Part shown: piece after piece, positions 1-40,545 of the stretch
Layout of the letters: each line of letters opens with the position of its first letter
Position numbering within the stretch: position 1 is the first letter of the stretch
Source: a virus
Strand: one strand, 5' to 3'
Virus record (IMG/VR): IMGVR_UViG_3300033388_003266
Span: 1-40,545 of that record
DNA: 40,545 nucleotides
The notes under the pieces: generated by a model
What the model was told of the DNA's origin: nothing
Databases searched by the model: none
What the model saw: only the letters and a program-made list of their open reading frames with translations
Translations under genes and position numbers: made by a program

Positions 1-58
1 GTGGTCTCCCTCCCGGGTTGTTTGGGTCGTGGAATTTGTTCCCTTTAGGTGCTGGCAT
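1..58 (-). CDS. Terminase small subunit, N-terminal start only (runs off the left edge)
   Basis: An ATG at 58-56 follows a good ribosome binding site (GGCGGGAG) and opens a frame that runs off the window after 19 codons: MPAPKGNKFHDPNNPGGRP. The pattern PKGNKF...NPGGRP is typical of the N-terminus of phage small terminase subunits, which recognise pac or cos DNA and hand it to the large subunit. This is family knowledge applied to a very short stretch. The context fits: it is the last minus-strand gene at the left edge, and the portal, which normally follows the terminase genes, sits at the right edge. It could instead be another short phage protein with a similar basic start. Confidence 0.5.
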   Translation of the reverse strand, partial: MPAPKGNKFHDPNNPGGRP

Positions 59-128
59 TATAAAAGTCTCCCGCCTATGGGGGTTTGTATAATAAAGTGC
101 ATTATTTCAGTATGTTGGAATATCCCCA

Positions 129-512
129 TTATTGCATGTTCGGCCAAAGGGTGATAGAAGTAGTATGAGCCCCCGAAGTAGTTGTCTCCGCTGCCATAAT
201 CCTCATCTGCTTACCGAGTCCGATCTCTCCGGCTAACGGGAACTGTTTAAAGAACGTCCCCGAAGTCTCCCCGGTTACAATATCTGTGACTGCCGCATTC
301 CACTGAATATTGGCCTCAGGTGTACCAACAGGAGCGTTTGACAGCTCGTATGATATCGTAGTTGCCCCTGAAGTACCTACAGCTCCCTGAAGCGAAAAGA
401 ACCCCTCAGGCTTATACGTGTCCAGCCTAACCCTTGATACTTCTGTTGCTGCTTGACCCTGCGTCAATGTCACAGCTATCGGTCCGTTCCATCCCATTAC
501 ATTCTCAGCCAT
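129..512 (-). CDS. Putative virion protein, 127 aa
   Basis: A 127-residue protein rich in Thr, Ser, Gly and Ala with alternating hydrophobic residues, as expected for a beta-rich phage structural protein. No signal peptide, membrane segment or catalytic motif is visible. The ATG follows CAGGAGGG at a good distance. It is the last complete gene before the terminase start and ends a chain of tightly spaced genes that also holds the holin candidates. I do not recognise the family. A minor tail, fibre or decoration role is inference from composition only. Confidence 0.75.
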   Translation of the reverse strand: MAENVMGWNGPIAVTLTQGQAATEVSRVRLDTYKPEGFFSLQGAVGTSGATTISYELSNAPVGTPEANIQWNAAVTDIVTGETSGTFFKQFPLAGEIGLGKQMRIMAAETTTSGAHTTSITLWPNMQ

Positions 513-513
513 T

Positions 514-651
514 TTACCCTCCTGTGCAAATCATCTGCCAGAGCCAAAACCCTGACGTAAATTTTATATATACGTGAACAATAATAATACCCGTTACAAT
601 TCCTATCATCCAGGATATTGGATTATGTGTTAGCCATTTTACCATTATCAT
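514..651 (-). CDS. Small single-pass membrane protein, 45 aa
   Basis: A 45-codon frame whose ATG overlaps the stop of the upstream gene (ATGA) and whose 3' end contains the ribosome binding site of the next gene, so it fits the operon exactly. Residues about 13-30 (SWMIGIVTGIIIVHVYI) form one strongly hydrophobic segment after a short basic start; the tail is aromatic. It could be a small holin, a pinholin-like protein or an unrelated membrane microprotein. The function is not known; the coupling and hydrophobic profile are what support it as a gene. Confidence 0.55.
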   Translation of the reverse strand: MIMVKWLTHNPISWMIGIVTGIIIVHVYIKFTSGFWLWQMICTGG

Positions 652-1040
652 CCCCAAGTTGGAATTCTTGTTATCGGAACCATTATTGGATCGCCATGCT
701 CATCGACTCCTGATTGCTCTTCCCCGTCCAGTTGAGGGTATTTTTTATATAAATCAGACCCGGTCTGAAAAATGTCCATTTGTCCATCAATACCTTTTAC
801 TTTAGTATCAAGCTCTGACATTACAACCTGACCAGTCTCCCCGCTCAATTCCCATAAAGACTGTGCTATGGTTGGTATCAAGCCAGGTATGACAGATAAA
901 AATGCTTTATTTTGAAATACCTTAAAAGTCTGAACATCACAAGGCTGGATCAATATGGTCTCATCAGATGAGTTGGTTAAATTCAGAGACCACTTACCTG
1001 AAGAGTCAATTTCTTTTACTATTATGAATAAATCTGTCAT
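648..1040 (-). CDS. Hypothetical protein, 130 aa
   Basis: A 130-residue acidic protein with no membrane segment and one Cys. The ATG lies 1 base from the stop of the upstream gene and follows GGAGGTAAT, a strong ribosome binding site. The N-terminal half looks beta-rich; the C-terminal half is polar (DGEEQSGVDEHGDP) and ends in PITRIPTWG. I do not recognise it. Its place between a large beta-rich protein and a membrane microprotein, just before the terminase, suggests a late virion or lysis-associated role, which is inference. Confidence 0.75.
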   Translation of the reverse strand: MTDLFIIVKEIDSSGKWSLNLTNSSDETILIQPCDVQTFKVFQNKAFLSVIPGLIPTIAQSLWELSGETGQVVMSELDTKVKGIDGQMDIFQTGSDLYKKYPQLDGEEQSGVDEHGDPIMVPITRIPTWG

Positions 1041-1041
1041 A

Positions 1042-2082
1042 TTACCTCCAGTCCGTTTGTTTGAGGGTTTGCACTTTGTGATTGTTAACGCTATGCTGGC
1101 AATCGTTTGATAAGAAATAAGTCAGTGCTGTAGTGGGATTAAAACTACCGTCAAAATCAGCTATTGCTATATACCAAACCCCTAAAACTTTTACGTTTAA
1201 CTGCATTTTGATATTGTTTGAATCATCTACTTTAGGCCCAGTAATTATCTCTACTGGATATGTTGTCTCAGCTACATATGATTTATCAATATTGATTGAT
1301 GTTGTTCCATCCGCTAAACGTAATCTTGCCCCAGCACGACAGCTTAAAAAAGCACTGGCCCCAGAGCCAGCATCGCACGTCAATAGCGTGGTATCAACTC
1401 CGGTAAAGGTATCAACCCCAGGTGTCCAGTCAAATGTATGCTTTGCTGATGCTGGGGAGACGTTTCCAAGCGCGTCATACAACTTCGGGAATGCTGTAGC
1501 CAAATCCGCTGCTGTGATCGTGCCTGCTCTTGATCCGACTGAACCCACACTGTCTTTAAAAAGAGGGTAATTTGCCGACACACCATCATGGAGTTGGATG
1601 TGAGTTAAAGTGCCAGTCTTAACAAAATCAACCGTACCTGCAACGGTTACTTCAAAAGTCAGTGGACTTCCTTCCGTGGCCGACCCTGCACCAACGATTG
1701 TCGCCCCATTACCTGATATTGCTCCTGATCCAGGCCCTAATACCCAATGAGTATAGAAACCTGTTCCGAGAGATCCGGTGGTTTGATTCGCTGGTGTGGT
1801 AGGGCTGGTAAGAAACTGTTCCCAGTTACCTTTACCGGTTAGCCCACGGTTGCCGGTGGTTACATTTAAAGGCACTGTGGCCGCTGTGGTTTGTACAACG
1901 TTATTATCATCAAGCCACTGTGCTGCTCCTGCGCTGGTGTCTGTTAGATCGTTTCCAGATATTCTATCCCTGATTCCGTCAATCCAAAATAAGTATGGGA
2001 AATCCTGCCCCCAAGGCTGCGCGGAATAAGCCCCACTCCCGAAAGCTTGAAACCCCCATGGATATGTTCCCCATCCGTTCAT
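1042..2082 (-). CDS. Putative structural or receptor-binding protein, 346 aa
   Basis: A 346-residue protein that opens with a Gly/aromatic-rich segment (GWGTYPWGFQAFGSGAYSAQPWG), continues with long Thr/Gly/Ala-rich stretches predicted to be beta-strands, and has three Cys in the C-terminal third. This is the composition of phage fibre or appendage proteins. The start overlaps the stop of the holin-like gene upstream. It lies outside the main tail cluster, next to the lysis and terminase genes. I do not recognise a named family; an accessory fibre or virion surface role is inferred from composition. Confidence 0.7.
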   Translation of the reverse strand: MNGWGTYPWGFQAFGSGAYSAQPWGQDFPYLFWIDGIRDRISGNDLTDTSAGAAQWLDDNNVVQTTAATVPLNVTTGNRGLTGKGNWEQFLTSPTTPANQTTGSLGTGFYTHWVLGPGSGAISGNGATIVGAGSATEGSPLTFEVTVAGTVDFVKTGTLTHIQLHDGVSANYPLFKDSVGSVGSRAGTITAADLATAFPKLYDALGNVSPASAKHTFDWTPGVDTFTGVDTTLLTCDAGSGASAFLSCRAGARLRLADGTTSINIDKSYVAETTYPVEIITGPKVDDSNNIKMQLNVKVLGVWYIAIADFDGSFNPTTALTYFLSNDCQHSVNNHKVQTLKQTDWR

Positions 2083-2315
2083 TTGCCTGAATCCTTATTT
2101 TCTTTTTCGTCTATTTTTATCTGCAATATCTTGTTTTCCAGCATATGGTTTCTAACCTTTAGCAAATTTATGATTATGATTGTGACCATAGAAACTATAC
2201 CAAGCAAGGACAGAATAATACCAAGCAATTGCGGAGGGATCAGCTCAAGTGTCTGAACTACCCCCAGCCCTGTTGCTCCTGCACTTACAATCCCACTCCC
2301 TGTTCCGTCTGTCAT
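2079..2315 (-). CDS. Holin-like membrane protein, 78 aa
   Basis: A 78-residue protein with a Gly-rich N-terminus, one or two adjoining hydrophobic stretches (about residues 17-52, around LLGIILSLLGIVSMVTIIIINLL) and a strongly charged C-terminal tail (LENKILQIKIDEKENKDSGK). Small size, membrane core and charged tail are the usual holin architecture; holins form the inner-membrane lesions that start lysis. It is coupled to the gene below by a 4-base overlap and sits among other membrane genes. No family motif is decisive, so another small membrane protein remains possible. Confidence 0.6.
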   Translation of the reverse strand: MTDGTGSGIVSAGATGLGVVQTLELIPPQLLGIILSLLGIVSMVTIIIINLLKVRNHMLENKILQIKIDEKENKDSGK

Positions 2316-2327
2316 ATCTTCTCTTTT

Positions 2328-2765
2328 CTATCCTCTCGTATGCACAAACAAGGATCGCAATGAAGACCAATATTCCCCACGCAAGGTGTAAATAGTCCAC
2401 TGGAAAGACCCCTTTTTAAGCACTATATACAGGACAAATCCATAAAACACGATAAACAAATTATTATATACTGCTGGGCTCAACTCAAGGAACCAACAAA
2501 TAAACCCGAATGAATTTATAAATATACTAGCCAGTAATGCAATAGTTAAATTCCAAGCAAGTTTGTTTTTTATTGAATGTATAATATAAATTACTGCCAG
2601 AGCAAAGAGAGAATTGATATGGTAATAAATCGAATCAGGGAAATAATCAGACATAATCCATAAGAAAATCATGGGGATGGAAAAGAGTACAGCAGCTAAC
2701 GTATCGTTACGCCCTTTCTGCATTGCAGATGCCGCAACTATCAGTATGATTAAAAAAGTTGTCAT
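2328..2765 (-). CDS. Polytopic membrane protein, 145 aa
   Basis: A 145-residue protein with four or five hydrophobic segments (about residues 1-14, 24-40, 50-66, 71-92 and 98-116) and a charged C-terminus. There are no catalytic motifs. The start overlaps the stop of a basic 36-codon gene upstream (ATGA), and the holin-like gene follows after 12 bases. Such proteins in phage lysis regions can be holins, antiholins or superinfection-exclusion proteins; the sequence does not decide between these. Confidence 0.7.
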   Translation of the reverse strand: MTTFLIILIVAASAMQKGRNDTLAAVLFSIPMIFLWIMSDYFPDSIYYHINSLFALAVIYIIHSIKNKLAWNLTIALLASIFINSFGFICWFLELSPAVYNNLFIVFYGFVLYIVLKKGSFQWTIYTLRGEYWSSLRSLFVHTRG

Positions 2766-2872
2766 GCTTTCCGTTTTCCGCTTTTTTGCCTGGTTCTACC
2801 CTTGCCACCGTATGCCACAGTATTTCTCTTGGACTTCTGTTTGGTTTTCGGTATGGTCTTTTTCTTTGGCAT
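2762..2872 (-). CDS. Highly basic 36-aa peptide
   Basis: A 37-codon frame starting MPKKKTIPKTKQKSKRN and ending RQKSGKRKA. About 40 percent of residues are Lys or Arg and there are no acidic residues. Its stop overlaps the start of the next membrane protein gene (ATGA), which supports translation as part of the operon. The ribosome binding site is weak (GGGTAG). It could bind nucleic acid or membrane lipids. No family is recognised, and at this length a chance frame is possible. Confidence 0.4.
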   Translation of the reverse strand: MPKKKTIPKTKQKSKRNTVAYGGKGRTRQKSGKRKA

Positions 2873-2884
2873 TGATCTACCCAC

Positions 2885-2928
2885 TAAAAAAGTAAAATCC
2901 CCGCAAAGGTTTTAATCTAAGCGGGGAT
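2885..2928 (-). terminator. Rho-independent terminator downstream of the lipase gene
   Basis: Minus strand: a perfect 8-bp stem ATCCCCGC/GCGGGGAT (2921-2928 with 2897-2904) is followed by a T-rich run (TTTTACTTTTTT). It lies about 120 bases after the lipase stop, so it should end much of the leftward transcript before the holin and terminase genes. Confidence 0.75.
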
Positions 2929-3048
2929 AGGGAGGTGATAGGACTAATAGTCCTTGTCGGGAAAACTGTAAAAGTTATTTCATGGTTCGACTCCATAAAA
3001 AGCTCTCTCTATAAATAATTAATACCGTATCACCTTGTTGTCTTATAG

Positions 3049-3813
3049 TCAAGAACCCTTTACAACACCTTTCCATATTCTCTGGTACTCAGATATTGAA
3101 TGGTCCTTAACCCCGTCTGTTCCGAACTCACCAAAATCATAAACCCGGCCCTTAACCCTGTCCTTGAACTTGTCCCACCAAGAAATGTCATGGTGCAGAT
3201 TTCCGTCTTCATCAAGATAATTCAAAACCCTGTTTTCAATATGCCCATACCCCATGAACCTGGTTGGTACTCTTGGCACAATATCATTGTTGTTTATTAC
3301 ATGGTGGACTCTGTGGCCATGCTTTGATCCAAAAGTAAACGCCGCCGCCTTGCTAAAACTTCTTGGCGGTGCTATCGGTATGCAGATGTTCCCGGGAGTA
3401 TCAAGATTATAACAACGATATGAAAAATACTGTTCTGTATCCCCGGCCCCTTGACTATGGCCTGTAAAAATAATTGGCTTGTCCTGTATGAAGTATTTTA
3501 ACAAACGGCCATCAAGATCATATTTAACCGAAAGAACGTCAGAATTAAACCCGTGATGGGAATCCCCCCAAGGACCAGCTATAAAACCACAGTTCAAATT
3601 CGTAATCCAGTCATCAAGATTGTCAAACTCAGTACCACGGAATATGCACCAGGCAAAGTCATCGTCTTCACATATAAAAGCCTGGGTGTCTGTGTCTTTG
3701 TTTTCCACCCATTTGAAACCGTCTGCTATGCCTTTTAAAGCGCTTTCTATATCTGCCGGGTCTTGGTATGCCATGGCTGACAGGTCAATCGCCTTTGCTA
3801 TTGTTTTATTCAT
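3049..3813 (-). CDS. Class 3 lipase-like alpha/beta hydrolase, 254 aa
   Basis: The product resembles fungal-type class 3 lipases, which hydrolyse acyl esters. Visible elements are FRGTE near residue 58 (oxyanion-hole motif of this family), the nucleophile elbow GHSQG with Ser120, NNNDIVPR with Asp177, and His238 near the C-terminus (DHSI), giving a full Ser-Asp-His triad in the right order. There is no signal peptide. The start is the ATG at 3813 after AAGGAG; a longer upstream frame overlaps the methyltransferase gene and is not needed. It lies beside the endolysin and holin candidates, so a role in membrane disruption during lysis is a reasonable inference. A virion or host-metabolism role cannot be excluded. 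Confidence 0.85.
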   Translation of the reverse strand: MNKTIAKAIDLSAMAYQDPADIESALKGIADGFKWVENKDTDTQAFICEDDDFAWCIFRGTEFDNLDDWITNLNCGFIAGPWGDSHHGFNSDVLSVKYDLDGRLLKYFIQDKPIIFTGHSQGAGDTEQYFSYRCYNLDTPGNICIPIAPPRSFSKAAAFTFGSKHGHRVHHVINNNDIVPRVPTRFMGYGHIENRVLNYLDEDGNLHHDISWWDKFKDRVKGRVYDFGEFGTDGVKDHSISEYQRIWKGVVKGS

Positions 3814-3853
3814 CCTTTCTCCTTGTAAACATTTTATATTATTATGTAGTTTA

Positions 3854-4453
3854 TTAATTCGGTAAAAAAGCAGAATCAAAAATGTGTTTTCCAAGTTCTG
3901 GGTCCACACAATTCCGTAGAACCTGCCGTTTATTTTTGATCTTACTTGCAGCAACAATGGGTCCGTTTTCAAAGTCGCTAATTTTGTTTCGGGTTCTGAT
4001 TTTTGCCGGTGCAAATGTTCTTGGTGGTGCAACGAAATTACCCCAAAAAAGATGTCGATGCAGTTCAAATGCAGGGGTGACAAGTGGAGTATAATACGGT
4101 TTCACATTTTCAACTACCCACTTCCCTTTGAAATACGTCTGCAAGAACACAATCAGTGAATACAGCATCATATCAGGCATTACAGGAGCAAACCCTTTGC
4201 CGATAACTCCAACATTATGCCTATACTGTCCATGGGTTGGACAGGCGGGTGATCCCCAAATAAAATCAAACTTGTTAAAATTTTCTTCAACGTATTGATA
4301 GGCATCTCCGACAATCACTGTGTCATTGGGGTGCAGGATCGAATATACTTCCGCAATAGCAGGGTCATGTTCAACTGCCGTGATTTCCCCAGCCCAATGC
4401 GTCCGGTTTCCACCAATACCAGCATGCAGATTTAAGATTTTCAAATGTTCCAT
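3854..4453 (-). CDS. C5-cytosine DNA methyltransferase, compact, 199 aa
   Basis: Motif I (LNLHAGIGGNR, residues 7-17), the catalytic motif IV loop GSPACPTHG with Cys71, and ENV at 115-117 (motif VI) identify a C5 methyltransferase that would methylate cytosine in DNA using S-adenosylmethionine. It is short for the family (usually over 300 residues), and neither a clear QxRxR motif nor a normal target-recognition domain is visible, so it may be minimal. The ATG at 4453 follows AAGGAAG; an upstream ATG would add an unconvincing extension. It sits between the lipase and endolysin genes. The probable role is protection of phage DNA from restriction. Confidence 0.85.
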   Translation of the reverse strand: MEHLKILNLHAGIGGNRTHWAGEITAVEHDPAIAEVYSILHPNDTVIVGDAYQYVEENFNKFDFIWGSPACPTHGQYRHNVGVIGKGFAPVMPDMMLYSLIVFLQTYFKGKWVVENVKPYYTPLVTPAFELHRHLFWGNFVAPPRTFAPAKIRTRNKISDFENGPIVAASKIKNKRQVLRNCVDPELGKHIFDSAFLPN

Positions 4454-4494
4454 TTTAGCTTCCTTTCTCCAATCAAGATTATACATAGTTAAGT

Positions 4495-4884
4495 TTACTT
4501 TCGATCCTGCCAATGAGGTTTATCCCAGCCCCACATATCAAAGCCATTATAAAGCCAATAGTTAAGTTCACGACACGCTTTCCTGACAGATTCATTTACC
4601 GCTGCCCATGCCTCATTGGTGATATCATCAAAGACCTTAAACCCGCACGGCATAAGATCCACAGCATGATAAAAACCGTCGTCTTGCTCCAGGTGCATGG
4701 AATCCATTGTTTTGGATACTCCGGTTTGATAATTATACCGTTGCTCCTCGAGTGTTCTTCCGCCATCAATCACAGCGAAATCAACCTCTGACAGCTTCAG
4801 TGCAAGATAGATGACCGCCACGATTTCCGGTTTAACTCCTTTTAAATTTTCTCTGCTTCTTTTTGACAATACGTGATATTTCAT
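4495..4884 (-). CDS. Endolysin: M15-family L,D/D,D-peptidase, 129 aa
   Basis: The protein has the M15 peptidase signature: DGGRTLEEQ near 40-48, SMHL with zinc-ligand His64, HAVDL with Asp76, and a C-terminal WGWDKPHWQD with His124. These enzymes cleave peptide stems of peptidoglycan (VanY and the T5-type endolysin). The length of about 130 residues matches single-domain phage endolysins. The start is the ATG at 4884 after GGAGGG; the longer frame upstream is out of context because another small gene occupies it. There is no signal peptide, so release would depend on a holin. Confidence 0.9.
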   Translation of the reverse strand: MKYHVLSKRSRENLKGVKPEIVAVIYLALKLSEVDFAVIDGGRTLEEQRYNYQTGVSKTMDSMHLEQDDGFYHAVDLMPCGFKVFDDITNEAWAAVNESVRKACRELNYWLYNGFDMWGWDKPHWQDRK

Positions 4885-5090
4885 TTTCCCTCCAAAGATT
4901 TCCGATACAACCCCAACCCTGTAGCGCATCCACCGCAGCTTGATTTGTATCGTGTGTAGTGCATTGCTTGTTTGTTTCTGAGATTTTTCTTTTGTGCTTT
5001 GCGTTCTTCGGCTTCTGTGATTAATTTTTGTCTGGCTATGCACGTAAACGGGTTATAAAGGATTGTGTTATCTTTTTCGCATTTTATCAT
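4881..5090 (-). CDS. Hypothetical protein, 69 aa
   Basis: A 69-residue basic protein with four Cys (MIKCEK..., TCIARQK, SSCGGCATG), perhaps metal-binding. It starts at an ATG that overlaps the upstream stop and ends in a TGA that overlaps the endolysin start (ATGA), so it is translationally coupled on both sides. No family is recognised. The overlap structure is the main evidence that it is a gene. Confidence 0.6.
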   Translation of the reverse strand: MIKCEKDNTILYNPFTCIARQKLITEAEERKAQKKNLRNKQAMHYTRYKSSCGGCATGLGLYRKSLEGK

Positions 5091-5248
5091 TTCTTCCCTT
5101 TCCGAAGCTCCCAGGCTTCAATCGTCATGTCGTATGGCTCAAACGTTTCTAATATGATTTCACGTTGGATGGTTGGTTGTGGGGTATGGCAGTATACGTA
5201 TATGCCTAAAACCGTCAAGAACAGGCTAAAAAGCATTATAGTTTTCAT
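5087..5248 (-). CDS. Small membrane-anchored protein, 53 aa
   Basis: A 54-codon frame overlapping the genes on both sides by ATGA-type junctions. Residues 4-19 (IMLFSLFLTVLGIYVY) form an N-terminal membrane anchor or uncleaved signal, followed by a soluble tail of about 33 residues rich in Glu and Pro. It lies just upstream of the endolysin module. That placement and topology could fit an inner-membrane spanin-like or other lysis-accessory protein, but no spanin motif is visible and no outer-membrane partner was found. Confidence 0.55.
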   Translation of the reverse strand: MKTIMLFSLFLTVLGIYVYCHTPQPTIQREIILETFEPYDMTIEAWELRKGKK

Positions 5249-5616
5249 TCTTCACGCTCCTTAAAATTAAGCTCACCACCGACCAAAGTTATATCTGCTA
5301 TCCTTGGTTTCCAAACCATAGCCTTTCCGCCACGCTTCTTTTTTAGTTTGCGCCAACCCCAAAGCTCTATTTCTCCACCAGCAAACAACCAGGCTATTGT
5401 ATTTTCTGCCTCAGTCTCCATTAACTTGATCTCATGAGACTTCCAGTCAGTACCGCAGACCTGAATACCAACAAAGCAATCACAGATCACAAGTAGGTCA
5501 ATTATGTTAAACAGGTCAGTCCTCTTTTTGGCAAAATAATTGTAATGCTCGACAATCCAGTATTTCTGCTTACTGGACTTGATTACTTTTAAAGTTCTTT
5601 CCATCGGTGAGGTCAT
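5245..5616 (-). CDS. Conserved phage protein, possible nuclease-like fold, 123 aa
   Basis: The order YFAKKRTDLFNIIDLL - GIQVCG - WL..GGEIELWGWRKLKKK is a pattern I associate with a common small phage protein. The arrangement of an acidic residue in DLFNIIDLL followed by a short beta-strand GIQV is reminiscent of PD-(D/E)XK nucleases and resolvases, with Gln in place of the usual Glu. It lies between replication and lysis genes and is coupled to both neighbours. The nuclease idea is inference from a loose pattern; a structure prediction would settle it. Confidence 0.65.
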   Translation of the reverse strand: MTSPMERTLKVIKSSKQKYWIVEHYNYFAKKRTDLFNIIDLLVICDCFVGIQVCGTDWKSHEIKLMETEAENTIAWLFAGGEIELWGWRKLKKKRGGKAMVWKPRIADITLVGGELNFKEREE

Positions 5617-5744
5617 CGTTTCCCCCGCCCTATAGCTTTATGCTCCCTGTCAAAAAAATAGAAACAAAGACCAATCAATAAAAACGCTCCAATACTGATC
5701 GCCATACCGAGTAGTCTCCATGATTGTTTTATTACTTTTAACAC
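5613..5744 (-). CDS. Single-pass membrane microprotein, 43 aa, GTG start
   Basis: The frame starts at GTG (5744) after a strong GGGAGGAG site and ends in a TGA overlapping the next start (ATGA). Residues 11-31 (LLGMAISIGAFLLIGLCFYFF) form one transmembrane segment after a basic N-terminus; the tail is basic (HKAIGRGKR). The topology suits a small holin-like or regulatory membrane protein. No family is recognised. Confidence 0.55.
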   Translation of the reverse strand: MLKVIKQSWRLLGMAISIGAFLLIGLCFYFFDREHKAIGRGKR

Positions 5745-5846
5745 TGGCTCCTCCCTGTTCTATTTCCACCAGACAAATACTCAACCTGCCGAAGTATACG
5801 GGCCTTCAGTTGGCAGACACACTTAATTTTTATCCATACCGGTGGC

Positions 5847-6041
5847 TTACGCTCTCTTCTTCTCCTGTCTTTCATGGCTACCCCCCCCATAATAGTTACA
5901 CGGCGTTATATGATCGCTTGAAGCGCACTGAATCATGCCCTCTTTAGGCCCTGTGGTGAACTCCATTGCACAAAGCCTTTTACATTTGGGACACTCGACT
6001 TTCTTAAACTTCATAAACGTTGGTAATCCGTTGATCTTCAT
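5847..6041 (-). CDS. Small zinc-ribbon-like protein, 64 aa
   Basis: The sequence has CPKCKRLC, then C and PC further on (MIQCASSDHITPC), the spacing of a four-Cys zinc ribbon. The C-terminal tail is basic. The ATG follows a strong GGAGGG site. It is part of a run of small genes behind the DnaB helicase. A role in nucleic-acid or protein binding is typical of such ribbons, but no specific function can be given. Confidence 0.65.
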   Translation of the reverse strand: MKINGLPTFMKFKKVECPKCKRLCAMEFTTGPKEGMIQCASSDHITPCNYYGGGSHERQEKKRA

Positions 6042-6062
6042 CTCATGCCCTCCTATTTTAAA

Positions 6063-6248
6063 TTATTTCCTAAGTTCCCTGATCCGCTGATCTGGGATAC
6101 ATTTACCTGGTATTTGCTGGACTTCGCTAAAATTTTCACTGCCACACCTTGGGCAGCACTCTTCTTTTGTCAGGATAAAGTTGTGTTCGCACATTCTGTA
6201 TGGTCCGTTGTATGGGCTTAGTCCTCTGCATTTGCATAGTTGGTTCAT
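6063..6248 (-). CDS. Small Cys-rich protein, 61 aa
   Basis: A 61-residue protein with CKC near the start, a single Cys at MCEHN, and CCPRCGSENF, a zinc-ribbon knuckle. It lies 3 bases from the stop of the gene before it and 21 bases before the next ribbon protein. Two adjacent unrelated zinc-ribbon genes in a replication operon are common in phages. The function is unknown. Confidence 0.6.
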   Translation of the reverse strand: MNQLCKCRGLSPYNGPYRMCEHNFILTKEECCPRCGSENFSEVQQIPGKCIPDQRIRELRK

Positions 6249-6251
6249 GGT

Positions 6252-6428
6252 TCACCCCTCTATTTTCTTCGGTTTCGGCTTATTCCCTTCAAGCCATTCA
6301 ATCAGGTTGGTTTTTTGCAAGGATAGCGTGAATAAACCCATGTAAGCATTTTCAAGGTCTCCTCTTGTCATCTGAGAGATTTGAACGGCTCTATTTCTCT
6401 TTTTCTCTTTTGTTTCTGAATTAGTCAT
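6252..6428 (-). CDS. Small hypothetical protein, 58 aa, coupled to DnaB
   Basis: A 59-codon frame beginning inside the last codons of the helicase gene (8-base overlap) and ending just before the next small gene. It is charged and mostly helical in character (KEKKRNRAVQISQMTRGDLENAY...), with no Cys or membrane segment. Overlap with dnaB suggests it is translated in proportion to the helicase. Whether it acts with it, for example as a loader or modulator, is unknown. Confidence 0.6.
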   Translation of the reverse strand: MTNSETKEKKRNRAVQISQMTRGDLENAYMGLFTLSLQKTNLIEWLEGNKPKPKKIEG

Positions 6429-7731
6429 ATAAACTCTCCTGAGAAAAATAGGTTGTTTCGTGAAAAAACTTTATTCGCTTATCTCTAAACTTTGCCCCGT
6501 TCCTGTTCTTTGCCAGGTCTAAAATTGCCATACCTCTAAGTTCTGAGGCTTCTGTATCACTTGCGTATTCTTCGGGCCGGTGTACAAAAATAATAGCATC
6601 AGCATCTTCCTCGATCTTTCCAGACTGCTTCAAATCAGAGATTATCGGTGCCTTGTTCGACCTGCCTTTTAGATCCCTGTTCAACTGAGCCAGTAAAAAT
6701 ATTGGGATACCAAGCTCTTTCTTCAGCATAGCAAGCCTGGTACAGTTCTCTGCGAACCTGGTTGTCATCTCACCACTTTTTACTTTCCGGTTTCCGATCT
6801 GGGAAAGCTGATCCACAAATATCACCTGGACCCCATCCCGTTTCATCTTTCGACATTTCCTTTCAACGTCTACAATGTCAAGACTTCCGGTGCCGTCTAT
6901 TTTTATTTTGCTTTCGTAAAAGACAGAAACTGAGTCACCAATATCCTGAAAATCTCTTTCGCTAAGACCTTTGAACTTTCCGAATTTGGAAGAGTCTATC
7001 CCACTCTCCATGGCAATGAGCCGGTCAATAATTTCTGACTCTGGCATTTCGATTGATAGGAACCCAACGCAGACCCCGGCTCTATCAAGATTCTTTGTCA
7101 TGGTGACAGCCAGTGCAGTTTTCCCCATCCCAGGACGGCCAGCAATTATGATAAGCTTTGGCCCTATTGTTTTTAAGCACTGGTCTATCCGTGGGAACCC
7201 AAGTTTATAATACATCCCCTCTTCTGATGTGTTCGCTTTTTCTATCCGGTCAATATGGGTATTGATAATGTCTTTCAAGTTTTTGATTTCGTCCGGCCTG
7301 GCGTTTGCTTTTATACCCATCATGGAAGATTGGGCAATTGATAAAAGATCCTCGCCGACTAAAGAGCTATCCATGACATTCATGCAAGCTGTTTTTATTT
7401 TCCTGGTAACTGAGCATTCCAAAATGATTGCAACGTATTTTTTTGTGTTGAACATTGGCGAGTTATCAAGGAGGTCAAGAAAAAATTGAGGATTAATTTT
7501 GCCCTGGCATTTTTTAGCCTTTTTGATTTCGTACCACAATGAACCAGCGTCTATCTTTTCATGGTTGGACACCATGATCAGCATGGTTTCAAATATTACC
7601 TGGTGGTGGGTAGGGTAAAAATCGTCAGGGTTTAGCATGTCGCATTCTTCGAATAGATCGTTTCTCATGATCAGGGAGGCTATCAGGCTCCGTTCTGCTT
7701 CTTCGTCGTGTAGTGGTATGTTAAAGTCCAT
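6421..7731 (-). CDS. dnaB: Replicative DNA helicase, DnaB family, 436 aa
   Basis: This is the hexameric 5'-3' helicase that unwinds the fork. The N-terminal domain (about 1-100) has the DnaB helical character with HDEEAERSLIASLI near the start. The RecA-like ATPase domain carries Walker A GRPGMGKT (198-205), FLSIEMP (224-230), Walker B VIFVDQLSQI (303-312) and a C-terminal DLAKNRNG motif near 405-412. Its length is normal for the family. It overlaps the replication initiator upstream by 11 bases, the usual phage initiator-helicase pair, so the phage recruits its own helicase. Confidence 0.95.
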   Translation of the reverse strand: MDFNIPLHDEEAERSLIASLIMRNDLFEECDMLNPDDFYPTHHQVIFETMLIMVSNHEKIDAGSLWYEIKKAKKCQGKINPQFFLDLLDNSPMFNTKKYVAIILECSVTRKIKTACMNVMDSSLVGEDLLSIAQSSMMGIKANARPDEIKNLKDIINTHIDRIEKANTSEEGMYYKLGFPRIDQCLKTIGPKLIIIAGRPGMGKTALAVTMTKNLDRAGVCVGFLSIEMPESEIIDRLIAMESGIDSSKFGKFKGLSERDFQDIGDSVSVFYESKIKIDGTGSLDIVDVERKCRKMKRDGVQVIFVDQLSQIGNRKVKSGEMTTRFAENCTRLAMLKKELGIPIFLLAQLNRDLKGRSNKAPIISDLKQSGKIEEDADAIIFVHRPEEYASDTEASELRGMAILDLAKNRNGAKFRDKRIKFFHETTYFSQESLYD

Positions 7732-8437
7732 GTTTTTCCCTTATTTCTTCTGAGGTTAAATCTGGGTCATTCCCGTTTATTGGGTCAAGCTCGTCCTCCC
7801 ACCTTCTCTGGTTCAGCCAAGTGGCAGGATTTGGAATGTATTGCCTATCTTGCCACTGGTCAGATTTTTTTTGACAAGATACGGATTCAAGGATTGTTTT
7901 TAAGGAAGGTGTTGGTTCTTTGATTTTTTTGTAAGAAGTAAAAGCAGATCCTTTACCAACTTTTTTTGGATACTGTTCCCAAAAGTTTAAAAAATTTGAT
8001 GTATATAGTTCTTTCTTATTGTTCTTATTGTTCTTGTTAGGTGTTGCTGCTTTGTTGCTGCCTTGTTGCTCTATTGTTGGTATCTTTGTTGCTTTTTTTT
8101 CTTTAGGCTGGTAACTATCCCAATTTATAATAGTAATCAGACGGCCAGCCTTTGTTGCTTCGTCTGTTGCAAAATCAAGTTTACCTAATCGTTTTAAACA
8201 AGACCTGACATTCTGAATTGATATACCTTTGCCTGTTTTTTCTCTGATTTTTTCAAGAGATGTGACGAACTGCCCACGGGCAACTTTAAATTTGATCCCC
8301 ATCCATTCCCATTCTGCTGGCTCATGGTTGGCAAGCAAGAGCAATGTTATCATTATTGATTTATGCTCAGGTGTGGAATTCAACCAGATAGGTTTTTTGA
8401 TCAACAGGCGGTATAATTTTATATAACCGTCTTCCAT
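7721..8437 (-). CDS. Replication initiation protein, 238 aa
   Basis: The N-terminal half is a winged-helix-like domain with the pattern ARGQFVTSLEKI...NVRSCLKRLGKLDFATDE...GRLITIINWDSYQ, known from phage replication proteins of the O/DnaD type. The C-terminal part FLNFWEQYPKKVGKGSAF...IPNPATWLNQRRWEDE is a common tail in these proteins. The chosen ATG at 8437 overlaps the upstream Lar-like gene's stop region; the longer frame would run through that gene. It overlaps dnaB by 11 bases. It probably binds the origin and loads the helicase; no iteron array was recognised in the gene itself. Confidence 0.85.
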   Translation of the reverse strand: MEDGYIKLYRLLIKKPIWLNSTPEHKSIMITLLLLANHEPAEWEWMGIKFKVARGQFVTSLEKIREKTGKGISIQNVRSCLKRLGKLDFATDEATKAGRLITIINWDSYQPKEKKATKIPTIEQQGSNKAATPNKNNKNNKKELYTSNFLNFWEQYPKKVGKGSAFTSYKKIKEPTPSLKTILESVSCQKKSDQWQDRQYIPNPATWLNQRRWEDELDPINGNDPDLTSEEIREKHGL

Positions 8438-8438
8438 A

Positions 8439-8642
8439 TCAAGACCGCTCGTTCCAGTTCGATATGGCTTTTTCCTTAGTACCAGCCATTTGAGATCTGC
8501 CACAACAATATAGACATTCGCACCGGTACCAAGTAGGATCGCCATCTATTTCTCCGATACCTGAGATACCAATGTTCGTTTTTCCACAAAAAGGGCAAGG
8601 TAATAAATTGTCTTGGATTGGTTTTTTCTTAGAATCGTTCAT
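8439..8642 (-). CDS. Lar-like restriction alleviation protein, 67 aa
   Basis: The protein has LLPCPFCGK near residues 13-21, WYRCECLYC in the middle and AISNWNERS at the end. This is the pattern of the Lar restriction-alleviation family, small zinc proteins that in Rac prophage modulate type I restriction-modification. The start is the ATG at 8642 after GTGGGAGG rather than the GTG 12 bases upstream. It precedes the replication initiator and is the first gene after a putative promoter. The family call rests on motifs; an antirestriction role here is inference. Confidence 0.75.
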   Translation of the reverse strand: MNDSKKKPIQDNLLPCPFCGKTNIGISGIGEIDGDPTWYRCECLYCCGRSQMAGTKEKAISNWNERS

Positions 8643-8730
8643 AAAGCCTCCCACAGCTTATACCCAGATTGTTTTAGGTATGGGGTCCGCTGGGTACGGT
8701 AAAGGCGACGTTAGCCACCCCCACACAGTT

Positions 8731-8759
8731 ATAATTACACTTTCTTTGGTTGGTGTCAA
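8731..8759 (-). promoter_or_regulatory. Sigma70-type promoter before the Lar/replication genes
   Basis: The minus strand reads TTGACA (8759-8754), a 17-bp spacer and AATTAT (8736-8731). It lies in the gap between the 57-aa gene and the Lar-like gene, well placed to drive antirestriction, initiator and helicase. Confidence 0.5.
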
Positions 8760-8763
8760 TTGT

Positions 8764-8937
8764 TTATCTATCATCGTCAAACAACCACGCAACAAAAAGC
8801 CATATACACGCATTGACATCAGACATAAAAATCCTGCTAAGACTTTCTGGGGAGAAATTAGATGTGAGCGAAAAGGTGGTGCAGGCCATGCACCCGAAAA
8901 ACGCCAGCCAGTAGTTTCTATTCTTTGCTACTTTCAT
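8764..8937 (-). CDS. Small membrane protein, 57 aa
   Basis: The frame opens at 8937 after AAAGGAAG and ends at 8764. It has a basic N-terminus (MKVAKNRNY), a hydrophobic stretch WLAFFGCMACTTFSL at about 10-24 and a second at about 44-53 (CIWLFVAWLF), followed by DDDR. This fits a two-pass hairpin with both ends in the cytoplasm. No family is recognised. It fills what would otherwise be a gap in the operon. Confidence 0.55.
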   Translation of the reverse strand: MKVAKNRNYWLAFFGCMACTTFSLTSNFSPESLSRIFMSDVNACIWLFVAWLFDDDR

Positions 8938-8963
8938 AATCTTCCTTTGCCCCTGCTCATGGG

Positions 8964-9146
8964 TTATGCCTTTTCAGAGCGTATTTCTTTCAGATGGGCG
9001 GCGATGGTATTGCAAGACAACCCGATAGCTTCAGAACATTCTTTTTGGGTCTTGCCCGGGTTGTTTTCAAACCATGCGATAATCTTTTTTCTGTTTTCTT
9101 TCTTGCGCTCAACGTTGTGTTGGCCTGTTCCGTTCGTGATTTCCAT
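8964..9146 (-). CDS. Small helix-turn-helix DNA-binding protein, 60 aa
   Basis: Residues about 20-57 (KIIAWFENNPGKTQKECSEAIGLSCNTIAAHLKEIR) read as a winged-helix/HTH unit, the pattern of MarR/LexA-like or replication-associated helices. The ATG follows AGGAGAAAC. It lies between the HNH gene and the replication cluster, so it may regulate this operon or act in replication. The DNA-binding call is moderately firm; the target is unknown. Confidence 0.7.
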   Translation of the reverse strand: MEITNGTGQHNVERKKENRKKIIAWFENNPGKTQKECSEAIGLSCNTIAAHLKEIRSEKA

Positions 9147-9180
9147 TGTTTCTCCTTTTGTTATATTTTAGTGTGGATTG

Positions 9181-9681
9181 TTACCATTTGGATGTCTCGA
9201 TACTCTTTCTTTGTTTCAGGAAAACATCAAGATCAAGACTATCCTTCTCTTCGTTACATTTTTTACAAGAAGGCGCCATGTTGTCAATATGATTTTTGCC
9301 ACCATTTACGGTAGGGATTACGTGGTCAACGGTCATATAGTCTTCAGCACCTGGCCTGTCTATTTGAATGTTTGTATGGCAGTAAGCACAAAGCCCACCA
9401 GTTTTTTCAAATACTGAGATCCTGATCCCTCTTTTTATTTTAAGCCCTTTACGTTTTGGCTTACTTCTCCTTTGGGATTTATTATTTACAACCTCGGCCT
9501 TTTTCTCTTTTGCATATTTTGCGGAAAGCTCTCTTGCTCTCGGGTGGCCCATGAATAGCAAAACTGTCTCGTTAAGCTCGATATCACAATCAATGCATAG
9601 TGGCCTATAGTTGTTGCCATCAGAACAAATCTGCCATTGGAATACAGCCTTCTGACCGCACCGGATACATTTCTTAACCAT
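9181..9681 (-). CDS. HNH endonuclease with N-terminal zinc domain, 166 aa
   Basis: The N-terminal part has CIRCGQKAVFQWQICSD...RPLCIDCDIELN, a four-Cys zinc unit I associate with phage proteins. The C-terminal HNH domain has CAYC (98-101), VDHVIP (118-123), the GGKN...DN loop and CKKCN (139-143), the full beta-beta-alpha-metal set. I chose the ATG at 9681 because family members open with the first Cys knuckle; a TTG at 9735 after AGGA would add 18 residues. It is driven by a putative promoter that faces away from the large RNA. It may be a homing-type nuclease or a packaging-associated HNH. Confidence 0.85.
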   Translation of the reverse strand: MVKKCIRCGQKAVFQWQICSDGNNYRPLCIDCDIELNETVLLFMGHPRARELSAKYAKEKKAEVVNNKSQRRSKPKRKGLKIKRGIRISVFEKTGGLCAYCHTNIQIDRPGAEDYMTVDHVIPTVNGGKNHIDNMAPSCKKCNEEKDSLDLDVFLKQRKSIETSKW

Positions 9682-9784
9682 AATACCTTTTACCGTGTAT
9701 GGTTGCTTCCGTTTGACTGACCATTTATCTTTCAAATTTTCATCCTATGTATAATAAATTATTATGTAATTCCAATACACATGA

Positions 9785-9812
9785 ATGATACCATAAAATA
9801 AAACAAAGTCAA
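9785..9812 (-). promoter_or_regulatory. Sigma70-type promoter for the HNH/replication operon
   Basis: The minus strand reads TTGACT (9812-9807), a 16-bp AT-rich spacer and TATCAT (9790-9785). It is back-to-back with the promoter of the large RNA; the two -35 boxes are 14 bp apart. Confidence 0.6.
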
Positions 9813-9826
9813 GGGCAAAATAAAGC

Positions 9827-9855
9827 TTGACAACCAAAACCCAAAGAGGTATTGT
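9827..9855 (+). promoter_or_regulatory. Strong sigma70-type promoter for the large RNA
   Basis: The plus strand reads a perfect TTGACA (9827-9832), a 17-bp spacer and TATTGT (9850-9855). Transcription would begin near 9862 and run through the folded region to the terminator at 10,721-10,752. Confidence 0.65.
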
Positions 9856-9948
9856 TGATCATCAGCCGGAAGCACACTCCCTGATTGAGTTCAAAGTTTT
9901 GCTTGACCGGCACTTTTAAAGTACAGCGTTTTAGATCTTTGAAAATAT

Positions 9949-10106
9949 GGTGTGGTGGCGGAATGGGTAGACGCTACACCGAGACATCCCAGTGGTACTG
10001 ATCAACTGCGGTACGCATTACGGAACATGGAAAAAGGTAATTACTTTTCGATTGAACTAACGTGGAGGATGTTATGCAAGGTTCAAATCCTTGCCCACAC
10101 CTACCA
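9949..10106 (+). other. tRNA-like domain without an anticodon arm, at the 5' end of the large RNA
   Basis: A perfect 7-bp acceptor-like helix GGTGTGG (9949-9955) with CCACACC (10095-10101) encloses a D-arm like that of tRNA-Leu (TGGCGGAAT.GGTAGACGC) and a canonical T-arm (10076-10094, loop TTCAAAT); TACCA follows at the 3' side. Where the anticodon arm should be there is a 6-bp helix ACATCC/GGATGT (9984-9989 with 10067-10072) enclosing about 77 nt. The total is 158 nt, far longer than a tRNA-Leu. No U33-anticodon loop can be found, so this is not a normal decoding tRNA. It resembles the tRNA-like part of a tmRNA in architecture, but no tag frame is present. Confidence 0.6.
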
Positions 10107-10720
10107 AAAACTGAAGCGGGACAGTAAATCCGCCCCGGCTTGCCCCTGCTGAAAAAACGGGCTCTGCCGGATGAAGAAAGGCCCGTACCATTGACCATCG
10201 AAACGGGCAAAGAACAAAGTCGGCCCATCTGCCGGATCTACCCCATGGTGGTCCAGGCCATTGTCAGAGCCGATCAGTAAGGCCCGGGAGACTCCGGGCA
10301 GATTAGCAGCATGGGGCCAGGTTGTGGCTTGGTCCCATGCTTAACCAATAACACCCGCCACGCCTCTGGTTTAAGCGCACCCAGGCGGGTTACTTAAAAA
10401 GGTGGTGATTAAACTGTGGGGGATGGAGTAAATCCTTTGACATAAGGAAGGGGGCTGCGCATCCTAAAAACGCACAACAACATCGGAAGGGGGTGATGAG
10501 TTCAAATCTCAACCCATAAAAAGGAGATGCCTATGAATGTACGAATCAGATAAAATTCCTTCTAACCTCACCCAGGTTACCGGCCCGAAAAGCACCCACG
10601 CAAAGTAGGGGGAACCTGAAACCAAAAATGCCATAACCGGTCCCATGGAGGCAACGATGCCCAGAATTAGAAACCCCGATAAATAAAGTCCAGTTTCCAC
10701 AAACTGCTAACATGCATATA

Positions 10721-10752
10721 AACCCCCTGGTTGATTGGCCAGGGGGTTTTTT
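10721..10752 (+). terminator. Rho-independent terminator of the large RNA
   Basis: Plus strand: AACCCCCTGG (10721-10730), an 8-nt loop and CCAGGGGGTT (10739-10748), followed by a T run to 10752. The T tract is only on the plus side, which fixes the direction. The run reaches the stop codon of the convergent HNH gene. Confidence 0.85.
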
Positions 10753-10999
10753 ATTTGTGATGAATGGCGTGACATTCCCAGCAAAGACATTCCAAGTTTT
10801 CCGGTACGTCCTGCCCCCCCTGAGACTTCCGCTTGATGTGGTGACAGTGTAGGGCATGTCCTTCTGGTGGGTACATCTTCCCGCATCGTTCACAGGTATA
10901 GTTTTCTCGCAGAAATACCGCCCGGACTATCTTAGGCGGTATTCTGGTTTGCTTCTTTTTTTTCTTTGGCGGCTTCGGCTGGGGTCTGAAAGTGTTCAC
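10751..10999 (-). CDS. Small HNH endonuclease, 82 aa
   Basis: A single HNH domain: CERCG (36-40), LHCHHIKRKSQGG (50-62) and the final CLCWECHAIHHK, with a basic Pro/Lys-rich N-terminus (PKPPKKKKK). The start is GTG at 10999, overlapping the stop of the gene upstream (GTGA), so translation is coupled. Standalone HNH proteins of this size occur in phages as nicking or homing enzymes or with the terminase; here it ends exactly at the terminator of the large RNA. Its association with that RNA is noted under findings. Confidence 0.85.
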   Translation of the reverse strand: MNTFRPQPKPPKKKKKQTRIPPKIVRAVFLRENYTCERCGKMYPPEGHALHCHHIKRKSQGGQDVPENLECLCWECHAIHHK

Positions 11000-11346
11000 C
11001 TGATATTAATCTCACTCTTTGCAATGCTGATCAAGGTACGATATGCCTCGATATTTGAATGAATCCGCTTGATATTCTCCTTGGAAGCTTTCAAGATGCC
11101 TTCTGAGATCTTGAACAATAGCCTTACCTCTGCCGTTTCTCCGTCCATTAGTATCTTGGCAGCAGTGGCAGACTTTTTATCTGTTATGAACGCTAAAAAA
11201 GCCTCTGATTTAGCTTGTCTGTATAGACGTTCTTTTTTAGCAACGTCTTCACTCAGATCTGCCAGCTTGTTTGTTTCTGTTTCCAGTTCTGCCAGTTTGG
11301 CAACGTAGCCTTTCTTTAGACTTAGGATATCAGTGTAGTCCTGCAT
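10996..11346 (-). CDS. Hypothetical helical protein, 116 aa
   Basis: An all-helical, charged protein (KKGYVAKLAELETETNKLADL...; RLYRQAKSEAFLAF...; ASKENIKRIHSNIEAYRTL) with no Cys, probably a coiled-coil bundle. The ATG follows TAAGGAGAG. It lies between the coiled-coil protein of the recombination cluster and the small HNH gene. Similar helical proteins accompany YqaJ/Erf modules in other phages. The function is unknown. Confidence 0.7.
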   Translation of the reverse strand: MQDYTDILSLKKGYVAKLAELETETNKLADLSEDVAKKERLYRQAKSEAFLAFITDKKSATAAKILMDGETAEVRLLFKISEGILKASKENIKRIHSNIEAYRTLISIAKSEINIR

Positions 11347-11375
11347 ACTCTCTCCTTACATGGTTGGTTTGTTAT

Positions 11376-12362
11376 TTAATACTGAATTGATACAGCAGGG
11401 ATTTTGCCCTGAATGATAGCCGTCAAAATAACTTTGCTTGTATCTTCATCAATTTCAAGCCCCATGAGTGCTGCAAGGGCCTTACGATTAACACCCTTCT
11501 GGTGATTCCTGTTGGCGGCTTTTTTATCAGCAATCGCTTTTTCATCGTCGGCTTTTTTCTTTGCTGCCAGTTGCTCAAGCCTGGTTTTCTCTGCTGCATC
11601 GTCCTTGGCTTTTTGCACTGCTGCTGCCTGGTCGCGCTCTGCCTGAGCCGCTGCCTCTGCCGCGTCTGCTGCTGCCTGGATTCTATCACGCTCGGCCTGG
11701 GCCCTTGCCTCTTCTTCCCGTTCTTCGGCCTCTTTTTTCTCACGCTCGGCACGTTCCTTGGCATCAATTTCAGCCTGGATCTTTTCTTTTGCTTCACGCT
11801 CGGCAGTCTCCGCAGCTTCTTTTTTGATCCGTTCCTCAATTGCAAGCCTGTCTTTCTCTGCCTGGGCTTTGGCTTCCTTGGCTTTGCGATCTTCTTCGGC
11901 CTTGGCAAGCTCTGCCTCTTTACGGGCCATTTCACGTTCACGGCTTACAAGGTCGTTTTCTGCCAGTGCATCGTCCCATTCAAGGAGGTAGATTTCAAAG
12001 TCACGTTCTTTTTGCACCCGGATCTTTTCGGCATCTTCATAATCAGTCAAGGGCTTTCTTGTTGTGGTCTGGATTTCCGTCATGGTATCACGGAAGCTTT
12101 TGCACTCCTGGTCAATGACCTTCAGGGCCGCTTTTTTGTCTTTGACATAAAGAATCCTGCTGTCATCAACATATTTTCTGGACCGGCCAATATCGGCGGC
12201 AAATGATCTCAGGCTGTCCCGGTCCTTGCTTTTCCCCATGTCAAGGGATGGTGCATCGAATTCTTCAACCTTGGCCCTGACTCCTGCCAAAACTGGGTCC
12301 AGCCCTTTGGGAACAAAAATTTCTACCGGGGTGATTGTTTTCGGCACGAGATCGGTTGTCAT
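11376..12362 (-). CDS. Long coiled-coil protein of the recombination cluster, 328 aa
   Basis: The N-terminal domain (about 1-130, with KAALKVIDQECKSFRDTM...TTRKPLTDYEDAEK) is followed by about 150 residues of nearly uninterrupted Glu/Lys/Ala-rich coiled coil and a compact C-terminal domain (NRNHQKGVNRKALAALMGLEI...). This three-part plan is seen in phage proteins encoded beside exonuclease and annealing genes. The start overlaps the YqaJ stop (ATGA), so the two are coupled. A scaffold or accessory role in recombination is likely but inferred. Confidence 0.75.
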   Translation of the reverse strand: MTTDLVPKTITPVEIFVPKGLDPVLAGVRAKVEEFDAPSLDMGKSKDRDSLRSFAADIGRSRKYVDDSRILYVKDKKAALKVIDQECKSFRDTMTEIQTTTRKPLTDYEDAEKIRVQKERDFEIYLLEWDDALAENDLVSREREMARKEAELAKAEEDRKAKEAKAQAEKDRLAIEERIKKEAAETAEREAKEKIQAEIDAKERAEREKKEAEEREEEARAQAERDRIQAAADAAEAAAQAERDQAAAVQKAKDDAAEKTRLEQLAAKKKADDEKAIADKKAANRNHQKGVNRKALAALMGLEIDEDTSKVILTAIIQGKIPAVSIQY

Positions 12363-12961
12363 GATTTAAGCTCCTCAATTAAAGTGTTCAAATCTCTCAA
12401 GAATATTTTCACTTCTGCCTTTATGATCCTGATTAAATCCTCGTCTCTCTCAACTTCCATGATAAACGGTTTTACACCAGGGAAATAAGACATGAACCAC
12501 CAGGAACCCCAACCGGTTAAAGCAAGGCTTGATTGAACCTGTAACTTATAAGCCGTTGGAAGCTTTTCAGCCTCAAGGTATTTGATATGGTTTTTCAGCA
12601 TTGGGCATTTGATTTCTAATCCAGTATCATCAAAATATCCATCAGGTGAAACGTGGCTTGACTTTGATTCATCAGCCCAGATCATGGCGCATTCTAAGAC
12701 GGTTACATTTTTAATCAAAGAGAATAAGTCTCTTGCCTCTGGTTCATGATCATTACCCCACTGCATTTCATACGTTTTAAACAGAGGCTTTGATTTTCCG
12801 GTTAAAATTTGGCTTGCTTTCTCATAAAGATAATCGCCACGCTGTTTTGACCTGTCACCTCTTGAGGTTATAATCTTCTGTATACCGGTGCCGCCAATTG
12901 ATTTTTTCCTGGCAGCGTGCCATTCGTCAGATCCCTGTATAAAATCAGTTTCAATCAGCAT
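12359..12961 (-). CDS. YqaJ/lambda-type viral exonuclease, 200 aa
   Basis: This enzyme degrades one strand of DNA ends so that an annealing protein can act. The PD-(D/E)XK core is visible as SPDGYFDD with Asp107 and LEIKCP with Glu116 and Lys118; the N-terminal QGSDEWHAARKKSIGGTGI and Glu73 also match the family, as does LPTAYKLQVQSSLALTGW after the core. It overlaps the Erf gene by 11 bases, the usual exonuclease-annealase pair, and the next gene by 4. Confidence 0.9.
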   Translation of the reverse strand: MLIETDFIQGSDEWHAARKKSIGGTGIQKIITSRGDRSKQRGDYLYEKASQILTGKSKPLFKTYEMQWGNDHEPEARDLFSLIKNVTVLECAMIWADESKSSHVSPDGYFDDTGLEIKCPMLKNHIKYLEAEKLPTAYKLQVQSSLALTGWGSWWFMSYFPGVKPFIMEVERDEDLIRIIKAEVKIFLRDLNTLIEELKS

Positions 12962-13694
12962 TTTTAGAGGCCTCCGCTTTAGCTTTGAGAGCGTTTAAGC
13001 ATCTGCCGAAGTCATATGATGGCATTTCTTCCACGGATTCAATTTTAGCCCATGCTGTGAAGGATTCAACCTTGTACCCGTCAATGGAATTTATCATGTC
13101 AAGGATCTGGGAGGCTTGCTTTTCATCAATGAATTTAACAGGGTCTGAAGTTGCCCCATCATCGTCCTGATCATCAGTGGCAAGCCCGGTCATGGCAAGA
13201 ATTGTATATCTCTGCAAATAAGAAATGGTGGATCCCATTGCCTGGATAGCATTTTTTTGGCCTGACGTATCATGGGCTGCTGACAATGCTGTGCTTTCTG
13301 AATGTCCCAGCTCATGGGTTATTGTGCAGGTAACAGTTATTATTTTTTCGCTCTGGTCAAGTGGCCACGCTGCGGTAAGGCCATGTTTACCAAGGGCAGC
13401 ATTTATTGTGCCGGTTACATTTCCAAGGCTTGCATGGTTGTAATTTGTATTGCCGTAGGAAACATTCTTATCCTTTGATATCCTTGGTGGATTAGCCTTG
13501 AATTCTGCCATGGCTTTTGTATATGCTTTTTTAGCCTGGTATGCGTCATGCTCTTTCTGAAGGGCCATCATTTCTCTTAGAGTATCAGGATCTCCGCCAG
13601 CAGCAAAAAATGATTGTGCCATTTCCATAGGTGATTTTGGTAAAACCTGTATTGCGCTTTCCGGTACTGTCATTACTTCGGTGCTTTTTCCCAT
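12951..13694 (-). CDS. erf: Erf-family single-strand annealing protein, 247 aa
   Basis: The core pattern SYGNTNYNHASLGNVTGTINAALGKHGLTAAWPL, with the later STISYLQRYTILAMTGLATDDQDDDG, is the ERF superfamily signature known from P22 Erf. These ring proteins anneal complementary strands during phage recombination. The start is the ATG at 13694 after GGGAGAA; the longer frame runs back through the preceding gene and is rejected. The stop overlaps the exonuclease start. Confidence 0.9.
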   Translation of the reverse strand: MGKSTEVMTVPESAIQVLPKSPMEMAQSFFAAGGDPDTLREMMALQKEHDAYQAKKAYTKAMAEFKANPPRISKDKNVSYGNTNYNHASLGNVTGTINAALGKHGLTAAWPLDQSEKIITVTCTITHELGHSESTALSAAHDTSGQKNAIQAMGSTISYLQRYTILAMTGLATDDQDDDGATSDPVKFIDEKQASQILDMINSIDGYKVESFTAWAKIESVEEMPSYDFGRCLNALKAKAEASKNAD

Positions 13695-13711
13695 GCTGTT
13701 CTCCCTTTGGT

Positions 13712-13984
13712 TTAATTTTTCCATAGCTTGCATTTTGGCGATGTTTTTACCCATTGGCCACCGGTTAACGGGAAGTCCCAATGATATATGCTCCCGCTTC
13801 TGAAATGAGCACATCCCTCATAGCAGCTATCGTTTTTATTGATCGGGCAAGGTTTTTTAAACATTGCTATTTTAGCAGACTCGACCCAGCTTTCTGCTTC
13901 TATCCGATCTCGCTCTTTCTTTTCATCAAGCTTTAACTGATCAGCCTTTTTCTTTTCTTTATATTTTCTTATTATGTTTAGCAT
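13712..13984 (-). CDS. Cys-containing hypothetical protein, 90 aa
   Basis: A basic helical N-terminus (IRKYKEKKKADQLKLDEKKERDRIEAE) is followed by a Cys-rich part: PCPIN, SCYEGCAHF and PKCKLW. The last four Cys plus a His could bind zinc or iron-sulfur. The ATG follows a GGGGG tract. It lies 17 bases before erf in the same operon. The family is not recognised. Confidence 0.65.
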   Translation of the reverse strand: MLNIIRKYKEKKKADQLKLDEKKERDRIEAESWVESAKIAMFKKPCPINKNDSCYEGCAHFRSGSIYHWDFPLTGGQWVKTSPKCKLWKN

Positions 13985-13998
13985 GATGCTACCCCCTT

Positions 13999-14193
13999 TT
14001 ACAAATAAACAACAGGCGTTTCAACATCAACCAAAACGCACCCGTCTCTGAATTCTACCGTTGCTGCCACTCGTTTGCCTGCTATCAAAACGCAGGAGTC
14101 GTATTCCTTGATCCTGGCCTCAATCTCTTTTTCCATTTGCTCGTCCATCTTAGTGTAAACGTGGAAAAAATCTGTCTTGAACTGGCCACTCAT
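13999..14193 (-). CDS. Hypothetical protein, 64 aa
   Basis: A 64-residue acidic protein with a helical middle (DEQMEKEIEARIKEYDS) and a beta-rich end (VAATVEFRDGCVLVDVETPVV). The start ATG at 14193 shares bases with the stop of the upstream gene (TGATG) and follows GGGGGATG; a GTG one codon earlier is less likely. No family is recognised. Confidence 0.6.
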   Translation of the reverse strand: MSGQFKTDFFHVYTKMDEQMEKEIEARIKEYDSCVLIAGKRVAATVEFRDGCVLVDVETPVVYL

Positions 14194-14408
14194 CACATCC
14201 CCCTCAAAAATTCAATTATATCACGTTCGTACCTTGGTTTAAGCCTGCCAAATTCCATTCTTGAAACCGGCTGGCCGTTTTTTATGATATCGTCAATGTC
14301 AATCATCGGGTCCAGTTCTTCCTGGTTTCTGGTTCCCGGCTGGGCTGGCTCTGCTATTGTGTACCGTATTACTGTCTGTGGGTCCGTTTTTGGGCTGTAT
14401 TCGCTCAT
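14193..14408 (-). CDS. Hypothetical protein, 71 aa
   Basis: A polar, Pro-rich N-terminus (SPKTDPQTVIRYTIAEPAQPGTR) is followed by an acidic and then basic C-terminal half with MIDIDDIIKNG and RYERDIIEFLRG. The ATG follows AGAGGAAATC. It is one of the short genes near the start of the leftward operon, the position of early regulators in many phages. No DNA-binding motif is clear. Confidence 0.6.
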   Translation of the reverse strand: MSEYSPKTDPQTVIRYTIAEPAQPGTRNQEELDPMIDIDDIIKNGQPVSRMEFGRLKPRYERDIIEFLRGM

Positions 14409-14422
14409 GATTTCCTCTTTGG

Positions 14423-14572
14423 TTAAAGCGACATAAAAAACAGTGCGATCATCAAACTGACAAAAAATAAAATTGCCTTAATTGCCTCAGTTATAGGATT
14501 CAACTTCGACAGCTTCCTATTTGACTGGTTGAATATGGTCTGATTTCTTAATGCTTGGCCTTGATAGTTCAT
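14423..14572 (-). CDS. Small tail-anchored membrane protein, 49 aa
   Basis: A polar 28-residue N-terminus (NYQGQALRNQTIFNQSNRKL) is followed by a C-terminal hydrophobic segment (about 30-49, AIKAILFFVSLMIALFFMSL). The ATG follows AAAAGGAGCC. A C-tail-anchored early phage protein could act on the host membrane, for example in superinfection exclusion, but that is speculation. Confidence 0.55.
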   Translation of the reverse strand: MNYQGQALRNQTIFNQSNRKLSKLNPITEAIKAILFFVSLMIALFFMSL

Positions 14573-14583
14573 GTTGGCTCCTT

Positions 14584-14742
14584 TTAATCGGTTCTTTCTA
14601 TTGATCCCAAATAGGCCTCACACTCAGAAATTGTTTCAAGACGTTTGCCATTGATGGTCACCGTTCCGTCCCCGTTGTTTTTGAAGGAAAGACTTCTATT
14701 TTTGCATGGCTGGATTAAATAATAAATGTATGATTCGCTCAT
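14584..14742 (-). CDS. First gene of the leftward operon, 52-aa protein
   Basis: A 53-codon frame starting MSESYIYYLIQPCKNRS, with a beta-rich middle (SFKNNGDGTVTINGKR) and an acidic helical end (LETISECEAYLGSIE). The ATG follows TTAAGGAGATACC, a strong site. It is the first gene after the leftward promoter and the structured leader. The function is unknown; it is too short and beta-rich for a standard repressor. Confidence 0.6.
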   Translation of the reverse strand: MSESYIYYLIQPCKNRSLSFKNNGDGTVTINGKRLETISECEAYLGSIERTD

Positions 14743-14761
14743 GGTATCTCCTTAATTTAGT

Positions 14762-14804
14762 TTCCCCGGTTACTCCCCCCGAGACAACCCCAGGGGGCCG
14801 GGAA
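14762..14804 (-). promoter_or_regulatory. Structured 5' leader of the leftward operon
   Basis: Nested inverted repeats: TTCCC(C)GG (14762-14769) with CCGGGAA (14798-14804), and inside them CCCCC (14776-14780) with GGGGG (14793-14797). It lies between the leftward promoter and the first start codon, so it folds in the mRNA leader. There is no T tract, so it is not a simple terminator. It shares CCCGGTTACT and GAGACAACC with the hammerhead at 18.2 kb. Confidence 0.5.
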
Positions 14805-14822
14805 TATTATCACACCTGATGG

Positions 14823-14851
14823 AAAGTATCATTGTGGGTTTGGCTTGTCAA
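14823..14851 (-). promoter_or_regulatory. Leftward early promoter
   Basis: The minus strand reads TTGACA (14851-14846), a 17-bp spacer and TACTTT (14828-14823), directly upstream of the structured leader. With the rightward promoter it forms an inverted repeat CTTGTCAA...TTGACAAG in which the two -35 boxes face each other. Confidence 0.55.
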
Positions 14852-14872
14852 GTACAAAATGTATTTTAGTTG

Positions 14873-14901
14873 TTGACAAGCTGTACAACATATGAAACAA
14901 T
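14873..14901 (+). promoter_or_regulatory. Rightward early promoter and possible operator
   Basis: TTGACA (14873-14878) is followed by a 17-bp spacer and AACAAT (14896-14901), a weak -10. The -35 box begins a 16-bp imperfect palindrome TTG-N3-AGCT-N3-CAA (14873-14888), a plausible operator for the Cro-like product of the first gene. Confidence 0.5.
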
Positions 14902-14935
14902 GCGTTAAATCAAACAACAGAAAAGGAGAAACGTT

Positions 14936-15160
14936 TTGGAAAATGGTTACCTTTTAGAAGAAGCACTGGACAACATAGACCTGATGGGTCTTATGCCAAA
15001 ACTTGAAAAGAGGGGATTTAAAGAAGCCAGCGTCAAAAAGGCATTTATAAGGGGGTCAATATCAAAGGACCTGGCCAGCGCACTTGGTGACATAACGTCA
15101 ATTTCTCGTTTGTTCTGGTTGTATCCTGCCCAGTTCCATAAAAATGGTAAGAGGAGATAG
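14936..15160 (+). CDS. Cro-like DNA-binding protein candidate, 74 aa, TTG start
   Basis: The sequence GSISKDLASALGDITSISRLFWLYPAQF (about 43-70) follows the pattern of small phage Cro or HigA-like regulators, where an HTH is followed by a FWL-Y/N-P turn. It is the first gene of the rightward operon, next to divergent promoters with palindromes, the classical place for Cro. The start is TTG (14936) after AAAAGGAG; no ATG exists in the frame at the right distance. No divergent CI-like repressor is seen, so it may simply tune early transcription. Confidence 0.6.
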   Translation: MENGYLLEEALDNIDLMGLMPKLEKRGFKEASVKKAFIRGSISKDLASALGDITSISRLFWLYPAQFHKNGKRR

Positions 15161-15161
15161 T

Positions 15162-15293
15162 ATGGAAAAGATCCACAACACAAACAGCAACACCCAGCAG
15201 GTTAAATCTTACCCGGCAACCGCCCAAAATATCCAGCTTGTATATTGGTTTGGATGGGTAGCTGGGTTGAGACTGGCAGGGATAATCAGATAA
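15162..15293 (+). CDS. Hypothetical protein, 43 aa
   Basis: A 44-codon frame 1 base after the stop of the Cro-like gene, with GAGGAGATAGT as ribosome binding site. The N-terminus is polar and Asn/Gln-rich (NTNSNTQQVKSYP); the C-terminal half is hydrophobic (LVYWFGWVAGLRLAGIIR) and may be an amphipathic or membrane helix. It is supported by spacing and the start site only. Confidence 0.5.
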   Translation: MEKIHNTNSNTQQVKSYPATAQNIQLVYWFGWVAGLRLAGIIR

Positions 15294-15332
15294 CATGCTT
15301 TTAAGTATACAATGAGATAAAGGAGAAAAAGA

Positions 15333-15620
15333 ATGGAATTTGAAAGAAACCCTAACGGATCAAACGAATTATTAAATGGTGAAGGTTTTTACATCAGTTA
15401 CAATCCAGCCCCTTGCGCAGGGCTTAGCTGTTTCGAATCTGACACTGGCGGATCTGAAACCGCACTTGTAATTCCAAATGATCCAGAGACCGAATTCAGA
15501 ATTTTAAATGGTGACTTCAGGAAAGACTACAAATCTCTGGCACCAGACGGAGTCGCAGGTTGTTTGGCTTTTTACGAGAGAATGAAACCCACTCATGATT
15601 CAAGTTGGTCGGGGCAATAA
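15333..15620 (+). CDS. Conserved phage hypothetical protein, 95 aa
   Basis: An acidic 95-residue protein with the pattern GEGFYISYNP near 17-26, which I associate with small phage proteins of unknown role, and an end YERMKPTHDSSWSGQ. The ATG follows AAAGGAG. There are three Cys, but no ribbon spacing. It is an accessory gene of the rightward operon; the function is unknown. Confidence 0.65.
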   Translation: MEFERNPNGSNELLNGEGFYISYNPAPCAGLSCFESDTGGSETALVIPNDPETEFRILNGDFRKDYKSLAPDGVAGCLAFYERMKPTHDSSWSGQ

Positions 15621-15652
15621 CATATACTCTGGAAAAATAAGGATTGATAAAA

Positions 15653-15841
15653 ATGGAAAGAGTATCCCAGGTGGACATAAGGAAAAGCTTAGAAGTAGTT
15701 GATTTATTGACTAAGGCAGGGGCTGGGTTCGTTCCGATCCCTTATTCAAATGATGAAGAGAAGTGCGCCCTGATCACTGTTTTGACTTCCAAGTTAAACG
15801 AAATGATGGAAGATTGCGGCGTATCAACCGACCAAGAATAG
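15653..15841 (+). CDS. Hypothetical protein, 62 aa
   Basis: A short mostly helical protein (SQVDIRKSLEVVDLLTKAGAGFV...ALITVLTSKLNEMMEDC). The ATG at 15653 follows AAGGATTGA, the same start context used by several later genes of this operon; the TTG 9 bases upstream is less likely. No family is recognised. Confidence 0.6.
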   Translation: MERVSQVDIRKSLEVVDLLTKAGAGFVPIPYSNDEEKCALITVLTSKLNEMMEDCGVSTDQE

Positions 15842-15849
15842 GAGGGATC

Positions 15850-16158
15850 ATGGAAGTATACAACGCAAAAGATAGGCTGCCAGAAGACAATACATATGTC
15901 GTGGCTCGATACACTGGTGGTAACTGGAGCGACAGCGACGATCAAAACGGCGTAAATTGGAAGGTGGTTAAATTTGTTCGCGGTCTATCTAAATCAGAAA
16001 GAGATGCGCTACCAGACAGTGACCAAAGGAAACGCGTATACAGTGGCGCAGACGAGGGCGGGAATAACTTTTTACCGTATCAATGGAAAGAATTTGGCCC
16101 AGGTTCGTTTTTTGGACAAGAAGTAGACTATTGGATGATGTTACCTATACGATTATAA
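15850..16158 (+). CDS. DUF551-like protein, 102 aa
   Basis: The pattern KDRLPEDNTYVVARY near the start and GQEVDYWMMLPIRL at the end matches the DUF551 type, small phage and prophage proteins with conserved Trp and Pro, usually in accessory regions. The middle DEGGNNFLPYQWKEFGPGSFFGQ also fits what I know of such proteins. The start is the ATG at 15850 after GGAGGG; the longer frame would run through the previous gene. Its biochemical function is unknown. Confidence 0.7.
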   Translation: MEVYNAKDRLPEDNTYVVARYTGGNWSDSDDQNGVNWKVVKFVRGLSKSERDALPDSDQRKRVYSGADEGGNNFLPYQWKEFGPGSFFGQEVDYWMMLPIRL

Positions 16159-16191
16159 TAACACCATATTGGACATCAGGAGGATTGAAAA
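16159..16191 (+). repeat. Intergenic linker of a repeated family (copy 1)
   Basis: A 33-nt linker starting TAACACCATATTGGACATC and ending AGGATTGAAAA directly before the ATG. Similar linkers (ATA..TTGGAC, then AAGGA(C/T)TGA before the start) lie before the next two genes. Confidence 0.5.
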
Positions 16192-16500
16192 ATGGAAAAA
16201 GTAATATTCGACTACCCGGAAGTACAAGACGTTGATATAGCCTTTGGAATCGGCATTACACCAAAGATATTAAATCAAGCTAAAGAGGCTGGATTTTATG
16301 ACAAACGGACCCCTTACAATGATCTTTTTTCAAAGCTGTTTTTTAGCGGTGGAAAGCTTAATTTCAAAAAGGGACTGAACCCAGATTCTCAGACCAGGGC
16401 AACAAGATATCTAAAGGCCGTCATGGGATCTTTTGAACCCAAACATGAAGAGAAAGAAGCTGTTTGTGCAATGATTCTTTCTGAGTTAGTGGAAATATAA
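16192..16500 (+). CDS. Hypothetical phage protein, 102 aa
   Basis: A mixed alpha/beta protein: YPEVQDVDIAFGIGITP..., then NDLFSKLFFSGGKLNFKKGL, then a helical C-terminus MGSFEPKHEEKEAVCAMILSEL. The last segment is a pattern I have seen in phage accessory proteins, but there is no named function. It starts after AGGAGGATTGA. It is non-essential cargo by context. Confidence 0.65.
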   Translation: MEKVIFDYPEVQDVDIAFGIGITPKILNQAKEAGFYDKRTPYNDLFSKLFFSGGKLNFKKGLNPDSQTRATRYLKAVMGSFEPKHEEKEAVCAMILSELVEI

Positions 16501-16531
16501 CCGCATTTTTTGGACTACAAAGGATTGAATT

Positions 16532-16765
16532 ATGGAAGTTAAGCACGGGAATGGAAAAACAGAATATGGCCCTGGAGTTAGCATTGAGCTTAACGGAGAT
16601 GAAATTGCAACGGCAATAGATGCATATTTAGTTTCTCATAACATTTATGTTTCTGGACCTCGAACTATAAGAGTTGGCGGTAATTTGATTAAAAGGGGTA
16701 GCATCTATGTTGACCCTTCAGGGTTCGTGATTCATAAAGATGAAAAGATATCTGGGCGTGGTTAA
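16532..16765 (+). CDS. Hypothetical protein, 77 aa
   Basis: A beta-rich 77-residue protein: GVSIELNGDEIATAIDAYL, GPRTIRVGG, YVDPSGFVI. The GPRTI...VDPSGFV pattern recurs in phage accessory regions. There are no Cys. The ATG follows AAAGGATTGA. The function is unknown. Confidence 0.65.
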   Translation: MEVKHGNGKTEYGPGVSIELNGDEIATAIDAYLVSHNIYVSGPRTIRVGGNLIKRGSIYVDPSGFVIHKDEKISGRG

Positions 16766-16799
16766 TAACAGAATATTTGGACGTATAAGGACTGAAAAC
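16766..16799 (+). repeat. Intergenic linker of a repeated family (copy 2)
   Basis: A 34-nt linker containing ATAACAGAATATTTGGACG and AAGGACTGA. The core ATAACAGAATAT recurs before the MT-A70 gene (21,854-21,883), and TTGGAC recurs in the two linkers upstream. Confidence 0.5.
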
Positions 16800-17051
16800 A
16801 TGAAACAGGAAATGCTTACACCAGAAGAAATAGAACAGGCTTTCAAGGGCACAAACTTTGGAAGCGCAGCGCCTGAAAATATCATAAAATGGAGCCTGTT
16901 AAAAATAGCCAGTGGGTATCTTACCGGATACACTGCCCAGTGCATACTCCAAGAGCTTGGGTTGTTATCAAAAGCGAAAAGAACGGCACTCACAAAGCGT
17001 GGAAAATCATGCTTGTGGGATTATTTCAAAGCCGGGTACAACCACGAATAA
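16800..17051 (+). CDS. Hypothetical protein, 83 aa
   Basis: A helical protein with LTPEEIEQAFKGTNFG near the start and a central SGYLTGYTAQCILQELGLL followed by LTKRGKSCLWDYF. The latter resembles small phage proteins with a winged-helix-like C-terminal region (GYTAQCILQELGL...LTKRGK), so DNA binding is possible. The start is the ATG at 16800 after AAGGACTGA; the longer frame is a read-through of the linker. Confidence 0.65.
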   Translation: MKQEMLTPEEIEQAFKGTNFGSAAPENIIKWSLLKIASGYLTGYTAQCILQELGLLSKAKRTALTKRGKSCLWDYFKAGYNHE

Positions 17052-17096
17052 CATTTAATTTATTATCAGTAGTTAATTATAAAAAGGAGCAATGAT

Positions 17097-17813
17097 TTGT
17101 GGATATTACCGAAAAACCACCCACTGTATTGTCTATATGCACCGGGTACGGCGGACTCGAGGAAGGCATTGAAAGAGTGCTTGGAAAAATCAACGTCCTC
17201 ACTCATGTGGAGATCGAAGCCTTTGCCATTGCGAACCTGGTTAACAAAATGGAAACAGACCAAATGGCTCCAGTACCTATCTGGACGGATCTTAAAACAT
17301 TCCAGGCAAAGTTCTTTCGAGGTTTCGTTGATATCCTTACTGGCGGCTACCCCTGCCAGCCTTTTTCAGCAGCAGGCTTGCGGAAGGGCCCGGACGACCC
17401 AAGACACCTGTGGCCCTTTATCAAAACAATCATCGGAGACTGCCGACCAAGATGTATTTTTTTCGAAAATGTTGAAGGACATCTCAGTAAAGGGATCACC
17501 GAAGTCCTCGCAGATCTGGAAAAAATGGCGTATGTGTCTAAGTGCGGAGTATTCAGCGCGGCTGAAGTTGGCGCATACCAAGTACGGAAACGAGTCTTTA
17601 TATTGGCCTACTCCAACAGCTTCGATGTACAAAGCCGCTGGGGGATGCTCCCAGGAGTATATCGACAGAAGGAGGGAGTGCGGGAAGAACGATTTGGCAG
17701 AAGCCGCCGTAGATGGAAGGGTAGGGAGTGGTACGCTGAACCCGGATTGGGTAGAATCGCTAATGGGATTACAGACCAGGTGGACCGCCTTAGACTACTC
17801 GGCAATGGAGTAG
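17097..17813 (+). other. Overlapping alternate reading frame across the Dcm-type gene, 238 codons
   Basis: This frame stays open for 238 codons across the same DNA as the methyltransferase gene. Its first half looks like a shadow. The last third is different: KKWRMCLSAEYSARLKLAHTK, YWPTPTAS and TLNPDWVESLMGLQ form a pattern I know from annotated phage methylase-like proteins (WPTPT ... LNPxWVExLMG). The same bases in the main frame encode LAYSNS and EPGLGRIANG...LLGNGVV, also conserved. Either both frames are translated, or one set of database proteins is a frame artefact. I list it as a candidate, not as a certain gene. Confidence 0.35.
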
Positions 17814-17875
17814 TCCCAGAAACAGCGGAAAAGGCATTTAGAACGCTCCATAAACAATTAACTACTGACTTATAA
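17099..17875 (+). CDS. Dcm-type C5-cytosine DNA methyltransferase, 258 aa
   Basis: The catalytic set is complete: motif I SICTGYGGLEEG (12-23), motif IV TGGYPCQPFS with Cys86, ENV (123-125), VGAYQVRKRVFILA containing QxRxR (161-165) and the C-terminal LLGNGVVP. It would methylate cytosine in phage or host DNA. The target-recognition region is short. The start is GTG (17099) after AAGGAG; an ATG seven bases upstream is in another frame. It is the second C5 enzyme in the window, and only weakly similar to the one at 3.9 kb. Confidence 0.9.
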   Translation: MDITEKPPTVLSICTGYGGLEEGIERVLGKINVLTHVEIEAFAIANLVNKMETDQMAPVPIWTDLKTFQAKFFRGFVDILTGGYPCQPFSAAGLRKGPDDPRHLWPFIKTIIGDCRPRCIFFENVEGHLSKGITEVLADLEKMAYVSKCGVFSAAEVGAYQVRKRVFILAYSNSFDVQSRWGMLPGVYRQKEGVREERFGRSRRRWKGREWYAEPGLGRIANGITDQVDRLRLLGNGVVPETAEKAFRTLHKQLTTDL

Positions 17876-17917
17876 TTGGTTGATCTCAACTTTATTTTAT
17901 TTTTCTTTGAGAAGGTG

Positions 17918-17946
17918 TTGACATTCTCTAAGGTCCTTGGTATAAA
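17918..17946 (+). promoter_or_regulatory. Internal sigma70-type promoter of the rightward operon
   Basis: A perfect TTGACA (17918-17923), 17-bp spacer and TATAAA (17941-17946) lie in the 114-bp gap after the methyltransferase gene. It would drive the short basic gene, the hammerhead and the genes beyond. Confidence 0.7.
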
Positions 17947-17989
17947 GAACCATGAGCGGGAAATAAACCACAAAACAAGGAGACGTATC

Positions 17990-18214
17990 ATGTCAAGAAC
18001 AAGCAAAGCGAATAACCCGGTAATGATGGTAGGCGGATCGAGTACTTTTAATCTTCTGGGTATGATCAAGGCAATCTATTCTAAAGCTGTTCCCGGACCC
18101 GCAGTAAACAAAGGGGTTGCAAAACCTTCCTATTCCGGCAGCACGGGTTCTTTCAAACAGAACCAGCGCAGAGAAAGAAAACTGTCCCATTGCAGACGAG
18201 TTAAAAGGGTATAA
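17990..18214 (+). CDS. Basic hypothetical protein, 74 aa
   Basis: A strongly basic, Ser/Gly-rich protein (VKNKGVAKPSYSGSTGSFKQNQ-like composition, ending HCRRVKRV), probably disordered and nucleic-acid binding. The start is the ATG at 17990 after AAGGAGACG, just downstream of a consensus promoter. Its stop codon lies 1 base before the 5' strand of the hammerhead ribozyme, so ribozyme cleavage would set the 3' end of its message. No family is recognised. Confidence 0.65.
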   Translation: MSRTSKANNPVMMVGGSSTFNLLGMIKAIYSKAVPGPAVNKGVAKPSYSGSTGSFKQNQRRERKLSHCRRVKRV

Positions 18215-18215
18215 A

Positions 18216-18269
18216 GTCGAAACACCCTCCGGGGTGTCTGGCCGGGTGGGTCCCGGTTACTGATGAGAC
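18216..18269 (+). ncRNA. Type II hammerhead ribozyme
   Basis: All invariant hammerhead positions are present in the correct order. The stem II 3' strand GTC (18216-18218) is followed by GAA (18219-18221). Stem III is ACACCC/GGGTGT (18222-18227 with 18232-18237) with a TCCG loop. The cleavage-site nucleotide is C18238 (GTC triplet). Stem I is an 8-bp helix 18239-18246/18252-18259 with loop TGGGT. CTGATGA (18260-18266) follows, and the stem II 5' strand GAC (18267-18269) closes on the first GTC. Stem II is the open end, which defines type II. Predicted cleavage is between 18238 and 18239. Hammerheads are known in phages and metagenomes; this one separates two genes of one operon. Confidence 0.88.
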
Positions 18270-18288
18270 AACCAAAAAGGAGAATTTA

Positions 18289-18489
18289 ATGCCACCAGGT
18301 GGAGCAAGGCGAGATAAAAAAGGCAAGCTGCTAACCGTCCCGAAAGGCCTGGGAAAGCCAACCGTAAAAAGGCAATTTGTCATTTTCAAATCCCAGGACG
18401 ATCATATGGACGAAAACGGCTTGAATAAATCGAAATTCGTTCGGGATGCCCTGGCGGATAAAATCGAACAAGAATCAACTGATAGATAA
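18289..18489 (+). CDS. Small basic protein, possible ribbon-helix-helix regulator, 66 aa
   Basis: A basic N-terminus (GGARRDKKGKLLTVPKG) is followed by KRQFVIFKSQDDHMDENGLNKSKFVRDALADKIEQE, which reads as beta-strand, helix, turn, helix and resembles CopG/Arc-type ribbon-helix-helix proteins. The ATG follows AAAGGAG. It is the first gene after the hammerhead, so its message would begin with a ribozyme-made 5'-OH end. The DNA-binding call is tentative. Confidence 0.6.
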   Translation: MPPGGARRDKKGKLLTVPKGLGKPTVKRQFVIFKSQDDHMDENGLNKSKFVRDALADKIEQESTDR

Positions 18490-18506
18490 TATCAAGGAGG
18501 CAATAA

Positions 18507-19193
18507 ATGCTAAACAAACAGGGCCCAGGGAAAATAGACTGGACGGACTGGAGTTTCAACCCCATCACCGGGTGCAAACACGGATGCCCATACTGCTACA
18601 TGCTTCGGATGGAAAAACGCTTTCCTGGGATTATGGAACCTGCATTTAAGCCCGAATACCTTGAACGATTCAAAAGCGTTCGCAAGGTCAAGGCCGGGGA
18701 TAAAATCTTTGTCGGATCTTCTGGTGATATGTGGGGGGATTGGGTTAAGCCATCATGGATAGATGCTGTCTTGGAATGCACAAAAAATAGGCCTGATGTA
18801 ATATTCCAATTCCTTACAAAAAACCCAAAGGAATATAACAACTGGAATCTCAGTAATTATAAAAATTGCTGGTTCGGAACCACCGTTGACGGAACCGACA
18901 GAACAAGGATGAATATTGATATCCTAATATACACAATGAACAATAACTTAACAAAGTTTGTTTCGTTCGAGCCGTTACTTGAAATGCCAAAAATACGCAT
19001 TGCGGATATGAAATTTCTTGACTGGATCATCATAGGCGCAGATTCGACCAAGGGAGCAAAAAAACCACCGATAGGATGGATTCAATACTTGATCGATATG
19101 GCCTATGAAGTGGGTACACCCGTCTGGGTAAAAGACAATTACGGATACCCGGAAGTCATCAAAGAATCATTCAAAGGAGAAACCAATGCCTGA
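18507..19193 (+). CDS. Phage Gp37/Gp68 (DUF5131) radical-SAM-like protein, 228 aa
   Basis: The N-terminus reads WTDWSFNPITGCKHGCPYCY with Cys23, Cys27 and Cys30, a CxxxCxxC iron-sulfur motif typical of radical SAM proteins. Further on are VGSSGDMWGDWV, FQFLTKNPKEY and FVSFEPLLEMP...LDWIIIGADSTKGAK, the order expected for the phage Gp37/Gp68 family. The reaction is not known for the family. The start is the ATG at 18507 after AAGGAGG. It may modify nucleic acid or protein during takeover, which is inference. Confidence 0.85.
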   Translation: MLNKQGPGKIDWTDWSFNPITGCKHGCPYCYMLRMEKRFPGIMEPAFKPEYLERFKSVRKVKAGDKIFVGSSGDMWGDWVKPSWIDAVLECTKNRPDVIFQFLTKNPKEYNNWNLSNYKNCWFGTTVDGTDRTRMNIDILIYTMNNNLTKFVSFEPLLEMPKIRIADMKFLDWIIIGADSTKGAKKPPIGWIQYLIDMAYEVGTPVWVKDNYGYPEVIKESFKGETNA

Positions 19194-19482
19194 AGAAAGA
19201 AGATGTGACTTGTGCAAATATGAGAAGGATGCGCCATGTATCGCCAGAGAATGCAATTCAGTGAATGGCTTGCTGGAATTTGTATCAAAGGGTGCCGAAT
19301 CAGAAAACCGTTCTGCTGATCTTGATTCTAAGCTGACCTTGGACCAGTGGGAAATTTCATGGCTTGATATAGACACACTTGATATTGTCGGTCCTAATGG
19401 GCAACAGTGCCTTCTAACTGGCGGTGATTTTGAATCAATGCTGTCTGCTCTTTGTGGGGCGTTTAGAGAAGGACAGGAATAA
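19186..19482 (+). CDS. Hypothetical protein with N-terminal Cys motif, 98 aa
   Basis: The N-terminus carries CDLCKYEKDAPCIARECN, a four-Cys unit that could bind zinc. The rest is acidic and ends in SMLSALCGAFREGQE. The ATG overlaps the end of the radical-SAM-like gene and follows AAGGAG, so the two are coupled and may act together. No family is recognised. Confidence 0.65.
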   Translation: MPEERRCDLCKYEKDAPCIARECNSVNGLLEFVSKGAESENRSADLDSKLTLDQWEISWLDIDTLDIVGPNGQQCLLTGGDFESMLSALCGAFREGQE

Positions 19483-19513
19483 CCTACTGATGGATCGTAA
19501 TGGGGAGGACAAA

Positions 19514-19927
19514 ATGATCAAAGCAAGTTGCGATAAGATTCGAGTAACAGTCCGGATAGATTTTGAGGGTGCTGACGTAGATGCTATATTTGGTCAAGCT
19601 GGTCTTTTTGATCATAATGTAAGAGGGGCAGAGACTCCAAACGCAAACAGCGTTGATTTGTGCTTGGATCAAATCTTAATGCACCACAAGCGGCATCCTG
19701 AGCTTGACCGATTTGGCGCCTTGGGAGCTGAACCATCGGGAACCAATGGCTATATGATGGGGTGTGCTTTAATTGATTTTGATATTGACCCAGACGAATT
19801 CACACTTGCGATTCCCAGAGAACTATCCGGCATAGTCGAAACTTTCATGAAAAAATATGTCTCGATTATGGCAGACGGGCAGGAGTTGCAAAAAGAAACC
19901 ATTATGATCAGGTCGTTTACGAGCTAA
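19514..19927 (+). CDS. Hypothetical protein, 137 aa
   Basis: An acidic alpha/beta protein. The start is the ATG at 19514 after GGGGAGGAC; the longer frame runs back into the previous gene. Segments such as RVTVRIDFEGADVDAIFGQ and the C-terminal ETFMKKYVSIMADG suggest a compact soluble fold. No motif I can name; it is an accessory gene. Confidence 0.6.
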   Translation: MIKASCDKIRVTVRIDFEGADVDAIFGQAGLFDHNVRGAETPNANSVDLCLDQILMHHKRHPELDRFGALGAEPSGTNGYMMGCALIDFDIDPDEFTLAIPRELSGIVETFMKKYVSIMADGQELQKETIMIRSFTS

Positions 19928-19965
19928 GGCCCATAAGCTACTGATGAACAGTACAAAGAGGGGCT

Positions 19966-20133
19966 ATGAAAAAACTAAAATTATTAATCATTTCAATCTG
20001 CTTTAGAATCATTGACGAACTTGTGGACGAGGTGATTATAGGGAGCATGTGTCAATGTCCGAAAGGATCGCTTTGTGAATTTTTTAAGCTTGATGAAGAC
20101 GGAGAAGAACTCTGCCAATACGGTGAAATCTAA
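19966..20133 (+). CDS. Small Cys-containing protein, 55 aa
   Basis: A 56-codon frame with a hydrophobic basic start (MKKLKLLIISICF), an acidic middle and CQCPKGSLC followed by a later Cys. The ATG follows AGAGGGG. Residues 4-13 could be a short anchor, but the next residues (RIIDELVDE) are charged. The function is unknown. Confidence 0.5.
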   Translation: MKKLKLLIISICFRIIDELVDEVIIGSMCQCPKGSLCEFFKLDEDGEELCQYGEI

Positions 20134-20160
20134 TTAAGAACAGTTACAAGGAGGTATGAA

Positions 20161-20529
20161 ATGGAGTGTTCATGCTCAATATCAGCAGAGTCAGATTGCG
20201 GTGGGCCCAGCAAGCACAGTGAAAAAATTGTCACTGCAAGAAAAAAGCATGTTTGCTTTGAATGCTTGGAAGATATTCAGGCTGGTGAAAAATACGAATA
20301 TGTCAAAGGCTTATGGGATGGATCATACAGCATTTACAAGACCTGTATTGATTGCAAGAGCATTAGAGACACGTTTTTTGATTCATGGGTCTATACTCAG
20401 GTCTGGGAAAATTTCCAAGATGAATTTGGATACCATGACTCTATTATTCCAGAATCATGCATTGCAGAACTTACTCCTGGGGCCCGGGCCCGGGTATGTG
20501 AATTTATAGAATGCGGTTGGGAGGATTAA
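20161..20529 (+). CDS. Cys-rich conserved phage protein, 122 aa
   Basis: The pattern CSCS...SDCG, then ARKKHVCFECLEDIQAGEKYEYVKGLWDG...YKTCIDCKSIRD places two Cys pairs around a short beta region, likely a zinc-binding treble clef or ribbon. I have seen the xHxCFECLxxIxxGEKYE unit in phage proteins, but it has no assigned role. The ATG follows AAGGAGGTATGAA. Confidence 0.65.
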   Translation: MECSCSISAESDCGGPSKHSEKIVTARKKHVCFECLEDIQAGEKYEYVKGLWDGSYSIYKTCIDCKSIRDTFFDSWVYTQVWENFQDEFGYHDSIIPESCIAELTPGARARVCEFIECGWED

Positions 20530-20533
20530 AACC

Positions 20534-20857
20534 ATGAAGAAATTCACCTGCAACAAATGCGACGGAGTCATGAAGACTAACCCGGCGCCATGCTTTACAA
20601 GGATTGATACAGACCACCATAGACCACCGACCATGTGCCATGTCAGCGAAACCATTGAAGCTGCCTGGGAAGAGGTCCCATGGGATGATGATAAGCGGGT
20701 GCCAATAATTGGCATTATGAAGTCAATCAATGAACAGGCAAGCGATACAATCTGGTATAATGACGGATACACAGTTTTCGAAAGACTTTGGGATTTATAT
20801 TTAGAGTGCGCCGGGGAAGAGTCAGAGTTGAAAAAAGAATTCCCGGAATACAGTTAA
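20534..20857 (+). CDS. Hypothetical protein, 107 aa
   Basis: It opens with FTCNKCDGVMKTNPAPC, a knuckle with three Cys, followed by an acidic Trp-containing middle (AAWEEVPWDDDK) and a helical acidic C-terminus. It lies 4 bases after the stop of the previous Cys-rich gene and follows GGGAGG. Adjacent Cys-rich genes in this stretch suggest a cluster of small metal-binding host-takeover proteins. Confidence 0.6.
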   Translation: MKKFTCNKCDGVMKTNPAPCFTRIDTDHHRPPTMCHVSETIEAAWEEVPWDDDKRVPIIGIMKSINEQASDTIWYNDGYTVFERLWDLYLECAGEESELKKEFPEYS

Positions 20858-20890
20858 TCCACAGATGGAATAGGTATAAGGATGGAAAAA

Positions 20891-21010
20891 ATGGATAAAG
20901 AATTATTTATATGCTGTGAGTGCGGCAAAGAACATTCAGAAAGAAGATGCCCACGATGCGGGTGCCCTGAATATCTTAGCAATCCGAACGGGCCAAGGAG
21001 TTTGCCATGA
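20891..21010 (+). CDS. Zinc-ribbon microprotein, 39 aa
   Basis: A 40-codon frame with CCECGKEHSERRCPRCGCPEYL, two CxxC knuckles with the spacing of a minimal zinc ribbon. I chose the ATG at 20891, which has AAGGATGG at a good distance; an ATG at 20882 would add three residues. The stop overlaps the next start (ATGA). Confidence 0.55.
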   Translation: MDKELFICCECGKEHSERRCPRCGCPEYLSNPNGPRSLP

Positions 21011-21462
21011 AAGTTATAACACTGTGCGGTTCAACTAAATTTAAAAAAGAGTTTCTCCGTGTGCAGGCCGAAGAGACTTTGATTGGAAACATTGTAATCA
21101 GTGTTGGTTTGTTTGGACATGAAACCGGTCTTGATATGAATAGTGAAACCAAACGCATGCTTGACAAGATGCATTTTCAAAAAATAGATCTGGCTGATGA
21201 GATTTTTGTCATCAATCCAGGTGGGTATGTCGGGTTGTCCACTTGTGATGAAATTTATTATGCCATAGCAAGCAGGAAAAAAGTCAATTGGCTTGAAACC
21301 CCAGAGTGCTGGGAAGATCCATATAAGCCATTAGGGCAATGTAAAAATTGCTCCAGCGCCAAGACTCTTCCAAGTGGCAAAAGGGTTGAGAGGGGATATG
21401 TTCATCCATGCCTAACTTGTTCCCGGCCAGAAATGAGCAACTTTGAAAACCGCACTATCTAA
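21007..21462 (+). CDS. Nucleoside 2-deoxyribosyltransferase-like protein with Cys-rich tail, 151 aa
   Basis: The N-terminal 100 residues show KVITLCGSTKF, IVISVGLFGHE, MHFQKIDLADEIFVINPGGYVGLSTCDEIYYA, the order of the nucleoside deoxyribosyltransferase-like fold, whose members exchange bases on deoxyribonucleosides or bind nucleotides. The C-terminal 45 residues are unusual: CKNCSSAKTLPSGKRVERGYVHPCLTC is a four-Cys zinc-like unit. The start overlaps the zinc-ribbon gene by ATGA. It may act in nucleotide salvage, base modification or nucleotide sensing; the enzyme activity is inference. Confidence 0.75.
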   Translation: MKVITLCGSTKFKKEFLRVQAEETLIGNIVISVGLFGHETGLDMNSETKRMLDKMHFQKIDLADEIFVINPGGYVGLSTCDEIYYAIASRKKVNWLETPECWEDPYKPLGQCKNCSSAKTLPSGKRVERGYVHPCLTCSRPEMSNFENRTI

Positions 21463-21485
21463 TGTTACAGGTTTAAGGAGGAAGT

Positions 21486-21737
21486 ATGAACAGAAATGAC
21501 GCTCTGAATGCAAAGTTTTACAGAGAAAAGATAACGAAGAGATGTGCTGTCAAGGCAATTGTTGATATTGCAGAGATGGTTTTGCCGAATGGTACTTGCA
21601 GTTTCTATGAAGGGATATATTCCCCGAGAAAATATGATGCTTCGATTCGCTCCATGGTGGATAGAATCAGAGTATTAAAACATGATGCCGCCAAATATCA
21701 TGAACTCAGGAAAGTTATGAAAGATTTAGTAAGATAA
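21486..21737 (+). CDS. Hypothetical protein, 83 aa
   Basis: A basic helical protein starting MNRNDALNAKFYREKITKRCAVKAIVD with a long C-terminal helix (SIRSMVDRIRVLKHDAAKYHELRKVMKDLVR). The ATG follows AAGGAGGAAG. There is no motif I can name. Confidence 0.6.
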   Translation: MNRNDALNAKFYREKITKRCAVKAIVDIAEMVLPNGTCSFYEGIYSPRKYDASIRSMVDRIRVLKHDAAKYHELRKVMKDLVR

Positions 21738-21763
21738 CCAATAACAGAATGTAAGGAGACGAA

Positions 21764-21853
21764 ATGTATAAAAAAGACTTAATAAAAGCCATTAAGTTTT
21801 CCACAGCATTTGGTGTTATAATGTTTGTGCTTATGTGGCTTGCTGGGAAATAA
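21764..21853 (+). CDS. Single-pass membrane microprotein, 29 aa
   Basis: A 30-codon frame with a strong AAGGAG site. A basic start (MYKKDLIKAIK) is followed by one transmembrane segment (FSTAFGVIMFVLMWLAG) and a terminal Lys. It is flanked on both sides by near-identical linkers (CCAATAACAGAAT), which suggests that the unit linker-gene-linker was gained as a block. Confidence 0.5.
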   Translation: MYKKDLIKAIKFSTAFGVIMFVLMWLAGK

Positions 21854-21883
21854 CCAATAACAGAATATACAGAGGATTGAGAA
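21854..21883 (+). repeat. Intergenic linker of a repeated family (copy 3)
   Basis: A 30-nt linker containing CCAATAACAGAATAT and AGAGGATTGA. The first 13 bases repeat at 21738-21750 before the microprotein gene; ATAACAGAATAT also occurs in the linker at 16,766. Confidence 0.5.
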
Positions 21884-22396
21884 ATGAAAAAATACAGTGT
21901 GGTATATGCCGACCCACCATGGCGGTATTCATTCAGCAAGAGCAAAAGTCGTAAAATTGAAAACCATTATGAGACAATGACTCTTGAAGATATCTGCTCT
22001 ATGCAATTACCAGTTGAGAAGAATGCAGTATTATATCTTTGGGCCACAGCCCCAAAACTACTGGAGGCACTCAAGGTAATGGAAGCATGGGGGTTTAAAT
22101 ATAAGACTCAGGCAATATGGGATAAATGCCGTATCGGTATGGGGTATTGGTTCCGAGGTCAGCATGAAATTCTTCTTGTTGGTACCAAGGGGAAATTTAG
22201 CCCACCTGAACAAATGTTCCGCATCAGCTCAATTTTTAAATCACCAAGGGGAAAGCACAGCAAAAAGCCAGATGATTTTAGAGCTATGATAAAACTTTGG
22301 TTTCCTGGCCATAACCGTATTGAGCTTTTCAGCAGGGCTAAGTTCCCTGGCTGGGACCATTGGGGCAATGAAATAGAATCAGATATAAAACTATAA
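21884..22396 (+). CDS. MT-A70-family N6-adenine methyltransferase, 170 aa
   Basis: The catalytic DPPW is at residues 10-13 (VVYADPPWRY), followed by LYLWATAPKLLEALKVMEAWGFKYK, the usual second motif, and HEILLVGTKGKF, SSIFKSPRGKHSKKPDDF. These define phage MT-A70 enzymes that methylate adenine in DNA. The length is normal for the compact phage type. It is the last gene of the rightward operon, ending 32 bases before the hairpin shared with the tail operon. A restriction-protection or regulatory role is likely. Confidence 0.9.
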   Translation: MKKYSVVYADPPWRYSFSKSKSRKIENHYETMTLEDICSMQLPVEKNAVLYLWATAPKLLEALKVMEAWGFKYKTQAIWDKCRIGMGYWFRGQHEILLVGTKGKFSPPEQMFRISSIFKSPRGKHSKKPDDFRAMIKLWFPGHNRIELFSRAKFPGWDHWGNEIESDIKL

Positions 22397-22427
22397 ATCC
22401 ACACTACAAAGTGTAATTTGATAGCCG

Positions 22428-22448
22428 GGGCGGTGTTAATTACCGCCC
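22428..22448. terminator. Hairpin between convergent operons
   Basis: GGGCGGT (22428-22434) and ACCGCCC (22442-22448) form a perfect 7-bp stem with a 7-nt loop between the MT-A70 gene and the last tail gene. There is no clear T tract on either side, so it may stop RNA polymerase weakly in both directions or protect 3' ends. Confidence 0.5.
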
Positions 22449-22458
22449 ATATACATCC

Positions 22459-22749
22459 TTATCTTATCTTTTTGCGTTCGCTCTTTGCCTTAGATTCAAA
22501 CTCAGATAAGAAGGTTGGCAGGTCTGGATCTTCGCTGAATTTCATGATTAGAAATTCCCTAATTGGCCGTATGCTTTTTAAATCAATATTTTCTAATTCT
22601 ACAAAAGCATCAGATATTTCTTTTTCTGCTGCATGTTCTTCCGCAGCGAGTCTTTCAGTTTCTAATATTTCCGCCTCTTCCTCCTGCGTGTAATATGTTA
22701 CTGTTTCTTTCCCTGTCGTTACGTCGTTTGATCTATTTTTTACTTTCAC
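22459..22749 (-). CDS. Small protein after the tailspike, 96 aa
   Basis: An acidic helical protein with a coiled-coil-like middle (EEEAEILETERLAAEEHAAEKEI) and an end LKSIRPIREFLIMKF...SERKKIR. The RPIREFL unit recurs in small proteins encoded after tail fibres and spikes. The start is GTG at 22749 after GGGGGGAAC. It is the last gene of the virion operon; a tail-fibre chaperone role is possible but unproven. Confidence 0.65.
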   Translation of the reverse strand: MKVKNRSNDVTTGKETVTYYTQEEEAEILETERLAAEEHAAEKEISDAFVELENIDLKSIRPIREFLIMKFSEDPDLPTFLSEFESKAKSERKKIR

Positions 22750-22759
22750 AGGTTCCCCC

Positions 22760-24043
22760 CTATTCGTAGCTGATATTTATTTTCCCATTGTCAAAAGTGT
22801 CCGTACCACCAACAGTTGTTAGGCTTATAGTATCTAAATCATTTGTCAAAGATCTAAAACCACCAGACCACCCACCAACGGTTGATGCAGTTGTGATTAA
22901 CGACCCGTCAACTACCCAGGTATTGGTGGTGGGGTCCAAAAGATTGAAAACCATGTTCCCTGTATAGGTGGTCCCGCCGTTAATGCCATTCCTGAAAAGA
23001 ATCCCTGCGGTACTTTGCAACCCGGTTCCAGCCTGGTTGTACCCTGTTGATACATAGCCTGAAGTATATATCCCAGTAGAGTCTCCAAATCTAATAATAA
23101 AATCAGATGTCCCATTGGAGGATAGTTCTTCGTACATGAAAGTGATCCGCTTTGGCCCTGCCGGAATGCCTGTAAAATCGATAGATGTTCCAGACGTAGA
23201 AGCAACCGCCGTGCCAAGTATGATAGATGTTAAAGGTTTTCCGCTTGCCCGTTCATATCCGGTCATTATCCAGTCACCGGAGTCGTATTCTCTAAATCTT
23301 GCTATATCTCCAACCGCCGTGGTAATGTTCGCACCCGTTATATTTATGAGGTCTGTCGCATCATGGTTTATCGTCAATACTCCGGCAAATTCAAGCTCGA
23401 TGACTGTCCCTACTTTACCTGTCGTGTTTATGGAGTCTATATTCGTGGTGTCTGTTACAGTGAAATAATTCCCATCTGTCGGGATCGTCAGGGCCGATGC
23501 GCTGGCCACATTTGCCCCTATCGATTCTTGGATTTGATTACCGTCAGAATCTAACGGGCCAGCCATAGTCGGGTCAGGATCAGATGCTAATTCCCCAAGA
23601 GTAATATTCCGATTTGGCATTGCCGCTGTCCTTGTGGTTCCGGTGGCCACCCCAGAAAGATCGAACTGCATGACCTTTGTTTCGTCATCAGCATTTTTTA
23701 TTTGAAATTCATCGTCTAAAAAAACGGCCATGTCGATAGCTTTTGAAGGAACGTAATAAACCTGGACCCCTAAAGAATCCAATAGTTTCAGAGAATAATC
23801 CCCTTCAACAAGCACCGTAACTGTCGAACCATTATACAGAGGATATCCCCCTGCGCTTGTCAGCAAAGGCTGATCCACGTCGACAATATCACCGTTTTCC
23901 TGCTGTATGCTTATCTGTTTTTGGTTGGCTAATATCTCTGGGTCAAGGTCAACCTCTCCTATATACAGGCTACCACCAGACACCGGCCTGCCTGCTGTTG
24001 GATCTCCGAAAAACTCTGGGCCTAATCTTATAACTGCTGTCAT
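22760..24043 (-). CDS. Tailspike/receptor-binding protein with P22 gp9-like head-binding domain, 427 aa
   Basis: Residues about 1-105 match the P22 tailspike head-binding domain: RPVSGGSLYIGEVDLDPEILANQKQIS..., QPLLTSAGGYPLYNG and VEGDYSLKLLDSLGVQVYYVP. It would attach the spike to the portal ring complex. The middle (160-270) is a beta-rich linker; the C-terminal 150 residues (TSIDFTGIPAGPKRITFMYEELS...GNMVFNLLDPTTNTW) resemble a common C-terminal beta-domain of tail fibres. No endorhamnosidase-type helix domain is visible, so receptor specificity and enzyme activity differ from P22. Confidence 0.85.
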   Translation of the reverse strand: MTAVIRLGPEFFGDPTAGRPVSGGSLYIGEVDLDPEILANQKQISIQQENGDIVDVDQPLLTSAGGYPLYNGSTVTVLVEGDYSLKLLDSLGVQVYYVPSKAIDMAVFLDDEFQIKNADDETKVMQFDLSGVATGTTRTAAMPNRNITLGELASDPDPTMAGPLDSDGNQIQESIGANVASASALTIPTDGNYFTVTDTTNIDSINTTGKVGTVIELEFAGVLTINHDATDLINITGANITTAVGDIARFREYDSGDWIMTGYERASGKPLTSIILGTAVASTSGTSIDFTGIPAGPKRITFMYEELSSNGTSDFIIRFGDSTGIYTSGYVSTGYNQAGTGLQSTAGILFRNGINGGTTYTGNMVFNLLDPTTNTWVVDGSLITTASTVGGWSGGFRSLTNDLDTISLTTVGGTDTFDNGKINISYE

Positions 24044-24202
24044 TTATTTATTCTCCTGTTTTATGGACCTGAAAAAAATAGAGCATTCATAATAGATATC
24101 CATGAGTTTTTCCTTTGCCCAGTATAAAATATTAGCCATAGCAAAGAACACGAACAAGGAGAAACAAATCGCGCATATCCAACAAATAACTGTAAATATC
24201 AT
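24044..24202 (-). CDS. Single-pass membrane protein, 52 aa
   Basis: The ATG overlaps the stop of the gp16-like gene (ATGA), and the frame ends right before the tailspike start, containing its ribosome binding site. Residues 2-28 form one long hydrophobic segment (IFTVICWICAICFSLFVFFAMANILYW), followed by a charged tail. It is a late membrane protein coupled to virion genes. It may be a lysis or superinfection factor; the function is unknown. Confidence 0.55.
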   Translation of the reverse strand: MIFTVICWICAICFSLFVFFAMANILYWAKEKLMDIYYECSIFFRSIKQENK

Positions 24203-25890
24203 AACGCCCCCCTTTTCCGTAACTCATCGAATGCGGCGACTTGCTCAGGGCTAAAATCACCCTTATTGAACCTTTCTAATATAGAATTAACTGCTCCTTG
24301 AATATTAATAGGCGGTTGCCCGATTGGAGGCGGAACGTTAGAAACATTTTTTGCCTCATAGAGCTTGTCTACATCAGAAAACATTTTTTTAACGATCCTG
24401 TTCGGGTCATTAAGCATTTTATAATATTTAGACAAGCCCTTCGCTCCAGTCCCGGCAGCAATTGACACTGGGTCCTTTGCCATCATGCCTTTTATTATCT
24501 GGTGACCACTAAAAATATCAGAAAAATCTATTAGGCCCTTGTTATTTTTACGGGCATCTACTATGGACCGTTTCGTTACGTCACTTTCTATAGCCTTTAA
24601 ATCACCATATTTCTTCTTTAGAGACTGATATTCTTTCCCTGTAGTCCGTTCTATCACTGAATCAAGTTGCTTTCTTAAATCGTTAGCTATGAGAGCGTCA
24701 ACGTATGCCCTCCCCTTCATCTGTGGTGACGGATCTCTATAGAACTGCTCAAGGGTTTGGTTCAACATCTGGATACCCTCTTGAGCTTCAACGGCGGAAT
24801 ATTTTTCTCTGCCTTTCAGTGATTCCATTCTTGACTTCGCATATTCTACAGTCTCTGGTGAGAAGTCATTGAATATTTTATTATTTATAGTTGGATCTAA
24901 CTTCTTAGCTGTGGCACCAAGGTCTATTGTGACAGGAGACTCTACTGCGGTTCCTTTTCCAACTTCGTCAAAAACCACCTTTTCCCCCTTTCGTAGAGGG
25001 TACGAAAGTTCTCTTTTTACAGAAGCGCCACCTGTTTCTTTAGCCAGGGCATCATACTCTTCAAAAACGCTTCTTTTCGTCTGTTCTATCGCCTGTGAAA
25101 ACTGGTCAAGAGTTTTTGGTAGCCCTTCTACCTTTGCGCCAGTCTCGTCAATTATGTTCAAATTGTCTTTATTTTTTACTATTTCAGTTATTGCTGATTC
25201 TGCTTGATCAAAATATCTTTTTACTTGGCTGCTGGTTGACTTTTTTACAACTGACGGCCTGACCGCTTTGTTTACTCCTTTCTTTATTGCAGACGATAAT
25301 TCTTTTCCTATTGCTGCTATTGGCTTCCCTGATACTTTCCCCATTGCCATCTTGCCGCCTGCAAGTACTGGGGCTGACGAAATAGCGCTATGCACTGTCG
25401 CCGCCACATTAGGATAACCGAGCCTTTCAACTTCGCCACCTGCGTATTCTGCACCTCTTTCAATCTGTTCGAACGGGTAGGCAGTGGCTCTTGTTAATCT
25501 TTCCCCTTCTTCTGTTTGAGGCAAATATACAAGTCCCTCCTGGATCTTTTTTATAGCCTTGTCGGCTTTGCCCAAGTCCCCAGTTGCAAAAAGAGTGGCC
25601 AACCCACCGAGTCCAGATGCAGGTATCCCATAGGCGGAAGTTATCATATTTAACCCGGTTTCAATAGCCGGATACACCTTTCCTATGTCTTCAACTGTTT
25701 GGAATGCTTCACGCCCAGCGGTTTTAGCTATTGTGCGGAACTCTTCTGGTTGTTCTTGAGGAATACCAGTAGTCTCGGAGATAGGAAGCGTGATAATTCC
25801 TCTTTCAACTGCCATGTCGAAATCTTCTTTAACCTTCCCAGTTAATAGACCCCTATTGTTAGCCTCTATCAAATCATCTTGTCTGCTCAT
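24199..25890 (-). CDS. P22 gp16-like DNA ejection protein, 563 aa
   Basis: It is the third and largest of the three ejected proteins by position and size (P22 gp16 has 609 residues). An N-terminal helical part is followed by a hydrophobic Gly/Ala-rich region (about 80-175, including AYGIPASGLGGLATLFATGDLG and VHSAISSAPVLAGGKMAMG), then a long helical charged part. Such proteins leave the virion and help DNA cross the periplasm. The match is at the level of architecture and gene order; no enzymatic motif is visible. Confidence 0.75.
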   Translation of the reverse strand: MSRQDDLIEANNRGLLTGKVKEDFDMAVERGIITLPISETTGIPQEQPEEFRTIAKTAGREAFQTVEDIGKVYPAIETGLNMITSAYGIPASGLGGLATLFATGDLGKADKAIKKIQEGLVYLPQTEEGERLTRATAYPFEQIERGAEYAGGEVERLGYPNVAATVHSAISSAPVLAGGKMAMGKVSGKPIAAIGKELSSAIKKGVNKAVRPSVVKKSTSSQVKRYFDQAESAITEIVKNKDNLNIIDETGAKVEGLPKTLDQFSQAIEQTKRSVFEEYDALAKETGGASVKRELSYPLRKGEKVVFDEVGKGTAVESPVTIDLGATAKKLDPTINNKIFNDFSPETVEYAKSRMESLKGREKYSAVEAQEGIQMLNQTLEQFYRDPSPQMKGRAYVDALIANDLRKQLDSVIERTTGKEYQSLKKKYGDLKAIESDVTKRSIVDARKNNKGLIDFSDIFSGHQIIKGMMAKDPVSIAAGTGAKGLSKYYKMLNDPNRIVKKMFSDVDKLYEAKNVSNVPPPIGQPPINIQGAVNSILERFNKGDFSPEQVAAFDELRKRGAL

Positions 25891-25891
25891 T

Positions 25892-27385
25892 TCATAGCCC
25901 CAATGATTTCATTAATTCTTCATCTGTTTTCTCTGCTGACGGCTTGCCTTCTGTTGTTACTACCTTTTCCCTTCGCATTCTTGACCGGGCCTTATCAAGC
26001 TCAAGTTGAACGCTTCGTTGTCTAAAATTAGCAGCCTCTTTTGTTTCACTAAGCAAATCAAGCATGTCTGAAACGCTTAAGTTCTTGTCGTGTATCTTAC
26101 TCCATTTCTCCTGCGCGCTTGCTGAAAGCTCAGCAACTGAACCAGTTGAGCCGGTTGCAAGTTTACCTATTTCAGACTCTATTTCAGATAGATACATATC
26201 GTATTTTGCTTGTAGCGGACTACCTTTTATTCTCCCGCGCAGTGTCCGCAATGGGATATTCAAGAGCCTTGTATCAAACGTTTTTAAGTCTTTTGACAAC
26301 TCTGCGACCTTATCAACCTGTGAATTTAAGTTAGTGACAAAGCTGCCCATTGAACTAAGCTGTTTGTCGAGGAAATTTTGAGCGCCTTGAATAGATTTAG
26401 TGTCTGCTTGTTCTCCCAACATTGACAATGCGGCCTCTGCCGGAGTCTTTTTTGGGTCGTCCGTTATCCCATCTTCCTTCGCACCAAGGGCATATTGTGC
26501 AGCGCTCTTTGCTATTTTGCCCCTTATCTTTGTGGCCTGTTTCCCCCTTCCCAATGATGGCAATTTACCACCAACAGCCATAAATGCACCCCATGTGTCA
26601 ATCTCTTCCTGTGTCATCTCTTCAAGGTCTATGTCTGTACCGCTTATTTTGGCATCATACGCTTTTACTATCGGGTCAGATGGATCTAAACCATCATCAA
26701 TATATCCTTGCCTTTCATTTATAAGTTTCTTAAGTGGAGACGGTGAAAATTCCTTGGATGATTCTTCTTTAAACTTATATTGCGCATAGTTCTCCGGAGA
26801 CTTTTCAAGATCATTGACTCTCAAATATTCCTCATACCCCGCTGTTAGACCTTCGTACTTGTCTACCTCGTCAACCTCAGTAGCGTCCCGCATGGCCTTC
26901 CATTCTTTAGGATATCTGAACGCCAATTCCTCAGCGGCGGCTTTTTTTGTCCCTTCTGGGTCTTGCTGGAACCTCTGGATAAAAGAATCTGTCTCTTGCG
27001 AACCTTCAGGGCCCACCCCTTGAGATTGCAAAAGTTTCTGCCGGTCCTGTATCAGTTCATTCGCATTCTCTTCTGTTGGGTTTTGGTAGAAGCTGAATAG
27101 AGAATCTTTATAATTATCTGAGGTCTGTTTATTTCTAAATCCAGATGCCTGGGACATAGCTTGTGAAAACTCCGGGTTTGCAAGGCTAAACTCCGCCATT
27201 GCGTCAGGGTCACCGGACCGGTACGCGTCCAAAGCCCCTTGCTTTATAGTGGCAAACTTTTCAGTAGCCTTCTGCTGGGCGACTTCCTCCCTCTTGCGTT
27301 CCTCTATCTGCCCAACAACATCAGAAAGACCTTTTAAACCTTTTGTATAGTCGCCGCCTGGCTGTATCATAAATGGATTTGCCAT
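25892..27385 (-). CDS. P22 gp20-like DNA ejection protein, 497 aa
   Basis: Its length (P22 gp20 has 471) and position between the gp7-like and gp16-like genes identify it as the second ejection protein. It is mostly helical, rich in Gln, Glu, Lys and Ser, with a Gly/Asp-rich N-terminus (MIQPGGDYTKGLKGLSDVVGQIEE), many potential coiled coils, and a tail ending in KTDEELMKSLGL. There are no membrane segments. It is packaged in the virion and delivered with DNA. Confidence 0.75.
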   Translation of the reverse strand: MANPFMIQPGGDYTKGLKGLSDVVGQIEERKREEVAQQKATEKFATIKQGALDAYRSGDPDAMAEFSLANPEFSQAMSQASGFRNKQTSDNYKDSLFSFYQNPTEENANELIQDRQKLLQSQGVGPEGSQETDSFIQRFQQDPEGTKKAAAEELAFRYPKEWKAMRDATEVDEVDKYEGLTAGYEEYLRVNDLEKSPENYAQYKFKEESSKEFSPSPLKKLINERQGYIDDGLDPSDPIVKAYDAKISGTDIDLEEMTQEEIDTWGAFMAVGGKLPSLGRGKQATKIRGKIAKSAAQYALGAKEDGITDDPKKTPAEAALSMLGEQADTKSIQGAQNFLDKQLSSMGSFVTNLNSQVDKVAELSKDLKTFDTRLLNIPLRTLRGRIKGSPLQAKYDMYLSEIESEIGKLATGSTGSVAELSASAQEKWSKIHDKNLSVSDMLDLLSETKEAANFRQRSVQLELDKARSRMRREKVVTTEGKPSAEKTDEELMKSLGL

Positions 27386-27394
27386 TGTTTCTCC

Positions 27395-27961
27395 TTAAAA
27401 AATATCCTTTAGTCTTTCCCAAGATTTACCGGGGTCAGCATGTAGCGGGTTTGCCATAAAAGAAATGGCCTTTGATTCCTTCGAACCCTCGTCTATCCCT
27501 ATGTTTGGCAACCACCTTTTTTCCATATCCTGGTGGAACACTTCACCGGAGAATAAATCTTTTGCATATTCTTTGTCGTCTGGGTCACGGTCACCGTGGG
27601 CGCTTGCATATGATTCGTTTGCATAGATAATGGCCGCTAATGCTGCCCATGGGCCGGCTGAAGCCACCGCAGACCCACCACCAGCCGAACTACCACCAGC
27701 CGCACCTCCCGCAGAGCCTCCGCTGCCGAACAATCCACTTACCGCTCCCGACCCTCCGCTACCACCACCGCCAAATAATCCACTGACAGCGCCGCTGCCA
27801 CCAGACCCTCCGGCAGCACCAGACCCACCGGCAAATTGCTGATACGCATTCATCATAGTCCCTGGGTCAATGCCTTGCCCCTGTTGTTCTTCTTGCGGTT
27901 GTTGGGAAGGATATTGTAACCCTTGCAAGCCCGGGGGCGGTTGCTGATATTTAAAAGCCAT
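27395..27961 (-). CDS. Gly-rich virion-associated protein with internal repeats, 188 aa
   Basis: A Pro/Gln-rich start is followed by a Gly/Ser/Ala region (about 45-100) with two copies of GGSGAVSGLFG, then GPWAALAAIIYANES, which may be a short membrane-active helix, and a folded C-terminal part (DKEYAKDLFSGEVFHQDMEKRW...). It sits between the gp7- and gp20-like genes, a place with no counterpart in P22. It is probably an additional ejected or internal head protein; this is inference from context. Confidence 0.7.
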   Translation of the reverse strand: MAFKYQQPPPGLQGLQYPSQQPQEEQQGQGIDPGTMMNAYQQFAGGSGAAGGSGGSGAVSGLFGGGGSGGSGAVSGLFGSGGSAGGAAGGSSAGGGSAVASAGPWAALAAIIYANESYASAHGDRDPDDKEYAKDLFSGEVFHQDMEKRWLPNIGIDEGSKESKAISFMANPLHADPGKSWERLKDIF

Positions 27962-27962
27962 A

Positions 27963-28787
27963 TTATACTCCTATGATATTTATTTTGTCATAGTGGACGA
28001 ACATGAAAAGCCCCCTAACGCTTACTGCATCAGGTCTCTTCGTGTAAACCTCATCAGCCATGCACCCTATTGTCGAACCGGCCAGCCCCATTTTATTGGC
28101 CACAACGTTCCAGGCCCATGAATAAATGTTGAAACCTTCCCGTTCTCCGATCTTTTTGATATTCTTTTTCAACCGTCGATCTGAAAACATTCCGTATGCT
28201 TGAAGGCCCAACTGCCCAAGACCCATCAAGTTCCCGGCCTGCTGCTGGCTTCCTGTCTGCATTGCCTGGCCTGCTGCTATCTGGCCCTGCCCAAGAGTGG
28301 TTCCTATTGAGCCTGTCTGTTGTGCTATCTGTGGGGCCATACTTGGTAAACCAGACAACCCCTGAAGCCCTTGCATCTGCTGATTGTATGATTCCAATAG
28401 CGCTTTATTCTGGAGTTGCACATTATAGTCGTACAGGTTCGATTGAACGTCACCAGACCTTAGACCACCAGTCGCCGCCGCATTCCTTAAAATGGCCTCC
28501 TCCCCGGCTTCCTGACCACCCATGATCGCACCGTACAAGGGGGATTTTAAAGATCTGTCAATAATGTCTTGCTGTGATCCAGTCCCACCTTCTACTCCAT
28601 AAGCCCCGGCTATCTGTTTTAATGACCCTTCTCGGAATTGCTGGGGTAGTGCTTCCCTTTCTTTAAGATATCCCAGCGCTTCCCTTTGGTATTGGGCCTG
28701 TATCTCTGACCCTTGTATTGATGCAGCCGCCGCCGCTTCTCCTGGATCGTCTCCGCCAAAACCTAACATGTCACCAACGAAACCCAT
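27963..28787 (-). CDS. P22 gp7-like ejection protein with C-terminal SDRRLKK domain, 274 aa
   Basis: The N-terminal 190 residues are Gln/Gly/Ala-rich and helical, as in gp7-like DNA transfer proteins. The C-terminal 75 residues begin SDRRLKKNIKKIG and include IYSWAWNVVANKMGLAGSTIGCMADEV...PDAV. This resembles the S74-type intramolecular chaperone core (SDrRLK), which is common at the ends of fibres and also seen at the C-terminus of gp7-like proteins. The stop-start junctions (TAATG) couple it to the gp14-like gene. Confidence 0.8.
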   Translation of the reverse strand: MGFVGDMLGFGGDDPGEAAAAASIQGSEIQAQYQREALGYLKEREALPQQFREGSLKQIAGAYGVEGGTGSQQDIIDRSLKSPLYGAIMGGQEAGEEAILRNAAATGGLRSGDVQSNLYDYNVQLQNKALLESYNQQMQGLQGLSGLPSMAPQIAQQTGSIGTTLGQGQIAAGQAMQTGSQQQAGNLMGLGQLGLQAYGMFSDRRLKKNIKKIGEREGFNIYSWAWNVVANKMGLAGSTIGCMADEVYTKRPDAVSVRGLFMFVHYDKINIIGV

Positions 28788-29146
28788 TATTCACCTCTCT
28801 TTAGAGCATAGATGGATTTATTTGTATTACTTCCTGCCACTTTAAAAAATCCACACGTTTTTATTATCGACTTGACTTTTTTAATTTCAACTTTTGCGAC
28901 TACAAACTTGCACCAAGGAAAGATATCAAAAACAAACAGGCAAAACTCTTTTATTCCACGCTTGATCTTTTTCATCCCGGCCTTGTCGCTTGCAAAATGG
29001 CATGACGCAGCGTTTCCTTGTCTGGATACCGAGAATAAAACTTTGCACCCTGGTTCGCACCACAAAAAGTTTATATGGTTTTCATTTGTTGGGAGTCCCA
29101 TTAGGTCTCCTGTGTATGGCATAAATTTCATATTAATATCCGTCAT
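28787..29146 (-). CDS. P22 gp14-like head assembly protein (GNAT-like), 119 aa
   Basis: Its place directly before the gp7-like gene is that of P22 gene 14. The sequence KFMPYTGDLMGLPTNENHINFLWCEPG...CHFASDKAGMKKIKRGIKEFCLFVFDIFPWCKFVVAKV...IIKTCGFFKV has the LPT-N-HI start and the helix-strand-helix order ending in CGF of the gp14/DUF2824 type, related to GNAT acetyltransferases. The catalytic role, if any, is not known. The ATG at 29146 is chosen; an ATG five codons later is possible. Confidence 0.75.
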   Translation of the reverse strand: MTDINMKFMPYTGDLMGLPTNENHINFLWCEPGCKVLFSVSRQGNAASCHFASDKAGMKKIKRGIKEFCLFVFDIFPWCKFVVAKVEIKKVKSIIKTCGFFKVAGSNTNKSIYALKRGE

Positions 29147-29981
29147 CCACTAATAGTAAGTCATATCCACCAACCACGCCAAGTGTCGCGGTTGTTGAAA
29201 AACAATCCAGTCGAATATCAGTTTTTTCCGGCAACGGACCAGCAGGGGCACCATATTCATACTGCCACCATGAAGACCCTATGGTAACCAACCCTATTTG
29301 TCCCTTTGTAGCCCATGCTCCGTTTACACCATTGTTAGCCTTGGACTTCCATTTAAAACTGGCAGACTCACCATTTTTATCATCATCCGAAGTCCCTACA
29401 TATCCTTTAAGAAAATAACCGGTTTTCTCGTTTGGGATTGTGTATATGGTTTGTTGGGTCTGCCCGTCGTCTGCTGCAATAAATATTCCTGTGTCACCAC
29501 CGCCAGATACCGATATATCCCCGATATTAGTATTATTAGATCCTGCTGTCAGGACAATTGCCCTATATAACCTGATATAGTTATTGGATAAATTAACAAC
29601 TGTGGTTCCATTCAGAATAACTGTCTCGGTCTGTTCCTCCCAATTAGTGTCAAGCCCATACACTTGCATAGTCAATGCTCCTGTGTCACCACCAGCCCCT
29701 CCGTCCTCATCATCTGTGCTCGCAGCGGTACAAGCAACAGCAGAAGTAGGGAAGAAATCATAATACCCCCCACCAGACCAGATATCCGCACCAGTTACAA
29801 GAACCGCCGGGTTATGACCAAATTTGTTGACCACTGAATGGCCAGCAACGTTCCCCTTCGCAACTTCAACAAGAAAATTAGAAACAGATAGGTGCCTGCC
29901 TGGGAAAATCTCAGCTATCAACCCGCTTATAGGGTCGATAATTGCTGATTTCACTATCCGTCTGAAAATATTATCAGTCAA
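29133..29981 (-). CDS. Beta-rich virion protein, 282 aa, TTG start
   Basis: The middle and C-terminal parts are dominated by beta-strands: VTGADIWSGGGYYDFFP, TMQVYGLDTNWEEQTETVILNGTTVV, IRLYRAIVLTAGSNNTNIG. This order is one I associate with structural proteins of marine and environmental podophages. There is no ATG; I choose the TTG at 29981, 7 bases after AGAGGG, though a TTG at 29987 is also in frame. It overlaps the 109-aa gene. It may be a tail or needle-adjacent protein. Confidence 0.7.
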   Translation of the reverse strand: MTDNIFRRIVKSAIIDPISGLIAEIFPGRHLSVSNFLVEVAKGNVAGHSVVNKFGHNPAVLVTGADIWSGGGYYDFFPTSAVACTAASTDDEDGGAGGDTGALTMQVYGLDTNWEEQTETVILNGTTVVNLSNNYIRLYRAIVLTAGSNNTNIGDISVSGGGDTGIFIAADDGQTQQTIYTIPNEKTGYFLKGYVGTSDDDKNGESASFKWKSKANNGVNGAWATKGQIGLVTIGSSWWQYEYGAPAGPLPEKTDIRLDCFSTTATLGVVGGYDLLLVDDGY

Positions 29982-30303
29982 TGTCAAGCCCTCTAAAATT
30001 AAAGGTTATTCTGTCACTGTCTGCCACAACCGCCAAAACCTCCCCGGGTCCCATGTCAAAGTTGTGGTAAGCAAAATCACCGTAGTCAAGCTCGTTCCTT
30101 GCTTCCATGTTCGCTGTGGTCTCACTCTCTCCGGTAGCTGACAGCCCGTAAATAATATATTCTGATGTGGCCGCACCTGAAGAAGCGTTAAATGAAACCC
30201 TGACATATCCCTGGTACTGGCTACCTGTTGGGACTTCTGCCCATTCTGTTACAACCGCACCCGGGACTATGCCGGCAACAAGTTTTTTGAATTCATCAGC
30301 CAT
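29974..30303 (-). CDS. Hypothetical virion protein, 109 aa
   Basis: A beta-rich 109-residue protein (GYVRVSFNASSGAATSEYIIYGLS...; EVLAVVADSDRITFNFRGLDID). It starts directly at the stop of the previous gene and overlaps the next. It occupies the gp26 to gp14 interval of P22, where the tail needle would be, but it has none of the coiled-coil features of a needle. A small tail component is likely; no named family. Confidence 0.65.
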   Translation of the reverse strand: MADEFKKLVAGIVPGAVVTEWAEVPTGSQYQGYVRVSFNASSGAATSEYIIYGLSATGESETTANMEARNELDYGDFAYHNFDMGPGEVLAVVADSDRITFNFRGLDID

Positions 30304-30578
30304 TAATAAACTCTCCCATAAAAATACGATCTTGCTCTCATGGTATCAATTGATTCCCCACTATCTTCCACCTGGCCGTCACCGTCAAAGACTGGTATGT
30401 TCCCATCCCCAGCCGTTGGTACTTTTTGCATTGCATCCCCTGAGTCTGTGGCAAGCGCTATTATATTATCAATAATGTTTAAATAATCTTCAATAAGAGC
30501 CTCTGGCCAATCTGTAAGAGCCCGCAGCTCTGTAGCGCTTAAAACCAAACCCCTTAATTGTTCAACTGATACAACCAT
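30303..30578 (-). CDS. Small tail-associated protein, 91 aa
   Basis: A helical N-terminus (SVEQLRGLVLSATELRALTDWPEALIEDYLNIIDNI) is followed by GDGNIPVFDGDGQVEDSGESI, a unit frequent in phage tail and fibre proteins. It lies immediately after gp10 where P22 encodes the tail needle gp26, but it is less than half its length. It may be a shortened tail plug or a linker protein. The role is inferred from gene order only. Confidence 0.65.
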   Translation of the reverse strand: MVVSVEQLRGLVLSATELRALTDWPEALIEDYLNIIDNIIALATDSGDAMQKVPTAGDGNIPVFDGDGQVEDSGESIDTMRARSYFYGRVY

Positions 30579-31996
30579 TATGAATATGTCATCTCCATTA
30601 GTGCAAAAGCCATTCTTGATTTTGTGGCACCCCTGAATTTAAAGGCTACCCAATCGCTAACGATCCCCAACCGCCTAAGATAAAAACGTCTGTTATAATT
30701 CCCAGGTTCTCCGTATAACTCAAACCATTCGTTGCCATATATCACCCCATCATATGTCAATGAAAAAGATATTTTCGCTTCTGAATCCGTTGTATGGCCC
30801 GGGATAGTCTCAAGTTCAATCTCATCAATAGAAAACTTTTCAATTTTTAGCAGGGCTGTATACAAAAGCCACTCAGCAATCTCTTCGTAATGCGTGCAAA
30901 CGTCATTATCTAAAAGACCTATGTTCGATCCTTGCTTATCTCCATATACCCATTCAGATGAACGGGAGTCATTCACCCCATTTATGGCTCTGTATGTCAC
31001 ATCTCCTTGGACATCTGATTTTAATTTAGTCCATGCAAGCTCAACCCCGAAAGATTTAGCAACAGATTCATTAAAACAAAGAGTCTCACCAGGTAGATGT
31101 ACCAGCACGAAAGTTATATCGTCTTCTGTCCTGGCTTCCATTCTCATGTCGGACAGCTCAGGCTCAGAATATTCTTTTATAAGCTTGTCTATTTCCCGGG
31201 TTGATACCTTGATTGATGTGCCAATACCAATTTTATATACCCCTACAGCAGAATCTTTATACCCACCTGTTATAAAAAAGTTACCACCCGACTCACACTT
31301 TGCATGTGTGGCGACGATACCTATTTTCTGTGCTCTGGTCTGGACCCTGGTAAAAGAAAAGTTGCTTGTTGCATCATTCACAAAATACTCCAGGCTGTAC
31401 CGGCCCCACACCATGACCTTATTATCCTGGGTCTTTGAAAGCCCGTTAGATGGATCTGGCATAAACTCAGCGGTTGCAAACTTTAGTGGGTCAATGGCTG
31501 ATTCATCATCAATGTCAGTATGGAAAATATATTCACCATCTGTCATGAAATAATACCCGTCTACCCAGACGCCATCTATTGGGCTCCCAAGGTCTGCGTC
31601 TGTGACCTCTCGGAACCCGGCAGATGTATCGTAAAGAAAAAACTTACCGTCTGCTATAACGCCTTGAGTGTTGAAAGAATAAAACCCCTCCATTCTTGCC
31701 TGTGATTCACCCGGGACGGTTCCAAGTTCTACAACGGCCCCAGCGGTTGACACGGATACCATTTTTGTGCCTGATATTCTGTATTGATTCCCAAGCCGTT
31801 CGTTGTAAACTCCTGACCGGTCTATTCCTGAACCCGTACCCAAAAGAGTCAGCCCGGGGTATTCGATCATGTATCCCTTTGCCCCAAGGATTTCTTTTTT
31901 TACTGCATACATATTGGTGGGTAGGTTGTCCCTATAATCTGACTCAAGACCGTTGGCGATTCCATCACCTTTTATGAGATTTACAGGGCTTTTCAT
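30578..31996 (-). CDS. P22 gp10-like packaged-DNA stabilisation protein, 472 aa
   Basis: It has the same length as P22 gp10 (472). The match runs along the protein: YRDNLPTNMYAVKKEILGAKGYMIEYPGLT at the start (P22 has YLPVNMLATPKEIL...SFPGIT), TDGEYIFHTDIDDES near 135-150, WGRYSLEYF, and ITFVLVHLPGETLCFNES in the middle. gp10 forms the hub below the portal that closes the head and carries the needle and spikes. It overlaps the gp4-like gene by 4 bases. This is one of the firmest calls in the window. Confidence 0.92.
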   Translation of the reverse strand: MKSPVNLIKGDGIANGLESDYRDNLPTNMYAVKKEILGAKGYMIEYPGLTLLGTGSGIDRSGVYNERLGNQYRISGTKMVSVSTAGAVVELGTVPGESQARMEGFYSFNTQGVIADGKFFLYDTSAGFREVTDADLGSPIDGVWVDGYYFMTDGEYIFHTDIDDESAIDPLKFATAEFMPDPSNGLSKTQDNKVMVWGRYSLEYFVNDATSNFSFTRVQTRAQKIGIVATHAKCESGGNFFITGGYKDSAVGVYKIGIGTSIKVSTREIDKLIKEYSEPELSDMRMEARTEDDITFVLVHLPGETLCFNESVAKSFGVELAWTKLKSDVQGDVTYRAINGVNDSRSSEWVYGDKQGSNIGLLDNDVCTHYEEIAEWLLYTALLKIEKFSIDEIELETIPGHTTDSEAKISFSLTYDGVIYGNEWFELYGEPGNYNRRFYLRRLGIVSDWVAFKFRGATKSRMAFALMEMTYS

Positions 31997-32754
31997 GTTG
32001 ATTCCTGTATTGTTACCAATTCAAAGTCAATCAGCCTTGTGGTTATCCTTCCGGTGCTTGAGGTCGCAACGATTTTCACCTGTAGGAATGCGTCTGATCT
32101 GGTCCCATTGTTGCCAACTGCATTTATCCTGTATGAAATATCTGGGGAGGTTAAAGAGTCTGAAGCAACCGTTAGTCCGTCGTCTGCTGTTATCACATAA
32201 CTTGCAACTGTTTCCGCACCAATAACCCAGGAGTCGAAGTGTTCCACAAAGTCGTCAATATCACCAACAACCATGCGGTTTGTGTCACAATCGTTAGGAG
32301 CTTCTGCAACAGGCTCATAAAATCTTCTTGGAATACCACCCCTTCTGAATTCGTTCCCTTTCCCAATCGCCTGCCTGCTGGAATATTGTGTTTGCTTTGG
32401 AGTGGCTGTCAAAGAATATAAGGCCGACAAGCTACCGGCTGATTTTTTAAATAAGTTTTGGTCTATTTTATCGGCTGCACCCTTACCAAATTCTGATAGC
32501 AAGTGCTCCGCAAGAACCCACTTGAATGGCCCCCTGTATTCCTTGGATACACCAGATTTAGAATTGACATCGGGTGACTCTTCAAAATTGTAGTTTAGGC
32601 ATACGTTGAGGCCCCTAAGAGTAGCGGCCAACTCCTCCATGACTGTTAATGCAAGCTTATTGTCTTCGCCAGACGGCTGAACAGTTATGCCTGATATCCT
32701 CATGTGAGAATAAGCACCGTTTATCAAGTCAATCTTTAAATCTCCGGTTGCCAT
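31993..32754 (-). CDS. P22 gp4-like tail accessory factor with C-terminal extension, 253 aa
   Basis: Residues 1-155 match the gp4 plan: MATGDLKIDLINGAYSHMRIS..., an alpha-helical core ending FKWVLAEHLLSEFGKGAADKI, and TQYSSRQAIGKGNEFR (P22 has PYPSRMPTGSGN). gp4 binds the portal and begins the tail. The extra 90 residues (VGDIDDFVEHFDSWVIGAETVASYVITADDGLTVASDSL...) form an Ig-like or fibre-tail adaptor-type beta-domain that P22 gp4 (166 residues) lacks. The extension may hold an additional appendage. Confidence 0.85.
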   Translation of the reverse strand: MATGDLKIDLINGAYSHMRISGITVQPSGEDNKLALTVMEELAATLRGLNVCLNYNFEESPDVNSKSGVSKEYRGPFKWVLAEHLLSEFGKGAADKIDQNLFKKSAGSLSALYSLTATPKQTQYSSRQAIGKGNEFRRGGIPRRFYEPVAEAPNDCDTNRMVVGDIDDFVEHFDSWVIGAETVASYVITADDGLTVASDSLTSPDISYRINAVGNNGTRSDAFLQVKIVATSSTGRITTRLIDFELVTIQEST

Positions 32755-33041
32755 TCTTTAATCTCCACTTTAAGCCTGGTGATTTTTTTGTTGTGCCAGT
32801 TTCTTATGCCCTTCGCTTTGGCTTCTTGTCTGATTTCATCGTCTGACATTTCTACATGCTCGATAACTTCGGTATCAGGTTCTTCTGGTATTTCCTCTTT
32901 AATCTCATAGCATTCAGCAGGGGAGTATGACCAGCCATTGGATAGGGCATGTTCAACGGACCCGTTTTCAAACTTCTGTAAGTCACACTCTATGCCCCTT
33001 ATGATTTTTGTTGAACCTGGTTTATATAGGACTGTTGCCAT
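32736..33041 (-). CDS. Hypothetical protein between coat and tail genes, 101 aa
   Basis: It starts MATVLYKPGSTKIIRGIECDLQKF, includes GWSYSPAECYEI and ends MSDDEIRQEAKAKGIRNWHNKKITRLKVEI, a C-terminal helix-extended-helix (LEM/SAP-like) segment that may bind DNA or protein. The SNGWSYSPAE unit is common in small proteins of this position in P22-type and related phages. It overlaps the gp4-like gene by 19 bases. Confidence 0.7.
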   Translation of the reverse strand: MATVLYKPGSTKIIRGIECDLQKFENGSVEHALSNGWSYSPAECYEIKEEIPEEPDTEVIEHVEMSDDEIRQEAKAKGIRNWHNKKITRLKVEIKEWQPEI

Positions 33042-33057
33042 TTTGCTCCTTATTAAA

Positions 33058-33077
33058 GGCGGGGTTTTACCCCCGCC
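33058..33077 (-). terminator. GC-rich hairpin after the beta-helix protein gene
   Basis: GGCGGGG (33058-33064) and CCCCGCC (33071-33077) form a perfect 7-bp stem with a 6-nt loop, followed on the minus strand by TTTAAT. It is probably a partial terminator or 3'-end stabiliser for the capsid genes, since the tail genes must still be transcribed. Confidence 0.55.
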
Positions 33078-33087
33078 CGGTTAAATA

Positions 33088-34047
33088 TCATGAAGTTACG
33101 GAAACGCCACTTGTCGCGAATACCGGCAAGGCGCCAGCAACGTAAATGCCCACTGCCGCTTCTGCCATCACTGTGCAATCAACAGACGCACAGTCTTTTA
33201 GGACTACAGCACCCTGAGTCTGTGCCGCACCGAAGCCTACAGCATGGGCAGGCGTACCGGCCCCGAGGGGATTGTTTATGAACGTGCATCCGTTGAACAT
33301 CAGCATACGTTCAACGTCCGTCGCATTGGTTCCATAAACAAAAACTTTGTCCGTGTCGTCTGCTTTGCCAAACAAGAGGCAGTTTTCAAAATAACTGTCA
33401 CGGCATTTTTTCCCGGAAAGGGTGGCTGTCACCAGGACGTTAGCCCGGATATTACCGGTTTCATTTGCTGTGCTTCCAATGGTGCTATTGTAAACCATCA
33501 AACTATCACCGTTATGGAGCAACTCAGCCGCGCCTGCGTCGTCAAGATCAGTGGATTTGTAAAGTTCCATGTTGAACATCCGGGTAAACTCTCCACCTTC
33601 TGCCCAGGCATAAAGACCTTCAGCAACAGTATTCTCATTAATCACTTTGATGCCCTGAAAAGTATTTCTAACACCGGTGTTTTTGACGGTGGCAATATCT
33701 GTTGCCGCGGTCGTTACACCAACCGAAATTTTTGCGCCCTGACCGTAATGGCCGAGCGGACCATTCATACCGAGCGTGTGAACACGGTTTTTAGCAATTG
33801 TTACCATGGCTGGCTCAACGATTGTTGAATCCCCATCAAGCAGAATAAAATCGTTATTGTTTGATGCCACTTCATCAATTGCTTTGGCATAAGTTCTAAA
33901 AGCAGTACCCCAGGAAAGTCCATCATTCCCATCTGCACCATTCCTGTAATCTACATAAAAAATGTCGCCAGGTCCATGGCCACCTGTAAGGGCTCCTATC
34001 TGACTCCTGGAAACCTGCAATCCTGTGTGGAAAAAATCTCTTTTCAT
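33088..34047 (-). CDS. Right-handed beta-helix protein of the capsid region, 319 aa
   Basis: Residues 24-60 contain GPGDIFYVDYRNGADGNDGLSWGTAFRTYAKAIDEV, the start motif of parallel beta-helix (pectate-lyase-like) proteins, followed by irregular repeats of Asn/Gly/Val-rich rungs. It is encoded in the coat neighbourhood, not beside the tail genes, and is flanked by hairpins like the other capsid genes. A capsid decoration or surface carbohydrate-binding role is plausible; no catalytic residues are obvious. Confidence 0.75.
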   Translation of the reverse strand: MKRDFFHTGLQVSRSQIGALTGGHGPGDIFYVDYRNGADGNDGLSWGTAFRTYAKAIDEVASNNNDFILLDGDSTIVEPAMVTIAKNRVHTLGMNGPLGHYGQGAKISVGVTTAATDIATVKNTGVRNTFQGIKVINENTVAEGLYAWAEGGEFTRMFNMELYKSTDLDDAGAAELLHNGDSLMVYNSTIGSTANETGNIRANVLVTATLSGKKCRDSYFENCLLFGKADDTDKVFVYGTNATDVERMLMFNGCTFINNPLGAGTPAHAVGFGAAQTQGAVVLKDCASVDCTVMAEAAVGIYVAGALPVFATSGVSVTS

Positions 34048-34067
34048 GTTGCTTCTCCTTTGTTCTG

Positions 34068-34092
34068 GAGGGGATCTGAGATAGACCCCCTC
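34068..34092 (-). other. Hairpin between the decoration and beta-helix genes
   Basis: GAGGGGATC (34068-34076) pairs with GACCCCCTC (34084-34092), 8-9 bp with one extra C and a 7-nt loop. There is no T tract. It is probably an mRNA-stabilising or attenuating element. Confidence 0.45.
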
Positions 34093-34103
34093 AAGGATTG
34101 AAT

Positions 34104-34484
34104 TTATACTGTGTAAGCAGGAGATGAGTCAACCGCTACACTCATCAGACTTACAAGTTGCCAACCGTCTGTGTCGTTGGCATACATCAGCACACATTGA
34201 TCACCAACAACGGCCAATGTAACTTGACTGAAGTTCCCGCTCGCAGTTGTCGGTATAACTTCGACATCGTTAGCGTGCATGGACTGGATTGTCAACATCT
34301 GGCCAGCTTTACCATTGGGGACCGTGAGCGTAGTGACAGCTCCGGCAGTTGAGTCAACTTGAACAACTGGATGCGTAATTTCTAATGTATCAGTTGTCGC
34401 CGCGAGTGTTTGCTCCAGTATGTCCGTGGCGAAATACTCGTTATCTCTTTGTCGCCATTCCATGTTTCTTGTATATTCGACCAT
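34104..34484 (-). CDS. Putative capsid decoration protein, 126 aa
   Basis: A compact beta-rich protein: LEITHPVVQVDSTAGAVTTLTVPNGKAGQMLTIQSM, then SQVTLAVVGDQCVLMYANDTDGWQLVSL. The unit ending in D-GWQLVSL is familiar from small phage structural proteins. It directly follows the coat gene on the same transcript, the usual place for decoration proteins. The function is inferred from location and fold-like features. Confidence 0.7.
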   Translation of the reverse strand: MVEYTRNMEWRQRDNEYFATDILEQTLAATTDTLEITHPVVQVDSTAGAVTTLTVPNGKAGQMLTIQSMHANDVEVIPTTASGNFSQVTLAVVGDQCVLMYANDTDGWQLVSLMSVAVDSSPAYTV

Positions 34485-34504
34485 TTTACTTCTCCTCTGT
34501 TCAT

Positions 34505-34526
34505 GGGAGGGCTCTTACACCCTCCC
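34505..34526 (-). other. Hairpin after the coat gene
   Basis: GGGAGGG (34505-34511) and CCCTCCC (34520-34526) form a 7-bp stem with an 8-nt loop, just after the +1-frame stop of the coat gene. It may protect the 3' end of the coat message. Confidence 0.5.
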
Positions 34527-34534
34527 GAGTAAGA

Positions 34535-35744
34535 TTAATAAGTTACCGCAGAACCGCAGTTGCTGGGGTTACAAACCGTGATACCGTACCAAATAAACAG
34601 ACGATATCTAAAGTTCATTGTCACCATGATCTTTGAACAACTCAGCCGGGATTGTTCCGCCGATAACTTCAATCGCGCTTTTGTCCCAGAATAGGTTAAC
34701 TTTCTGAGTCGCATCGATATTTAGGCGGGTAATGGTTGCTGCCCCAAGAATCTGGGTGTCAATGTTTGCATATGCAGCCTCAAGGGTAGTTAATGCAGGG
34801 TCATCAGCAGCGATGGGTTTCGGGAATACTTTGATGTTAGTTCCATCGGTAATCTCAATTACGGTGAACGTCATTGCCTGGCCTGTGGCAGTTTTATCAG
34901 CAAGACCAACGGACTGAACGGCTGTGCCTGAGTTCTCAATGGTGAACTTATCACCAACAGTCAGCAGGGAAGAGTCATTAACAACCAGCGAAGCTTCCCG
35001 GTAATCAACATTGGTTACGGCCTTGGTGGTGGTGTTTACTGTTCCACCGGAAGGCGCAAAAGACTGATCACCTGTGATTGTAACGGCAGGATCTGCCCCA
35101 CCAGTAAGGTTGGGAAGGTAGGAGCCTGTGAAAACATCAAACCCGGCTACGTTTGAACCAATCTGGCCTTTCTTCCATGCGTCGCCTTCTGGTCTGCCCT
35201 GGAGGGTCTGTCTTGCTGCCAAATCCTTGGAAAACAGGAGCGTGTCACGATCATTCAGGACATAATACCGCATGTCTTCAGCAACCTGGCGCTCATTCAT
35301 AATCGCCTGGCCTTCTGCAATGAAATCGTACCCGCTTGTAGCGTTGCTTCTGTAAAACAGAGAACCCTGCTGGGCAACTGCGGTCCCGATATTCTTGTTC
35401 AATTCGGTTGCCTGCCGCCTGCCTGACTGTGCTGCCCGTCTTTCCCAGTATCTTTCTGTCCTGAGATCATCGGCTCTCTGTACAACAAAATCATTGTCAG
35501 GTGTTCCGAGAACTGCCGGGTATGTTTCCTCGATAATTCCGGTTTCAGACCCGGTCAAGTCCCATCCTGGAATGATGGGCGCATGTTGCTGGACAGGATA
35601 CCAAATAACGTTTCCCGAGTCCTGCATTCTTCCGCCATCGGGCTCATGGAAATCTGTCAACTCAACGAGCTGAGTCTGGTGCTCATAGGTTTCCTTAAAC
35701 TTGTCAACCATTACCTCTGCAATTTTACCACTTGAAAGTGCCAT
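34535..35744 (-). CDS. P22 gp5-like major coat protein; C-terminus in the +1 frame
   Basis: The zero frame (35744-34608, 378 aa) matches the P22 coat: SGNVIWYPVQQHAPIIPGWDLT (P22 [22 protein letters not shown]), GTPDNDFVVQRADDLR, an Ig-like insertion, then FPKPIAADDPA...ANIDTQ and NLFWDKSAIEVI...IPAELF. The zero frame stops at CTT-TAG. The last conserved block of the family (P22 [21 protein letters not shown]) is present directly downstream in the +1 frame as RYRLFIWYGITVCNPSNCGSAV, ending at 34535. Joined, the product has about 402 residues, close to P22's 430. The join is either programmed +1 frameshifting or a one-base error. Confidence 0.9.
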
Positions 35745-35755
35745 CTATTTACTCC

Positions 35756-36721
35756 TTACCATCCGCTTACATCGTACCCAGCAGCCTTACCCTTCTTTTT
35801 GATATTGTAGGATTCGGTTGTGCCTGGCCCTATCTTTTGGTACGCTTTTCTCATCTTGGTTTCATCAGCGTTGCCACCTGTAGGGACATCACCGCCTGCT
35901 TTTTGGGCCGGGTCTGGTGCGTTGCTTTTTGGCTTAATTAATTTGGTTAGTCGTTGCTTTTCTTCCCCAAGCCACATTGCCAGGCTGATCCCCAATGGGT
36001 CATCATTGATAAGTGACTTGACTTTATCCTGGGCCGCTCGGTTAACCCCGATGAAATACTCTAACTTTTCGGATCCTTTACCGAGTTTAGCGAACACGTT
36101 CTCAAATACCATGTTGCCAGCCTGTCCGAATACTTCATCGAACACGGCTTTGGTATTTTTGGAGGCGGCTATATATTTCTCTTTTGAAAGCCCGCTTGTC
36201 TCCATGAGTTTGTCAGCTCTCTCATAATGAGAGTCCATGGCCTGGTTAATATTTTCCTGTGCCTGCTTGGTCGCCTCGTCCTGCTGCTCAACCTTCCGGT
36301 TCCTGTTGTATGTGTCTTGGAGCCTATCCCCTTCGTACTTTGACAGGGCAACCTCATACTCTTCATCGGTTCCGTGGTCATCACGATTCGGACGGTTAAG
36401 GGTTGTTTCTTGCTTTGGTGAAGCAAGTCTGAGGGCTTCATTTTCCGACCTGAGTTTTTCAAGTTCTTCGTCTCGGTCTGCAATCTGTCCTCTGAGTTCC
36501 TTTTTCAAGGACACAAATTTACCAACAGGCACATTCTTTGAAGGGTCGTCAGGAGTCTGCTCTCCTGCCTCTTCCTCTTGCATCCAAGGCTCGACTGTTT
36601 CCAGCTCTGCATCTTCTGCCTCTTCCACGGTTTTAAACTCTTCAGTGGGTTCAGCAGTTTCAAGGGCCAGTTTGTCGGCTTCCTCGGCTGCGTTCTGTTC
36701 TTTTAATTCGCTCAGTTCCAT
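35756..36721 (-). CDS. P22 gp8-like scaffolding protein, 321 aa
   Basis: An acidic, Glu-rich N-terminal third (EEAEDAELETVEPWMQEEEAGEQ) is followed by VPVGKFVSLKKELRGQIADRDEELEKLRSENEALR, a coiled coil, and a basic C-terminus (KMRKAYQKIGPGTTESYNIKKKGKAAGYDVSGW) that would bind coat. The length is close to P22 gp8 (303). It lies between the portal and coat genes as in P22. Scaffolds are present in the procapsid and leave before packaging ends. The ATG follows AGGAGAAAATC. Confidence 0.88.
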   Translation of the reverse strand: MELSELKEQNAAEEADKLALETAEPTEEFKTVEEAEDAELETVEPWMQEEEAGEQTPDDPSKNVPVGKFVSLKKELRGQIADRDEELEKLRSENEALRLASPKQETTLNRPNRDDHGTDEEYEVALSKYEGDRLQDTYNRNRKVEQQDEATKQAQENINQAMDSHYERADKLMETSGLSKEKYIAASKNTKAVFDEVFGQAGNMVFENVFAKLGKGSEKLEYFIGVNRAAQDKVKSLINDDPLGISLAMWLGEEKQRLTKLIKPKSNAPDPAQKAGGDVPTGGNADETKMRKAYQKIGPGTTESYNIKKKGKAAGYDVSGW

Positions 36722-36795
36722 CTCTGATTTTCTCCTATCAGCAAGGCGTTTCAGGTTTCCCCCTGCGGGTTGCGTTTATTCGGGTCGCCTCCGCT

Positions 36796-36839
36796 AAAAA
36801 CAAAAAAGCCGGACAAGTGCTATTTGCACTCATTCGGCT
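36796..36839 (-). terminator. Rho-independent terminator upstream of the scaffold gene
   Basis: Minus strand: AGCCG...GAGTGC and GCACTT...CGGCT form a stem of about 11 bp around a 5-nt loop, followed by TTTTTTGTTTTT. It ends the run of small genes behind the portal, so scaffold and coat need read-through or their own promoter. Confidence 0.75.
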
Positions 36840-36869
36840 CTGTTGTTCAGATACCTATGTAGTTACTTC

Positions 36870-36965
36870 TTACCTATGTTTTTTAATCATCAACTCGGTC
36901 TTAACCGCAACATACAAGCCAATACCAATAGCCAGAATAGATATTACAGTTGAAAAATCACACAT
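36870..36965 (-). CDS. Membrane microprotein, 31 aa
   Basis: A 32-codon frame overlapping the previous gene by 8 bases (ATGTGTGA). Residues 5-21 (STVISILAIGIGLYVAV) form one transmembrane segment, followed by a basic end (KTELMIKKHR). It is supported only by the coupled start and the hydrophobic profile. Confidence 0.4.
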   Translation of the reverse strand: MCDFSTVISILAIGIGLYVAVKTELMIKKHR

Positions 36966-37128
36966 GGGTCTCTATCTCCACCTTTATGATATCTTTATCT
37001 CTAATATTATCTACGAGATTCTTGTATGAATGGCTCAACATTTCTTGTTTGTCTCTAACAATGGCGGCTATACCTTTGTATTTGCATTCCGTCTTTCCAT
37101 TCTCTGCCAAATAAATTATATCACCCAT
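36958..37128 (-). CDS. Hypothetical protein, 56 aa
   Basis: A 57-codon frame with a very good ribosome binding site (GAGGAG). It begins MGDIIYLAENGKTECKYKG, with a beta-rich start, and continues as a basic helix (VRDKQEMLSHSYKNLVDNIRDKD). There are no membrane segments. No family is recognised. Confidence 0.55.
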   Translation of the reverse strand: MGDIIYLAENGKTECKYKGIAAIVRDKQEMLSHSYKNLVDNIRDKDIIKVEIETHV

Positions 37129-37149
37129 GGGTTTCTCCTCTTGGCTTAA

Positions 37150-37326
37150 TTATCTAACTGCTTCTGTTGCCTCTGCGATCAACTTTTTAAGGCACCTCTT
37201 ACAAATCAGAATCTCATTACCACATACACTACAAGACTTGTTCTTGTTCCCGGTTAACTTCAGCTTGGCGTCTCTGTTAAGGCACATGTGACACCTGCAT
37301 TCGTCTGTTTGTTTTAAGAAGCTCAT
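37150..37326 (-). CDS. Zinc-finger-like protein, 58 aa
   Basis: A 59-codon frame with CRCHMC near 10-15, CSVC at 32-35 and CKRC at 42-45, three Cys groups that could bind one or two zinc ions, and a helical C-terminus (LKKLIAEATEAV). The ATG follows CGGAGTGA. It is one of a run of small genes between portal and scaffold, where P22 has none. Confidence 0.6.
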   Translation of the reverse strand: MSFLKQTDECRCHMCLNRDAKLKLTGNKNKSCSVCGNEILICKRCLKKLIAEATEAVR

Positions 37327-37329
37327 GGC

Positions 37330-37455
37330 TCACTCCGGTTTTATACTCTCTTCGTTCAAGATATGTACAACCTTACCACCCTGGATTTTTATTGTCAATT
37401 TCCACCATCGTTTGTTTGCGATTAGGCTGGTTATTAGTTTTATTAGTTGCTTCAT
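37330..37455 (-). CDS. Small basic protein, 41 aa
   Basis: A 42-codon frame filling the gap between the 184-aa protein and the zinc-finger gene. The start (MKQLIKLITSLIANKRWWKL) is amphipathic and basic; the end is acidic (HILNEESIKPE). A weak GTAAGG site precedes it. It contains the ribosome binding site of the next gene. Confidence 0.45.
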   Translation of the reverse strand: MKQLIKLITSLIANKRWWKLTIKIQGGKVVHILNEESIKPE

Positions 37456-37462
37456 TATAGGT

Positions 37463-38017
37463 CTAATACCTTACGGCTGTCACTGTATAAATTTCTCCGC
37501 CTACGTCCATAAGGTTACCTACGCAAACCTTGCAATTATTATCCATGTCAACCTTTATATCAAACTGGTTTACATATTCGACATTATTCCTTTTTGCCAG
37601 TGTAACAATTTGGGATTTGCTGTTTTCTTGAACCCTGCTCTCATACTCACCACAAAAATCAGTTTTGCTTATTTCAACGAAGCTTCCTGACGGTGCGTAC
37701 CGTTTGCACCGACCATCAAACCCACTAAGCTCGTTGTGTGCCCACTTGCAGGTTGGGCAGGTTTTACTGGGAATTTCTCTTTCGTATAACTTCTCACAGA
37801 CCTCATCAAAAGGGGTTTTCCGCCTTAGTCGCCCAAGACCTAAGAGATTTGACGCCAGTTCTTCAGGGGTGAACCGGAAAACAGTGGATGGCCTATCGGG
37901 TATTTCTATTCCTATATTCATATTATCTGGGAAATAATAAAACACGATACCACCCCTTGTTTCACAAACAATTTTTTCTTTATTGTCGAACAATGTGCCT
38001 TTTGGTACTAATTTCAT
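37463..38017 (-). CDS. Cys-motif hypothetical protein, 184 aa
   Basis: The centre has CPTCKWAHNELSGFDGRCKRYAPSGSFVEISKTDFCGEYE, a C-x2-C...C...C unit ending in DFCGEY. I have seen this unit in small phage proteins and it probably binds zinc or an iron-sulfur cluster. The N-terminal 70 residues look beta-rich (GGIVFYYFPDNMNIGIEIPDRP). The ATG follows AAGGAGAG. It is one of several accessory genes placed between portal and scaffold. Confidence 0.7.
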   Translation of the reverse strand: MKLVPKGTLFDNKEKIVCETRGGIVFYYFPDNMNIGIEIPDRPSTVFRFTPEELASNLLGLGRLRRKTPFDEVCEKLYEREIPSKTCPTCKWAHNELSGFDGRCKRYAPSGSFVEISKTDFCGEYESRVQENSKSQIVTLAKRNNVEYVNQFDIKVDMDNNCKVCVGNLMDVGGEIYTVTAVRY

Positions 38018-38056
38018 ATTCTCTCCTTAGTTGGTTTTTCCAATCAGGTTTATCAT

Positions 38057-38260
38057 TCATGTTTTCCATGTTTGATGGCTTTTTTTATGCGATAGATACA
38101 TCTCAGCTTCTTCCTGGTAATTGTGTTCCCCAGGATTTTCAGATAGAAACTCAGCCAAAAAACGAGGGCCTGTAAAAATGTCTGAAAAAGTGTGAATTGC
38201 CTCTCTGCCGGCAGCACTTTTTATAATCCTATCCATGCCTTTTAGTATCTCTTTTATCAT
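38057..38260 (-). CDS. Hypothetical protein, 67 aa
   Basis: A basic helical protein: IKEILKGMDRIIKSAAGREAIHTFSDIFTGPRFLAEFL. The ATG follows GGGAAAGC and lies downstream of a putative promoter in the gap after the portal gene. No family is recognised. Confidence 0.6.
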   Translation of the reverse strand: MIKEILKGMDRIIKSAAGREAIHTFSDIFTGPRFLAEFLSENPGEHNYQEEAEMYLSHKKSHQTWKT

Positions 38261-38266
38261 GCTTTC

Positions 38267-38295
38267 CCTATACCATTTTTGTGTAGTAAAGTCAA
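38267..38295 (-). promoter_or_regulatory. Putative promoter after the portal gene
   Basis: The minus strand reads TTGACT (38295-38290), a 17-bp spacer and TATAGG (38272-38267), just downstream of the portal stop. It would drive the run of small genes that ends at the 36.8 kb terminator. Confidence 0.45.
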
Positions 38296-38299
38296 CATA

Positions 38300-39946
38300 T
38301 TAAGCGCTCATCAGCTCCTTGAAAAGATCCTCTGTACTCATATCCTCAACTTTCCTGGTCTGTATCTCCTTAATCTTTGCCTGGTTGTCAAGGTTAACCC
38401 CCATTGTGTCGGCTCCGGTCTTGGTTATCTTTGCTCCGGCCTCTTGTGCATCAACCTGGAGCTTCATTCGCTCTGTTTCGGCCTCAAACATATCGATACT
38501 GTGACCCATCTTGGTATTTTCATCGTCAAGGTTCATCTTGACACCTTCCCGCTGGGCGTTCAATAGATCAGCCTGGCCCTTTTTGTCTTCAGCCATTGCA
38601 AGAACCATTGCTGCATCAGGTTCCTGGTTTTCCTGGGACTGTTCAAGGAGCGCTTTCTCTTCGTCTGTTTCAGGTTCTTTAATCCCGGAAATGACAAGCT
38701 GTTTGTTTGCGTATTCTTTCAAGTCTTCCATTTCAACACCGTCTGAAAGCTGGATAATCTTGAGCTGGATCGCTTTTCTCATTGGATCATCAGGGGCCAT
38801 GGTTGCAAGCTGAGTCTCAAGCCTGTCAAGTGTCTGCTCTTTCTGGCTGGAATAAGATGCCCCTATCCTGCTGGTAATTTCAAACTCTGCCATTCTTAAA
38901 TCGTTCAGGAAAACCGGCTCTCCTGTTTCTTCATCAATGATGGCCTGCATGATTTCAACTTCTTTCTTTGTCCCATCAGGAAGCTCTATCTTTTCCTTGC
39001 TCGGAATGTCGTGGATCTCAGAAGCCATTGATATATAAATCTCGGCATCCCTGCGAATGGCAAACTTTTTGTTCTCTTGGTAGATCATTGATTGCATATC
39101 AAGTCTGGCCTGCAATGCAAGGACTGCCTTTCCGCTGGTGTCCGGGTCTGCAATGTCCTGGGGAAGCCCAGGGTTTGCCACTTCTCTTACCGCTGAAGAT
39201 GATAAATCTATGGCCGCTGCCAGTGCCGGCGGAATATTGGGGGCTGTTAGTTTGCCGACTTCACCGATTGGTAAAACATTCCCGCTTGCGTCCTTGCTAT
39301 TCTGCAATACATAAGGGAAATTGTTCTCTGGTCCTGACAATTCATACATATATTCGAACCCGGCCAATTGCTCCTTAGTAAAGATAGGTTTCTCTCTTGG
39401 TCCCTTGCTGAATATGTCTGATAGATAAGAGTATGAAAAGTCTCTCATTCTCTGGGGATCTTTAGCCCGTCTAATAATGCCCTCGTAATGAACCTCACCC
39501 TCAACTATTGCAACCTCTCCGAACTCAGGCACAACGGGTATATTCTCACCTGCAATGCGTTCGCCTGTTCGTTCACCGTCAACCATTTTCCCGTTCAGGA
39601 TCTCAGCACCAGAGGCAATATACTTCCTAACCTCCCAAACCTTGATCTCTTTTTCATCAACGATCTCGTACCCAAGGTCGATCATCTCGTCCATGACTTT
39701 CTCAAGTGCGCTTTCTCTTAGCTCCTGAGTTCCGCCAAACGGATCCTGCATGGTAAGGATTTTCTCTTTGACTTTTTCACGGTGATAGAATTCAACAACG
39801 TAAATCTTTTTACCTTCACCGCCCACCCATGGGAATGTGTATGAATGCTCAGGGAATGCGAATGAACTCATTGCAACGGAGTCAATCTTTTCCCCGGTGT
39901 TCTCTTCGACAAGTTTGATATACCCATCTTCAGAGTATGCCCACAA
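38300..39946 (-). CDS. P22 gp1-like portal protein, C-terminal part (+1 frame)
   Basis: This frame continues the portal after the frame change. [10 protein letters not shown]...[13 protein letters not shown] matches P22 NPNDWVFPW...[56 protein letters not shown] matches [59 protein letters not shown] and [20 protein letters not shown] are also conserved. The C-terminal helical barrel region is present. No ATG exists near its start; it opens 17 bases upstream of the N-terminal frame's stop. With the N-terminal part it gives about 719 residues (P22 has 725). Confidence 0.92.
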   Translation of the reverse strand: [548 protein letters not shown]

Positions 39947-40445
39947 CAGACTGTATGTCTATCTTCTTTGCGTTAGGATCCCAAAACCCGTTGTTGTTTG
40001 CCTCATATACTGGCCTTCTGACGATCTGCTGTTTCTTGCTGCCGGTCCTGTTGGATTTGTATTCAGTCTCAAGCACCCAAGCACCGGCCCCGCATATTGT
40101 GGCCTCAGAACTACCAACCTTGAAAGCCTCAAGTGATGTATTACTGTTTGCGTCCCGCCTGTAAAGACCATCTGCAATGTCTGCTGTATCGTCGGGTGTG
40201 TCGTTGATAGATTCAAAGTCGTTCTGGATTGGGTTGCTGGCTAAGTCAGCCTGTACCTGCTTGACCGCACTCTGAAGCATATCGAACTCACCCCGGTATT
40301 CAAGGAGAGACGTAGCCCATGCTGTATCATCCCAATTGGTAAGCCAAAAGAAAACCGTGTCTTCTGCTGCCCGTTCTCGGTTGGTCTGTCCTGATTCAAA
40401 GGCCTTGTCGTGCTTTTGTTTAATTTCATGCAGTGTAAGTGCCAT
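39930..40445 (-). CDS. P22 gp1-like portal protein, N-terminal part (zero frame)
   Basis: The 171-residue frame matches the start of the P22 portal: RAAEDTVFFWLTNWDDTAWATSLLEYRGEFDMLQSAVKQVQADLASNPI against P22 [51 protein letters not shown], then GAGAWVLETEY and NGFWDPNAKKIDIQS (P22 VIWDSNSKLMDKS). It stops at CTC-TGA within conserved sequence. The portal is the dodecameric ring through which DNA enters and leaves the head and is essential, so a truncated form alone would not work. The ATG overlaps the previous stop (TAATG) and follows CGGAGAAG. Confidence 0.92.
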   Translation of the reverse strand: MALTLHEIKQKHDKAFESGQTNRERAAEDTVFFWLTNWDDTAWATSLLEYRGEFDMLQSAVKQVQADLASNPIQNDFESINDTPDDTADIADGLYRRDANSNTSLEAFKVGSSEATICGAGAWVLETEYKSNRTGSKKQQIVRRPVYEANNNGFWDPNAKKIDIQSVVGIL

Positions 40446-40545
40446 TATCTTCTCCGGGCTGTGGTTTTAATTGGTTTTGGCATTGTGAACTTTGGTGCGA
40501 CTCCTATATCTCCTGCCTTCTTGGCGTATCTTCTCATCATTATTG
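40445..40545 (-). CDS. Partial frame upstream of the portal (runs off the right edge)
   Basis: An open frame enters from the right edge and ends in a TAA that overlaps the portal start (TAATG). The visible residues are basic and include two adjacent Met codons near the edge (MMRRYAKKAGDIG), ending PKPIKTTARRR. It is either the C-terminus of the large terminase subunit, expected here by P22 order, or a short basic gene. The window is too short to decide. Confidence 0.45.
   Translation of the reverse strand, partial: IMMRRYAKKAGDIGVAPKFTMPKPIKTTARRR

Follow-up and report, generated by a model that had tools for sequence, protein, structure and literature searches.

A region of about 0.9 kb in the genome of a P22-like podophage is probably a non-coding RNA locus built of separable modules, of which one, an orphan abiF RNA, would serve as an RNA decoy antitoxin against AbiF, while another belongs to a phage-specific family of tRNA-Leu-like structures (TLS). 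The stretch of DNA analysed here, referred to as the window, comprises all 40,545 nucleotides of IMG/VR virus record IMGVR_UViG_3300033388_003266. Its portal and coat proteins match the Pfam families P22_portal and P22_CoatProtein, which bears out the P22-type podophage setting proposed in an earlier, sequence-only reading of this DNA. The region (9840-10760) is located between two minus-strand HNH genes, 9181-9735(-) and 10751-10999(-), and contains no credible protein gene, so that the same reading's ORF-free stretch is confirmed and its proposal of a non-coding RNA locus in a P22-like phage is supported. The strong plus-strand terminator it had described, a stem followed by a T-run, is present as well (Table 1). 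The consensus promoter stood only in part: the site exists, but four promoter-like sites have been found in a 1.5-kb scan against 2.1 expected, and the site is therefore not exceptional. Elsewhere in the window, an Rfam Hammerhead_II ribozyme (45.4 bits) is located at 18215-18277 (+), immediately 3' of a 112-aa ORF.

Table 1. Predicted elements of the RNA locus, in window coordinates
Feature	Position	Strand	Characteristics
Promoter-like site TTGACA-17-TATTGT	9827-9855	+	10/12 consensus matches; chance level for the region
TLS	9949-10106	+	Perfect 7-bp acceptor GGTGTGG/CCACACC, Leu-type D arm, T arm, 3' TACCA; about 100 nt in place of the anticodon arm
TLS D arm GCG-GAATGGGTAGA-CGC (GCGGAATGGGTAGACGC)	9958-9974	+	Invariant in the family, in part through the search pattern itself
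TLS P2 stem	9983-10073	+	GACATCC (9983-9989) with GGATGTT (10067-10073); ends 2 nt before the T stem, a recurring geometry
TLS T arm GCAAG-GTTCAAATC-CTTGC	10076-10094	+	Perfect pairing; pair probability about 1
Hairpin GCCCGGG-AGAC-TCCGGGC	10282-10299	+	Within the folding window 10280-10399
15-bp hairpin AGCATGGGGCCAGGT...CTTGGTCCCATGCT	10308-10341	+	Strong in folding
abiF RNA motif (RF03085), CCCGCCA-CGC-CUCU...GCG-CA..GGCGGGU	10354-10390	+	Antitoxin-type hairpin, without an AbiF gene
Second T-loop hairpin (TTCAAAT)	10491-10515	+	T stem 4/5 paired
Intrinsic terminator	10720-10755	+	13-pair stem (10720-10749), then T-run; strong

AbiF, an Abi_2-family HEPN RNase related to Cas13, has the abiF RNA as its antitoxin (PMC12373285). 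In C. difficile this antitoxin is RCd22, which acts on AbiF by direct binding; neutralisation is effective both in cis and in trans and is lost when the stem is destabilised (PMC12373285). In silico analysis of the window revealed a hairpin of this type, whose cmscan score against RF03085 is 36.2 bits, just under the gathering threshold of 37 (E=1.2e-4 for 1.1 kb). It shows (i) the consensus CCCGCCA-N-GCCUCU ... GC-N'-CA ... GGCGGG, with N and N' paired, found at 10354-10389 with a C-G pair; (ii) a compensatory change from AGC/GCU to CGC/GCG in the Rfam alignment; (iii) a strict pattern with 24 bases fixed, matched once in the window and in none of 100 shuffles. The module is thus well supported as an orphan abiF RNA, even if its score stays marginally below the curated one. 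In an AbiF system the toxin gene lies directly downstream of the RNA; no AbiF-like protein is encoded in any of the six frames of the window, at that place or elsewhere. The phage thus carries an antitoxin-like RNA without the toxin.

The strict abiF pattern has been scanned in viral contigs and in bacterial and archaeal genomes, all counts below being among the matches listed, and AbiF was sought with a profile grown from sequences assigned to Abi_2 by Pfam. Among these listed matches, AbiF lies within 3 kb of 4/119 viral copies versus 76/116 genome copies. After removal of near-duplicates, and with flanks of at least 1.2 kb required on both sides, the listed matches give adjacency for 0/55 viral and 50/72 genome copies. 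No other protein family recurs near the viral motif in more than 7 of the 88 listed loci, so that an alternative partner or a substitute toxin is not evident. The one pair left free by the pattern, the inner pair, to which the covariation count is restricted, is Watson-Crick in 88 out of 88 distinct viral copies among the matches listed (C-G 52, A-T 17, T-A 11, G-C 8), the maximum in 10,000 shuffles being 52. The full pairing by four pair types indicates that the orphan viral RNAs are under present selection for structure.

The same motif has been identified between genes in isolated lytic phages. Four T7-like Aeromonas phages carry it, in all three of those examined between the connector and scaffold genes; in Rhizobium phage Pasto it is placed between the o-spanin and major capsid genes, in Salicola CGphi29 in an intergenic gap, and in Synechococcus phage S-CREM1 inside a tRNA cluster. 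Among the genomes of 37 Aeromonas species, abiF RNAs occur in three, each with one copy that has an Abi_2 gene immediately downstream, and the host genus therefore includes the expected toxin partner. One of these three genomes (G038) has two further abiF RNAs on its chromosome, both without AbiF, at C1:534666-534702 and C1:590486-590522, 56 kb apart and possibly in prophages. According to a title cited in PMC12737573, DNA of the lactococcal phage sk1 protects against AbiF; an Rfam scan of phage sk1 gave no abiF match. In four viral contigs (L013, L029, L037 and L121) an orphan abiF is located directly 3' of gp32-like SSB, GroEL or putative major capsid genes, which are likely highly expressed. 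Another viral contig (L096) contains both a tRNA-like element and an orphan abiF motif, at 2136-2264 (-) and 9282-9317 (+), 7 kb apart.

It may be asked whether the phage hairpin is simply a compact terminator or 3'-end stabiliser which resembles the antitoxin and was later adopted by the AbiF system. A T-run follows 47/79 of the viral copies listed and 30/79 are found no more than 60 nt behind an ORF, so that such a role is possible for some of them, and several copies are preceded by ssb-like, GroEL or major capsid genes. However, the unpaired A, CUCU, the A before GC, and CA are invariant in the viral copies, beyond the needs of a terminator, even if some of these positions were preset by the search pattern. 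Moreover, the copy in the window has no T-run after the hairpin, and in sequence and covarying pair the viral copies are indistinguishable from the AbiF-linked ones. This explanation is rather unlikely. Considerably less credit can be given to the motif as a relic of an AbiF toxin-antitoxin module that has lost its toxin. Motif and AbiF do still occur together in four of the 119 viral contigs among the matches listed, whereas the perfect covariation of the free pair in the 88 distinct viral copies listed and the placement in compact lytic T7-like genomes argue for present selection on the viral RNA.

The second module, the TLS, combines the outer parts of a tRNA with a large insert in place of the anticodon arm. 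No ordinary tRNA is predicted there by ARAGORN, and the Rfam tRNA model gives no match at E<=10; in intron mode, ARAGORN makes a weak call with a weak anticodon stem. A pattern allowing an insert of 82-110 nt revealed at least 119 viral loci, of which 83 show 7/7 acceptor pairing among the matches listed; these 83 comprise 65 distinct sequences. A covariance model (R1) was built from 53 of these viral TLSs, with the window left out, and finds the window copy at 9949-10104 with 62 bits and E=2e-14, the E-values of this model being rough. All seven acceptor pairs vary on both sides in the alignment, with a covariation score of 0.62 versus 0.17 for shuffled sequences; the complete acceptor pairing follows from the choice of fully paired sequences, which is not so for the variety of the pairs. 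Many members share with the window copy a stem that ends 2 nt ahead of the T stem, in the manner of a long variable arm; apart from this the inserts are very diverse. No match was obtained with an exact pattern for the 5' end of the TLS, and a BLAST comparison of isolated phages with three TLSs returned nothing useful. The identity of 9949-10106 as one of a phage-specific family of RNAs that resemble tRNA-Leu but have no anticodon arm is firm.

Further elements of this kind were noticed in other viral contigs. One of these contigs (L305, IMGVR_UViG_2831261926_000002) encodes on its reverse strand, at about 1663-2500, an array of tRNA-like elements of Leu, Glu and other types whose anticodon arms are replaced, and the array adjoins one ordinary tRNA. 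In a second contig (L323, 2666-3198), a phage tmRNA (68.9 bits) is located immediately before a tRNA-like element. In a third (L242, near 5747, reverse strand), the insert of the element holds a second D-arm/T-arm pair.

The Leu-type D arm, the T arm, the CCA-like end and the weak intron-mode call would also suit a decaying or intron-containing ordinary tRNA-Leu gene, with the locus as the remnant of a tRNA cluster. This origin is highly improbable, since the same anticodon-less form with a covarying acceptor recurs in at least 65 distinct viral sequences, mostly away from tRNA genes (14/65 members among the matches listed are near ordinary tRNA genes, and many lie in long ORF-free stretches), and a common anticodon stem is not evident in the diverse inserts. 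In bacterial genomes the form is nearly absent: the pattern occurs in 2/395 genomes of one phylum and 1/297 of another (692 genomes of two phyla). A search of the literature found no published description of an anticodon-less tRNA-Leu-like phage family, which in itself is weak evidence, and we know of none. Bacterial leucyl-tRNA synthetase recognises its substrate independently of the anticodon, and RNAs of this family could therefore be charged with leucine; for the window copy charging is disfavoured, because T rather than A follows the acceptor.

The sequence-only reading had described the whole region as highly structured and assigned it to GOLLD or ROOL, to a divergent relative of these or to a new class. 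The folding of the 899-nt RNA is modest (z -1.76), two of 20 shuffles folding equally well or better, so the description as highly structured does not hold for the region as a whole. Windows of 120 nt have a mean z of -0.62 versus -0.04 in coding controls, and only three are outstanding: 10280-10399 (z -3.8), 10240-10359 (-2.4) and the terminator window (-2.4). At the level of single elements, the 11-bp stem which that reading had placed at 10,309-10,340 is confirmed and extended to 15 bp. Its T-loop hairpin is present with an incomplete T stem and no convincing acceptor; a second tRNA-like structure around this loop was rejected, the acceptor candidates pairing at only 6/7 positions and the T stem at 4/5. 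That reading missed both the tRNA-like domain and the abiF motif. In the 899-nt thermodynamic model the pair probability of the abiF stem is about 0.07, versus 0.78 in isolation, and that of the tRNA-like acceptor about 0.02, versus 0.72; whole-RNA folding as modelled disfavours both.

The search with Rfam models proposed for GOLLD and ROOL has been carried out with Rfam 15: neither GOLLD nor ROOL nor any further family of large RNAs matches, whether the whole window is scanned at the gathering threshold or the region at E<=10. BLAST of the entire region against phages and plasmids matched only terminator and tRNA-end fragments, and in the nearest relatives by DnaB and ERF (57% identity) the RNA is absent; the 0.9 kb is not kept as a unit in any relative. 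Weak Rfam matches to ncr1175, His_leader and RNAI were dismissed as terminator-driven chance, and ARAGORN calls of tmRNA and permuted tmRNA at a lowered score as noise. The size, the phage context and the tRNA-like part, together with the tRNAs sometimes contained in the GOLLD linker (PMC12286853), speak for a divergent GOLLD, ROOL or similar ornate RNA, which is nevertheless barely credible given the missing Rfam match, the modest overall folding and the lack of a homologue of the whole. For these reasons the region is best read module by module. A new class can be spoken of only in the sense of a mosaic, in which a known RNA, abiF, out of its usual context is joined to a tRNA-derived family that could not be matched to a described one.

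Under the preferred interpretation, a decoy antitoxin accompanied by a tRNA-like module, the phage would transcribe the region as one RNA during infection, without AbiF toxin of its own. AbiF RNase freed or activated in the infected cell could then be re-bound in trans by the phage abiF hairpin, and this re-binding of the Abi_2/HEPN protein would blunt abortive infection. The TLS may allow tRNA-type end processing and protection, giving the RNA defined ends; alternatively or additionally, it may be a second decoy that engages host factors which bind tRNA. The recurrence of both parts across many phages points to a wide distribution among phages of RNA decoys directed against bacterial defences. 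A bolder proposal, offered tentatively as possible rather than probable, is that phages carry multi-module decoy RNAs, a single transcript uniting a mimic of the AbiF antitoxin with a tRNA mimic that lacks the anticodon, and that both modules form part of widespread phage arsenals, orphan abiF being a general anti-AbiF strategy and the TLS a second, undescribed class of decoy.

Cas13 is proposed to descend from AbiF, a widespread defence toxin that a small RNA keeps under control. If it is true that many phage lineages carry abiF without the toxin, antitoxin RNA mimicry would be a common form of counter-defence and not confined to the pseudo-ToxI of phage PhiTE. Aeromonas phages already in hand make the abiF decoy idea testable. 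The tRNA-like family is a virus-restricted RNA class, missed by tRNA finders such as ARAGORN or labelled as tRNA by Rfam.

There are both similarities and major differences between this locus and known systems. Like GOLLD and ROOL, it would be a large phage-encoded RNA, and the GOLLD linker holds tRNAs in some cases (PMC12286853), yet neither sequence nor structure matches. The T4 species 1 RNA (rnaC), a stable phage RNA encoded in a tRNA cluster, is about 140 nt long and resembles the TLS in its tRNA-like T arm. In contrast to the TLS, rnaC has no Leu-type D arm; a common family with T4 rnaC/rnaD is not supported, the TLS model matching the T4 region only weakly and at the T arm. With the abiF RNA (RF03085) and RCd22 (PMC12373285), the window motif shares the hairpin, the conserved nucleotides and the covarying inner pair, and it differs in being phage-borne, in the longer RNA locus around it, and in the lack of both a downstream AbiF gene and a T-run of its own. 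The abiF sRNA of S-CREM1, reported through an Rfam scan in PMC9964418, is likewise an orphan in a phage genome. The accessible part of that paper notes three phages in Rfam with abiF and, in contrast to the present interpretation, makes no proposal of a decoy role for the S-CREM1 sRNA. The closest functional model for the proposed decoy is the pseudo-ToxI of phage PhiTE, with which the phage mimics a type III RNA antitoxin and suppresses abortive infection (PMC3475682). The toxin there is ToxN instead of the HEPN protein AbiF, whose decoy would be the phage hairpin described here, and abiF recurs across many unrelated phages. Phage mimicry of an RNA antitoxin is thus known from ToxIN, and the new elements are its AbiF version, its breadth, and the pairing with a tRNA-like RNA.

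Follow-up and report, generated by a model that had tools for sequence, protein, structure and literature searches.

The window, the 40,545-nt stretch analysed here, contains a type II hammerhead ribozyme between two same-strand ORFs, an identification to which the sequence, the structure, the Rfam score and covariation all point. The ribozyme adds a member to the known class RF02276 (Hammerhead_II), and its self-cleavage is predicted to fall after C18238. On balance we think it probable, though barely so, that this ribozyme acts as a substitute for a terminator, which would give the upstream mRNA a hairpin-capped 3′ end past its stop codon and free the downstream message.

The ribozyme and its surroundings

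The initial annotation had read the element as an intact type II hammerhead, and a cmscan search with the Rfam models bore this out. RF02276 matches positions 18215–18277 (+) with 45.4 bits against a cut-off of 37 (E 2.7e-6), and the alignment spans the full model (1–66). The invariant core proposed there is complete in the sequence, including CUGAUGA, GAA, the A15.1–U16.1 pair (18222/18237) and the GUC triplet (18236–18238), and the 8-bp stem I, the 6-bp stem III and the open 3-bp stem II all lie at the positions assigned to them (Table 1). Stems I and III are closed and stem II is open in both the sequence and the fold, which is the type II permutation. The ribozyme shares its core, permutation and stem lengths with the RF02276 model, from which it differs in a tail of AACCA instead of AGCCa and in a predicted pseudoknot of only three pairs. 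A scan with the Rfam hammerhead models, permissive thresholds included, found no further hammerhead in the window.

Table 1. Features of the ribozyme and of the neighbouring genes in the window
Feature	Position	Strand	Remarks
C5 DNA methyltransferase	17099–17875	+	same cluster as the ribozyme
Promoter-like TTGACA-17-TATAAA	17918–17946	+	just upstream of the 74-aa ORF
74-aa basic ORF	17990–18214	+	AAGGAG-type ribosome site; stop TAA 18212–18214
Type II hammerhead ribozyme (stems III, I, II and core)	18216–18269	+	RF02276, fold, covariation
Stem II	18216–18218/18267–18269	+	GUC/GAC, 3 bp, open
G12-A13-A14	18219–18221	+	sequence
Stem III hairpin	18222–18227/18232–18237	+	6 bp counting A15.1–U16.1
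Stem III loop UCCG (cUCCGg)	18228–18231	+	sequence
C17	18238	+	predicted cleavage site 18238/18239, from hammerhead core position
Stem I hairpin	18239–18246/18252–18259	+	8 bp, two of them G·U; loop UGGGU; sequence and fold
Loop I UGG, putative pseudoknot 5′ half	18247–18249	+	pairs with 18272–18274
C3–A9 CUGAUGA	18260–18266	+	sequence
Tail AACCA	18270–18274	+	sequence
CCA tail, putative pseudoknot 3′ half	18272–18274	+	3 nt ahead of ribosome site
AGGAG ribosome site of the next gene	18278–18282	+	6 nt ahead of ATG 18289
66-aa ORF	18289–18489	+	putative, function unproven; no IMG/VR relative
DUF5131 gene (radical-SAM-like)	18507–19193	+	PF07505, E 6.4e-33

The minimum-free-energy fold of 18210–18280 contains all three stems exactly. 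Folding energy by itself was dropped as evidence, the z value being only −1.43. Stem III is the sole hairpin of 18205–18238 (−10.6 kcal/mol) and is weaker than stem I (−8.0 vs −11.7 kcal/mol), opposite to the situation in 105 of the 132 type II ribozymes among the matches listed, where stem III is the more stable of the two. A loose type II descriptor (stems of at least 4/4/2 bp) gave 18 matches across 4032 simulated windows that kept the dinucleotide composition, and no hammerhead of any type was found when the sequences of 415 loci (3.56 Mb) were reversed.

A pseudoknot joining loop I to the 3′ tail, absent from the first reading, is described as a feature of the type II family in the cited part of PMC3088659. 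In the window, the putative counterpart is short, with three Watson-Crick pairs (UGG/CCA). Among the matches listed, 55 of 101 distinct type II ribozymes have a Watson-Crick loop I/tail run of at least 4, compared with 24.5 for shuffled partners (maximum 35 in 500 shuffles). With G·U pairs included, a run of at least 5 occurs in 74/132 of the matches listed (shuffles 36, maximum 46). A separate group of type II ribozymes (L022, L010, L056, L050 and others) has a 4-bp stem II, a very short loop I and no such pseudoknot.

The window is an IMG/VR virus record with genes for portal, head and tail spike proteins and a DnaB-like helicase, in addition to YqaJ/ERF recombination genes. The promoter-like element, which had escaped the first reading, is the sole match of its kind in the window and has no counterpart in 100 shuffles; a stock promoter scanner omits it because it demands T at position 6 of the −10 box. 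The putative promoter and the ribozyme would frame a message of ~0.3 kb. Translation of the upstream 74-aa ORF confirms that its product is basic, and the ORF has neither a family match nor an IMG/VR relative. The ATG of the 66-aa ORF stands 19 nt past stem II. Its assignment as an RHH regulator found no support, because the top Pfam hit is DUF6290 with E 0.027, below the cut-off of that model. We also set aside the RHH fold for this ORF, for which the structure prediction was too poor (pLDDT 69.9, pTM 0.27). The DUF5131 gene matches Radical_SAM with E 0.0017, below the cut-off of that model, and also matches the candidate defence models PDC-M30B and PDC-M41B (E ~5e-30).

Two other RNA-like elements were observed in the window. 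The first is a near-match to the abiF RNA (RF03085) at 10354–10390 (+), with 36.2 bits against a cut-off of 37, and no Abi_2 protein was found in the window. Because abiF RNA acts in trans to neutralise its toxin (PMC12373285, part cited), this element may be a solitary RNA antitoxin that serves as a decoy against a host AbiF. The second is a tRNA-like element at 9949–10102 (+) with acceptor, D and T arms and a 65-nt insert. It was reported by ARAGORN in relaxed mode only, and default ARAGORN gave no tRNAs in the window.

Relatives and the comparative set

When 7.5 kb of the window was searched against phage records at the DNA level, six records matched, each over 1% of the query. Two of them aligned at the methyltransferase, and the other four (two phages, two records each) exactly at the ribozyme. 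A blastn search of 18205–18290 against 50,697 phage records retrieved four Streptomyces phages with two records each. These are Daudau (87.1% identity across 62 of the 86 bases), Spernnie (82.3%), Caelum (88.1%) and phiELB20 (85.4%), the latter two each across a shorter stretch, and all four are cultured Arquatrovirinae. Their type II hammerheads, 82–88% identical to that of the window over the aligned part, have the putative pseudoknot placed alike and keep the core nucleotides (GAAAC, GTCT and ACTGATGA), so that the core loss named as a refutation in the initial annotation was not observed in these phages. The annotated gene gp77 of Daudau ends 1 nt ahead of stem II, as the upstream ORF does in the window. 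The Streptomyces phages differ in that they carry 9–11 copies each, belong to high-GC hosts, and hold their ribozymes among genes unlike those of the window, which has one copy. Whole-record scans gave 9, 9, 10 and 11 RF02276 matches at E ≤ 0.1 in Daudau, Spernnie, Caelum and phiELB20, of which 8, 9, 5 and 10, respectively, are above the cut-off. The type II hammerheads are unannotated in the viewed stretches of these records, and several annotated start codons lie inside ribozymes, such as that of Daudau gp74.

In the alignment of the five sequences, 94.8% of the cells pair, compared with 34–51% for slid versions. Of the 20 pairs, 3 have changed on both sides, and stem II, stem III and the pseudoknot contribute one apiece. 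The covariation score was matched by 3 of 500 shuffles. Because five sequences are few, the covariation gives modest support. Stem I of the phage copies is near the Rfam consensus; therefore, recent common descent is not required to explain the similarity.

No relative keeping the gene order of the window was found through the 66-aa and 74-aa ORFs (in IMG/VR) or through 16 loci of relatives selected by the major head protein. RF02276 matched none of these 16 loci. However, 15 of them have no similarity to positions 16700–19500 and the sixteenth has only a 20-base match, so they are silent on core loss. The DUF5131 gene has one IMG/VR relative (L002, 62% identity), with a different gene upstream and no ribozyme. 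A plasmid search returned nothing.

For comparison, hammerheads were collected by pattern scans, which yielded at least 120 stretches in IMG/VR for the type II order, at least 120 for type I, 44 for type III, and at least 117 for type II in GTDB genomes. For the held-out set, a new type III pattern was used; it gave 97 stretches, from which one further candidate was removed as type II. The structural finders require stems of at least 4/4/2 bp (type II, stems III/I/II) and 4/3/4 bp (types I and III, stems I/II/III), and the scan patterns bias the sets toward CGAAAC and ACTGATGA sequences. Identical copies were removed before counting in the discovery and held-out sets alike, leaving at least 108 type II, at least 135 type I and 49 type III viral ribozymes, and at least 24 type II ribozymes in genome contigs. 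In the non-redundant sets, rows sharing a 14-mer were also dropped (39 of 49 type III kept; held-out, 40 of 47). Genes were taken as ORFs of at least 40 codons, no gene finder being used.

Whole-record scans with RF02276 of the 80 listed type II pattern records gave 43 with a match at E ≤ 0.01 and 26 above the cut-off. By batch, these were 20 and 14 of 40, and 23 and 12 of 41, the batch of 41 including the L002 record, which has no pattern hit and no RF02276 match. One 57-kb record (G098, locus L508) has 24 RF02276 matches, all above the cut-off, at 9932–17520 (−) in one operon, nearly one per gene; other records have 11, 7 and 6 matches at E ≤ 0.01.

Stop codons and hairpins around phage hammerheads

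We defined abutment as a same-strand ORF whose stop codon ends −3 to +5 nt from the ribozyme, which in type II means from stem II. Among the matches listed, 76/108 viral type II ribozymes abut a stop codon, compared with 132/4320 random same-strand positions in the same loci, and the corresponding values in genome contigs are 18/24 and 22/960. With one ribozyme counted per locus, 57 of the 86 among the matches listed abut. The gap peaks at −1 and 0, and 27 of the 30 stop codons at −1 are TAG, in which the final G doubles as the first base of stem II. The gap in the window is +1, in accordance with the initial annotation that the ribozyme begins 1 base past the stop codon. In the L508 array, 21 of 24 ribozymes abut a stop codon and the other three have no qualifying ORF. 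A first control that used other GAAAC sites gave 20% but was contaminated by neighbouring ribozymes of the arrays, and it was replaced by random positions at a distance from ribozymes. Abutment was found for 56/135 type I ribozymes among the matches listed. For type III it was found in 2/49, and in 2/40 of the held-out set, without excess over random positions (73/1960).

By the depositors' gene calls, 13 of 38 type II ribozymes in the four Streptomyces phages, which are related to one another, abut a stop codon, compared with 480/20000 random positions (2.4%); one weak phiELB20 match on the + strand (18.3 bits) was excluded from the 38. A stop codon lies within 16 nt for 25 of the 38. Because 25 of the 38 are non-abutting (12 at 10–16 nt, the others further), abutment is weaker in these phages than in the ORF-based counts. 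Abutment is real but not universal, and the rate counted from ORFs may hold only for the phages sampled.

Among the matches listed, 20/135 upstream ORFs of type I ribozymes end at −10, within the core TGA. We do not claim that these genes end in the ribozyme, because every type I core carries TGA and the peak may be due to chance reading frames.

Cleavage of a type III ribozyme would leave an upstream product without a hairpin, because the cut lies only ~6 nt past the 5′ end of the ribozyme. A separate hairpin of at least 6 bp between the stop codon and the type III ribozyme was observed in 21 of the 39 non-redundant ribozymes (shuffles 4.5, maximum 9 in 100), and one of at least 8 bp in 16/39 (shuffles 0.97, maximum 3). 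The held-out set gave 14/40 (shuffles 3.9, maximum 9 of 200) and 4/40 (shuffles 0.60, maximum 3), respectively. The effect thus replicates but is smaller in the held-out set, and 18/39 discovery and 26/40 held-out ribozymes are without the extra hairpin. Strong separate hairpins of this kind were seen, for example, at L148 4057, L159 1470, L168 841 and L453 11873. Within the type III loci, hairpins of at least 8 bp follow 17 of the 37 genes that precede type III ribozymes, compared with 26 of the 322 remaining ORF stops. For the type III upstream product, the final 40 nt have a folding z of −2.24 ± 0.35 (n = 39), and of −1.17 ± 0.26 in the held-out set (n = 40).

Hairpins on the 5′ side are not in excess for type II (8/126; shuffles 10.3) or type I (12/128; shuffles 12.4) among the matches listed. 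The distance from the stop codon to stem III in type II ribozymes (median 7, IQR 5–10, n = 117 among the matches listed) has the same median and range as that from the stop codon to the extra hairpin of type III (median 7, IQR 5–10, n = 22, hairpin-positive cases only). Stem III of type I begins at a median of 29 nt past the stop codon (n = 113 among the matches listed).

Past the ribozyme, hairpins are not enriched for type I (6/112 vs 7.2) or type II (5/119 vs 6.3) among the matches listed, and the value for type III (7/41 vs 3.9) equals the highest count among the shuffles (7). Type I downstream products have a folding z of −0.03 ± 0.11 over their first 40 nt (n = 113 among the matches listed). 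A rule by which the downstream product would begin with a 5′ hairpin was rejected on the basis of these type I values.

Neither the stop-codon rule nor the type III hairpin rule was found in the open-access literature as searched by title and the start of the abstract. In the main text of PMC3088659, 'stop codon' occurs 0 times, and no 3′ hairpin is mentioned in the cited part. A word search of PMC11300833 gave no mention of type II or phages.

A possible role in mRNA 3′-end formation

Hammerhead arrays of prophages cleave in vitro and in E. coli, according to the cited part of PMC3088659. The array in the ardA-region prophage of Agrobacterium tumefaciens described there resembles the present case in that its ribozymes flank single genes in phage operons. 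The prophage arrays are multi-copy, unlike the single ribozyme of the window, and their authors name no stop-codon rule in the main text. The same source places the HHphage ribozyme of the haloviruses HF1/HF2 just ahead of a start codon, at 13 nt compared with 19 nt in the window, and describes a variant core for it, whereas the core in the window is complete. Theta ribozymes of gut phages are likewise self-cleaving RNAs proposed to make RNA ends, but they have an HDV-like fold and act beside tRNAs, not mRNAs (PMC10879173, part cited). Intrinsic (Rho-independent) terminators also end the mRNA in a GC-rich hairpin shortly past the stop codon. Unlike at such a terminator, the end in the window is predicted from cleavage, there is no U-run and transcription would continue downstream. 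Stem III itself does not qualify as an intrinsic terminator, being followed by CUGGCC, and the terminator scan listed none there.

For the proposed substitute for a terminator, the following course of events can be suggested. The transcript probably starts near the promoter-like element, and the ribozyme would cut it after C18238. The upstream product would be the mRNA of the 74-aa ORF, in which the TAA is followed by 7 nt and the 6-bp cUCCGg hairpin and which ends with a 2′,3′-cyclic phosphate. The downstream product would be a 5′-OH mRNA for the 66-aa ORF and the DUF5131 gene, with stem I first and the ribosome site free. Selection most likely acts on the upstream 3′ end, which would be formed while RNA polymerase reads on. 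We take 3′-end formation as the selected output because a 3′ hairpin on the upstream product is kept across the permutations. Cleavage may in addition await a pause in translation of the 74-aa ORF, because a ribosome at its stop codon should cover stem II and half the core. Hairpins hinder 3′ exonucleases, and stem III would be expected to protect the 3′ end in this manner. Several points stand against 3′-end formation as the role of the ribozyme in the window, namely that it is single and not part of an array, that its stem III is weaker than its stem I and that its pseudoknot has three pairs. The type I stem III, which lies ~29 nt and not 7 nt past the stop codon among the matches listed, is a further point against it, as are the non-abutting majority in the Streptomyces phages, the type III ribozymes without an extra hairpin, the smaller held-out effect and the failure to find a relative with the gene order of the window.

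An alternative explanation, which we consider unlikely as the purpose of the ribozyme, is a switch gated by translation, in which terminating ribosomes keep the ribozyme unfolded and cleavage occurs only when the upstream gene is untranslated. The abutment of type II ribozymes on stop codons suggests such an arrangement. A ribosome protects ~10 nt past the A site, and an E. coli terminator placed 5 bp from a stop codon falls from ~90% to <10% termination (part cited of PMC4824070). A ribosome at the stop codon in the window would, by this measure, reach ~18224 and cover the 5′ strand of stem II, G12–A14 and three bases of stem III. By this analogy, such a ribosome would keep the ribozyme open, and translation-gated cleavage appears plausible. 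Against the switch as the purpose, the compactness of phage genomes alone may account for the tight packing, the type III ribozymes rarely abut a stop codon in either set, and most of the ribozymes in the annotated Streptomyces phages do not.

Compact genomes also underlie a second explanation, equally unlikely in our view, that ribozymes lie wherever room exists and that the type III hairpins aid folding. The open stem III of type III is a short one, with a median of 5 bp, and in most cases no gap separates it from the extra hairpin, which may instead stack on this weak stem or insulate it. However, the open stems of type I and type II ribozymes show no adjacent hairpins beyond the shuffled level given above, and compactness alone would predict that type III ribozymes abut stop codons too.

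It is slightly less likely still that the downstream product is the purpose, that is, a 5′-OH mRNA for the 66-aa ORF and the DUF5131 gene that is capped by stem I, spared decay dependent on the 5′ end and has its ribosome site freed. Stem I does stand at the new 5′ end, and a start codon lies 0–45 nt past the type II ribozyme in 90/108 IMG/VR and 20/24 genome-contig cases among the matches listed. In HF1/HF2, a transcript 5′ end lies within 3 nt of the hammerhead cut (PMC3088659, part cited). On the other hand, the type I product, which is without stem I, gains no 5′ hairpin, and type III compensates on the 3′ side.

A chance match or an inactive relic is very improbable in view of the E value, the complete core, the exact intergenic fit, the compensatory changes relative to the four phages and the rarity of loose matches in simulated windows, even though 4 of 18 consensus-conforming hammerheads tested failed to cleave (PMC3088659, part cited) and no relative shares the gene order of the window.

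Extending 3′-end formation beyond the window, we put forward, tentatively and at less than even confidence, that phage hammerheads are a general system of mRNA 3′-end formation, in which stem III (types I and II) or a separate hairpin, often added in type III and as far from the stop codon as stem III is in type II, would form the end and those fused to stop codons would be gated by ribosomes. The role of hammerheads in prokaryotes and phages was described as an open question in a 2017 review (PMC6155905, part cited). Hairpin-ended mRNAs at stop codons offer a testable answer, by which stem III of type II and the extra hairpin of type III should matter and translation should compete with cleavage. 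The cultured phages with 9–11 copies each are suited to mapping of RNA ends. If this is true, phage operons would be chains of single-gene mRNAs made without termination of transcription, and the ribozyme in the window would be one minimal unit of such a chain.
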